From the NCBI GenBank assembly GCA_034440575.1, contig JAOTOL010001659.1, forward strand, positions 3,962,001-4,026,000: DNA of 64,000 bases, given 5' to 3'. Source of the stretch: Imbricaverruca yamaguchii (Eukaryota > Arthropoda > Thecostraca > Neoverrucidae). This document shows, one piece after another, positions 1 to 64,000 of this stretch (its first letter is position 1; each line of letters opens with the position of its first letter). The translations under genes and the position numbers were made by a program. Below the pieces are notes generated by a model. The model was not told the origin of the DNA. It was given only the letters and a program-made list of their open reading frames with translations, and searched no databases.

Positions 1-1212
1 GTGGGTGTGGAATTACTCCCCCCGACGCCAGGTGCATCCATGAGCACAGATCTCGTTTCAGCTACTTCGAGGTCAACTCGCTTCGTTTTTTTTTCTGGCA
101 ATCGTTATGGCAACTTGCACAAACCCAGAACACAAACATGCAGATCGGTAGGCAAGTACTAGAAGTCGTAAACACTTAGAGATGCAAATCGGCAGGCAGG
201 TGTGGAACAAGTCGGTAGACAAGTACGGGAAGTCGTAAACAGCTTGTGCGATGCATGAGCTCGACAATCTGACCTGGGAGTGGAGTTATTCAGCGATGCG
301 TTTATAGGCGGACACCAAGGCGTACGTAAGCTGCACGTACCCGATGAGCTTACAAATATTGGGAGTTTTGACACATGGTCTTTGTTGAAGTTGTATGAAC
401 AAGACAAATCGTCTTGACATCTATCCCCGGGTTTGTTGGTTTTGGTGCTTTCACCATTGCTTTTCAAGATGGCAGAAATAATGTGATGTTATTGGCAATA
501 GTACAAGAGGTACGGTTCAGACAGATCAGATCAGATCACATCAGGCACGAGATGACCCACTGACGCAACTATAAATACGGGTAGCATCGTTGGAAAGCAA
601 CAGTAGCCCAAAGACCATATCACAGCTGAATTATTTTATTTAATAGTACTGAGGTCAGTCAAGTTCTTCCTATATATATTGACCTATGACAAAGTACATG
701 ATCTATAAAGCGCTTGTCCTTGGGAGTAACTTAAACCATGTGATCGTGTACGTCTCTTCAATATTATTCTCCAAACAATTCAAACACGCATTCGTCGACT
801 GCGCATATTGCGGGGCCCATGTTAAAGCGGTCCATGCAGGTCACGTAAGGTGCGACGAAGTAAGTTGATCGAATTCCTCAGATTATCTTTGAAGTAGAAA
901 ATATATTTAGAAGGCAGACCGAAATGATGAGTTCTGCAAATGACTCGGATCTGACTTCTGCCAATATGCCTATCAACAGACCCTGCTCCCTGGTCGCTGT
1001 ATGACCGACACAGTCGATGCGCCCGTAAGCACTAATAACCAACTTGCAACCTGGTCGTCGTCTGCTTTGTGTCAGGCGGCAGAAAGGTTGTCTCTGCTGG
1101 CTCTTGACTCACCTATAGGTTGGGGCTCTTGATGTGCTTTTCCGCTCTCCCTACCGTACCATTTATTGGCGTACGACACTCGGTTTAGCGCTGACAATTA
1201 TCATATTATTTG
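1..1212. other. No gene recognised
   Basis: Short open frames on both strands show no familiar domain, splice pattern or codon bias. The stretch may be intron of the neuroligin gene or flanking DNA, because the gene's 5' exons are not visible. Confidence 0.5.
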
Positions 1213-2434
1213 GATCAGGCTGATGTAGCATATCTTGACTTTAGTAAGGCCTTTGACAAGGTACCCCATAAACGGTTAATGATACAGCTTCAGTCCCATG
1301 GTATTGCAGGTAGCATCTTAAAATGGATAGAGTTGTGGCTTTCAGATAGACAGCAAAGAGTGATGCTAAATGGTACAAAGTCATCATGGCAAAATGTTCT
1401 TAGTGGAGTCCCCCAGGGGTCAGTACTAGGGCCATTACTGTTCATTATTTTGGAAATAACATTGAAAGTGGCCTAAGCAGTAAAGTTTTGAAATTTGCGG
1501 ATGATTTGAAGGTCTTTAGGGCAATAACAGGTCAGGATGAGCATATCTCGCTGCAAAAAGACTCAGACGAACTTGTGAAGTGGTCCGAAGAATGGCAAAT
1601 TAAATTTAATTTTGATAAGTGCAAAATCATGCATGTAGGTAAGCAGCATATGAAGGCTCCATACTTGATGGATGACCAAGTCCTATCAGTGACTCAACAG
1701 GAGAAGGATTTAGGTGTTATTCTAAACACAAAACTGGGGGCATCAGAACAGACCAAGGAAGCCAGGAAGAAGGCACTGAGAATGCTCGGGGCAATAAATA
1801 GGAATGTATCATACAGAAATGAGGAAGTGATCAGGAAGCTTTACTGTGCATACGTCAGGCCACATTTGGAATACTGCATCCAAGCTTGGTCTCCTAGCTA
1901 TGAAAAAGATTGTTGGCTTTTAGAGAGAGTACAAAAGAGGGCTACACAAATGGTTAATGGCATAAGCAACCTGGCATATGAGGAAAGATTGAAGAAATTG
2001 AACATTTTTTCACTTAGATATAGAAGGCTGAGAGGAGATCTCATCGAGGTCTTTAAATTTGTCAATGGTCTGAATAGGGGATACCTTGGGGAAATCTTTG
2101 AATTTAACAGAAATGATGCAATTAGAGGTCATAAATTCAAAATTAAAGTTAACCACAGCAGAACAAGGTTAAGGCAAACTTTCTTCACCAACAGGGTAGT
2201 GGAACACTGGAACCAGCTGCCAGAAAACATCGTCAGTAGCAGCACATTGAACATCTTTAAAAACAGCATAGACAATCATTATAAGAATAGAGGGCTTGCT
2301 TTTCAGTATTGCAGGGAGGGCTGATTGACAGATTTGGTGGGCAACTGGTTCAGTGTACAGAGTGCAACCAAGAAGGGCCCTTGTGGCTCATAGTTGCACT
2401 AATCTTTTATGTCTTTATGTTTATGTCTTTATGG
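1213..2434 (+). mobile_element. LINE retrotransposon fragment, copy 1 (reverse transcriptase to 3' end), broken
   Basis: This is the 3' part of a non-LTR retrotransposon of the jockey/CR1 superfamily. The reverse transcriptase would copy element RNA at a nicked target. Reading starts inside the domain with QADVAYLDFSKAFDKVPH, which carries the motif A aspartate. GVPQGSVLGPLLF follows near 1410-1443, and FADD, the catalytic motif C, lies near 1494-1505. Between LLFII and FADD a small deletion removes the usual FINDI segment and shifts the frame, so the open frame is split at about 1476/1488. The thumb and C-terminal part run in one frame to the stop at 2322-2324, with the family-typical YCAYVRPHLEYCIQAWSP block. 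The 3' tail has short ATGTCTTT-type repeats (2406-2434), as in LINEs with microsatellite tails. The endonuclease domain and 5' end are absent. It cannot encode an active enzyme as it stands. Confidence 0.9.
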
Positions 2435-2655
2435 AGGTGTAGTAAGGTGTTTATCTGATTATCGTTGGGGGTCTAGGAGCCCAGAGGGGGGGGGGCTGCA
2501 GCTAAATAATTTGGCGTTACCTTACTGTCTGAAGGTAGGGCCTGCAGTTTTGCAAATCTAGCCATGGGTGGCCACCGTGATTGCAGATTTGTATGCTAGT
2601 GTATGTTCTCTAGTGTTGAGATCAGTGCCGTCTCATGCCATCTGTACGATATTTA
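2435..2655. repeat. Spacer of the LINE tandem array, repeated at 3513-3738
   Basis: The 221 bases between copies 1 and 2 recur almost unchanged between copies 2 and 3 (3513-3738). The main visible difference is the length of a poly-G run. The spacer is therefore part of the duplicated unit of about 1.08 kb and not independent sequence. Confidence 0.85.
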
Positions 2656-3512
2656 TGTGAAGTGGTCCAGCAGAATGGCAAATGAAATTTAATTTCGATA
2701 AGTGCAAAATCATGCATGTAAGCAGCATATGAAGGCTCCATACTTGATGGGTGGCCAAGTGCTATCAGTGACTCAACAGGAGAAAGATTTAGGTGTTATT
2801 CTAAGCACAAAATTGGGACACCAGAACAGACCAAGGAAGCCAGGAAGAAGGCACTGAAAATGCTTAGGGCAATAAATAGGAATGTATCATACAGAAGTGA
2901 GGAAGTGATCAGGAAGCTTTACTGTGCATACGTCAGGCCACATTTGGAATACTGCATCCAAGCTTGGTCTCCTAGCTATGAAAAAGATTGTTGGCTTTTA
3001 GAGAGAGTACAAAAGAGGGCTACACAAATGGTTAATGGCATAAGCAACCTGGCATATGAGGAAAGATTGAAGAAATTGAACATTTTTTCACTTAGATATA
3101 GAAGGCTGAGAGGAGATCTCATCGAGGTCTTTAAATTTGTCAATGGTCTGAATAGGGGATACCTTGGGGAAATCTTTGAATTTAACAGAAATGATGAAAT
3201 TAGAGGTCATAAATTCAAAATTAAAGTTAACCACAGCAGAACAAGGTTAAGGCAAACTTTCTTCACCAACAGGGTAGTGGAACACTGGAACCAGCTGCCA
3301 GAAGACATCGTCAGTAGCAGCACATTGAACATCTTTAAAAACAGCATAGACAATCATTATAAGAATAGAGGGCTTGCTTTTCAGTATTGCAGGGAGGGCT
3401 GATTGACAGATTTGGTGGGCAACTGGTTCAGTGTACAGAGTCCAACCAAGAAGGGCCCTTGTGGCTCATAGTTGCACTAATCTTTTATGTCTTTATGTTT
3501 ATGTCTTTATGG
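2656..3512 (+). mobile_element. LINE fragment, copy 2 (5'-truncated, hybrid of copies 1 and 3)
   Basis: This holds only the C-terminal part of the same reverse transcriptase ORF and its tail. The open frame 2860-3402 gives 180 residues almost identical to the end of copy 1. The part before 2896 instead shares its indels and substitutions with copy 3. One example is the loss of bases after the CATGTA near 2716, and another is the changed sequence near 2816-2824. From 2907 on it matches copy 1. This pattern marks it as a recombinant. No catalytic motifs remain, so it is non-functional. Confidence 0.88.
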
Positions 3513-3738
3513 AGGTGTAGTAAGGTGTTTATCTGATTATCGTTGGGGGTCTAGGAGCCCATAGGCGGGGGGGGGGGGCTGCAGCTAAATAATTTGGCGT
3601 TACCTTACTGTCTGAAGGTAGGGCCTGCAGTTTTGCAAATCTAGCCATGGGTGGCCACCGTGATTGCAGATTTGTATGCTAGTGTATGTTCTCTAGTGTT
3701 GAGATCAGTGCCGTCTCATGCCATCTGTACGATATTTA

Positions 3739-4588
3739 TGTGAAGTGGTCCAGCAGAATGGCAAATGAAATTTAATTTCGATAAGTGCAAAATCATGCAT
3801 GTAAGCAGCATATGAAGGCTCCATACTTGATGGGTGGCCAAGTGCTATCAGTGACTCAACAGGAGAAAGATTTAGGTGTTATTCTAAGCACAAAATTGGG
3901 ACACCAGAACAGACCAAGGAAGCCAGGAAGAAGGCACTGAAAATGCTTAGGGCAATAAATAGGAATGTATCATACAGAAGTGAGGAAGTCATCAGGAAGC
4001 TTTACTGTGCATATGTCAGGCCACATTTGGAATACTGCATCCAAGCATGGTCTCATAGCTATGAAAAAGATTGTTGGCTTTTAGAGAGAGTACAAAAGAG
4101 GGCTACAAAAATGGTTAATGGTTTAAGCAATCTGGCATATGAGGAATGATTGAAGAAATTGAATATGTTTTCACTTAGATATAGAAGGCTGAGAGGAGAT
4201 CTCATCGAGATCTTTAAATTTGTCCATGGTCAGGAGAAGGGATATCTTGGGGAAATGTTTGAATTTAACAGAAATGATGCAATTAGAGGTCATCAACTCA
4301 GAAGTAAAGTTAACCACAGCAGAACAAGGTTACGACAGTCTTTCTTCACCAACAGGGTAGTAGAACACTGGGACCAGCTGACAGAAACCATCGTAAGTAG
4401 CAGCACATTGAACGTCTTTAAAAACAGCATTGACAATCATTATAAGAATAGTGGGCTTGCTTTTCAGTATTACAGGGAGGTCTGATCGACGACGGATTTG
4501 GTGGGCAACTGGTTGAGTGTACAGAGTGCAACCAAAGAGGGACCTTGTGGCTCATAGTTCCACTAATCTTGTATGTCTTTATTTATGT
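3739..4588 (+). mobile_element. LINE fragment, copy 3 (5'-truncated, most diverged)
   Basis: This is the third copy of the same LINE 3' segment. It starts at the same truncation point as copy 2 and has a TGA at 4147-4149 that splits the frame (3943-4149 and 4150-4485). Its coding part has more substitutions than copy 2, so it is the older of the two truncated copies. The tail is shorter and altered (4570-4588). Confidence 0.85.
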
Positions 4589-4704
4589 GTCTCTTGTTAT
4601 TCCGGGATGTCACAGAGTGGTGAACCATCGAATACGTGTACTAAATAATATACATATGTAATGTACGGTATGAAAAGAACAGACATATGGAAGCCATATG
4701 TGCG

Positions 4705-7998
<3,294 letters not shown>

Positions 7999-8334
7999 CT
8001 AGCTGGGGCAGCGGAAGAGTCACGCCGAGTATATGGCAGAGCCACGCTGCGTCAGCGGCAGGGTCACGTTGGGTCACCATTCGAGCCATGCTGAGTCGGC
8101 AACAGAGCACGCTGGGTCAGAGAAGTAGTCACACTAGGTCAATGGCAGAGCCACGCTGGGTCAACGGCAGGGTCACGCCGTGTCAACAGCCGAGCCATGC
8201 TGAGTCAGCAACAGAGGTTCAGCGCTGGGTCAGCGGCAGAACCCCGTACCTAGTGGCAGTCACGCTGATTCAACAGCAGAGCCACGCCAAGTCAGCGGCA
8301 TGGTCACGCAAAGTCAGCGGCAGAGCCACGCTGA
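7999..8334. repeat. Degenerate minisatellite, unit about 21 bp
   Basis: Diverged copies of a unit close to GTCAGCGGCAGAGCCACGCT follow one another about 15 times. The irregular spacing suggests an old array. Confidence 0.8.
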
Positions 8335-8650
8335 TGAGTAGCGGACTCAGCTCCGCTAATGTGGGATAACATTACGCCTTGGATTTTATCGGAAATAGTT
8401 CGTATGAAGTTGATGAGCCGTTGCGAAAGGATGTGCTTCGGCGAATGTGTTTTATCTCCTCTCGCTATCTGCTTGATCGCTCAAGGTGAATAGAAAACTT
8501 CTGATATGAGAAAAACGATGGAAACTTCGAGCTCGGGGAAAGAACCGGAACTTGTTTTTTCCGTCAATGCTTTCTGATGTTTCGCCTTCTTCTCGCCAAT
8601 GATTTCTCAATTTTTGCAAATAGCTTCGCTTTGAATGTGAACCGGTGTGC

Positions 8651-8722
8651 CATTGAGCCACCGGTGAGCCACTGATGAGCCATTAGTGAGCCACTGGATA
8701 GTCGGTGGTGGACCATTGGTGA
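8651..8722. repeat. Short tandem repeat, unit about 12-16 bp
   Basis: About five imperfect copies of a GAGCCACTGGT-like motif. Confidence 0.65.
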
Positions 8723-9146
8723 GGCTCCGACATCGAACACCGGGAAGTCCCCTGTGAATGTCGAATGATGTGGTGACATGGACGAATATTTTACACTCTT
8801 CTAGCTTTTAAGGTCTATTCAGTCGATTCAGCGTGATCTGGGGTATATTCTATCCGAGTGATATATTTAAGCCAGGGTTGACAAGCTGCTGGCAAAAATC
8901 GGTACTTGCCATGCCATTGGCATGAAACGGTTAAAAAATTTACTGGCAAGAACTGTCAACTACGCAACAGACCATCACTTGCCTTTATCTGTGGGATCGG
9001 GAGAACCCCAGATGAAGAATCACAAGCATGTCGGTGTTTTCCGCACATGGTCGATGTGTCTTTGCGCAATATCTGTATGTGAAATCCGTGGTATTAACCA
9101 GCTTGTCTACATCTTACCTTAATATACCTTAATATAAACACATCGT

Positions 9147-9256
9147 TAGACCACACGGTAGAGACCGCCTGTTGTCATGCTAGACCACACGGTAGAAATC
9201 GGCTTTCATCATGCTAGATCACAGGGTAGATTCCGCCTTTTACCATGCTATATCAC
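9147..9256. repeat. Three-copy tandem repeat, 34 bp
   Basis: Units start at 9147, 9181 and 9215, each beginning TAGACCACACGGTAGA or a close variant and ending CATGC. A fourth copy breaks off after eight bases. Confidence 0.85.
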
Positions 9257-9647
9257 TCTGCAAACACCACGTGAGTGTCGTTCCCTAACAATAACTGGGA
9301 TACACTATTGGAAGTTCACTCGTCGGCGAGGATTATCTTGTCTCCACTTTCTCTTTCCTCCATGTGTACTGGCGCAATTGTACCGGACGTGTGTTGAAAA
9401 ACCAATGGACGCATATTTGGTTTGAAAATAGTTCTTGGTAACGAACCTAAGCTTCGCATACAGCAAGCGGCTTAATCAAATAGACGAATTTAAAACTAAG
9501 TCAGTAGATAAAAATGAAGGTGTCGGGATCGTGCTGGTTCAAAGAACTAATCTGTACAGCAAATGCACAGTGTATGCATTGCAAATGTACTCCGCAACGC
9601 GGGTGGCTCAGAGCTGTGGTCACTGTCAAGAGAGATAAATAGCTCGC

Positions 9648-9648
9648 A

Positions 9649-9679
<31 letters not shown>

Positions 9680-9766
9680 GGAGTGAGAAAGAAAATGAGA
9701 GAGAGAGAAGGAGAGAGAGAGAGTGAGAGAGAGAGAGAGAGTGATGGGGAGGGAGGGAGGGACAGA
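9648..9766. repeat. GA-rich microsatellite
   Basis: Impure (GA)n with interspersed GGGA and GTGA on the + strand. Confidence 0.93.
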
Positions 9767-10367
9767 GGCTACTCAGTTCATTTCAACGAAATCAGTGACA
9801 TGATGGTTGCACCATCTAAGAAGCGAGGTTCTGTCTGTTTGCCGGGATCAGACGGTTGGCGGATGCTGAAAGCCTGAGCCTGCCTGTCCCACGACGGCAA
9901 CTAAGCCAACACGCTGAACGACAACAAGAAGAACAAGAGCTTGCCAGCAGAGGGAGCCACCACCGCCAGGCCACCGAGCTGACTAGAGGTAGATGATTGT
10001 GACTGGTGGTGATGGTGATTGTGACAAACCGCGGACGGGCCAGGTTCGCATCAATTCTGCCGGTCGCGTCGTCATGGCGACACCGGGCCGCGCGACGAAC
10101 GTGTGCCACGGCCGCCGCGTGACCTGCCTGCCGAAGAATCATCCCACACAGAGGTCATGGGAATGGCCCATATCAGTCCGGCCGTTCACCAAATTGTGCG
10201 CTCAATGGCCGCCGCCGCCGGCGCTGCCCGGGGCTTAATGCGGACGCCGAGCTGAAGTGATCGAAGGTCGGCTCCCGCGCGCCCTGTCTGCGGCAGGTGT
10301 CGCATATCTCACCGCGCCAACGCTGTCCGACACACCTGGAGGTGGCGAATATCGTGTCCGACGTGTT

Positions 10368-10553
10368 GGGGGGCGGGGATGGCCGGGTGGTTTAGGTGTC
10401 GGGCTATGGGTACCAAAGGTCCCGGGTTCGACTCTAGCGCCACTCAGGACATTTCCCAATCCCGCGGCCCACCGGCGAAACAATGTGGGCGGCGCGATTA
10501 GCCGTGAATGTGCATAAAGTGTGTCGTGAAGCAACCAATAAACAACAATCTGA
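10368..10553 (+). mobile_element. tRNA-derived SINE, full-length-like copy
   Basis: The head resembles a class II (Leu/Ser-type) tRNA. GATGGCCGGGTGGTTTAGG (10389 region) fits an internal A box. GGTTCGACTC (about 10425-10434) fits a B box, so RNA polymerase III transcription is expected. A body starting near CAATCCCGCGGCCC follows. The 3' end is AATAAACAACAA-like, which suggests priming by a partner LINE. The same body recurs at 31292-31384 and, reversed, at 39361-39508. It has no coding capacity. Confidence 0.8.
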
Positions 10554-11374
10554 CGTGTTGGTGTTTTCTTGTGCCGGGATAGTAGGTGGTGTGCCGCAGT
10601 AAGTGGACTTGTGGTGCTTGCTGTGGAACGTTGATGTATTTTGTGACATCATGTCATTGGCTGCTGGTCCGTTCGGGGTGAACACTTGCATCAGCAGCTC
10701 GGTCTGGACAGTAGTTGCTTCTGGCATTACAGGCGTCGCGTTCACCGAAATGTATGAGATTGCCGAGCGAGTGGTGCCTCGCACTCACAGCACTGCATGA
10801 GAATATCATGTGGAGACTGTCATTGTATTTTCATCACTGGACGGAGGGAACGGGGACTGGGCAGGTTGGCAAAAAGACAATTGTTGGACATGAAAAGGAG
10901 CATTTCTGTGAAGAGTCAATGCAATGCGACAGAGTTGTAACCTGAAGCTGTCGTGCTGATACATATTCGCTTATTGATGTTCTCGACGATAATTCTCGAA
11001 ACCTTAGACATATTGCGAGCAATTATTGAATGCCTTTTGAACATTGGAGGGCGGGACTTTTGGACGAAATGTTTGTTGTGTAAAATGATGTCCCCAAACT
11101 AGATGAGACCGCAAATGCCAGTGATTTGCTCCAGAAAGTGTCGTTTTTCGATTACATTGCAAGGAATATGACAAAGTCAGTGGAAAATATACGGAGATAA
11201 TGTTATATGATTGTATATATTTATCAGCAAAGAAACCGAGAACAAATTTGTTAACTACAGGTTTGGTTACAAAGTCAGATCAAGATCAAGACGTAACTGT
11301 GTTGCCCGATTCAAATTGTCAACCACAACTTCATCGCAGAAGTATATGATTGGATAAAGTAGAATATATTGTGT

Positions 11375-11396
11375 TATATAATATGTATATATATAC

Positions 11397-11476
<80 letters not shown>
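11375..11476. repeat. (TA)n microsatellite
   Basis: Nearly pure TA with a few ATGTATATAC interruptions at the 5' end. Confidence 0.97.
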
Positions 11477-11479
<3 letters not shown>

Positions 11480-11798
11480 AGAACACGATGATCGCTATGG
11501 GTGTATCAAGTTTCTGATCCGTATCAGGTCAGGTCACGGAACCATTACCCAGAACGTGTGTCGGCCACCCTCTTCCGTGTCGATCCAAACTACAAATTGA
11601 TGCATGGGCGCTGAATGGTGTTTCTGCAGACAATGGACATAATAGACCTCTGAAGTGGAGAGAGAGAATGAGAAAAAGAGATGTGCCAGGACACGCAGTC
11701 ATATCCTTGCATATACCATGCTGTGGTCTGTGTGTGCGGAGTGAGAAGACGACTTGTCATTGCGGTAGGGACTTGATAGCCAATTTTCTTCTCTTGTA

Positions 11799-12422
11799 GC
11801 CAGTGGTGACCTTGTCTACTGGGTGAGACTGCCAGGACCCGCTACCCGGTCATGGTGTGACTGGTGGTGACCTTGTCTGCAGGAGAGACTACCAGGACCC
11901 GCTACCCGGCCATGGTGTGACCGGTGGTGACCTTGTCTGCAGGAGAGACTACCAGGACCCGCTACCCGACCATGGTGTGACCGGTAGTGGCCTTGTCTGC
12001 AGGAGAGACTACCAGGACCCGCTACCCGGTCATGGTGTGACCGGTAGTGGCCTTGTCTGCAGGAGAGACTACCAGGACCCGCTACCCGACCATGGTGTGA
12101 CCGGTAGTGGCCTTGTCTGCAGGAGAGACTACCAGGACCCGCTACCCGGTCATGGTGTGACCGGTAGTGACCTTGTCTGCAGGAGAGACTACCAGGACCC
12201 GCTACCCGGTCATGGTGTGACCGGTGGTGACCTTGTCTGCAGGGGAGACTGCCAGGACCCACTACCCGGTCATGGTGTGACCGGTAGTGACCTTGTCTGC
12301 AGGAGAGACGGCCAGGACCCGCTACCCGGTCATGGTGTGACCGGTGATGACCTTGTCTGCAGGGGAGACTGCCAGGACCCGCTACCCGGTCATGATATGA
12401 CCGTTGGTGACCTTCTCTACAG
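11799..12422 (+). repeat. 60-bp minisatellite made of the neuroligin 3' splice site and exon start
   Basis: Ten copies stand upstream of the real exon in exact 60-base register. Nine have an intact CTGCAG-type acceptor, with AG at 11881, 11941, 12001, 12061, 12121, 12181, 12241, 12301 and 12361. The most distal copy (11821) lost its AG. Each unit repeats the pyrimidine-rich intron end, the AG, about 35 bases of the coding exon start and some 20 bases not found in the exon. In the exon's reading phase each copy runs ten codons and then ATG GTG TGA (ATG ATA TGA in the nearest). The real exon has TAC at that place (12458-12460). The two copies at 12241 and 12361 are closest to the real exon in sequence. 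Because 60 is a multiple of three, long open frames cross the array on both strands, but they are not genes. Confidence 0.93.
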
Positions 12423-12572
12423 GGGAGACTGCCAGGACCCGCTACCCGGTCATGGTGTACGTACACGGGGAGTCGTTCAGCTACGGCACCGGCAACGCCT
12501 TCGACGGCTCCGTGCTAGCCAGCTTCGGTGCTGTGGTCGTGGTGACCCTCAACTACCGGCTCGGCGTGCTAG
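12423..12572 (+). CDS. Nlg: Neuroligin-like protein, first visible exon (partial gene)
   Basis: Neuroligins are postsynaptic adhesion proteins that bind neurexins through an inactive cholinesterase-like domain. This 150-base exon gives [19 protein letters not shown], then DGSVLASFG and [13 protein letters not shown]. These are the beta-strand and loop region that in esterases holds the HGG oxyanion site, here HGE. The acceptor AG is 12421-12422 after CCTTCTCTAC. The donor is GTCAGTG at 12573. The exon enters after codon base 1 (two bases complete a split codon) and leaves in phase 1, which joins exactly to 37872. Both ends are embedded in tandem copies of their own splice junctions. Residues before ETARTRYP (signal peptide and start of the domain) are not in the window as far as I can see. 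Confidence 0.93.
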
Positions 12573-12885
12573 GTCAGTGACATCGATGACCTTCAACTAC
12601 CGGCTCGGCGTGCAGGTCAGTGACGAGTATGATCCCTAACTACCAACTCTGAGCGTAGGTCAGTGACAAGTATGACACTCAACTATTTGCTCGGCGTGCA
12701 TGTAGTGACAGGTATGACACTCATCTACCGGCCCAGCGTGCAGGTCAGTGACATGTATGACACTCAATCACCGGCCCGGCGTGCAGGGCAGTGACATGCA
12801 TGACCCTCAACTACCGGCCCGGCGCAAAGGTCAGTGCTATGTATGACCCTGAGCCACCGGCTTGGCATGCAAGGTCAGTGATGAG
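12545..12885 (+). repeat. 43-bp minisatellite made of the neuroligin exon end and 5' splice site
   Basis: Downstream of the real donor (GT at 12573), the last ~25 exon bases (AACTACCGGCTCGGCGTG) plus GTCAGTGAC recur seven times at 42-43-base spacing. Intact GT occurs at 12616, 12659, 12744, 12830 and 12873. The copies near 12701 and 12787 have lost it. Copies are more diverged than those of the upstream 60-bp array, so this array looks older. Reading through the real donor meets GGT CAG TGA at once (TGA at 12578-12580), so use of any later donor would truncate the protein. Confidence 0.92.
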
Positions 12886-13679
12886 TGTGACCATATTTGA
12901 CGGTGTTGTAGACAACGAGAGACGGGGTGAGGACAGTGACAGAACTGCCAGCAGATGTGGAGATATCGAGAGGTCTAACGGCAGCACGGAACACCCATTG
13001 CACCAAGTATGGCATCCATGCCAACAGGTTGTGTAGCTGCGTGCCGTTGACCGGCCAAATCGGCCGCCGGCACATCCGAACCGGCTCACTGGTTCCCGTT
13101 TATTCACTTTCAGGAACGTATCAGACCAGCGTCTTGGCAGATTGGTGTTGCTTGTAGCACCCGAAGTTCAACCTTCTTAGGAACACCCATGGCCAATGGA
13201 AGCACATGGCACATCACATGGCACATGGCACATCACACTGGGGTCTGCCGTCACACTTCGGTATGCTTGCACACAGATACACACACGAATGCATTTCGCT
13301 GAAGCTCACGGTAAATAGCATTGCATAACGAATAAACACCAGGCAGTGTACGTGAACAGCGAAAAGCTTTGCGTCGTGACGATCGTCGCAGATCCATGGA
13401 AAATACTAAACACTCGTCGCAGAGCTACGACACACACTAAATACGCGACGAAATCTGGTCGGGGGACTGGGAACTCAAGCTCTGCACGTGGTGAATATGT
13501 GGTCTCGTATGAGTATTTCTTTCCAATTATTGATGTTCTACCAGCTGCATGGCAGTCGTTCACTGCGTAATTTAGAAGAAGGAAGCAAGTAAGCAATTGC
13601 TTTTAGGAAAATGTAGCCCGGATGAATAGTGACGTTCACAACTAATTTAATTTTAATGAGGCAACGGATTGCACTGATG
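12886..13679. other. Intron sequence, no gene recognised
   Basis: Start of the 25.3-kb intron. It holds only a short CACATGGCACAT repeat near 13200-13240 and short open frames without recognisable content. Confidence 0.5.
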
Positions 13680-13989
13680 ACATGGGCGGATGCAGGGAGG
13701 AGGCACTGGAAACATGTGTCCCCTATCCACGAGAACGTGACGGCCCTCCGAACAGGCAATGGCCCCATCCGGAAATGACTGAGTGCATCCCCCTTTACGT
13801 TTACAACCAGAGTTGCTCCTCCAAGAGCAAAAGCTGCCCCTCCAGAAGGCTCGAGTGCGCCCGCTCCCTGGAGTTTATTGGCCAAGTGCGCCTCTCGGAG
13901 CAAGGGCGCCCTTCCTGGTTCCTTCGAAGTCGCCCCCTCCGGACATATCACCCCCCGCCCCCCGTGACAATTCCTGGATCTGCCCCTGG
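13680..13989. mobile_element. MITE-like element with short inverted ends
   Basis: The left end GGGCGGATGCAGG (13684-13696) and the right end CCTGGATCTGCCC (13973-13985) are inverted repeats matching at 11 of 13 positions. A CTGATG hexamer flanks both sides (13674-13679, 13990-13995) and may be the target duplication. The interior is rich in CCCC and CTCC and does not code. The right-end sequence TGACAATTCCTGGATCT recurs at 26645. The superfamily is unknown to me. Confidence 0.5.
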
Positions 13990-13995
13990 CTGATG

Positions 13996-16900
13996 GTGCA
14001 CATTAAAACGAATAACTATATTTGAATCTAGGTATACTGGTGTCGAGTATGTATAAATGGAACCAAGCATGAGTCCATTCTTACCGAATCAGTTCAACAC
14101 CGCCGCATAAACCGTGTCTTATATGGCATTTTTCACATGCAGATTGCAACTGAGAAAATCGAATTGGATCTCAACATTGATATTGCAGAGTGTTTCAGTC
14201 ACGATCCCTCGTTGCATTCTTCATCGTGAAGCAAAGAAAGTGCTCAAGTTTTGCTTTGGGATATATTACCAATCCATATGCAATTTATCGTCCTGCATTG
14301 ATTGGGGAAGGAGGCGCTTAATTTATCGTCCCTCGACGTTTTTCTCCGGACAAATCGATAATTGCGTTGTTCGATGCTTTCAATGTTTAAGTATCCACCG
14401 GCCATCAGTTCTACGCATTGCACCACAAATTGTCGGGTGTCATTATGGGTCTCTGGTTATGGCGTCATCAGAGGCATCGTTTTACCTACTTTGACAACTG
14501 GAATCGGGCATTTCTGATCCGGCCAACAGGTTAGAGTTGCCGCATGTCGTGTGTATGGGTTGGAGAACATGGGTTGGAGTGAGCACTAGCACATGGGTTG
14601 GACTCCAACCCTAACACATGGGTTGGAGTGACGCAAGAGGTCAATGTAAGCCCGAGTAGATCACCGTACACTACCTCGGACCGCATCCCAATCAATCATA
14701 GGTTTCGGGGCGCCGCTCGTCATTATATGTTGGAAACTCAGCGAATTCAACTGCAATTGGCTCTCACCAGTCATAACCGAAATTGTAATAACATTCTGAC
14801 AGGAAGAAAGATTGGAGATGATGTCACGTCTGGCTTATATTCTCCAGGTCACTAGAAGTCAAAACAGTATTGGTTAAAATGACAGGCATTGATTCAGCTG
14901 TATTTGAATATTGTGTTCTATGGAAGCAAAGTGCATAAAGTTGATGTATCAGAAAGATGAAGGCAATATCTGCTCCACTTTTACCACTGTCAGCATACGA
15001 GTAGTTCAGAGCAGACGATCCCTACGAATTTGTTATTTTGTTTTACTGTTTAATCGTGTGTAATATGTTGCTGTCATGAATGACTCACGTTTTGTGTATA
15101 AATGTACAATGGCTATGATGTATGCTCGGCAAAATTTACCATTTTTCATTGATCTGACAATGGCGTCAGATGTTACATGATGTCAACATGTCCTCAAGAG
15201 ATAAACGTTTGTATCCATGAGACTGCCAAGATCCGAGCTCATCTGGTGAGAACCAGGTCTGGGAAATATGACGATTGTGTGCCGATATAAATTGGTTGGG
15301 AGATGCGACTTTCGACAGGTTGCCATACTTCACTTTCACCTGTCATGGGATGCCAGCTATGATCTCGAGACCAAATATTTTATACCACGACAGCAGATGA
15401 GAAAGGGTCTATCGATTACCGCTGGAATCAGCTGATCTGTCTCTGGATGATGAGCGAGTTGGACACGTTGGGCTTCCCCACCCCACCCCCACCCCACCTC
15501 ACAGTGAATGGTTATTGACCAGGACCCCAAGTCATTCCGAGATGGATTTATGTCTGTTATATGTAACCCATTGGCCCACCTGGCAGCGGAACATCCTAGA
15601 ACGGCAGAGACCAAATACTCAGCTCTTATAGAGATGCAGAGCCCATGTGGAGTTACAATTGCTCATGTTCCACCGGGTGTAGTTGTCATACTTTTGCCCA
15701 CTATCAGGGGCTGGAAACGAAATTGTAGCTTTCTTGCTTTTTAAACTCATGACGATGCATATGAAAAGACCGATTGGATCCAAAGTGTAAAATACGGTAT
15801 TCCTGAGCCCACGATACACTCACATCTGACCTGTTCAATTTAAGGTGTGGGGCTTTGTAGCTGTTAGCTGGTGGGCACAAGATGCTGTCCTCACGTCGAC
15901 GTTTGGCTCGTCATATAACCGACAACGGCAGTTTCTATCCCATGGAAGTAAGATGTTTCCTCACATCAATGTTTGCGTGCTCACTCGTTTGCCCATGTTT
16001 TCCACACGTCGACTTTTGGCTGGTCATACAGCCGACCACGGTAGTGGGGATTCCGTAGTGTACTTCGTTGCCATATTGTGCTATTCCTTCAAACTCTGGC
16101 GGATCTCTCAACAGTCAACCGTAGCAAACCGCACACTAGGAGCTCTATCAAACTACCTGCTGCTCTGTGGCTCCATTTGATATCACGCTACATTAATCTG
16201 GCTCGTTTGTTGCTGTAACGCTCGGGGACAGCCTTGTAACGAAGTTAACCTCCGACGCTAATTATTAATGAAACATGCGCTATGGGTGTGACTACAGCCA
16301 TGTGTTCGAACTCGTCGGCTCCTGTCATCGTCATTCGGACTCCCCGGCTCCATGCGGAAACCTTCAAAATAACAGGTAATAAACATCTACCGCTGGTTTG
16401 CTGCCAAGCACTCCGTTTTGCTCTTTTAACCTTGACCGTGGCTTGTGCAGTCCTTGCTTGCGCACTATTTTCCACACGGTACGCCATGGCATGAAGGTGA
16501 TGTGAGTCTGCTTATCGTGTACCTTATGATTATCACATGGCCAGTAATACGAACTTATTCTGGGCCAGGGATGGTACGGATTTCGCACTGCCTGATCCGT
16601 GGGAAAACATCACGTTCATTTCGAACCACTGAGGTACCAGGGTGCCTAAATTGAAGCAATAGCATTCACGCTTTTCGGGACGGTCCAACGAAAGGGACAC
16701 GCCTGCAAGGAAGGAACTCAGAGCAGCTGTTCTCTGAGTTGGTCCCAGATCTGAGACCAACTCAGCGCTGGAAGTTGGCATTCGCTATCGCTGAGGTCCA
16801 GATGGCCGCAGCTGTTCCACACATGTTTGTCTGTGGCGCAGTAATTGCGTTCTAAATCTACTGCGTGGTATTTAACAGAACTTGCTGGGCTTTTCCAGCC

Positions 16901-18158
16901 AGTAGCTGCGTCGTCCCTGTTCTGAGAAAGCACGTACTCAGTCTTGCTCCATTAAAACAAATGTTGCAACTGCGCAGTGAGCACAATGAGAGACGTACCC
17001 ACGTCAAGCAAAAGACGCCCTTGTCATGAGGAGCTAAGACCCCGACATCTCCAGAAACGCGGCTTTGGGACGTCGGGAAAGATTAAGAGTAAGAGTAGGT
17101 TAATAATACTTAATTACAATATGCTGTAGTCTGTAACCTTGCCTTTGGTTTGGATGTCGTGCATTATGCAGTCTGTATCTTTATTTCACGCGCAATTTCG
17201 CCCTGTGTAGCTGAAGAATACTGCCACATCCTATATAATTCCCTGGTTCCCAACAATAGCGCTTAGTAACTACGAATGTTGTCATATTCATTGCATTACT
17301 GTAGTCCATCAACTTACATAATAGGATGGTTTCGTGAGATAGATAGCATTGGCTTCACTGACAGATAAAGGGTCGCGGGGACCATATCCCAAAAGAAGCC
17401 GATTTTGGACGAAATATTGTACCAAAATGGAATTTTCTCGCAATCTAAGAACGTATAATGATACAAATATTATCTTTGTAGAGCAATGATATATATTCAA
17501 ACTTGATTATTTTATCGAAACCAGACATTTTGTATTCCCAATCACCAACCGGTCCAGTACTAGGCTTCTGGAACCGCCCTGACTGTCTTCAACAGATTGT
17601 TTAAACAACCGTCTCTCCAGAGCCAAAGTCGTGGATTATTTTGTTTTTTCCTTAAGCTGTAAGTGCAAAAAACATACGGGAGCTGCAGGTATGTACACAC
17701 CAGCCTAAATTTTCTGCTTTCATTACTTCTTGATATGAGTTGTCACGTTCTGCCGTGGAATGTTAAAATTATTCCGTTAGAGGCGTTTTGCGACAATATT
17801 AATTTCAATATCTGCAGTGACGTTCAAATTGCGTCCACAAAAAATGAACGGGGCGGGGCACTTCCAGCCGGAGTCATGCAGCTTGTCGATCAGAGCCATC
17901 AACAGACAGCAACAGAAGTTGCGATGTTTTAAAACGACATGTGTGACGGTGGCAAGCCATGTAACGACCTTCCATTGCGTGTGAGGTGAACGATTCGGAG
18001 CCTGCGTGCAAGCAAGCACAATTACTCGACAAGCTGCCGACCTGATGGTGGAGAAGATGCGCGACTTGGACCGGGAGGACCCCTTCCAGAGCTGGAGCCG
18101 AACGCCAGGTCCCGAGCTAGCCTGCAGCCTGATCGGCGGTGTGCCAGGCTTCCGAGTG
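13996..18158. other. Intron sequence, no gene recognised
   Basis: About 4 kb of mostly unique sequence. Small items: a repeated ACATGGGTTGGA motif at 14568-14630 and an 11-bp perfect inverted repeat (16734-16744 with 16755-16765). Open frames are short and unconvincing. Confidence 0.5.
16734..16765. repeat. Perfect inverted repeat, 11-bp arms
   Basis: CTGAGTTGGTC at 16734-16744 pairs with GACCAACTCAG at 16755-16765 across a 10-base loop. It would fold as a hairpin in RNA or DNA. Role unknown. Confidence 0.8.
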
Positions 18159-18475
18159 TCCACACCAACATCCGTCGTGCCGCCGGGGTGGGTCCGACTC
18201 TCCCCGACCCCTCCCCCTCTCTCACGGCACGTGGCGACCCGTCGAGCCTCCACACGAACATCCGTCGTGCCGCCGGGGTGGGCCCGACTCTCCCCCTCCC
18301 CCTCCCCCTCTCTCACGGCACGTGGCGACCCGTCGAGCGTCCACACGAACATCCGTCGTGCCGCCGGGGTGGGCCCGACTCTCCCCCGACCCTGCCCCCC
18401 CCCCCCCTCTCACGGTACGTGGCGACCCGTCGAGCGTCCACACGAACGTCCGTCGTGCCGCCGGGCTGTCTGACG
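18159..18475. repeat. Minisatellite, unit about 90 bp, four copies
   Basis: Units start at 18159, 18249, about 18340 and 18437 with TCCACACGAACATCCGTCGT or close variants. They differ mainly in the length of a C/T-rich stretch. Overlapping Pro/Arg-rich open frames come from this composition. Confidence 0.88.
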
Positions 18476-18513
18476 GCCGGTCACGTGACAGGCCGTCCTG
18501 CGGACGCGCACCC

Positions 18514-18595
18514 CCCCCCTCTGCATGGACTGCTCCGCAGCCGAACCCCCCCTCTGCATGGACTGCTCCGCAGCCGAACCCCCCCCCCCATCCCC
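18514..18595. repeat. Two-copy tandem repeat, about 34 bp, between C runs
   Basis: CTCTGCATGGACTGCTCCGC is repeated with flanking poly-C. Confidence 0.8.
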
Positions 18596-19007
18596 CACCC
18601 GGCCACCGACAGACGTCCGTCGCGCCTGACGACGGAACAGGCTGCCACGGTTTGGCAGGATTTAGTGGAGGCTTGCGTGCTCCCGCCGTCGCATCATCGT
18701 CGGAGACCGAGTGTAATTTTGGACTCACATGCTGTTAGGCGATATTAATTCGGCGTTCATGTCGGCCATTCTGGGAGGCATAACATACGTTTATTTCTCC
18801 GCTCGCAAGCACCTCGATAAAAGTGACATTTCATTGGTCGTTTGTGTGCGGTGCTTTTTGCCGGCGCAGCCGACACCCCAGCGAATCTGCTCAGTGTGAA
18901 TAGAAAAAGACGTCAATCATGTACGCTACGCAGTCTACAGACAGTATAACCCGAGGTGCTCAGCTTGCGAGTGAATTTTGCTCCGTAGCTCAGAGTCGCC
19001 AGCGTGC

Positions 19008-20598
19008 GGACTACACACAGCCACACAGTCACTGAGGACTACACACAGCCACACAGTCACTGAGGACTACACACAGCCACACAGTCACTGAGGACTACAC
19101 ACTGTCACACAGTCACTGAGGACTACACACAGCCACACCGCGACTGGGGACTACACACAGCCACACAGTCACTGAGGACACACACAGCCACACCGCGACT
19201 GGGGACTACACACAGCCACAAGTCACTGGGACTACACACAGCCACACAGTCACTGAGGACTACACACAGCCACACAGTCACTGAGGACTCACACAGCCAC
19301 ACAGTCACTGAGGACTACACACAGCCACACAGTCACTGAGGACTACACACAGCCACACAGTCACTGAGGACTACACACAGCCACACGTCACTGAGGACTA
19401 CACACAGCCACACAGTCACTGAGGACTACACACAGCCACACAGTCACTGAGGACTACACACAGCCACACAGTCACTGAGGACTACACACAGCCACACAGT
19501 CACTGAGGACTACACACAGCCACACAGTCACTGAGGACTACACACAGCCACACAGTCACTGAGGACTACACACAGCCACACAGTCACTGAGGACTACACA
19601 CAGCCACACAGTCACTGAGGACTACACACAGCCACACAGTCACTGAGGACTACACACAGCCACACAGTCACTGAGGACTACACACAGCCACACCGCGACT
19701 GGGGACTACACACAGCCACACTGTCACTGAGGACTACACACAGCCACACAGTCACTGAGGACTACACACAGCCACACAGTCACTGAGGACTACACACAGC
19801 CACACAGTCACTGAGGACTACACACAGCCACACAGTCACTGAGGACTACACACAGCCACACAGTCACTGAGGACTACACACAGCCACACAGTCACTGAGG
19901 ACTACACACAGCCACACAGTCACTGAGGGCTACACACAGCCACACAGTCACTGAGGACTACACACAGCCACACAGTCACTGAGGGCTACACACAGCCACA
20001 CAGTCACTGAGGGCTACACACAGCCACACAGTCACTGAGGACTACACACAGCCACACCGCGACTGGGGACTACACACAGCCACACTGTCACTGAGGACTA
20101 CACACAGCCACACAGTCACTGAGGACTACACACAGCCACACAGTCACTGAGGACTACACACAGCCACACAGTCACTGAGGACTACACACAGCCACACAGT
20201 CACTGAGGACTACACACAGCCACACCGCGACTGGGGACTACACACAGCCACACTGTCACTGAGGACTACACACAGCCACACAGTCACTGAGGACTACACA
20301 CAGCCACACAGTCACTGAGGACTACACACAGCCACACAGTCACTGAGGACTACACACAGCCACACCGCGATTGAGGACTACACACTGTCACACCATGACT
20401 GAGAACTACACACTGTCACACCGCGACTGGGGACTACACACAGCCACACTGTCACTGAGGACTACGCACTGCCACACTGTCACTGAGGACTACACACAGC
20501 CACACAGTCACTGAGGACTACACACTGTCACACCGCGATTGAGGACTACAAATAGTCACACTGCGACTGAGGACTATACACAGTCACGCCGCGACAAA
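19008..20598. repeat. 28-bp satellite, about 57 copies (1.6 kb)
   Basis: The unit reads GGACTACACACAGCCACACA followed by GTCACTGA. Most copies are identical. A variant pair, with CCGCGACTGGG and CTGTCACTGAG in place of the usual end, recurs at about 19137, 19189, 19691, 20055, 20224 and 20420, which hints at a higher-order unit. The 3' edge decays gradually to about 20680. There are no spacers, so this is not a CRISPR array. Confidence 0.97.
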
Positions 20599-20599
20599 A

Positions 20600-21133
20600 G
20601 CCACATTGAGACTACAATTGCACTGTGACTACAGGCCCACTAGGACTACAACCACACTGCGAATAAGGACTGCATTCAGTCACACTGTCTCTCAACGCAA
20701 GCCTCTGCTGGTGCAGGGGCGCGAACGATCAACGCTTGTCGAAGCGCCCTGAAGCCAAAATAACTAACTACCCGTACGACGTTGTTGATAACACTTACCC
20801 ATAGATGTCGCCACTGTGAGCGACGCGGGACGCGTCCTTACAAACTTCGTGAAATTGAACATTACGCCTATGGTGTTGCATGGAAGGAATTGACCTAAAG
20901 CCTCTTGTCTACCCTCCCGTGTCCGAAATCCCTGGCGTCTAAAATAATCATTTAGCTGGTAAATGCATGATGCAATCCTGGCGGGGAACCAACTGATTTC
21001 ACACATTGCTTCTGCACGACGTTCTTATGTTACTATCCAATTTCATTCCCCCTTCCCGAGCCAGAAAGCTAATATCAGAAATTGTGTGTCAATGCGCGAC
21101 AATTGCTTGGATATTTATTGACGTGATATTCGA
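20600..21133. other. Decayed satellite edge and unique intron sequence
   Basis: Up to about 20680 the sequence is mutated 28-bp units. The rest shows nothing recognisable. Confidence 0.5.
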
Positions 21134-21522
21134 GCAGATGCCGACCCTCACGGACCCATCTGGACGGATGTTGCCACCATGCTGGTTGGGCAGATGTCGA
21201 CCCTCACGGAGCTATCTGTACGGATGTTGCCACCATGCTGGTCGGGCAGATGTTAACCCGCACGGTGCCATCTAGACGGATGTTGCCACCATGCTGGTTG
21301 GGCAGATGTTAACCAGCACGGTGCCATCTGGACGGATGTTGCCACCATGCTGGTCGGGCAGATGTTAACCCGCACGGTGCCATCTGGACGGATGTTGCCA
21401 CCATGCTGGTCGGGCAGATGTTAACCCGCACGGTGCCATCTGGACGGATGTTTCCACCATGCTGGTCGGGCAGATGTCGAGCCGCACGGTGCCATCTGGA
21501 CGGATGTTGACATCATGCTGGT
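21134..21522. repeat. 56-bp minisatellite, about seven copies
   Basis: Each unit contains GCAGATGTTAACCCGCACGG and a GGATGTTGCCACCATGCTGG segment. Later units are more alike than the first two. Confidence 0.93.
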
Positions 21523-23009
21523 CGCTAAAGATCGCCAAAGTACCGCGCGCCGCAGTAGTCCGCCGTGTGGTGCTGTGATGGTTCTGATCCACTGATCCGC
21601 CTTCTATAATCACGGATAATTTCCTCCCAACATATCGGTCACGCCACGCCAAGGCGTCAGCACATAAATCCATTGATGAAGACATATTTGTGTCGTTTTG
21701 GCAATTTTTTTTGCGCGACCTCGACGGATCGAGCCCGGTTTTCGTGTCATGCAGCCGATAATTGACCTTTATCGGTGCAGGATGCATTTTAGTGCGCGCT
21801 GGGCACACGCAGCCAGGCAAGCGCAGAATGTCGCAGAAATGAGTTCAATAAATAATTGCATAGATACTGAGAGAAAGAAGTACGCGCTTACTCAGCTGCG
21901 TTGGTAAGCAAGTGCCCTGTGCACTAGTGGGAAATGCAATCAAATACCTGTATGGCACGCAAGCGCAATGTAAAGCAAGGATGGAGGGAAAGAAACAGAC
22001 CTGTTTCAAGAACATGTCAGTGATTGACTGCAATGAATATATAATCATTATGTGCATCAACTCACAACTTCAAATAACTGGGAAGCTGGATTCAAAATTG
22101 TCACTTAAAATGATAGGTAGTAGGCAAATGTTGCTAATTAGGTACAACTATATATATATATATATATATGTATATACGTGAGGAACACATTGGAGGTGTT
22201 CCAAGACAGATCGATCTACCCATAGCAAAATGAAATCTGGTCCACCAACTGTACCTGTATTGATTTGTCAGTATGCGTTGATCCGATTGTATCCAGAATC
22301 AACAAGAAATTGATTGAAAAGTTAAAGCCAGCATAAACAAACGACTTTATGACATCATTAGAACATAATCTTAGATGACCTTGAGGATGAGTTTTTATGC
22401 AACGTACCCTGGGCACGTTGCGCAACAAAAAATCACATAGGTATTCATTTGAAGGTAGTGGAATTGTCACGCTGCTGTCTCGATTGGTTTGGCTGTTATG
22501 TCAAATAAACCGAGAGGAAGCCCTCTTCCAGGCACTCGCGGGTTAGATGTTGTATGTTACGTGACTTTCTACCTACGTCATGTTCTGGAAGCTTTCGAGA
22601 TTTGCATTGTCTGTTCGCTCGTTGGTTATTGGCTCTTACGACGCGTTTTGGCCGCTAGGTTATTAGTATCGCCAATCTCTCACGCCGATTGGCGATTGGT
22701 CAGTTGTCCGATTGGCAACGACAGGCAACACGTGAGATGTGGTTCCAGAAACTTTCGGTTTAGAGACCGATGTACAATCCCTTCACTACTTCTTCCCCAC
22801 GATGTTCAATGTCACATGATTTCGCTTGATAGCCGACACAAACCACGCGTCTACATATATGAATGCGTCAATTGCGTGGTAAATATATTAATTATGGTCA
22901 TAGCTTGTCACGCTAATGACCTTCGATAACCATAATCATGCGCATATGTAATGGCACATGGTTATGCATATATCATAATAATACAAAAAGTATTACCGAA
23001 GACGGCTGG
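21523..23009. other. Intron sequence, no gene recognised
   Basis: Mostly unique. A (TA)n run lies at 22150-22170. No coding signal seen. Confidence 0.5.
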
Positions 23010-23547
23010 GGCTGGCTCTCGTCTGAGGATGGAACCCGTCTGGTACCGGCCCCAACACATGGCACCCAGCTGGGACTGGCACCCATCTGGTACCGGCCAC
23101 ACATGGCACTCACCTGAGGCTGGCACCCATCTGGTACCGACCACCCATGGCACCCATCTGGTACCAGCCACACATGACACCCAGCTGAGGCTGGCACCCA
23201 TCTGGTACCGGCCACACATGACACTCAGCTGAGACTGGCACCCATCCGGTACCGGCCACACATGGCACTCAGCTGGGACTGGCACCCATCTGGTACCGGC
23301 CACACATGTCACTCAGCTGGGACTGGCACCCATCTGGTACCGACCACCCATGGCACCCATCTGGTACCAGCCACACATGGCACCCAGCTGGAGCTGGCAC
23401 CCATCTGGTACCGCCACACATACTCGCTGAGCCGGTACCGGCCACACATGGCACTCAGCTGGGACTGGCACCCATCTGGTACCGGCCACACATGTCACTC
23501 AGCTGGGACTGGCACCCACCCGGACGGACGGACCTGCGACAATGTCG
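23010..23547. repeat. Minisatellite, unit about 50 bp, related to the array at 29.4 kb
   Basis: About ten imperfect copies combine CACTCAGCTGGGACTGGCAC with CCATCTGGTACCGGCCACAC. The array ends in a non-repeated segment (23511-23547) that matches the end of the 29.4-kb array (29954-29990) at 32 of 37 positions. So the two loci are copies of one element, not independent arrays. Confidence 0.9.
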
Positions 23548-26500
23548 AAGCTCCATATAATATCAAGCTGCGTCCATTGGAATTGGCAATGCGAACAGTG
23601 GGCGGTTTCACGCGTTCATTTGCAGGAAGTAATGGTTATGACATCCCAATGGCGAGGTCAGACCAAAATAAATACGTTGATCTGAAAGCTTTTAAACCGT
23701 AGATTGGATCAATTTATTACACGAATAAACAAACAGAATCGGTTCAGCTACCTCATACATGCTCCTGGACAGCTTGAGCTGGAGTAGCTTGTTTATGTGC
23801 ATACCTAGCGGAAATCTGAAAGTCAGACCAAGCGAGCCTGACTCCAGAAGTGAACTCGATGACAACAGCTCTTTGTCGAATTCAGTGGTCTTCAAATGCC
23901 AAATGTTCCGAGCAATGAACCACTATGAATGTCACCAGCCAGCTTAAACTGTAGTAAGTGATTGACCCCTTATGATAGTTATGACGAATTGTAATCCACG
24001 TTCTAAAAAAAATGTAGTCATCATTTGCGCTCTGATTGCATCATTTACGTCTAAAATATGTCAAGCAAACCAACAAACAAGTTCTTCTCAGATGCGGATG
24101 TTTTGAATGTGTTGCGGTCTTTGGTGTGTTGTGAACAAATCAATTTTTGTTCTTTGTTTTTGCCTTTTTGTTCTTCCTTGCGAGTAGGATATTCAAAGAC
24201 AAGGATCAGTTCCCCGCTCCCAGTAGGGGCTATTTAGGTAGGAGTACAGCGATAATTTAAAACGGAGTCTCTTGTGGTGCGGTAGAGTTATCCCTATTAC
24301 AACATTAAGCAACCCGCTTGCAAAGTGGAGAAAAGTTAATATTTTCGTCTAGATTGAATTGTAGCATCGGAAAGTGATGTATCTTTATATTCATGCATAG
24401 TACAGGTACTTCGGAGCCATGAAATAAAACGTAAAAGGAACTATATTCATCCACAGGGTACATACTACCACATCCTCCCTAATATTGTATAGTTGCTGGT
24501 AATACAACTGTAAATATATGTTCTATCAGACAACTCCTACCACCAGGCCATGATGCCAAATGAATTTTTTCTGTGAATCGGATACATTTGTCAAGCAGTG
24601 CCGCAATTTGATTATGTTGGTTGAGCTTTACATCCAATTGCATTCCGGTGCATATTTGCCGTCGTGAAACGGGCTAGTGTTACCTTCAGAGGTCACTTAG
24701 CTTGTTGCAGTTGCAAATACAATGCACCAGGTTCTTTGGCGTGTTCATATAAAGAAGTGCCATGCCGTCATTTTCCAAAGTATATTTCATAAAATGTAGG
24801 CAAACGCTATAGTCTTGTTGACCTAAAAGTTAGGTTACGAAGTTACTTGGGCCAAATGTAAAGTCGGTTAATAACAAGTTTCATATTTGAAACAAACGTT
24901 GCATTTTGATTCCAAATCCATATTTCATTTTGTACTTCTTCACAGAAACAATGGTTTTATATTGGTTCGTAAGTAGCAATGCTTCGCAATGACCTGGAGA
25001 TACCGGAAGGCATAGTTCTTGAGTTTGGGGCCTAATGAAATTAAGAATGGTCTGATTGAAATGAAAGCCCGATAATTATCCTCTGAAACAATTTCCTTCC
25101 ACTTCTGAGAGGCTGGTGTTCAAATCCGACCCTACTGGGTTGATTTGTCCTGGAAAGCCCCGTTGATCTCTATGGGTCTGTTCCCGTGCCCTCAACCGGA
25201 ATAAGTTGAACGTCCATTTTATCTACCGGTCGTTCCGTATCTCATCCGAAACTGGTGTATCCTCGGCGCACCTCAATTGAATGAGAAAAACCTAATCCGG
25301 CCGGTCGGTGGATGAGGAAACCCATACTTAGAATAAGACAATTGTGCCGCAGCAGTGCGTTCAGCTTCAAAACATTTTGAACCTGATTTGAGCCCGGATC
25401 AAATCCATGGGTCGCGAATATTTCATAGTTTCTTTATTTTAAAGCCGATTTTTTAACAGGAATCCAAAAGGCATGAATTATCCGATGGATATGGATCAGC
25501 CACCCATTTGGTGTGTCGCCAGCTGCATTACGAGTGTCTACAATACACGTCGGGAGCATCCAATACCCAGCTGAAAATTGGAGCTTGGCGTGTTAAATTT
25601 GATGGGTAAATTGTAGTTTCAATCATGGGTGTTCATGTGAATGCCTTTGGGGTGGTATGCGCGCTGGTGTGCATACATACTCTTTTGTATGCATGTGTGC
25701 ATCACGAGCGGATATAGGACCACGTGAGCCTTCTGCATGGGAAGGTGGCTTTCCTCTGGCGCACGGGCCTTGATTTATGACAATTATTGGGGAGGGACAA
25801 GGCCAATATCGAGGAGCACTTGCCCCCTCGAGATTATGTATGCTACACTCCTTCTCTGACTGGGAAAAAACGTTCCTCCGTGAAAACTCGAGTACACCGT
25901 TGAGGGCACGTACTAATGAAGAACCCCTCGCTAGGCGGGTTATTGGGCCTAGGGTCCAATGGTTGATTGGGCTCTCATGACAGAAAACAAATATTGAACT
26001 TAATACAAATCCGACAGTGTGACGAGTAGCATAGGAACAAGCAACGGAGAATGTCACCGCATTGCGTAGTGACGCAAAATAGCACAGCAGCCATACCACA
26101 GCCAGCAGATGATTGAATGACAAAACTATACGGTACGCTCCCGTGACTCAACTGGGAAGATCTTCTTTCTGGAGCTAGACCTATTCCGGTTCAGGGTGCG
26201 GAAATAGACCCTATCCAACGAAGTGGAGTTTCTTATGCTTTCGGCGGGAACCAGGTTCTACCCAAGACCGGATTCAGGACGTGTCATGTGGGGCACCTGA
26301 AGTGTCATGTGGGGCACTTGTTTGGAGAGGCACCGTTTGCTTCCGAGTGGTGCTTCTGGCAAAGAAATTCGAGGGAGGAGGGCGGTGCACTCGAGTCTTC
26401 CCGGAGGAGTGCCACCTTCCATGCAGAGGGCATTGCCCCCCAGTGCCCTTGTATCCGCCTCTGACCCTATCAGCGGCAGGTCTAGGGGTAGCCAGGGCAT

Positions 26501-28532
26501 GTGCCCACTCCTCTGATAGAAATGTGGCGCCACTTCTACTGGAAAAAAGGCGCCCCTCCAGACACTTTTACAGTGACGGTCCTCCAGGCACATGCCCCCA
26601 TGATAATTTCTGGACCCGCCCCTGCAGAGAAGTGCCCCATCCCATGACAATTCCTGGATCTCCCCCTGTTTGTGGTGCCGTCCATGATTTGTTGCATATA
26701 TAAGCAATTGCATCGCTCAGGGCGTTACCAAATAGTTAGATATGTATAAAATTAAACCAGAAATGTTGACAGGAAGTACTCCAGGGATGGAAACCGGATG
26801 TTCTGACTCTCCTGGGATGTCGTTCTTCCTCTTCTGCCTGGTGTACATTGTTTGGGAAGGTTCATTTACATGCAAGCGCACCGAATTATGAAAAAGAGAG
26901 TATAATCTGATAACAATAAGAATGAGTGGCAATGCTGTTGGCTTGACTGTTGTAACAACAAGCTTCAGAACATAATGCCCATGTACTAGAACACAGAGCT
27001 AAGGAACACTCCTTCAACTTTATATGGTGTCATCATGGGGCAACTATAAATGGTGCGTATTATCAATGTTATTATTATTTTCGACTCATCTCTATTTATG
27101 GTATCAGCTTTCTTTTTGTATGATATCAGCATTATCAAATCAATGTGTTGGTACGCCGTGGATACAATACGTGTCATTTTTAAATGCGAGCATAATGTCA
27201 CTCATGTTAATCACTGCTTCAAAGATACAAGTTTGTGTTCATGAGATTCGCAAGGCCCACGGTCTCGACAGCAATCCAAACCTGGGAAATCACTCCACCA
27301 GGTACCGAGTTGAATTGGTAGGAAGGGCGAGTTTGGAAAAACAAACGACTTCTCCAACAATTTGAATTTATCTGCGGCATCATCTCGGTCTCCACATGTG
27401 GAACAATGTAGGCCACAAGCGTGCATGATAGAGTCCATCATGAAAAATGAGTAATATCATAATCACCGTTTGGATCAGATCGATACGTTCATTGGCCGTT
27501 GAAATAGATGGAGGCGCTACACGCCCCGATCTATTTCCCTTTCCCAGTCGATGGAGTTCGGCCAATACCCCAGTAAATGCCGGCTGAAAACAAATTTAAT
27601 TCTGTAACACTACCTGATCTGAATTCGAATCCAGCAGCCATCTTTGCTGGTGCGAACTTCAAGGCGGTCATTTTCATGCTTCTACAAAGTGTTGCATATC
27701 GCTCTCAGTGTGGCCGACAAGTGCATTAACCGAACTGCCCTGTCTGCCTCACCCTCCGCGAGGTGGCATGAAATGCCCAGGTGAATATGCACGTGCCTAT
27801 GTGGGCTTGGTTCAGGTGCGTGTTGAACAGTTTGATATGAAATTATATTCGGTGCCAACCCAAATGAAGCTGCTGTCGCCTGACATTTCTAGATAGTTTG
27901 AACTTTTGGCCTGGCATGAATGTCACCGTCTGACTGAAAGCATGTACATCTGTACGACATATAAACTAGGCGCCATTGAATGCTCCAGGAAGCACAAAGG
28001 CGCTGAGTTTCGCTGTGTTCCGCGACTTTATCTCAGTTTGGGACGACACAGAGAGGGATGATTGCTTCCCCGTCCCGGCACGAAGGCTGGTGAGATATGT
28101 TCTATATGTGCGATGGCTGCTAAATACACCTAGCACCTGCCACAGGCGCTGGCGACAGACTGTCACGTCGGCGGTCCACCTGTCACGAGCGCCGGTGAGA
28201 GAAATGCACCTATCGATCAACGCTGTAATGGTTTTCTCAGTCAGACGTGTCGATCACGTCCGTGAGGAAGCTTCGTGTGGCGTTGCATCCGAGTCCGGTT
28301 GCTGCTCTTCTGATGACTGATGACTCGTTTGGAGGTGTCTGACGAGTGTGGGCAAGGTGTGCACACGTGGTGATCTCGCCCTGCACAGCCATCAGGTGCT
28401 GAGCCATCATCGACGACGCTACCGTTGAGTGAGACTCGACGACACTACCGTCACACCTTTGTGGCAGGCATAGGCTGAGATGCCCACTGCCATGACTGTG
28501 CCGGCTTTGCTCCTACTGAGGACACCACCAAC
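23548..28532. other. Intron sequence, no gene recognised
   Basis: Five kilobases of largely unique AT-richer DNA. At 26281-26700 there is a C/G-rich block with two copies of the MITE-end motif (near 26600 and 26645), probably a decayed mobile element. No coding exon seen. Confidence 0.45.
26281..26670. mobile_element. Decayed MITE-family fragment(s)
   Basis: It contains ATGATAATTTCTGGACCCGC (26600 on) and ATGACAATTCCTGGATCT (26644 on). These match the right end of the element at 13680-13989, including the exact 17-base TGACAATTCCTGGATCT. Left ends are unclear, so the boundaries are approximate. Confidence 0.4.
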
Positions 28533-28780
28533 CAGGGGTGAATCCAGGGGTTTTGATCGGCGGAATGACGTGGATACTTGCACCAGAGTGGCACCATTTA
28601 AGTAGAATAGGCGCCTGGGGCGCCTTTTCTACGTTGAGGGGCGGCATCGGCTGAAAAAAATCGTTGAGGTGGTGCAATCGAGCGTCTTGAGAGGACAATT
28701 TGTCCAATCAAAGGAGTGGAATCTCCATCAGGGTGGATGCTTACAGCCCCCCCCATCCCCCACCTTCCTGGATCAGCGCC
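28533..28780. mobile_element. MITE-like element, same family
   Basis: It starts CAGGGGTGAATCCAGGGG and ends CCTGGATCAGCGCC. The ends are inverted repeats at about 10 of 14 positions and resemble those of 13680-13989. CCAAC is present on both flanks (28528-28532, 28779-28783). The interior is non-coding. Confidence 0.4.
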
Positions 28781-28880
28781 AACGTCACAGTGCCCACCCT
28801 ACACGTGTTGTGCAACGGTCATGATCAAGGATGAGGCCGAGGAGTAACACCGCCGGCGCCGTCCGTCGGAGCGATTCGAA

Positions 28881-29143
28881 CTGCCTCGATCCACACTGTT
28901 CACTGGCGTCCTCCGGCGGGGCAGTCCGAGCTGCCGCGAGTCACACTGTTCACTGGCGTCCTCCGGCGTGGCAGTCCGAGCTGCCGCGCGTCACACTGTT
29001 CACTGGCGTCCTTCGGCGGGGCAGTCCGAGCTGCCGCCAGCCACACTGTTCACTGGCGTCCTCCGGCGTGGCAGTCCGAGCTGCCGCGAGCCACACTGTT
29101 CACTGGCGTCCTCCGGCGGGGAGGTACGAGCTGCCGCCAGCCA
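28881..29143. repeat. 50-bp minisatellite, five copies
   Basis: CACACTGTTCACTGGCGTCC recurs at exact 50-base spacing from 28892 (next at 28942, 28992, 29042, 29092). Each unit also carries GCAGTCCGAGCTGCCGC. Confidence 0.95.
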
Positions 29144-29145
29144 AC

Positions 29146-29192
29146 TTGCTCACCTGCTCACCTGCTCACCTGCTCACCTGCTCACCCGCTGA
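29146..29192. repeat. 10-bp tandem repeat
   Basis: CACCTGCTCA is repeated four to five times directly after the 50-bp array. Confidence 0.9.
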
Positions 29193-29404
29193 CCGAGGAC
29201 GTCGAGCCTGTCCCGCCACCGTGCGGTGCGCGTCATGTGAACCTGGTTAGCAGAAGATCGACACAGCACGCCGACCCTCCAGCCATTCCGTCGCGTCAGA
29301 TGCCTGAACAGGCGGCAACGGATTTGCAAGTCCGTGATTCGGTGTCCATTCAGCTTTTGCGAGCTGGACTCACTCGCCGGAGCACGGCTCAGCTGAGCTG
29401 TGTG

Positions 29405-29990
29405 CAGCCACTCACTGGCACTCAGCTGGGGCTGGCACTCAGCTGGGGCTGGCACTCAGCTGCGGCTGACACTCAGCTGGAGCTGGCACTCAGCTGGGGC
29501 TGGCACTCAGCTGCGGCTGACACTCAGCTGGGGCTGACACTCAGCTGGGGCTGACACTCAGCTGCGGCTGACACTCAGCTGGGGCTGGCACTCAGCTGGG
29601 GCTGACACTCAGCTGGAGCTGGCACTCAGCTGGGGCTGGCACTCAGCTGGGGCTGACACTCAGCTGGGGCTGACACTCAGCTGCGGCTGACACTCAGCTG
29701 GAGCTGGCACTCAGCTGGGGCTGGCACTCAGCTGGGGCTGACACTCAGCTGGGGCTGACACTCAGCTGCGGCTGACACTCAGCTGGGGCTGACACTCAGC
29801 TGGAGCTGGCACTCAGCTGGGGCTGGCACTTAGCTGGGGCTGGCACTCAGCTGGGGCTGACACTCAGCTGGGGCTGACACTCAGCTGGGGCTGACACTCA
29901 GCTGGCGCTGGCGCCCATCTGGCATCGGCCGCACATTGCACTCGGCTGAGGCTGGCACCCATCCGGATGGAGGGATCTGAGACAATGTCG
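29405..29990. repeat. 17-bp minisatellite, about 30 copies, with shared 3' edge
   Basis: CTCAGCTGGGGCTGGCA is repeated with GGCTGACA and GAGCTGGCA variants in recurring order. From about 29900 the units lengthen into the CCCATCTGGCATCGGCC form seen at 23 kb, and the end (29954-29990) matches 23511-23547. The 17-bp unit therefore looks like an amplified subsegment of the 50-bp unit. Confidence 0.93.
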
Positions 29991-30484
29991 GATTCAAATT
30001 GAATCCAGATGCTGTCGGATTCAGACAGAGCCGAGACACTGCAAATCCGGACGAAGCCGATAAATTGCCAGGCCTGGAGGGAGCCGATGCATTACAGATC
30101 TAGACGCTAAGCCCACTGCTACATATCCCAAAGCTACAAGTGAGCTGATGTTAATGACTTACGCCGCACCTCATATGCCTCATGTGATGTAGCATGCCAA
30201 GAGGATACTGGGCCTACTGAACACATAGTTATGTCCGCCGGCACTAGGCCAACATTATGTCGAGGTCCACCGATCTCAGCGTGGGCTATGAAAGTCATGT
30301 GCGCTTCAGTAACTCGTAGTTTTTCAACTTCTCTGCACGATCTTCTAATTCACGCGATTGGAAATATGCAACCAAATTAAATCAGGTGAAATGCGATGAC
30401 AGAAGTATGCAACCAAATTAAACCAGAACTTCTCCTCAGAAGTTTGCCATCGATCGCTACAATCCGATCGTTGCGCATGCAGCG

Positions 30485-30628
30485 CCTCTTCGCTGCACTG
30501 CGCCTCTTCGCTGCACCGCGCCTCTTCGCTGCATTGCGCCTCTTCGCTACACCATGTCTCTTCGCTGAACCGCGACTCTTCGCTACACGACGCCTCTTCG
30601 CTGCATTGCGCCTCTTCGCTGCACCGCG
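30485..30628. repeat. 18-bp minisatellite, eight copies
   Basis: CCTCTTCGCTGCACTGCG and variants stand in exact 18-base register. The frames on both strands stay open (for example a CSEEAQ repeat on the minus strand), but there is no gene context. Confidence 0.93.
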
Positions 30629-31275
30629 CCCACATGCAAACACCTTGATGCATGGGTTATTGCACCGGGTTTCACTGGAAGTCAAAGTATTGTTAGTTCA
30701 CGTTCCAGTTGTTTTGGGTGTTACGTCTAATATGCTAAACGCTGTGGAAGACGTACGAGTAGTCTGTACATATTTAGTCAACTTGCCTAAGCTAGCCTAA
30801 TTATGAAGGTTCACCTTTTTCATGAGGTTGAACCAGCAACTGTGCCTTTGCATGTGTTTGTTCTGTGATGTCTTAGTATCATAGTTTTAGGGTTTCTGCA
30901 TATCATGACTTCGCCTGACATAAGGCTTGATATCTCGCGACCGTTTGGGGTGGGGCCAAATTAGCACCATCCACCGATATTGTCTGCAGTTGTTGAACGG
31001 TGTAGGAGACACGCATCATACCCACACCTAGCATGCCAGTCCCTTTGTCAATTTGACACATTGTGGCGACAAAGAATTGTTTGTGGTAGGTCAAATCACG
31101 AAAATGTTACGTCATTACTAAGCGTCAACGCGACTCTGTGTGTATTGCTAGCCGGATCTCAGACGTTACGCCTCTGTTTGTGCTTGTATTGGTATCAACA
31201 GCGCAGGTTTTGATTTGATAACTAGCGTGGTCAACCAAGGAACAGGTGGTCCACCAGTTCGTCGAATACTGTCAT

Positions 31276-31400
31276 AATACGTGACATTATTCCAATCCCG
31301 CGGCCCACCGGCGAAACAGTGTGGGCGGCGCCATTAGCCGTCAATGTGCATAAAGTGTGTCGTGAGCCAGCCAATAAACAAACAAATACGTGACATTATT
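31276..31400 (+). mobile_element. 5'-truncated SINE with 16-bp target-site duplication
   Basis: The SINE body (31292-31384) starts at CAATCCCGCGGCCC, lacks the tRNA head and ends AATAAACAAACAA. The perfect direct repeat AATACGTGACATTATT flanks it at 31276-31291 and 31385-31400. This is the signature of LINE-driven target-primed insertion with 5' truncation. Identity to the copy at 10.4 kb is high, about nine bases in ten by eye. Confidence 0.9.
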
Positions 31401-34400
31401 GACGCTTAGCTCACTTGTTTGCACTTCGATACTTTTACGTTCCTCTGCAAATTTGATGGTACATTCAATCTAGTAATTAGAACCTTATAATTTACAGCTA
31501 GGATTCACGACCACTCCCATAATTTCACCTCACTTGACATGGCGTAACATGGTATGTTCCAAGTTTGACCTTGAACTAAGGACAACCTATTACCACTTTT
31601 CTGATGAAGAAACATGATAGCTTTCGCTTGGCGTATCTGTTTCAACGTCCTCTGACCACAACTACACTCACTAGCGGAGACAAAAGCGAAACCGTTGTCC
31701 TACTTTTTATCACATTTTAGGTGTTTTTCATAACCTATGACGTCGTAACTCACATATACGAGGTTAACGAGGCAGTTTCAGGACGGGAAAGACGAACGCT
31801 ATCGAATGGTGTCTGATTTTGCCGATCCGACCATTGGATTCAGAGATACGAGCGTGGGGGAGGGGCAAATCGACCCTACCCTAAGCGCTCGCGTGCAGTG
31901 AAGGACTTCAGGCAGTGCCGTGAGACATGGCTCCCATAGTATCTTATCATCTCTGTGTTTCCTCGGCTCGTGCCGCATCTAGTTGCATCCCCATGCGCCA
32001 GCTTCGACTATTAGTGGATGTTCACGTCTACTGTCGATTGAGCTGGCTTATTGGGGGATGGAAGCTTCGGGGAACACCGACTGTGGGGCCATTTTGCGAA
32101 TGGCTGCAGGGACCCGAAAACCAAAGCGGCTGCTGCGAGTTGAACCCGAGGCGTTTCAGTTGCGAGGCAATACGAGCTATCCCCAGAAAATCGCCCATTC
32201 TGTTGGCGATCGAGTTAGCAGACACAGACATAGGCATACCATCGCCAGTTTCGTTCGATGAAGCTGATGGCTTTCATCTGTTCGAACTGCCATCACCTTT
32301 AAGCTTTGCGTGTGGTGCGCGTGTGTGGTGCACACTGGGGCAGAACAGTGTGCGGTAGACTGCAGACATTGCTGGCCTATAGGCCGCTCATGTGCTGCGC
32401 ACCATTGGACTATTCCGATATCTCGGTGTGCTACTGCACTTCTAATGATTTCGGAAGCCGCCGAATGTCTGGCGACGCCTGAAATGAATGAACTGAGGGT
32501 GCAGCTGAGCGGCGCCGGTAATTCTGCGAGGTCTGCGGGCTCGGCGATATCCTATTAGTGGCGGCGCGTGTGCGATCTGCTCGCTCGATGAGGACCGCCG
32601 CCGCAAATCATTACGCTGCGACGCTGCGCCGCTGAAAAGTGCCGGCTCGTGCGCCGTGATTCGGCACGTCGTCGTAACTGTGATGGAGCAGCTGATAGAA
32701 GGCATCGAACTGTGAAGCGGAACCAGACATCATCTGCCCGGCTACTTCGGGCGCCTCGGCCGCACCGCGCAACGTGTTCATATTGCCATGGCACGGGTGG
32801 CCGCCACGCCACGCCACGCCGCCAAGCGGCGAGACACCGAACTAGCTTGAAGGGCAGAATGCATGAACGGCTATGGGACAACAACGTTAGGTCCAATACG
32901 TCATGTTTGTTTACAACAAGAGCGATGGCAGATGTGGATGGTGCTACATGTGACTAAGAATATTCGCTTTTTATCTGAAAGGAAGAATATAATTACTCAT
33001 GCCCATAAATGGTGGAGTGCCATTCCGGATAAAAGCGTCTGACTCCGTTCACGCCATCATTCAGGGCATTCCCTGGCACGTTGGCTGGGCGGGAGAAGGG
33101 GTGTCCTCGCCCATACATGATCGCCGTCTCTCCCCAGTCATTCTGTATTTCCTACTGCATATGCACTAATGGGGAAGGAGGAGACGAGAGGTCAAAATTA
33201 TGCGACCTGGCCCCATTCGGTGGCGTTCCGACCCCAGTAAAATATTGGTAGAGGAAACCCTGCCACTATCATATTGCCTACTAGGAATCTAAAAGTGGTT
33301 AAAGTATTTTTGGATAGGGAGAAAAGGCTCAACCTTTTTCTTAAAGTAGCTATGTACACTGAACGACAATAATGAAGCCGTTCGCTTCACTGTTAAACCC
33401 GCCCCGTTTCGGGGGGGTTGATAGGCGCCCATTCCCCCTAAGGTATTCCGCCGATAGTGAAAGAATGGCGCGCGGTAGCGCGCTCAAGTTTGGCATACCT
33501 TTTTCATATCAGTTTGGAATGTTGTGCGAAATTTTCAGGTCAGGTCATCCAGGGTCAACGAGTTAGTCAAGGGCAAGTGAGATCACCTCCAGAAAAGTGC
33601 AACCAGTCGTCACGCTTTAACGGATAAAGATATTTGAATGAAACTTTCAGTGTTTGCTTATCTTTAGAGATGAAACAAAACGCACCAGAGGATTTTTATT
33701 TTCCTCCTTTTTAATGACTTATCAGTTGTACATAATCGCCCATAAGGACTTAAATACAAGTTTCTGGCTGAGGTAAGCATTCTTTATGAGAACAAGTTGA
33801 CATAATGCATCGTTTTGCGGTCCCCTCTACAAATTAGATAAACAAATGTTAAACATCATTGAAAAGTCAAAGTTTTGAAATTTCAAGACATTGACATTTT
33901 TATTTTCGGGTGGACAACAATGTTAGGGTCATAGTCGATTTCACGTTCCTTTTCTAATTCCAAATACATTTTGTTTGTGAAATCTCCCCAAAAATGAACT
34001 CCCAGGACCAAAAACATGATGTGAGTCGTGAAAACAGAGACCCCCCCTAGTGATGTCAGTTTTGAGGAGTACAATTTGTGGGTGGTTTCTGGCCATACTC
34101 ATCGAGCGCTTTCCGATGACACCTCTTTCGCTTTCGCTTGACGCTTAGTTTGGAGATTAGAGGGGGTTGTATCAACCCCCACACGAGACAGTGTGTGACG
34201 ATCTGACCGGAAGACTGGGAGTGTTAAGAAAATGATAGTCCACATGATGCTCCTCGTGAATGGGGCATAGGGGCAGGGACAGATTCAAGGGGTGAAGGAG
34301 CGACCTGCCCCTCCTCCAGGATCCGACAGGCGCCCCTGGCAGGTCCTCATGCACCCCCTCGAATTTCGAAAGACGCTCCTCTGGCCAAAGATGTGCCCTC

Positions 34401-35725
34401 TAGGAGGTCGGAATTCATCCCCTTCAAAATTGCATGCGACCAAGAGCCACCCCTCCAGAGGGAGAGCATCCTCTCAACATTGCATTTGCACATTTGCACT
34501 TTGAGATAGTGGCATTAGCACGAGGTTAATCAGAAGTGTTTGATCTTGTCTCAGCCGTTAGGAAGCCGCTAGGAAGCAATATTATCAATACTTTTCATAC
34601 AAAGATGTCTTTGACACCCTGTCACTCACCTGAAGTACTGACGAAGCTGTAATTACAAGGCTCTCCAGGGAATCAGGCTCAAAATTAACTTGGAGCTCCA
34701 CCTGAGCCTTCATTATAGGAGCTTAATGAATGATTTTCGTTTAAAACATTTTTACTGAATTTGCAACGATGTTCTGTATTTTGTGATGAAAAATCTGTCA
34801 AGTTTCCTCGTATTTTGTTCGCTAAAATTGTTGGTGCTTATCTGTGAAATGCTCCTCAAGAGCACAGAAACCCCCACGTCTTGGCCCGGAAAATCTACTC
34901 CGCCTTTATTGCGAATGATGATAGCGCTAGCATTTCTGGTCCAGTCACCGGGTTGGCTCCAATTAGTTCCATGAGGGTCAAACGGTTATGCTAGCGGCTA
35001 GTTGGGCGACCTGATGAAATAGCCTTGGGTTATGGTCCGCAAATATGCATACCATGCTGAATGCCCTTCCACAAGGGTGCTATGCCTCTTGTGCTAGCCC
35101 TTAGGGCTAGGCCACAGCTGAAGTCACTCGCAGGACAGAACCGATCCGAGATCGCTGTAGATATCGACACAGGTCGCGTCTTGGCTGGGGGCAGTACAGA
35201 TCAGCATGTCGCCATTCCCGGTCGCTGACGGCCTACACAGCAGTCTTTGCACTCGTGGATGGATGCAGCATCTGCGCGTGAAGCCCGCCAAACTTCACGC
35301 GCGGAATGTCTTGATGCTTCATTGATTTCCGGACACCATCTGTCGGTGTTCCAGGAATGCTAGTGTGGTTCTAGTGTAGTTCCAGAATGGTTCCAGTGTA
35401 AATTCAGTGTGAATTCAGTGTGCTTTGTTGTGACTTCGGTGTATGCTGAGATATTGTGCGGCTTATTGTAAGGCTCAGTCAGCTATATGTTTATCCCAAT
35501 CGTTCCAAGGTTTTAGACCCTGGATTATATCCCGGTCTTATGGCACGAACTGATCATTGTATAGATATCGTAACAATCGCAATGTCTTAACACGCGCACG
35601 TCCGGGGGCAGATATCTTCCCCTTGTGGTTTTTCCTAATTTGCCGCCATATTAATCGGGTTAGCCAGGCCAAACCTCGCATAGCTGCTCATGTGTCGTTT
35701 TCGCATATCCTCATACATTTTTAAC
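31401..35725. other. Intron sequence, no gene recognised
   Basis: Open frames such as 31927-32358 (143 codons) have no recognisable domain. A C-rich block at 34265-34480 resembles the MITE family interior. A hairpin lies at 35274-35302. Confidence 0.45.
35274..35302. repeat. Perfect inverted repeat, 10-bp arms
   Basis: GCGCGTGAAG at 35274-35283 pairs with CTTCACGCGC at 35293-35302 across a nine-base loop. Function unknown. Confidence 0.8.
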
Positions 35726-36400
35726 TCTGGGTCATCTCAGGTCAGGTCGCCAGATCAGGCGAAACGACCCAACGATCCTCGGAGTTCTAGGTGGCATTGG
35801 GCGATTTATTTCAGACTTATAACACGTCATGATCTCATGAGGGACCATAGCATATACATCGTTTTTTTCGTAGTATGACCTGAGATCAGGTCGCGGACAT
35901 GGCTTCCTCCAGTATAGGGCTGTGGTAAAATATACACATGTTTTCTGGTTACATATTTGCTCTCGGAATGACATCACAATGGTTGTGGCATGTAGATGGA
36001 AGCTACGCTCAATGTTACCGGTGACATTTTTGCTCAGTGACCTCACCAAGGTCATCTAATTTCATCTGAGATCACTACACATTTCTGCGCATCATATCGC
36101 ACTGCATTGAGCTAGAAGGGTGAAATTACCGTCATTGTGCTTGCATCACCAAGAAATGTCGATTTATACATTACATGCCCTCCATAGGCTGCTTCATGAC
36201 CTTGATCTGAGGTCATGTTTTCGGTCGACCTGACCCTAAATCACACCGCCTATTGTCGGTAGCACATTTCAAGGACTTTCGAATAGCGCTCGCCGTTTGT
36301 TTCTATGTGTTAAAGGTCCTGAGATATGTGTCAATATCTGAGTCCCACCCGATTTGGTCGAATTTGACCTATGATGATCCAGTGGCCTGAATATTGACCT
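35726..36400. repeat. Degenerate repeat of about 155-165 bp rich in AGGTCA/TGACCT
   Basis: Clusters of TGACCT and AGGTCA-like hexamers recur near 35730, 35878, 36042, 36198 and 36368. Similar flanking pieces also recur, for example CTTTCGAATAG and CTTTCGATAG before CGCCGTTT. I read this as an old, diverged tandem repeat. The hexamer is also the half-site of nuclear receptors, but binding is not shown. Confidence 0.4.
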
Positions 36401-37540
36401 GAGCGAAAAAAATGATCGAAACACTTTCGATAGGACCCATCACCAGCTATCCAACGCCGTTTTCCGTGTGTCGCTAGCTGGCATAGTTCTAGAGATCTTA
36501 GGGGGGCAGACATCTGTCCCCCCGTACATGCGAAGTTGGCGTGGACCGGCGGACGTGCGAGTGTCAGCAGCTTATTCGACGAATCGCAGCTAATACTGGC
36601 ATTTCTGCCACTATCTTGTATTGGCTCTGTCATGGATGCATTTGATGCTCTCAGATTCGACCAGACATACGGTATGATCCAGACCAGCCGTTTGACGACT
36701 GTATCATAAAGTTCAAGCACTATTAATGGCTTCATTTCCGGGCCTGCATCCCACCGATAACTCATTGTTCAGCTTCTGTTGCTTGTTGGCGGATGTTTCC
36801 CGATAAATATCGCTCGCAAATTGTCTCGGACGGCATCTTTGATTTTTCGGCAGCGGTCATCAAAGCTGGAATTATGAGGAGCGCGGAGGGTTTGGCTGGC
36901 TGCCGAGTACGACTGCCAGTCGAGTCGCAGTGTCCCATGAACCAGGCTTTGCTCCGGTTACGACAGATAAACGGTGGGATTGCTGCCTGTCCGCCGCCAC
37001 TGCCCTCTGGCGGCCCCGCGGCTGTGACGTCACGGCGCCCGCGGCGCCGTCAGCTCACCCCCACGCCTACCCCACCCCCATTATAAGCTGGTATTATTAT
37101 CGGTACTTAGAACGTTGGAACCTAGTATAAGCCTGGATACTGAGAACGAAATAATCTGGTATAAACGTCGGTACCAAAAACGATGTCACCTGGCATGGAT
37201 CCTCGTATTAAAATGATACAAACTGGTCCAATCATCGGTATTGAAGACGGTTTCGACCGGTATGAGCCTCGGTACTGAAAATGAGATCAACTGGCGCAAT
37301 CATCGGCAATGAACACGATGCAAACCAGTATAGACATCGGTACTGAAAACGATATCAACTGCATTGATACCTAGCGCTGCACCGCACACCACGTCGCTGC
37401 TGCTGCGGTACCCAACGACACTGAATTTCATACCGATACGAGGCTTGCAGCGATTGCTCTCCATGTGCTCCTACCCGGCTGAACGAAAGCGGCAGCCGAG
37501 AAGATCAGCCACCGGCGTGTCATATCCGATTTCGCGTGTA

Positions 37541-37846
37541 TGACGTCACACGCCCAGCTTGATATGATTGACGTCGCACAGCTGACGTGACGTATCCACG
37601 CAACACACGTGACGTCATATGTCCGACGTCACGCGTCTGACGCCACACATCCGACATGTTCTTTCTGACTCCACATATGCGACGAGTCTGACGTCTCGCG
37701 CCTGACACGATCCATCTGACGTCATACGCCTGACCTCATATGTCTGATATCACACATCTGACGTCACAAATCTGACGCCACATGCATGACGTCACACGCC
37801 TGACATGATTCGTCTGACGTCACACGTGTGACGTCTGTCGCATCTG
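37541..37846. repeat. TGACGTCA-rich minisatellite just upstream of exon 37872
   Basis: An irregular unit close to CTGACGTCACACGT (14-17 bp) repeats about 18 times. Six copies carry the perfect TGACGTCA palindrome (near 37541, 37610, 37718, 37759, 37788 and 37815), which is the cAMP response element core. The array ends about 25 bases before the exon, inside the intron's 3' splice region. It resembles the array at 55.0 kb. Confidence 0.85.
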
Positions 37847-37871
37847 ACCTCGGCGCGCCCGTCGCCGGCAG

Positions 37872-38066
37872 GCTTCCTCAACTCGAACTTCGAGCCGGTG
37901 CGCTCGGTGGCCAACTACGGCCTGCTGGACATCGTGGCGGCGCTCGAGTTCATCCGGCTGACGGTGGGCGCGTTCGGCGGCGACCCGGCCAACGTGACCG
38001 TGTTCGGCCACGGCGCCGGCGCCGCCTGCATCAACTTCCTGATGACGTCCGCGTCGGCGCCGCTCG
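37872..38066 (+). CDS. Nlg: Neuroligin-like protein, second visible exon
   Basis: The 195-base exon continues GFLNSNFEPVRSVANYGLLD, then the helix and nucleophile-elbow region with GGDPANVTVFGHGAGAACIN. In active esterases this loop is GxSxG. Here GHGAG has Gly where the catalytic serine would be, as in neuroligins, so the domain is a binding module and not an enzyme. NVT is a possible N-glycosylation site. The acceptor AG is 37870-37871 and the donor GTGAGAT at 38067. It enters completing a Gly codon split after base 1 and leaves in phase 1, matching its neighbours. GC at third codon positions is very high, unlike the surrounding intron. Confidence 0.95.
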
Positions 38067-38678
38067 GTGAGATGTCGCGCGGGGATGCCCTCCCAGCGCC
38101 GAGCGTGCCCTCCCAGCCCGCCTTCGCGGGCTGATAGGGCACGCCCGGCGAGTCGAGGGGACTGTGCAAGCGTGTCTCGGCCAGCTACGGCTGCCGAGCG
38201 GCCTCGGTCAGGCGATGTCGTCCTCTAACAGGGAGTGTCACTTCGTGATGGTTCCACCGAATGTGCTGTCTGTCGTTGCTCTACTTGGCGTAGACGTTTG
38301 CAATGATGCGGTTGTGTTTTCAAGTTTGCATTACATTTTGGCTGGGTGTGATGTGTGACTATATAGCTGCTGTGGTGGATTTCGAAGTGGTCTGACTGAT
38401 CTTCACATTGTGATTGCGCATTGTGAACTCATTGAGCATTGACAAGATCCCTGAGGCGGTCTTAAATTCACTTGGCGTCAGAATTACATTCTTCTACCTT
38501 TGCCCAACTGGTCACAGCCACAATACTTCAGTCAATGATGAGTTCGCCAAAGCCTCCGTTAGTTAGTTATTTGGGCTTCATGGCGCGTCAACAACTATGG
38601 CCATATTGCACTGATCGTCAAAGCCTCAAAAGTCGGCTTCATTCGCACTGGGATGACGCGCGCGCATCCGTCCACCAG
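38067..38678 (+). other. Nlg: Short intron between the second and third visible exons
   Basis: 612 bases with GT at 38067 and AG at 38677-38678. Phase 1 on both sides, so a Gly codon is restored. No repeats or genes seen inside. Confidence 0.9.
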
Positions 38679-39313
38679 GCCTGCTCTTCCACCGCGTCAT
38701 CCTGATGAGCGGCTCGTCCCTGGCGCCGTGGGCGCTGCTCAGCAGCCCGCTGAACGCCACGCACCAGCTGGCGCGCAGCACCGGCTGTCCGCCGTCGCAG
38801 ACCGACTTCCTGCCGTGCGTGCGCGGCAAGCCGCTCGCCGCGCTGCTGGCGCCACCTATCGCCGGCCCGCGCTTCCTGCCGCTGTTCGGGCCGTCGCTAG
38901 ATGGCATTGTCATCAGCGACGAGCTGTTCACCAGCCGCAGCGCGTACGTGCACCGGCTGGCGTCGTACTCGCTGCTGGCCGGCGTGACGGCCGACGACGC
39001 CGACTTCCAGCTGAGCGACCGGCAGCTGGCCGACGGCGTGACGGCCGGCGAGCGCGACCGCGTGCTGCGCACCTACCTGCAGAACCACTACAGCTACCAC
39101 CTGAACGAGCTGCTGTCGGTGGTGCGCCACGACTACACCGACTGGACGCGCGGCCAGCACCAGGCGCGCGCGCTGCGCGACCAGCTGGTGCACGCGCTGA
39201 GCGACGCGCAGTACGTGGCGCCCGTCACACACACGGCCAGCCTGTTCCCCGACGACCAGCACACCTACTTCTACGTGTTCAGCGCGCGCGGCACGTCGCC
39301 GGGCGCCGTCGAG
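38679..39313 (+). CDS. Nlg: Neuroligin-like protein, third visible exon (main part of the domain)
   Basis: The 635-base exon encodes about 212 residues of the cholinesterase-like domain. It opens LLFHRVILMSGSSLAPWALL. Two cysteines follow in STGCPPSQTDFLPCVRGK, probably the conserved disulphide loop, then FGPSLDGIVISDELF and the LLAGVTADDADFQL segment. HYSYHLNELLSVVRHDYTDW and ALSDAQYVAPVTHTASLF come next. The order and spacing match arthropod neuroligins. NAT is a possible glycosylation site. The fly protein has a long insert after the FGPS(I/V)DG segment, and this protein has only a short loop there. The acceptor AG is 38677-38678. The donor GTGAGCG at 39314 follows GTC GAG, ending in phase 0. 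A reversed SINE starts 47 bases after the donor. Confidence 0.96.
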
Positions 39314-39360
39314 GTGAGCGGATGTGCAGATCGTCGTGTGGTGGTCGTGGCTCGTGGTCC

Positions 39361-39508
39361 TGTTTGTTTGTTGTTTCTTGGGTGGTTCACGACGCACTTT
39401 ATGCACATTCACGGCTAATGGCGCCGCCAAAACTGTTTCGCCAGTGGGCCGCGGGATTTGGAAAAGTCCTGAGCGGTGCTAGTGTCAAACCCGGGACCTT
39501 TAGGTCTT
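39361..39508 (-). mobile_element. tRNA-derived SINE, reversed, next to a neuroligin splice donor
   Basis: On the minus strand it reads from about 39508 (GGTCCCGGGTTTGACACTAG, the B-box end of the head) through CCCGCGGCCCACTGGCGAAA to an AACAACAAACAAACA tail at 39361. It is the same family as 10368-10553. The A-box half of the head is missing. Target duplications are not clear. It lies antisense to the gene in the first 200 bases of the intron. Confidence 0.8.
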
Positions 39509-41197
39509 GATGTCGTGGCGGCACACCCGTACCGAGTGTGCCATGGAGCCGCTCATCTCATCTCCCGAGTGTACCCTTAGTTCCGGCCGCCACACAACCG
39601 ACTTGTTCATATTGATCCGTTCCGTGAAATGGCGTCGTCGCCTTCGGTTTTCTGGTCGGTCGAATCGCAGGGGCACAGGAGCGATTTGCATGGTAGACCG
39701 GTGGGACTGTGGCTGTCTCTTGTTACCGTCCTCGTGCCCCCGCCCAAACATAGCGTAAACAAGATCAAATTTGCTTATGCAAACAAATCATAATTGATGT
39801 TTCTTATTTTGCTCCGAAAAGATTCCGTCCAGTTCCTCAAAAGTCCAACCTTTGTAGTTTCTTTGCTCCTGTGTGACCCAGACACAAGCAACCGACGCCT
39901 CTGAAAAGAGGCAAAGCAACGTCTTATACGGTCATACAATCATAGGTTATTTCGCGGGTCCATACTCAAGAGAGCTATACGGGTTGCAGTTCCTGTAGTA
40001 CTAATGGTCATTGTTATTGCAGCTAGTGCTACCCAGTCAGCATTTTACTCAGCAGCAGACAACCAAAGCCGCAGTGCAGATGATTTACCCAGCACTAGCA
40101 TGCAGGAAGGGGGAGACACCACTTTGTTGTCTTGTGATACACAACGCTGTGCAATGGCTGCACATCCAATTAAAAGGCACCACATCGTTAACGACAGGTC
40201 GGACAGACAGGTGGGCCCGCTGGCCGGACAGGTCCCGGGACATAGTATCAGTAACCGCGACGGAAAACCCGCTACGTCGCAGTGCCCGTAGCAGAACCGT
40301 CTGGCGAGTCCACACGCACGATTGAAATGTCGCCCGATAGACAAACTGGAAGACTTCAGAAAATGCTGCGTTTGTCGAAATCATCCCAGCTTTCCAGGTG
40401 GGGTCGACCCCACCAGAAAAAGAACTAAGTGGGGTCCGAACTCCAAGGACTTCTGCGTTGGCGAAGCCCATTGCTAGGGGCCATACTAGTGCTCGTAGCT
40501 GAAACATTCTACACATTCGCACTTTTTGGGCGAAGATGCTTCATTGGATCGGAACTTTGACACAATTATCGGCGCATGACGAAGACAAGAATCTCACCTG
40601 CCGCTACTCTTCGCCCGCGACCAATCGGCATGAGAGATTGGCGACGCTGCATGACTCAACGGTCGATGTGTCGTAAAACCAATAACCAACCATGACGAAG
40701 ACAAACAACATATCGACTTCCGTTATCTCCGCAGGCGCATGACAATAGCCGATAAGGCTGGAAAACTGGTCACGTAGGTAGGCAGAAGGCGATTTAAACG
40801 CAGACGTTTCGGGACAACTGAGACCCGCTTATCCTGCTTGAAAGCATATGACGTCAATCTTCTTTTTGCTATATATTTACCAGAATGTACCTGCCGTCAG
40901 TTCAGTCCGAATCAATAGCACTGAGCTCAATTCATACCTGTATGAGGTTAAGCGTTGCATGCAGACAACATGTACACCAACATGTCATTGTTACATATGT
41001 TGCTTTTAGAAGGAGAGATACCTTTGAGTAAAACACGTGCTACGATAGGTGGTTTGTAGCATGTCAAGTCCGGTAATTTCCAATTTACACACCTTATTGT
41101 TGCGGTGAAAATCGTCAAATTTATTCATGGAAAGTGTGTATTTTTGGTTGCAATTGGGAGCACCCTGACCCTCTTGCCTGTGCCCATTTATATACAC

Positions 41198-41198
<1 letters not shown>
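39509..41198. other. Intron sequence, no gene recognised
   Basis: Unique sequence with one perfect 18-base palindrome, GGTGGGGTCGACCCCACC, at 40397-40414. No exon signal seen. Confidence 0.5.
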
Positions 41199-41276
<78 letters not shown>

Positions 41277-41298
41277 CATATATATATATATATATACC
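41199..41298. repeat. (TA)n microsatellite
   Basis: Nearly pure TA with three short interruptions. Confidence 0.97.
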
Positions 41299-41944
41299 GA
41301 GGCACGGTTGTTATTCCTAAATCGAACTGGCACCAGTACATACAAAAATGATCAAGTTATCTGACACAGCGATACAGGGTACAAAGTTTCGAGATGCCCA
41401 ATAACTTTCTTTTTTCCACGGCTACCTTCAAGATTGTATGTCCCACTACCTCGGGCACCATGCATTCATGAGACCTGCTGCTTGTTTTAATATCCTGCGC
41501 TTGGTGTGATTGGAGCGCTAGCAGTGGTGCGTTCGCGTATATCCCCTGCTGATCTTCGGATTGATGATTGATTGGCATTATTTCCAAGGTTCCATACCAT
41601 CTGTCCATACCTGGGCACGATCAGTCTTCCACCGTGCAGCCGAAATGGACGGTTTCCGCTGCACAAGCTAATCCGGAAATTGCGTGTACCGCACCACAGG
41701 ATGCGCCTTCTCTTGCAGCCGACCCATTGACATTAACCACCGGGCGAACTGCTACACCTGGCGACCGTGCAATTTGCGAGTCGGACATTTGCAATGCATA
41801 CACGAGGCGGTTGACTTGCCGCCGGTAGTCCCGGGACGAGGCGGCGAACACAGGATAATTGCGACTCTGGCGAAGTTCATCCAACTGAAATGGTCTGTGT
41901 CCCTGGGAGACTTCGATATTGTGCTCGGTCATCGGCTCTGGGAA

Positions 41945-42310
41945 GTCTTGGAAGTCGGCGTTCGCAGTACTGTGCGCGGTCTGGCCTTGTTCGGCCGTGG
42001 TTGGCCACTCTTTGACGTTAGTGTGTCCAGCACTATGAGCGAGCTGACCAATGTTTGGCCACTTTTGGACGTCAGTATTTCAAGTACCGTGAGCGATCTG
42101 ACCATTGTTTGGCAACTCTTGGACGTCAGTGATTCCAGTACCGTGCGCTATCTGGCCAATGCTTGTCCACTCTTGAACATCAGTATTTCCAGTACCGTGC
42201 GCGCCTGACCAATGCCTGGACTCTCTTGGACGTCAATATTTCCAGTACAGTGAGCGATCTGGCAGAGTTTGGCCACTCCCGGACGACAGGATTTCCAGTA
42301 CCGTGCGCGG
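41945..42310. repeat. Degenerate minisatellite, unit about 54 bp, about seven copies
   Basis: TTGGACGTCAGTATTTCCAG or variants recur at 53-54-base spacing (near 42013, 42067, 42121, 42174 and 42227), each followed by TACCGTGCGCGATCTG-like sequence. Confidence 0.85.
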
Positions 42311-42639
42311 TCCAACCGAGTATGTCACCCCTTGCGAGTTCCGGCCACTCCGGAATGCAAGAGGCCAATATGGCGCATAGCCCGGCTCCGCGTGGGCTAC
42401 CAAGTCTGCGGGGAGTCATTGCACGCGCCAGCGGTTCAACAAAATTACCGGCATAAGTCACGTGAAGAAGACGCAAGAGGAGCGCACGTTGCGGTGCAAA
42501 TTGGCGCACTGTCTCACCGCCAGTCGTCGCAGACTCGGCACTCCACTTGCACCGTGCCACACGTCGCACAACATCGACCATGAAACACCCCTTGCCACAC
42601 GCCACAACATTCTAACAGCACTGCAACTCACAGCACACT

Positions 42640-43065
42640 ACCGACACCACAGCACACTGCACCGCACCTGACAACACTCCACCGACACCACAACACACTG
42701 TACCGCGCCTGACAACACTCCACCGACACCACAACACACTGTACCGCACCTGACAACACTCCACCGACACCACAGCACACTGCACCGCACCTGACAACAC
42801 TCCACCGACACCACAATACACTGTACCGCACCTGAGAACACTCCACCGACGCCACAACACACCGTACCGCACCTGACAACACTCCACCGACACCACAACA
42901 CACCGTACCGCACCTGACAACACTCCACCGACACCACAACACACAGTACCGCACCTGACAACACTCCACCGTCACCACAACACTCTGTACCGCACCTGAC
43001 AACACTCCACCGTCACCACAATACACTGTACCGCACCCCACAACACCCCACCGACAATGCAACAC
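42640..43065. repeat. 41-bp minisatellite, about ten copies
   Basis: CACCTGACAACACTCCACCG recurs every 41 bases with CACAACACACTGTACCG between. Valine/cysteine-rich open frames on the minus strand are by-products. Confidence 0.95.
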
Positions 43066-43563
43066 TCCGGACCACACCACTCAGCCTCCATCCGCGCCTC
43101 TCGACACGCTCGGCAACCAAGCTCAGACAATTCATTCGGGGCGCGTCGCACACGACACGCCTTTCAGAACGACGACGACGACGGCCGACACAGGCGCGGC
43201 CTCGATTCCCACCCTGCGGCCATGCGACGACGGCGGGTGGTGGGCGGCCCGGCGCCGACGGGCCGCCGACGGCGACGATCGCCGCCGGCACCGCGGCCGG
43301 GGATGATTGCCCGGGCAGCAGCCGGCACCAGGTGGACAAGTTTCACCGTTTCATTTGTCAGCTCGCCTAATGTGACGGTCCACCAGAGACGGCCGGGGCC
43401 GGTGTCTGGGCCCGGCCGGAACTGGAAACAGTTCAGCTCAATTAAGTTCAGTGGTATTCTGAATCGGTCCACAAATTGGCTAAGTGCACGACTCACATAC
43501 ATTATGAAAATGCATGCCTGTATGTCTGTGTATATAATCGCATTTTTCAGTGTATGCATATAT

Positions 43564-43567
<4 letters not shown>

Positions 43568-43661
<94 letters not shown>

Positions 43662-43679
43662 TTGTATATATATATGTGT

Positions 43680-43758
<79 letters not shown>
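43568..43758. repeat. Compound TA-TG-TA microsatellite
   Basis: TA at 43568-43639, TG at 43639-43661 and TA again at 43682-43758. Confidence 0.97.
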
Positions 43759-43760
<2 letters not shown>

Positions 43761-45310
43761 GTATGTGTCTTTTTCTGACGTACCCTGTATCTACCACTTT
43801 CCATACCACTCTCTTCCTTTTTCTCTGTATATCGATATCGCTGCATATCAATGTCTCTTTATCCCTCTATCTGGTCCCTGAGAGCGGATAAAAAATGATG
43901 CCAGTGTTGCACCTGGCTTCCATCGATGCGGTAACCTAATTATTCAAACACCGAGTTCTGTGATGAGCTAAACTTCGCTGAGCGCCGGGGCATAAGTTGC
44001 CTGACGGGAGTTTGCCCCTGGGAACTCGCTGTTGATCCAGTCGTGACGCTTACTGAGCACATGTCACGTGCACTTGAGTGCTTTGGCTGCACGCAATGTA
44101 GACATTAGTTAGGAGTGTTGTTTTCCAAAACGTACGCGTCAAAGTGCGCGTCGTGGTTTTTGTTCGGGATTATGATTATGTTTCCAACGTTGACTTTGGA
44201 GGTGCGTTTTGGAATCAGTTGACTTGTAGCCCACGACCGCGAATTGGGTTCGATGGCTGTGTTTCATGTAATTTCGTTGCAAGCTTTTTATTACTTGGAC
44301 AGCTTTACTGTGCATTATATGCTGAATTACTAAAAGAATAGTAATCGGCCCTTCATACGTGCCATATTTCGCTGTGTGGCATGATGCTTCCCGGCCTTGC
44401 TTTCCATTTGAGCATATGTCGGTCGCCAAGCTGTGAAATTCAGGGTCGGAGGGGCGGTGGAGGGGACATGCCTCAAGCTGGTAACATAGGGAAAACTCAG
44501 GTTTTCCCTACAGAAAATAGCATTTTTCGAATCAAAGTTCGCCTAGCTCATTTCTTAGCTGTAAGCTTATGGAACGTATCATGCGCATTCACGTGCTTTC
44601 GTCTTCTATGGTTGATATTTGCGTTTGCAGGGGCGGGTGGGTTGATGCGACCTCGTTCATTTGTCTTCCTCTCGTGTGTGTCTTATTGGCAAATTCGATG
44701 CCCTACGGCACACTGGGTTTCTCCAAGAAGCTGGCTGAAGTAACTGATGCACGGTAGGAGGCTGTGTGACCTCAAGTGACTTCTTAGGCTTCCAGGTCAC
44801 CATCGGGCAGTTTAGCGCGATAAATTCGAACGTATGGATACGTGCTACATGCTGGCCCGAAGAGCTTTTTCACATTAGCGTTTTGCCATGCATTTGGACT
44901 TTGCTTTATGGACAGTGTTAGCTGGGTTCAGGCCGCCGCGCTGTGAAGGGACATGATCCCATAGCTTGGATCATTAATGAAGATCATGCTTGTTGCCATC
45001 ATAATGTTCGCCACATATATATATATGTTGCTAGAAAATCTACGGCGAGGATGCAAAGTTCCCCAAAGAGTGCATCTGTCCTTGAATTATTGGCGTTGGA
45101 CTTCCGGAACACTGATAAATTCTCCGAATATTGATTTAACGCAAATATTGTATTCGGGTCTCCTACCCTGAATTATTTGTAGGACACACATTTAGCCACG
45201 TACGCAGGCCATGTGAATGACAAATGTCCAAATTTTCGGCACACCCGGCGGACAGTCTTGTTCGCACGTTTGCTCTCAGATTCCCAGCCACAACACGTTA
45301 TACACAAGAC
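43759..45310. other. Intron sequence, no gene recognised
   Basis: Unique sequence with short open frames and no recognisable family. Confidence 0.5.
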
Positions 45311-46646
45311 GGTCTCTGTACACACGACGAGGCTACCCGGATGTCTCTGTGCACACGACTAGGCTAGCCTGATGTCTCTGTGCACACGACTAGGCTAGCC
45401 TGATGTCTCTGTGCACACGACGAGGCTACCCGGATGTCTCTGTGCACACGACTAGGCTAGCCTGATGTCTCTGTGTACACGACGAGGCTAGCCCGATGTC
45501 TCTGTGCACACGACGAGGATACACGGATGTCTCTGTGCACACGACGAGGCTACCCGGATGTCTCTGTGCACACGACGAGGCTACCTCGATGTCTCTGTGC
45601 ACACGACGAGGCTAGCCCGATGTCTCTGTGCACACGACGAGGCTACCTCGATGTCTCTGTGCACACGACGAGGCTACCCGGATGTCTCTGTGCACACGAC
45701 TAGGCTAGCCTGATGTCTCTGTGCACACGACTAGGCTAGCCTGATGTCTCTGTGCACACGACGAGGCTACCCGGATGTCTCTGTGCACACGACGAGGCTA
45801 CCCGGATGTCTCTGTGCACACGACTAGGCTAGCCTGATGTCTCTGTGCACACGACTAGGCTAGCCTGATGTCTCTGTGCACACGACGAGGCTACTCGGAT
45901 GTCTCTGTGCACACGACGAGGCTAGCCCGATGTCTCTGTGCACACGACGAGGCTACCCGGATGTCTCTGTGTACACGACGAGACCCGGATGTCTCTGTGA
46001 CACGACTAGGCTACCCGGATGTCTCTGTGCACACGACGAGGCTAGCCGGATGTCTCTGTGCACACGACGAGGCTACCCGGATGTCTCTGTGCACACGACG
46101 AGGCTACCCGGATGTCTCTGTGCACACGACTAGGCTAGCCTGATGTCTCTGTGCACACGACTAGGCTAGCCTGATGTCTCTGTGCACACGACGAGGCTAG
46201 CCCGATGTCTCTGTGCACACGACGAGGCTACCCAGATGTCTCTGTGCACACGACGAGGCTACCCGGATGTCTCTGTGCACACGACGAGGCTACCCGGATG
46301 TCTCTGTGCACACGACGAGGCTACCTCGATGTCTCTGTGCACACGACGAGGCTAGCCCGATGTCTCTGTGCACACGACGAGGCTACCCGGATGTCTCTGT
46401 GCACACGACTAGGCTAGCCTGATGTCTCTGTGCACACGACTAGGCTAGCCTGATGTCTCTGTGCACACGACGAGGCTAGCCCGATGTCTCTGTGCACACG
46501 ACGAGGCTACCCAGATGTCTCTGTGCACACGACGAGGCTACCCGGATGTCTCTGTGCACACGACGAGGCTACCCGGATGTCTCTGTGCACACGACGAGGC
46601 TACCTCGATGTCTCTGTGCACACGACGAGGCTACCCGGATGTCTCG
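45311..46646. repeat. 31-bp satellite, about 43 copies (1.3 kb)
   Basis: The unit is CTCTGTGCACACGACGAGGC followed by TACCCGGATGT. A second class has ACTAGGCTAGCCTGATG. Class-two units often come in pairs at regular distances, which points to a higher-order unit spread by unequal exchange. Two copies near 45980-46010 are shortened. Confidence 0.96.
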
Positions 46647-46680
46647 GCTGCGGTGAACAGCGGACAGCTCCGGTGACAAG

Positions 46681-47030
46681 ACGCGAGGCGATCTCCGCAG
46701 GGTGTACCGCCGGACAGAAGGATCTGTCTGAAGCGAGGCAGTGCCCGCGGGGTGTACCGCCGGACAGAAGGATCTGTTGAACGCCTGGCAGTGCCCGCGG
46801 GGTGTACCGCCGGACCGAAGGATCTGTTGAACGCCTGGCAGTGCCCGCGGGGTGTACCGCCGGACAGAAGGATCTGTTGGACGCCTGGCAGTGTCCGCGG
46901 GGTGTACCGCCGGACAGAAGGATCCGTTGGACGCCTGGCAGTGCCCGCAGGGTGTACCGCCGGAACGAAAGATATGTCTGAAGCGAGGTAGCGCCCGCAG
47001 GGTGCACCGCCGGACCGAAGGATCTGTTTT
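46681..47030. repeat. 50-bp minisatellite, seven copies in exact register
   Basis: GGTGTACCGCCGGACAGAAG starts at 46701, 46751, 46801, 46851, 46901, 46951 and 47001. It follows the 31-bp satellite after only about 35 bases. The units are unrelated in sequence. Confidence 0.96.
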
Positions 47031-47239
47031 ACCCGAGCATTGCTTGAGATCATTTTGCCCATTTTCCGCTTTTAATCTGTCTAAGTTGTACATGAACCGT
47101 TCGAGCTATCACTTCGAAATTTGGCATCCATTCCGCCACGTTTGTTGCGCACATTGTGTGAACACATTGCTTTCTTGTCTCCTAAGATCGCTGAGCTAGG
47201 GTAGGTCAGATGCAACGGTCCCGTCTTAATGTGGCTTTT

Positions 47240-47495
47240 AGATGTTCCATTCAACACTATTCCGATCCTCCTATCACTTGCAACTTTTAGACGTTATTCT
47301 TTCTAACCCGTTCCAGTTTCGACCTTATTCCATTCGACAATAGTCCAGTCACTCCTATTCCTAGCTACTTTTCGACCCTATTCTATTTGACTCTATTTCA
47401 CTTTCGATCTTGTTCAATTCGACCCTAGTCCAGCTTCGACCCTACTCCATTCGACACTATTCCGCTTTCAACCTTGCTCCATTCAACACTAATTT
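47240..47495. repeat. Degenerate short repeat of TTCGACCCTATTCCA type
   Basis: Many diverged copies of a 20-25-base unit around CATTCGACACTATTCC. Probably an old array. Confidence 0.65.
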
Positions 47496-47832
47496 TCCTC
47501 CCCTTCTGGTGGTACCTGAAGAAAGTCCGGCCGGTCGTTTCTATCTCCTCGAATAACAAGGATTGTACGTGGTTAACGTTTTTTGTTTATTTGTACTTGG
47601 TCCGAATTATTGCAGAGATGGCTCTATGGACCATGGTGCGCTTGTCAAGAAGAACTTGTTGCGTGAATCCTGGCCCCACCACCCGATCCAAAAATTCCAA
47701 TTCAACTGCATAATTTTTGTCGATGATTCGACATGCCGTCAATGCACCGATACGGCCACCCCGGTATCTCGTCACCGACCTTATTGAGCCAATTGTCAAC
47801 TGACCCTTCCAGTCGGGACCAAATGCAAGCGC

Positions 47833-47925
47833 GTGAAGTGACTCGAACCCTGTCTTAACAAAACAAAGGAGACAGATAATGCAGGCCAACGCTCTAACTA
47901 ATTGATCTACCGGGGTGGCAATGTT
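47833..47925 (-). mobile_element. tRNA-like SINE head (second family)
   Basis: The minus strand reads GGTAGATCAATTAGTTAGAG (A-box like, compare TAGCTCAGTTGGTTAGAGC of tRNAs). Some 50 bases later comes GGGTTCGAGTC (B box). The stems do not pair as in a working tRNA and the anticodon region is too long, so a tRNA-derived SINE is more likely than a tRNA gene. A repeated ACCGGGGTGGC lies near 47757-47765 and 47910-47919. Confidence 0.5.
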
Positions 47926-48409
47926 GCCATGCCTGAAAACCAGACATAAATGCATCAACCTACAGTTTCGAACAACCGCCAGATTATTGTTATTTTCTTT
48001 CGATGGCCGTTTGTTTACCTCTAGTAAGGCGGGTAGACACGTCACAGATGGCGGATAGACATGTCTAGACCTGGCTCGCTTTGTGACCGAAGCCGCGGAG
48101 GAGTCGGTCCGAAGTCGCAGCTCAATCCAGTCGTCTTGTGCTGAACACTGCCAGCGCAGCCCCATCCATCACCACCGCGACGATGCTCCGAAACCACCGG
48201 CGGCCGGAAAAGACCGGACAAAATGGCCTCCGTACGGCGTCCGCCCGTAACGCTCCCGGGTGCCATCTTCGCGCCCTAGTGGCCGTAAAGTGGCCTGACT
48301 ACGCCAAACGACCACAGTTTGCCGCATCCGTCTCCGCATCCGTATCCGTCGACGTCTCCTTCCTCTCCCAAATATCTAGTTCTACCTCTCTCTCTCCTCT
48401 GTCCCTTAT

Positions 48410-48685
48410 ATCGTCTGTCTGTTCGTCTGTCTGTCTGCTTGTTTACCTGTCTGTCTGTATGTATGTATGTATGTATGTCTGCATGTCTGCCTGTCTGCCT
48501 GTCTACCTGTCTGTCTGTCTATATATCTGTCTCTCTGTCGGTATGTCCACACGTATGTCTGTCTGTCTGTCTGTCTGTCTTTCTTTCTTTCTGTCTGTCT
48601 GTCTGTCTCTGTCTGTCTGTCTGTTTGTCTGTCTGCCTGTCTGTGTTTCTGTATGTCACTCTGTTTGTCTTTCTGTCTCTTTTTT
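48410..48685. repeat. (CTGT)n-type tetranucleotide repeat
   Basis: Impure CTGT/TGTC with TATG and CTTT interruptions on the + strand. Ser/Cys/Leu-rich open frames here are by-products. Confidence 0.95.
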
Positions 48686-49112
48686 CTCGCCCATGAATAA
48701 GGTTGAGAATGATATAGATAGCGTGGATGGTATTTTCTTGCTTTCTTTTTCACCTTGAATTCCGACGGGTGAAAGTAGATTGTCATTCGTACAATAGGTC
48801 GCGGGTCAATGCTCCTCGTACAATGTGTCGAAGTTGGCTAGAATAGGATGACTACGGCGCAAGTTACCACCAAGCTATGCACTTTATAATGTGAAGTCAT
48901 CCAAAATAACAAGGAATTCCAACACGCAGTATGTAAATATGTGTGTTTGTACAGAGGCGCAGCCAAGGCTCCAACATCCATAAATACACTAGATGGAGCG
49001 ATAAATGTTCAGATGTATACTACTTTTAAAAAAACGAATTTTCGCCGGAAGCTTTCTCTTTTTTCAGCGCATTTTTGTTCGGGTCGCCCCCTTGAAAAAT
49101 ATTAGCTGCTCC

Positions 49113-49251
<139 letters not shown>

Positions 49252-49369
49252 ACAGGACGGGAGAACCCTAGGCTCTCGTACTGAACAAACAGCCGTGTTT
49301 GACGTGCATACAGCGTGGCCACTCTCTGGCGTCCGATGCCCACGGACAAGCCGAGATGCCACACGGGAA

Positions 49370-49585
49370 ACACTGTGTGGACCTGAAGCATGTGGACGGA
49401 ACTGTGGACATGGACGACAAAGAATGTGTGGACCTGAAGCATGTGGACGGCACTGTGGATCTGACGGCGAACAATGTGTATATCTCAAGCATGTGCACGG
49501 CAAGGTAGACCTGGACCTGAAGCATGTGGACGGCATTGTGGACCTGGACGGCAAGCAAGCAATGTGTGGACCTGAAGCTCCCGCA
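49370..49585. repeat. Minisatellite, unit about 50 bp, about five copies
   Basis: GTGGACCTGAAGCATGTGGA recurs at about 49377, 49427 and 49477, then less regularly at 49511 and 49567. Confidence 0.85.
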
Positions 49586-49612
49586 TACGAGCCGTCGGTG
49601 CAGCCGACAGAA

Positions 49613-51020
49613 GTGCACGGGCCGACCCTCTGTGGTGGCACCTGCTGGTGGTGTCCTCTCTGTACCCACTCGGAAGGGAACCACCACGGGCCGACCCTCT
49701 GTGGTGGCACCTGCTGGTGGTGTCCTCTCTGTACCCACTCGGAAGGGAACCACCACGGGCCGACCCTCTGTGGTGGCACCTGCTGGTGGTGTCCTCTCTG
49801 TACCCACTCGGAAGGGAACCACCACGGGCCGACCCTCTGTGGTGGCACCTGCTGGTGGTGTCCTCTCTGTACCCACTCGGAAGGGAACCACCACGGGCCG
49901 ACCCTCTGTGGTGGCACCTGCTGGTGGTGTCCTCTCTGTACCCACTCGGAAGGGAACCACCACGGGCCGACCCTCTGTGGTGGCACCTGCTGGTGGTGTC
50001 CTCTCTGTACCCACTCGGAAGGGAACCACCACGGGCCGACCCTCTGTGGTGGCACCTGCTGGTGGTGTCCTCTCTGTACCCACTCGGAAGGGAACCACCA
50101 CGGGCCGACCCTCTGTGGTGGCACCTGAGCTGGTGGTGTCCTCTCTGTACCCACTCGGAAGGGAACCACCACGGGCCGACCCTCTGTGGTGGCACCTGCT
50201 GGCGGTGTCCTCTCTGTACCTATTCGGAAGGGAACCACCACGAGCCGACCCTTGTAGTGGCACCTGTAGTGGCACCTGTAGTGGCCGACTAGTGTCCTCT
50301 CTGTACCCACTCGGAAGGGAACCACCACGGGCCGACCCTTGTAGTGGCACCTGTAGTGGCCGGCTAGTGTCCTCTCTGTACCCACTCGGATGGGAACCAC
50401 CACGAGCCGACCCTCTATGGTGGCACCTGTAGTGGCACCTGTAGTGGCCGACTAGTGTCCTCTCTGTACCCACTCGGAAGGGAACCACCACGGGCCGACC
50501 CTTGTAGTGGCACCTGTAGTGGCACCTGTAGTGGCCGGCTAGTGTCCTCTCTGTACCCACTCGGAAGGGAACCACCACGAGCCGACCCTTGTAGTGGCAC
50601 CTGTAGTGGCCGACTAGTGTCCTCTCTGTACCCACTCGGAAGGGAACCACCACGGGCCGACCCTTGTAGTGGCACCTGTAGTGGCACCTGTAGTGGCCGG
50701 CTGGTGTCCTCTCTGTACCCACTCGGAAGGGAACCACCACGGGCCGACCCTTGTAGTGGCACCTGTAGTGGCCGGCTAGTGTCCTCTCTGTACCCGCTCG
50801 GAAGGGAGCCACCACGGGCCGACCCTCTATGGTGGCACCTGTAGTGGCCGGCTAGTGCCCTCTCTGTACCCACTCGGAGGGAACCACCACGGGCCGACCC
50901 CTGTAGTGGCACCTGTAGTGGCCGACTAGTGTCCTCTCTGTACCCGCTCGGAAGGGAGCCACCACGGGCCGACCCTCTATGGTGGCACCTGTAGTGGCCG
51001 GCTAGTGCCCTCTCTGTACA
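49613..51020. repeat. 69-bp minisatellite and longer derivatives, about 20 units (1.4 kb)
   Basis: The first seven to eight units (49619 to about 50125) look identical at 69 bases, each with GGGCCGACCCTCTGTGGTGG and CTCTGTACCCACTCGGAAGG. From about 50250 the units change: TGTAGTGGCACC blocks are inserted in one or two copies and GGCCGGCTAGTG replaces the middle part. Because 69 is 23 codons, several frames on both strands stay open for hundreds of codons. These are not genes. Confidence 0.97.
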
Positions 51021-51189
51021 ATCTCGAGGGGAGACCGTCTCGAGAGCCGGCAGTGGTGACTGTCGGCTTATGTGCCGTGGCTCCGTAACCTCTGTCGGCT
51101 GGTGGGCCTGGCACCTCCCCGGTGACGAACCGACACCGGCGAGAGGAGATAATAGTTATGTTTTATCACAGGACGAGAGGGGCATCACG

Positions 51190-51385
51190 GATCCGTGTGA
51201 TATGGCACTCCTGGAGTTGTGTGGGACTCGTGTGATATTGTACACCTGAAACCATGCAGGACTCGTATGCTATAGCACTCTTGGGTGTTATACAGGCTCC
51301 AGTGATATCGCATTCCTGGAGTTATTCGGAACTTGCACGTTATCGCACCTTTGGGGTTACACGGAACTCGTGCGGGATCCCACTT
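51190..51385. repeat. Degenerate minisatellite, unit about 48 bp
   Basis: About four diverged copies of a unit with GGCACTCCTGGAGTTGTGTG and a GGGACTCGTGTGATAT-like part. Confidence 0.7.
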
Positions 51386-52229
51386 GTTCGGGACCATAAT
51401 TCACACAAAAAAAAAAACAGTGTTGCGCAACTTGCCACTACACTTGGATTTGTACGTACCATTATACGATTTGTACGTACCATTATACGTACCATGTCGT
51501 GACCTTTATGGCTTCGTGAGGAACGAGCTAACCACTCCCCATGGTGCCGACTCCCTGTGTGGATAAGGATGCCGGATATACACAGATGGCGTTCTTGTCC
51601 TTAATATAGGTGAAGGCGGTTTTCGAAGACCTTCGAATGGCTGGTTGGTTTCTAACTGCAGTCGTAAGTAAACAATTCAATCTAATAATGTCAATAATTA
51701 AATGCAATCATCTCAACGTAATCCAATATAGCTGACGGTTAATGGATGCCGGGTTACCTCGAAATGCTCGTATTTCAAGGCAAAATGACGTTAATCATGA
51801 TAAAATATCCCGACTACGGACGTGGCTTGGGCATGGCTCTTATTTGTGTAGTGATTTGGTTTGCTCCGTCATTTTCACGTCGACTCAGCATGACGAACAT
51901 TAACAAAATTTACCGTAGTTGTTGGACATGCTAAGAACCGCGTATCGCATTCTGAGCGTGCATTTGTGCCGGTTCATCACCTCCCAATGTTATTGTTGTG
52001 TAAGTGCTGAGGTAGTACAAGATAGTAAAATAAAAGTAAGCTGACACCTTATGTCGAGGAATGGAACGCAGCTAAGCATTGGGTGATACCATAGGCCATC
52101 GGATCAAGATGAAGAAACACTGGCCGAAGGCTGATGCAAGTAGTGATAATTTGAAGACTGTATGGCACGACTCTCTTGTAGGGAGACTTGAACCTAGGGA
52201 GGGTGAAGGATGAAATTAGAAGCTTAACC
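51386..52229. other. Intron sequence, no gene recognised
   Basis: AT-richer unique sequence. GTACGTACCATTATACG is repeated twice near 51450-51492. Confidence 0.5.
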
Positions 52230-53560
52230 AAATTGAGAAGAAATGCAATTGCTTCCATTAGGAAAACGTTTTGCTTCAAATGGTAATTGATCCTACAAAA
52301 GAAAACGAAATATTTAATTTAGTACTCACAAATAATGAACATTTTATACAGAAGCAAGGATGGGAAATACTTTAGAAGATAAAATTCATAGCATTATATG
52401 CCGCTTCCTTATGTGTTGGCTGTGCCGACGAGAAAAATGGGTCATGGATTTCAATTTTGTTGGAAGGAATTATGATTAGTTCCTGATTTTCTGGAGTGAG
52501 ATTAAATGGAAAAGTTATGGTCAGGATGAGATGCATATCAAATGTGGAAAATGCCAGACGGATATACCGTTCGAAACTAGGTTCAAATAATTTCCAATCG
52601 ACAAATTTTAATGGCAAAGGCTAGACGCTCGTGTGTGACAAGGGGAGTAAGACAATTCATGTGATCAAAGAAGCAAGCAATTAATAACAAAACGATTTAA
52701 GCTGACATGCTAGCCTGGGACCGGTAGAACAGCTAGAAACTAATTTAGATGCATTTAGGCATATAAAATCTTTCTGAAATTCATGTTGCTGGCAATTGTT
52801 CGATACTACATGCTAATACGAGCTTTAACTCCTATGGCGTTTCATCTAAAAAGTGCAGTACTATGTCACTAATGGTAGATATCGAAATACTTATTGATGA
52901 TTGATAGCATAGAGTTCCTAAGCGAGCAATTATAGTCAGTTTTTAGTTAATGAAACTGAAGTGCATGTCAAAACATCAATGTCGTTATGCTAGAACAAGA
53001 GATCAGACTACATATTTTACAGTAGCCATAGAAGCTCTCGAAAATCATGTGCAGTAAAAAAAACCTGATAAAGGCACGCAGTCAGACAACATATGTGCAT
53101 ATATGCCAGGAATTTAGTTGTGCTATGACATTTTAGCAATTCCTATATGTATCATTTTCAAGGGGTCTCTCCACTGTTCCAAAGTACCTGAAGATTGCCG
53201 CAATGCAAATGTATTGCCGATTTTGTAAAGCTGAGCTGAATTTTAAAACAGATTTTAAAGCTATTTAATAGCTGAACGTCCATGGAAAATTACATGCCAA
53301 TTAGTTTAGCATAACTGGTTTGTGAGGTGTTGGAAAACAATTGTCAAGGAAAATGTTCAGACTCATATTGATAGGCATGCTATTTCAAGGAGCAATCAAG
53401 GTACTAAAGAATATGGCAATGGAAGTAGAATAGATGTAGTGCACATTGTCTTAGCAAGGCAGTTGATTAAGCTTCACATAAACATAATTCACAGGAACGG
53501 GGGAAAGCTGATACATACGAACCTCCTGGCGTTTTCAGACGACATGTGTTGATGAGGCTA
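52230..53560 (+). mobile_element. Decayed LINE (endonuclease end and reverse transcriptase pieces)
   Basis: Around 52265-52345 the + strand reads PTKENEIFNLVLTNNEHFIQ, similar to the end of the endonuclease domain of jockey/CR1-type LINEs. About 0.9 kb later (53165-53500) come broken-frame pieces resembling the start of the reverse transcriptase domain: TVPKYLKIAA, then a run like NYMPISLA, then VLE in another frame, then VKENVQTHIDRHAISRSNQ. Order and distance fit one element with many stops and shifts. It looks older than the LINE at 1.2 kb. Confidence 0.6.
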
Positions 53561-53914
53561 AACAAAGGCAGCCGTATGGGGACTAGACCCCACGAATGAT
53601 ATCCGATTTTTGTACTTGGAAGTGATCAGTGACCTTTCAGCTTATATGAAGGATCAACTTTCCGCAACAATCAATAGTTCTCACAAACTGATCGCAAGCT
53701 CCTCCTAAGCTACAACAGACATGCTCCTTTAATTATTAGCAGGGTGTTTCTCGATGCTTTACGGACGTCGTGGTTTACCTCAAGCTCCACTAACAGCAAC
53801 GGTTCCGGGTCAAGTCAGGATGTTCTCTGCTGCCCTGCTGCAATATAGCAATCTCTGTTGCGCCATGTAATACTATCTGTTGTGACATTTGACACTCGGA
53901 GGTGTGTGCATATG

Positions 53915-54153
53915 ACATGTAGGCAATGTGTCTTACATATATCCTGCTTGCATTGCCATCTTTTTTTCGTGTAGTACCTGTTCCTTGAAATACCGTGACT
54001 ATCAAGGCGAGGCTGAACATTTTCTTTGACAAGTATTTTCCAACACTTCGCAAACTAGTTAGTTTAAGCCAACTGGTGTGTAATTTTCTACCGAGGTTCG
54101 GCAATGATCAGCTTTAAAAAGTCGACAATACATTGCAGCAATCTTCAGGTACA
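53915..54153 (-). mobile_element. Second piece of the same LINE, inverted
   Basis: Read on the minus strand, this segment repeats 53184-53455. Both have TACCTGAAGATTGC, then GAAAATTACA, then GTTGGAAAA and AAAATGTTCAG, then TATTTCAAGGA in the same order. The copies differ at many positions and by indels. The pair forms an inverted repeat with a spacer of about 460 bases. Confidence 0.7.
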
Positions 54154-54164
54154 ATCAACATTCA

Positions 54165-54305
54165 GCTGTGTCAGTTATGACATATAGCTATGTCAGTTGT
54201 CACACATAACTCTCTCAGTTGTGTCTCACCGATCTGTCAGTTATAGCGCACAACTATATCAGTTGTGTCACGTAACACACTCTTTTGTGACACATAACAC
54301 TCACT
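54165..54305. repeat. Degenerate repeat, unit about 25 bp
   Basis: About five copies of a TCAGTTGTGTCACATAAC-like unit. Confidence 0.7.
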
Positions 54306-54317
54306 GATGCAACATAT

Positions 54318-54680
54318 ACAATACACCGTGTGCCGCGGCAGCTAAGACATGCACTACACCGTGTGTTGTGGCCGCTAAGACATGTACTACACCGTGTGTT
54401 GTGGCAGCTAAGACATGTACTACACCGTGTGTTGTGGCAGCTAAGACATGCACTACACCGTGTGTTGTGGCAGCTAAGACATGTACTACACCGTGTGTTG
54501 TGGCAGCTAAGACATGTATTACCCCATGCTACCTGGCAGCTAAGACATGTACTACACCGTGTGTTGTGGCAGCTAAGACATGTATTACCCCATGCTACGT
54601 GGCAGCTAAGACATGTACTACACCGTGTGTTGTGGCAGCTAAGACATGCACTACACCGTGTGCCGTGGCAGCTGACAGTG
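54318..54680. repeat. 33-bp minisatellite, eleven copies
   Basis: GCAGCTAAGACATGTACTAC followed by ACCGTGTGTTGTG in exact register, with a TATTACCCCATGCTAC variant at every other position near 54517-54600. It ends about 75 bases before the exon at 54755. The open frames (11-residue repeat) are artefacts. Confidence 0.96.
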
Positions 54681-54754
54681 CCCGTTGTGACACACAGTAC
54701 TCCCTGCTGTGACACGCGGTGTGCCGTGACACCTGACGGTACCCGCTGCCGCAG

Positions 54755-54903
54755 GCCGGCCAGGGGTACGGCGCCGAGCTGCCGTACGTGTTCGGCGCGC
54801 CGCTGGTGTCGCACATCGGCCACTTCACGCGCCAGTGGTCGGCCGCCGACCGGGCCCGCTCCGAGGCCATCATCACCTACTGGACCAACTTCGCCAAGTC
54901 CGG
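54755..54903 (+). CDS. Nlg: Neuroligin-like protein, fourth visible exon
   Basis: The 149-base exon gives AGQGYGAELPYVFGAPLVSH, then an IGHFT segment, then SEAIITYWTNFAKSG. This is the segment where esterases carry the catalytic histidine in HG(D/E)E. Here the place is GYGAE, so the histidine is also lost. With the missing serine in exon 37872-38066 this supports a pure adhesion role. The acceptor is GCCGCAG ending at 54754 and the donor GTATGG at 54904. It enters in phase 0 and leaves in phase 2, matching 57165. Minisatellites lie close on both sides: the 33-bp array upstream and the GACGTC array 120 bases downstream. Confidence 0.94.
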
Positions 54904-55023
54904 GTATGGGCGCCGCCCCCTCGGGCGGCCGTCTCGCGATAGGCGGCACAGCGAGATGCGCGGGGGTGCGGTGCTGATGACGTCCAACGATGACTGCCCC
55001 TGCCTCCTGACCGCACCGCCTGG

Positions 55024-55715
55024 CTGACGTCCGCACGTCCGACGTCCGCACGTCCTGACGTCCGCACGTCCTGACGTCCGCACGTCCTGACGTCCGCACG
55101 TCCTGACGTCCGCACCGTCCTGACGTCCGCACGTCCTGACGTCCGCACCGTACTGACGTCCGCACCGTCCTGACGTCCGCACGTCCTGACGTCCGCACGT
55201 CCTGACGTCCGCACGTCCTGACGTCCGCACGTCCTGACGTCCGCACTTCCTGATGTCCGCACCGTCCTGACGTCCGCACGTCCTGACGTCCGCACCGTCC
55301 TGACGTCCGCACGTCCTGACGTCCGCACCGCCCTGACGTCCGCACCGTCCTGACGTCCGCACCGTCCTGACGTCCGCACGTCCTGACGTCCGCACCGTAC
55401 TGACGTCCGCACGTCCTGACGTCCGCACCGTCCTGACGTCCGCACGTCCTGACGTCCGCACCGCCATGACGTCCGCACGTCCTGACGTCCGCACCGTACT
55501 GACGTCCGCACATCCTGACGTCCGCACATCCTGACGTCCGCACCGTCCTGACGTCCGCACCGTCCTGACGTCCGCACCGTCCTGACGTCCGCACATCCTG
55601 ACGTCCGCACATCCTTACGTCCGCACCGTCCTGACGTCCGCACCGTACTGACGTCCGCACATCCTGACGTCCGCACATCCTGACGTCCGCACCGTCCTGA
55701 CGTCCGCACCATCTG
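55024..55715. repeat. 16/17-bp GACGTC minisatellite, about 42 copies
   Basis: TGACGTCCGCACGTCC and TGACGTCCGCACCGTCC alternate without fixed order. The unit shares TGACGTC-CAC-GTC with the array at 37.5-37.85 kb. Long minus-strand frames with CGRQDVRTSG-like repeats are by-products. Confidence 0.97.
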
Positions 55716-57164
55716 CCACACCGTCCAGCTCGCCCCGCCTCGGCGCCACCACGTAACCTGACCTGGTCAACGGATCTGGTCGTCGATCTGTCTGTCCGGC
55801 CCAGGCGAGGTTCTCAGAGCCGACTATCGCGCCTAACTACCGGGCCAGACGGTCTGAAGTTGTCGGCCGCTATCTGTGCTGACTGGTGTGTATTGCGAGG
55901 GCGTTTCTGGCGTCGGGCGCGAACTCCGACGGATTCCGGTCAGCCCGACATCAGTGCGGTGTATATGTTGTGCGCGCAGCCACGTGCATAGTTGGATGCC
56001 ACACCAGGATCGCTAACTTTTTATCGGCCTGCATACGGAAAACGCTGGCGTTGGCGCGGCCGAAGGACGCTATTGCGTCAGACAGATTTATTGAATAACC
56101 TGACGGGAAGACCGAAACAGTTCGTGTTAATTAAAAGCAGCGGGACAAGGCACTGAAAAGCCTTGCATTAACTTCGGCTAGAATTCGCTTCGCATGCTAG
56201 GATTAAATATAAAACACCGTCAGAATGTCCTGATCAAACAGAACACAAAGTATTCCTGAAAATTGCCTTGTAACCCATAATAAGCTGACCGACAGTCATC
56301 CCAGGCCGACATATGGATCGTGACTTAGCTTCCAGGAATTGGTTTTAAAAATGGGTTCAGCTTGTTTGTGCCAACATTGCCTGTCACGAAGTTATATTAC
56401 TAGAAGTGTTTGTATTGAGATATAGTGGAAAAGGACTAGGCTAGTGTAGGCCGGGACGAATCAGTATCGAGCCGGATAATTTACATCCGAACTTTGCATG
56501 TTAAAAACACAGCGAAGACGTTATTGCCAAGCCAATGCAGCCTACATCTATATAATTCACATTACATCTTATTTTTGTAATGATTGGTCATGCTAACCCA
56601 CTTCAGGTTGACGGAGCGGGGTTTTTCCCACCCTCTGTTATTTTTATCCTGCCGCTCCCTAACACTTTGAAATAGGAGTGTGGAATTCGGTGACTGGTCC
56701 TTCGTTTCTTTTTCTACTTCGTCCCAAAAGCTTAGCTTCGTAACTATATCAGAGGCGTTACCAGGAGCGATTAGTGAGAAGCGCCTCTGACTAAGTGGGA
56801 GGGGGCTTGATTCTGCCTCTGCTTAGCTTGAAAAGCTACGGGTCGATTTCGTTGCATTTGGCAGAAAACGACAAAGCTCAACACGCTCGGCTATGATCCG
56901 TCAAGTATGTTCAAGTGTCACACTTGACGTCACATGTCATACCAAAACTTAAACGTCGACGTATTTGGCGAAGTTCCGATTTTAGTCGAACGTCGTACGA
57001 TTAGCGCAGAGGCGGAATGTGGATGCCGTCATGATATGGAGTGTTTTCCGCACAGGTCGGGGTGTTCGTGAGTGTTTCAACCTGTTCTGTTATGTCCTCC
57101 GTGTGTCATCGACATGATCTGTCCGCGCAGCGATCTGACTTGTGATGGTGATTATCTCCCACAG
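55716..57164. other. Intron sequence, no gene recognised
   Basis: Unique sequence up to the acceptor at 57163-57164. No further exon seen. Confidence 0.55.
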
Positions 57165-57274
57165 GGATCCGAACAAGCCCAAGGAGGTGTTCTTTGGAGT
57201 CAGCGGCGGACAGCGATACAAGAAGGTTGTGTGGAGTCCATATGAGCACTTGCACAAGAAATACTTATCGCTTG
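57165..57274 (+). CDS. Nlg: Neuroligin-like protein, fifth visible exon
   Basis: The 110-base exon encodes DPNKPKEVFFGVSGGQRYKK and then VVWSPYEHLHKKYLSL. With the previous exon it forms NFAKSGDPN, the family-typical junction. The acceptor is ATCTCCCACAG ending at 57164 and the donor GTAAGAT at 57275. One base completes the Gly codon at the start and one base is left at the end (phase 1), joining 57800 to make an Asp codon. Its GC content is lower than that of the other exons. Confidence 0.94.
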
Positions 57275-57544
57275 GTAAGATGCGATGTCTCGCACTTTTT
57301 CAACGCTGAATTAGCCATCGATTTAACTAATGAACTCATGGTTGTCCAAGTTACGTGATGTCTGAGAAAGATGTGATCAAAAGGATCGCTTAAATTGTGT
57401 TCCGTACGTAAGAATCAAAATGCAATTATTTTCGTCGCATTCATGCATGGGCATTTCTGTTGCATTCGGTGCATCACCTTAACTCTGATGCAAACTTGTT
57501 CCAGTGTAGAATGGCACCGATGTGAATTGGTTCTGATTTTAACA

Positions 57545-57660
57545 GGCACTGATGTTGACTGCTGGTGTTGACTGTTGGTGTGGACTGCTGATGTGGACTG
57601 CTGGTGTGGATTGGCCCTGGTGTTCACTGCTGATGTGGACTGCTAGTGTGGACTGACCCT
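57545..57660. repeat. Degenerate 15-18-bp repeat in the last intron
   Basis: Repeated GGTGTGGACTGCTGATG-type units end about 140 bases before the last exon. Confidence 0.8.
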
Positions 57661-57799
57661 ACTATCGGATCTGAGTCTGGTGTTGGTTGGCTCCGGTGTT
57701 TGGCACGGGTCTGTGCCACCTCACGAAGTGTCAGAGTGCCGCGTGTGCTGTGTGCGGTCTCTGCCGTCGCCACCGCTGACCGTGACCTTTGTGCGGCAG

Positions 57800-58267
57800 A
57801 CACGGCGCCACGCATGCAGGGCCACTACCGGTCGCAGCGCGTGGCACTCTGGCTCACCCTGGTGCCGGAGATTCACCGGCGCGGCAACACCGGCCTGCCG
57901 GGCCTAGCGCACCACGCGTTCGACAGCGGGCCGCACCCGCACCTGTACCTGGGCTCGGTGCGCTCGGTGGCGGCCACCTGGCGGCCACTGCCGGCGGCCA
58001 CCACCGCCGCCAGCGACACCAACGCCAGCGCCGTGCTGGACGGCAGCGTGAGCGCCTCTGGCGGCGCGACCGCAGCGCCACCTGGCGCCGCAGATGGCGC
58101 TGCGGTCGACAGCGCCTTCTCGTCGTACAGCACGGCGCTGAGCGTGACGGTGGCGATCGGCTGCTCGCTGCTGGTGCTCAACATCCTCATCCTGGCCGGC
58201 GTCTACTACCAGCGCCAGAAGGGTCGCGTCGAGTCGCGCAAGCGCGCCGTCGAGAACGGGCGCGTGT

Positions 58268-58305
<38 letters not shown>

Positions 58306-58623
58306 GGCTTCGGCTGCTCGCGCTCGGGCAGCACCGCGTCCGGCGACACGTGCTCGCTCAAGCTGGACGTGCGGCAGACGACGCTGCCGCCGGCGCAGTT
58401 CGCCGACGCGGCGCCGCCGTCGCTGCTGGACGGCGTGTGCTCGCGCTCGGTGCCGCAGCCGCCGCCGCCGCCGCGCGCCGGCCGGCCGCCGGACGGCGGC
58501 GGCGCGCCGCGCCGGCACGCCTGCGTCACGGCCACCCTGCCGCCGAACTTGGGCCGGCACGCGCTGCGGCCGGCCGCCAGCCGGTGCGGCTCGCAGGAGC
58601 AGCTGTCCGAACTGCGCGTGTAG
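57800..58623 (+). CDS. Nlg: Neuroligin-like protein, last exon (membrane helix and cytoplasmic tail)
   Basis: 274 codons including the TAG at 58621-58623. The start, APRMQGHYRSQRVALWLTLV, ends the cholinesterase-like domain. A low-complexity Ala/Thr/Ser/Gly linker follows, with NAS as a possible glycan site. The transmembrane helix is SVTVAIGCSLLVLNILILAG (58141-58200), very typical of neuroligins, then YYQRQKGR as the positively charged stop-transfer. The tail has a run of 13 glycines (58270-58308), a proline-rich stretch near 58455-58485 and ends SELRV. The last residues fit a class II PDZ ligand (hydrophobic at -2 and 0), whereas vertebrate neuroligins end TTRV (class I). The acceptor is GTGCGGCAG ending at 57799. 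Two other + frames stay partly open because of the high GC and are shadows. Confidence 0.96.
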
Positions 58624-58726
58624 TGGCGGCGTCGGCCGCGTGGACCAGGGCGTCAGGGCGCCGCCGACCGCGGTGGGCGCGCGCGCGCGCGACGGCACTG
58701 GCAGCCGCTGTCGAGTGGAGGCTGTT

Positions 58727-58857
58727 TGAGGGCGGTGCTGCGTCTGTTTGAGGGCGGTGCTGCGTCTGTTTGAGCGCGGTGCTGCGTCTGTTTGAGGGCG
58801 TGCTGCGTCTGTTTGTGGGCGGTGCTGCGTCTGTTTGAGGGCGGTGCTGCGTCGCAC
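58727..58857. repeat. 22-bp minisatellite in the probable 3' UTR, six copies
   Basis: GTTTGAGGGCGGTGCTGCGT followed by CT, with minor changes (GAGCG, GTGGG, one deleted G). Confidence 0.93.
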
Positions 58858-58947
58858 TGTCTGCCGTCGCTGACTCGTCGGGTCGTCGAGTCGGTCGGAA
58901 GTGGCGGCAGATGTGTGACGATTAGGCCGTTAACAATGCCACTTCAC

Positions 58948-58953
58948 AATAAA
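58948..58953 (+). promoter_or_regulatory. Nlg: Polyadenylation signal candidate AATAAA
   Basis: First canonical AATAAA after the stop codon, 325 bases downstream. GT-rich sequence follows at 58960-58978, which would suit a downstream element. Confidence 0.6.
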
Positions 58954-58960
58954 GCACGTG

Positions 58961-59725
58961 CCGTTTTGTTGGGAGAGTGTAGAAAAGACGGGCCTGCAGG
59001 CCCATTGTGTATCGTCACCGTAGATGGATGATTGCGGTTGCTGTAGTTGTTACTTGTTGCCGATGCGCTTACCACATCGGATATTATAATGCTGACTTTT
59101 TACACATGTGATACAGGAGCGTATGTTGAGTGTTCGGAGAATATACAATCGTTGGCGACGGGACGTACGTGGATGTTTTGGTGTTTTTCGTACGTTTTGT
59201 TTTCGGATGCTCAAATTTATGTCGTTCTTTGTCCCTCCAATGATCCAGCTTGCTCTAAGAATATTGTCAAAACCTCGTTCGAAATTAATTCGCATCCCAA
59301 TAGCCAACATCACAGAAGTGTTCCGAGAAACATGTTTCTTCCTTAGTCCTTGAATACTACAATAAAAGTGTCCTCCCAAAGATGAAGGTGCTCCTGAAAA
59401 TGTGCCGATCCAACTGAACTTTTGCCTGAGAAGCGTAAGTGTATGATAATTATGTTCGCCTTGCTGTGACAGTCCAGGTTTGCTCTAGCGCCGCGACAAC
59501 TTGCCTGCAAGAGCCGTTCATGGGGCTTTTACTGGTCAGGCTTGTGAGCGGCAAAACCGCGACAGCTTGTCCTACAGAAACAGTTTCAACAAACGTCTTG
59601 GCAAATACCGATGCGTGTTTTTTAACAGTTCGTTCCTGCAGGTTCCTCTCGGCACTATGACAATCAACAGTCCAGATGCGCTCTCGCTCGCTCTCGCTGC
59701 CAGCTCTGTCTGCCATGATCAGTGG
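58961..59725. other. Downstream region, no gene recognised
   Basis: Short open frames only. Confidence 0.5.
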
Positions 59726-59955
59726 CAGACTCGCGCTGACCGGGTCACACCTATGACGCGTCAGGAACGTGGCAGACTCGCGCTGCTTGGGTCACACATA
59801 TGACACGTCAGGCACGTGGGAGACTCGCGCTACTCGGGTCACACCTATAACGCGTCAGGCACGTGGCAGACTCGCGCTGACCGTGTCACACCTATGACGC
59901 GTCAGGCACGTGACAGACCCGCGCTGCTCGGGTCACACCTATGACGCGCCAGGTA
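59726..59955. repeat. 47-bp minisatellite, five copies
   Basis: CAGACTCGCGCTGACCGGGT then CACACCTATGACGCGTCAGG, at exact 47-base spacing from 59726. Confidence 0.94.
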
Positions 59956-60432
59956 CGGTCGAAAGCATTCATTCCCGCACCCTTTCCTCGGGGGAGGGGC
60001 TCGGTCAGTGCCACTCGCCAAGCCAAATGCTGCATGGCAACGGTTACACACTGCATGGCAGAAGAACAGTGCCGTGTTACATGGTGGCGGCCCTGCTGGT
60101 GTCGGTCAGCCGCCGGCGGCGGATCCGACTAGGCAGAGCAGACCGTGGGGAGCGCTACACCAACTGCTGACGTCAGCGACGGTCCGGCGCCCACCGACGG
60201 GTGAAGGTCTGCGCTCAGAACCGGAGAGCAGCACTCAACAAGTCAGGTCATACAGACATGCCGGCCAGCCATAATGCTGCCGCCGGACTCACTGCCAACG
60301 AGCGCGTCAGAAATTAACTTCGTTACAAAAGGCGAAGACATTTGATCCATTATTCACCCCGACCCTTCTCGCACCCCCGTTTTCGGACACATTCGTTCTT
60401 GGGACGGGACGTTTTGCCTGTCAGACACTGAC
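59956..60432. other. No gene recognised
   Basis: Short overlapping open frames, no family seen. Confidence 0.5.
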
Positions 60433-60912
60433 CATGCAATTGGGTCTCCCGCCGGTAGACACCGGTCCTGTCATTGGGACTCCCGCCGGCAGGCACTGAT
60501 CCTGTCATTGGGACTCTCACCGGCAGGCACTGGCCCTGTCATTGGGACTCTCACCGGCAGGAGCTTGACCTGTCATTGGGACTCCCGCCGGCAGGCACTG
60601 ACCCTGACATTGGGACTCCCGCCGGCAGGAGCTGGACCTGTCATTGGGACTCCCGCCGGCAGGCACTGATCCTGTCATTGGGACTCTCACCGGCAGGCAC
60701 TGATCCTGTCATTGGGACTCCCGCCGGCAGGAGCTGGACCTGTCATTGGGACTCCCGCCGGCAGGCACTGATCCTGTCATTGGGACTCTAACCGGTAGGC
60801 ACTGATCCTGTCATTGGGACTCCCGCCGGCAGGAGCTGGACCTGTCATTGGGACTCCCGCCGGCAGGAGCTGGACCTGTCATTGGGACTCTCACCGGTAG
60901 ACATTTTCCCTG
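60433..60912. repeat. 34-bp minisatellite, about 14 copies
   Basis: TGTCATTGGGACTCCCGCCG then GCAGGCACTGATCC. Two classes (CCCGCCGGCAGGAGCTGGAC and CTCACCGGCAGGCACTG) mix along the array. Confidence 0.95.
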
Positions 60913-61673
60913 CTATTGGGTATGAATAACCTTTACACATATCACCTATGTTAGACCATGCATTCAGCTTACGTATCTTCAATATTGAAGGATGAAATCA
61001 CACTTCTTTAGCTCCCAGGGTCAGAAAACTACCGCGAAGATGCAAACCCAGTGCATCCAAACATTGACATGTTTGATTTGGCTCCGATGATCAACCAAAA
61101 AGATATAGAAATACGCTTCAAATAATTTTGGAAGTTTGAAGATGGAGCTATTCATCATTACGCGTAGCACATTTCTCTATTTTGCATATAAAAAGTAAGT
61201 GCCAACGGATAAAAGTAATCTGACTTGCCCGAATGCCAGGGGTTGGTAATAATCCCTAACTGTCGTTAAAGCAGCCAGATATATACAACACGTAGCATTT
61301 TGCTACTGTGCTACACCAGTGCTATATCGGCGCTGTTGAAGCCAGATATGCGCCTGGTGAACTTAAAGCGGCTTGATGAAGGCGAAGGTAATTTCTAATG
61401 TCCCTTCTTTCTCACCATGCACCACGCTATTTTGCGTTTTCGAATTGTTTGGAGTGCAAGGTTTCCCTCAGGGTCGATTGCGAGGTCGCCGAAAATCAGC
61501 CAATACCAAACAGGCTCTTTCTCTCCAGGGCTGGGTTCTGTAACAAGCGCCACCTATTTCCAGATATTTGATTTGGTGGCGCCATCTTTGGGACTCGACG
61601 TATTGCTCAGAGGTCTGGTGGTTGGTGTTCGGTGTTTGGATGACAAAAATATCGGTTCTACAATAGCTATGTT
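60913..61673. other. No gene recognised
   Basis: Unique sequence, no exon or RNA gene seen. Confidence 0.5.
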
Positions 61674-61890
61674 TGGAATGTTGTACTGTAGCGAGGTCTC
61701 CAATGTTGTACAGCAGCCAGGTCTGAAATGTTGTACGGTAGCCAGGTCTGGAATTTTGTCCTGTAGCCAGGTGTGGAATGTTGTACAGCAGCCATCTTTG
61801 GAATGTTGTACAGCAGCCAAGTGTGGAATGTTGTACAGCAGCCGGGTCTGTAATGTTGCACGGCAGCCAAGTTTGGAATGTTTTACCGTA
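61674..61890. repeat. 25-bp minisatellite, about nine copies
   Basis: GGAATGTTGTACAGCAGCCA followed by AGTGT or GGTCT, in good register. Confidence 0.93.
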
Positions 61891-62186
61891 GCCAAGGCTA
61901 AACTAGCGCTCAGTGTATCCGCCCCATTGGATGAAATGACGACCATGAATGAAGCTGTACCAGAACAGCGCGTTTTTCATGGGCACCAGTGTGCGAGGAG
62001 CTGTGGTAGGTACCTGTTGTTCATGCTCCTTAAGACCACTAAATTACAATGTGGAGGATAGCGTTGCATTCCTGGACGTCTCCGCCGCAGATGATGGGGC
62101 GCACGTCCCAAAGTTCGTGAGATTTAGCATGAAATGGAAAGAATCAACCTGACGCCATTTCATCCGCGCAATGTCTACAATTCCTG

Positions 62187-62545
62187 GCGACGCAGCTGTC
62201 CCGCCACTGTATATCACTATGCTACTGCTACATATTGCTACACAGTAGACAGAGTAATCTCCGGCGACGCCAACGCTTCCGTCACATTATGCCGCTATGC
62301 AACTGCTTCACGTTACCACACACTACATAGGGTAAGCCCAGGCGATGTCAATGCTTCAGCCACGTTATCCTGCTATGCCACTGCTACGCGGTACCATATA
62401 CTGGACAGAGTAATCCCTGACGACGCGGCGGTCCGGCCACGCTGTACCATTGTGCTTCTGTAACACACTGCTGCACGCAAGACAAAGAAATCCCTGGCTA
62501 TGCCATCGGTTTAGTCGCGTTGTTTCGTTATGCCGCCAGTACCAG
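62187..62545. repeat. 78-bp degenerate tandem repeat, about 4.5 copies
   Basis: Units begin near 62187, 62264, 62342, 62420 and 62496 with GCGACGCCAACGCTTCCG-like sequence, then GCTATGCAACTGCT and AGACAGAGTAATC. Copies differ by about a quarter of positions by eye. Confidence 0.8.
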
Positions 62546-63587
62546 GCACGCTGAAGGGCGCTGGACGAGCAAGGACATATGCAAAAGTGCAGCATAATCC
62601 GAGCATATTAGTAATAAGCGCATTGGCTCGAGTGTTTGCACAGCCAGGTGCCAGCAGGCACGCGTGCAGGGTTACGGTGATTTCCGGTGCGAAACATTCA
62701 CCAATTTGCATTACTAACAGCATAGCTGGAGGCCGAGCATCGTGCCCCCGGGCTGCGCCCCGGTTCCCAGTACCCTAACCGGCCGCGACGCCACCACCGG
62801 ACCACAGACGGTGGCCGCGGGTGTCCGCCACCGTGCGAAATCTGCCGTGGCTCCCAGGTAAGCGGTGGTGACGCCGCAAACTATTTCCCTTGAACACAGA
62901 CAGGGTGTACTTCGGAGAAAATATTGTCCTGAGAGATGATGCATATCAAGGTGGGAACAGCAGATTTGGCTCCGAATGGAAATATTAGAACTTGAAGCGC
63001 TGCATTGGGTGGTTGAGCGCCGTTGAAGGTTGGCCGTCGGCGAAGAAATTGCTGCAAACTATTTGCGTCGGCAAATATTAAGTACCCTAAGAAAGACCAC
63101 TTAAAAACCTTTCAAAATATCAAACTTGGAAGAGTTCATAGGACTCTTATTGCAAAATGGAGTACGGAACGCTAAAACCAAAAACAAAGAAGATATTCCG
63201 GGGTTTCAAAGGCGTAGCGGTTAGTCAGAACAGCTCAGACAAACTCTCGTGTCATGCATACGGAGCAGAACCACTCTCTCGGGCTTCGTTCCTGGTCGCA
63301 GCCAGCATGAGGCACCGTCAAGGACCCCGAGCAAGCGAGTGCGAGAGGCCGGCGGCCTCCACTGCTGCAGCCACAAGATCCGGCATCAAGCCGCCAAAGG
63401 AAATGTGCGGACAGTCCGCAACTGTACTCTCTCGACAGACCGTGAAAACATGCATCGTGCCTCAAGCTTACCGCACAGATTGTGGGATTAGAACAGGTGT
63501 CGCCTTGCATCAGAATACATATGTCTTACAGCCACCGCGTGCGGTCTATTGTCGAGTATATCACCTCCACCCAACTTCAGCTGGGAG
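62546..63587. other. No gene recognised
   Basis: The open frame 63157-63612 (151 codons) runs into the next repeat array and has no recognisable domain. Confidence 0.5.
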
Positions 63588-64000
63588 GGGGGTGGGGTCG
63601 GTCCGCAGCTGAGATTGCCATACAACCCTTCACCTGGAGGGGCGCCTCACAGCTGAGACTGCTATGCAACCCTTTAGCTGGAGGGGGAGCTGAGACTACC
63701 ATACAACCCTTCAGCTGGAGGGGCAGCTGAGACTGTCATGCAACCCTTCAGCTGGAGGGACAGCTGAGACTACCATACAACCCTTCAGCGGGAGGGGAAG
63801 CTGAGACTGCCATACAACACTTCAGCTGGAGGGACAGCTGAGACTGCCATACAACCCTTCAGCTGGAGGGACAGCTGAGACTGCCATACAACCCTTCAGC
63901 GGGAGGGGAAGCTGAGACTGCCATACAACACTTCAGCTGGAAGGACAGCTGAGACTGCCATACAACCCTTCAGCGGGAGGGGCGGCCGCAGCTGAGACTT
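63588..64000. repeat. Minisatellite, unit about 37 bp, runs off the window end
   Basis: AGCTGAGACTGCCATACAAC followed by CCTTCAGCTGGAGGG, about 11 copies, with TACCATAC and GCGGGAGGGGA variants. Its 3' end is outside the window. Confidence 0.93.

Follow-up and report, generated by a model that had tools for sequence, protein, structure and literature searches.

Several AGs near one exon are familiar from NAGNAG and other tandem acceptors. The ladder of acceptors described here, located in a neuroligin gene of the barnacle Imbricaverruca yamaguchii, differs from them in its 60-base spacing, its minisatellite origin and the lack of a productive alternative. It is closer to the mirages of amphioxus, whose original description, on Adh, is said to have appeared in Nucleic Acids Research in 2002. 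Two papers on amphioxus describe mirages as minisatellites that lie across an exon-intron boundary and reportedly leave splicing undisturbed, and the genes affected are Adh3, the globins BflGb6 and BflGb9, TnC and PGBD5 (PMC3087553, PMC3902484). In PGBD5 the repeats have units of 60 and 108 bases and lie at exons 3 and 4, and TnC is given there as a further case (PMC3902484). The same papers describe that copies at the edge of a cluster escape homogenisation and that the arrays vary in length between alleles and are somatically unstable (PMC3087553, PMC3902484), and such arrays have been proposed as a route to new introns (PMC3087553).

We compared the barnacle locus with these cases. In its structure, the locus matches the amphioxus mirages. 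As in amphioxus, where 5′ or 3′ edges are affected, the tandem unit spans the exon-intron boundary, and in the barnacle 36 and 30 exon bases lie within the two arrays. The units of 60 and 43 bases can be set beside the 10-72 bases given for amphioxus Adh3, 150-160 for the globins and 60 and 108 for PGBD5 in the passages cited above. The splice dinucleotide is likewise kept in many copies, in the barnacle as AG in nine of the ten extra acceptors and as GT in six of the seven extra donors (five as AG/GTCAGT), and the cluster-edge copies are less homogenised in the barnacle acceptor array, as reported for amphioxus. The differences are that the barnacle is not a cephalochordate, that both edges of the same exon are involved and that the gene is neuroligin. 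Normal splicing and length instability are features reported for the amphioxus mirages.

Two other systems share part of these features. In human segmental duplications, internal tandem repeats located at exon-intron boundaries were discussed as a source of new introns (PMC2812944). They are also minisatellite-type repeats at the boundary, but the passages of that paper present them as variable between paralogs and partly transcribed inside exons, whereas the outer barnacle copies would be intronic and frame-breaking. In earthworm metallothionein, the introns contain minisatellites, and exon 4 is present in additional copies (PMC12783039). Minisatellites within the gene and exon copies not reaching the transcript make this case similar, but the copies are of the whole exon and the passages of the paper do not state boundary-spanning repeats. 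No arthropod mirage was found among the matches listed from the literature on such arrays and on barnacle repeats, which were open-licence papers judged from titles, abstract openings and passages. The first-pass annotation of this DNA knew of no ten-step array of such a kind in a synaptic gene, but the kind itself is described in amphioxus (PMC3087553, PMC3902484). What is new is a mirage in an arthropod, and two of them on one exon.

The neuroligin gene

Using barnacle proteins, we placed six neuroligin exons on the forward strand of the window, i.e. the whole stretch of 64,000 bases analysed. Exon E_a (12423-12572) has 150 bases and is of phase 1 at both ends. The boundaries of E_b (37872-38066), E_c (38679-39313) and E_d (54755-54903) were read with the help of the barnacle protein matches, E_c matches the carboxylesterase-type domain (COesterase, PF00135, E 4.4e-23), and the limits of E_e (57166-57279) are approximate, being those of the matched stretch. 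The last exon, E_f (57808-58624), runs to the stop codon and its start is approximate. It contains a hydrophobic stretch conserved in the Amphibalanus amphitrite protein P0001, which may be the single membrane-spanning segment of neuroligin near the C terminus. The third codon positions in E_a, E_b and E_c are G or C in 96 % of 327 codons, far above the overall composition of the window.

The identity of the gene, already proposed for exon 12423-12572 in the first-pass annotation, is well supported. The 49 codons of E_a match solved neuroligins with a best E-value of 4.6e-15 (neuroligin 4). Among the best 120 of 914 matches, the protein of the joined window exons was most similar to the neuroligin-2-like protein of A. 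amphitrite (69 %) and to Pollicipes pollicipes (63 %), followed by an unnamed record (48 %) and decapods (42-44 %), and, with the exception of P0003, a longer model from Pollicipes, each of the best named matches was a neuroligin or neuroligin-like protein. Across exons E_a to E_c, the identity of the window protein was 80.1 % to A. amphitrite P0001 and 75.4 % to P. pollicipes P0002, with 73.0 % between P0001 and P0002. By these values the window would come from a barnacle distinct from both species, and the preference for barnacles led us to reject amphioxus, which we had first considered as the source.

An 18-residue stretch of the E_a protein is matched in the barnacle neuroligins P0001 and P0006. 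As it is E_a and not the array that matches other barnacle neuroligins, the exon is the source of the repeat. In P0006, also from A. amphitrite, an upstream exon is joined to the same GETAR junction as in E_a, which speaks for an acceptor at 12422 and for phase 1. The barnacle protein search (E up to 0.05) found no exons for the beginning of the protein in the 64,000-base window, so the intron preceding E_a would be longer than 12.4 kb if those exons lie upstream. At the position where P0006 has the upstream exon, P0001 (neuroligin-2-like isoform X2) has MRPVSRTSQA immediately preceding the GETAR junction. It may reflect an alternative start, or the end of a retained intron, at the same junction in another barnacle.

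The acceptor-side and donor-side arrays

The upstream edge of E_a lies in a minisatellite at 11803-12458 on the forward strand, in which TRF found a 60-base unit in 10.9 copies with 93 % matches. The array contains the upstream intron end and the first 36 bases of the exon. A minisatellite built from the intron-exon junction, with about 35 coding bases in the unit, had been noticed in the first-pass annotation at 11821-12422; the array is real and the number of coding bases agrees, but its limits are wider. BLASTN with the exon as query recovered ten upstream copies of its first 36 bases with E-values from 3e-14 to 5e-7, which excludes chance similarity of the acceptor copies. The AGs also stand in the exact 60-base register claimed for them. 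They end at 11882+60n (n = 0 to 9) in 10 out of 10 copies, the final one, at 12422, being the acceptor of the exon itself. We take the AG at 12421-12422 to be the real acceptor, as both the open reading frame and P0006 of A. amphitrite indicate, and call the nine upstream AGs (n = 0 to 8, forward strand, 11881-12362) decoy acceptors. The outermost copy (11822-11858, forward strand) has the junction without the AG, and its exonic portion of 34 bases (11825-11858) agrees with the exon at 34/34 positions.

Ungapped identity among copies 0-7 was 0.88-1.00, with no difference between copies 2 and 4 in the 60 bases compared, and the exon's own copy was 0.82-0.90 identical to copies 0-7. The value of 0.65-0.70 for the outermost copy is understated, as the comparison is ungapped and this copy has a one-base shift on its intron side. 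Altogether, the inner copies are most alike and the exon-adjoining copies less so.

The unit does contain the intron end with its AG as first described, but this end is not pyrimidine-rich: the tract is weak, with 9/16 pyrimidines in each of the nine upstream copies and 11/16 at the real acceptor, the best of the ten. The other neuroligin acceptors examined have 9/16 (E_b), 10/16 (E_c) and 9/16 (E_d), so by pyrimidine count the decoy acceptors are no worse than acceptors elsewhere in the gene. None of the ten acceptors, whether decoy or real, has a perfect branch-site pentamer (YTNAY) in the 15-50 bases upstream, and thus branch sites, by this simple pattern, do not discriminate the real acceptor from the decoys. 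Decoys 12002, 12062 and 12122 have lost one of the two TGAC words that precede the real site.

The downstream edge of the same exon lies in a second minisatellite, at 12543-12892 on the forward strand, which the first-pass annotation had missed. TRF gave a 43-base unit in 8.1 copies with 77 % matches, composed of the last 30 exon bases, the donor and the start of the downstream intron. The 84 bases at 12459-12542 are the portion of the exon present in neither array. BLASTN of the exon at 1e-3 recovered only two donor copies, because the remaining ones are more diverged. Among eight copies there are seven GT donor candidates on the forward strand, including the putative real one at 12573-12574 (TAG/GTCAGT). 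The decoy donors, between 12616 and 12875, comprise AG/GTCAGT at 12616, 12659, 12744, 12830 and 12874 and a weak GT at 12702, and at 12787 GG replaces GT. Scored with a hand-entered human matrix, four of the six decoy donors are higher than the real donor, one is equal and one far lower. By this matrix, the use of the first donor is therefore not explained by donor sequence alone.

Reading frames and explanations

The ten acceptors were paired with the seven GT donors and each pair was read through E_b and E_c, assuming, in line with the barnacle protein, that the upstream exon contributes a single base to the split codon. A single pair out of 70, 12422 with 12573, is open through both exons. 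All nine upstream acceptors combined with the real donor run into an in-frame TGA at codon 13, and the real acceptor combined with any of the six downstream donors gives a stop at codon 53 (TGA at 12578). Thus, the ladder cannot yield useful protein isoforms, and the ladder of near-identical acceptors put forward at first survives as a series of similar sites, not of usable isoforms. A possible microexon within the unit (AG to ATG/GTGTGA) is present in eight of the ten acceptor copies; it has 32 bases, would shift the frame and would leave an intron of about 28 bases up to the next AG. We also considered RNA structure concealing the decoys and rejected it. A stem of -10 kcal/mol or lower is predicted in seven of ten junction segments of the acceptor array, but the segment before the real acceptor is among them, and folding energies were unremarkable relative to shuffles (z -2.0 for two units, -1.4 over the whole array, +0.9 for the real site and +0.7 for the donor side).

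The locus is very probably a double mirage, in which two minisatellites have grown from the two edges of one neuroligin exon and the outer copies are neutral passengers. One short tandem duplication would have captured the upstream intron end together with 36 bases from the start of the exon, and another, separate duplication the donor together with the final 30 exon bases. Slippage or unequal exchange may then have multiplied both units. The outer copies would since have been carried along as passengers, presumably neutral. Only the exon bounded by 12422 and 12573 preserves the reading frame in this sequence, so its use would be obligatory, and any other site would lead to a premature stop and presumably to decay of the transcript. 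Most simply, the locus can be read as a neutral mirage, in which the outer sites would be either ignored or used in mis-spliced transcripts that are destroyed.

It is also conceivable, though improbable, that the outer sites form a poison-splicing device, giving transcripts with premature stops, so that the copy number tunes the amount of functional neuroligin mRNA. The 69 out of 70 pairs that reach a stop would be expected of it, and so would the retention of nine upstream AGs and five AG/GTCAGT decoy donors. However, 48 of the 60 columns are invariant among the nine upstream acceptor copies, and hence the AG is not singled out for conservation and shows no better keeping than the rest. Moreover, GT was lost in one donor copy and has a poor context in another, AG was lost in the outermost acceptor copy, and five of the nine decoy acceptors have an additional AG 15 bases ahead of the site.

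An assembly artefact, in which one or a few true copies were inflated by misassembly, seems to us quite unlikely. Tandem arrays are hard to assemble, and in amphioxus the copy number of the PGBD5 repeats differs between two assemblies, although the passages of that paper report that resequencing confirmed the repeats (PMC3902484). In our case, however, the copies bear their own substitutions, with copies 2 and 4 being the only identical ones (60 bases) among the nine upstream, and the two arrays differ in unit and strongly in divergence (93 % against 77 % matches).

We give similarly little credit to a targeted process by which minisatellites are seeded preferentially at splice junctions rather than placed there by accident. 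TRF arrays with a period of at least 10 occupy 13054 of the 64000 bases (20.4 %) in 40 blocks, so the overlap of some exon edge is not in itself surprising. Eleven neuroligin exon edges were tested (the stop end of E_f was excluded; the E_e edges and the E_f start are approximate), and the two located in arrays match the expectation from circular shifts (mean 2.24; at least two in 67 % of shifts, P 0.67). On the side of targeting, both edges of one exon are affected, and edges are closer to arrays than under shift (median distance 121 bases against 300), but not significantly (P 0.16). Both edges of a 150-base exon fall in two different arrays in 377 of 63851 placements (0.6 %), in a test chosen after seeing the case. 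One such edge can be accounted for by random minisatellite birth, and a pair of them on the same exon is unusual but not decisive. In a region one fifth of which is tandem array, the arrays probably arose independently of the splice sites, with the placement count and the edge distances leaving some room for targeting.

Neither do the array units point to a common seed. TGAC/TGACC, which we had spotted by eye in several arrays, was unsupported over the 38 array units, and no junction-like word stood out across them. The units came from 38 of the 40 blocks, after low-complexity blocks 4742-4929 and 58452-58512 were filtered out, and two of them represent one unit in copies of one element and are hence not independent. 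The words passing the family-wise test were CACAC (17/38, with 3.98 expected for length-matched non-array sequence), CGGTAC (5/38) and CCACAC (8/38).

Arrays 37686-37835 and 54322-54673 end 37 and 82 bases ahead of the acceptors of E_b and E_d, respectively. The unit of the former contains CTGAC, which fits a branch-site pattern, and the latter has GGCAG every 33 bases. Elsewhere in the window, 1195-4485 holds remains of a non-LTR-like reverse transcriptase (RVT_1, E 4.9e-12 for 1195-1473), the downstream part of which is tandemly repeated. Its 300-base stretches at 1731, 2809 and 3892 are spaced by 1078 and 1083 bases, the second and third being 97 % and 94 % identical to the first.

A functional series of alternative acceptors adding 20-residue blocks to neuroligin, suggested by a unit of 60 bases, a multiple of three, and AGs in register, has practically no chance of being correct, as the TGA at codon 13 with all nine upstream acceptors refutes isoforms in 20-residue steps on the present sequence unless the stops are removed by editing or an allelic difference.

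Implications of a probable double mirage

The furthest-reaching version of these ideas, to which we assign only a slight chance, would have barnacles carry mirages genome-wide and the two-sided neuroligin ladder act as a copy-number-tuned decay sink, with minisatellite alleles setting the synaptic dosage of neuroligin. Under the double mirage as we prefer it, the locus suggests that amphioxus is not alone in having minisatellites made from splice junctions. Amphioxus is extreme in nucleotide diversity. Extreme diversity has likewise been reported for the barnacle Balanus improvisus, and whether high polymorphism and mirages go together is a question that can now be asked. The neuroligin exon, with ten similar acceptors, six AG/GTCAGT donors and one working pairing in 70, would offer a natural test case for the choice of exon ends. 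The same exon may serve to test the proposal, made for amphioxus, that new introns can originate from such arrays (PMC3087553).
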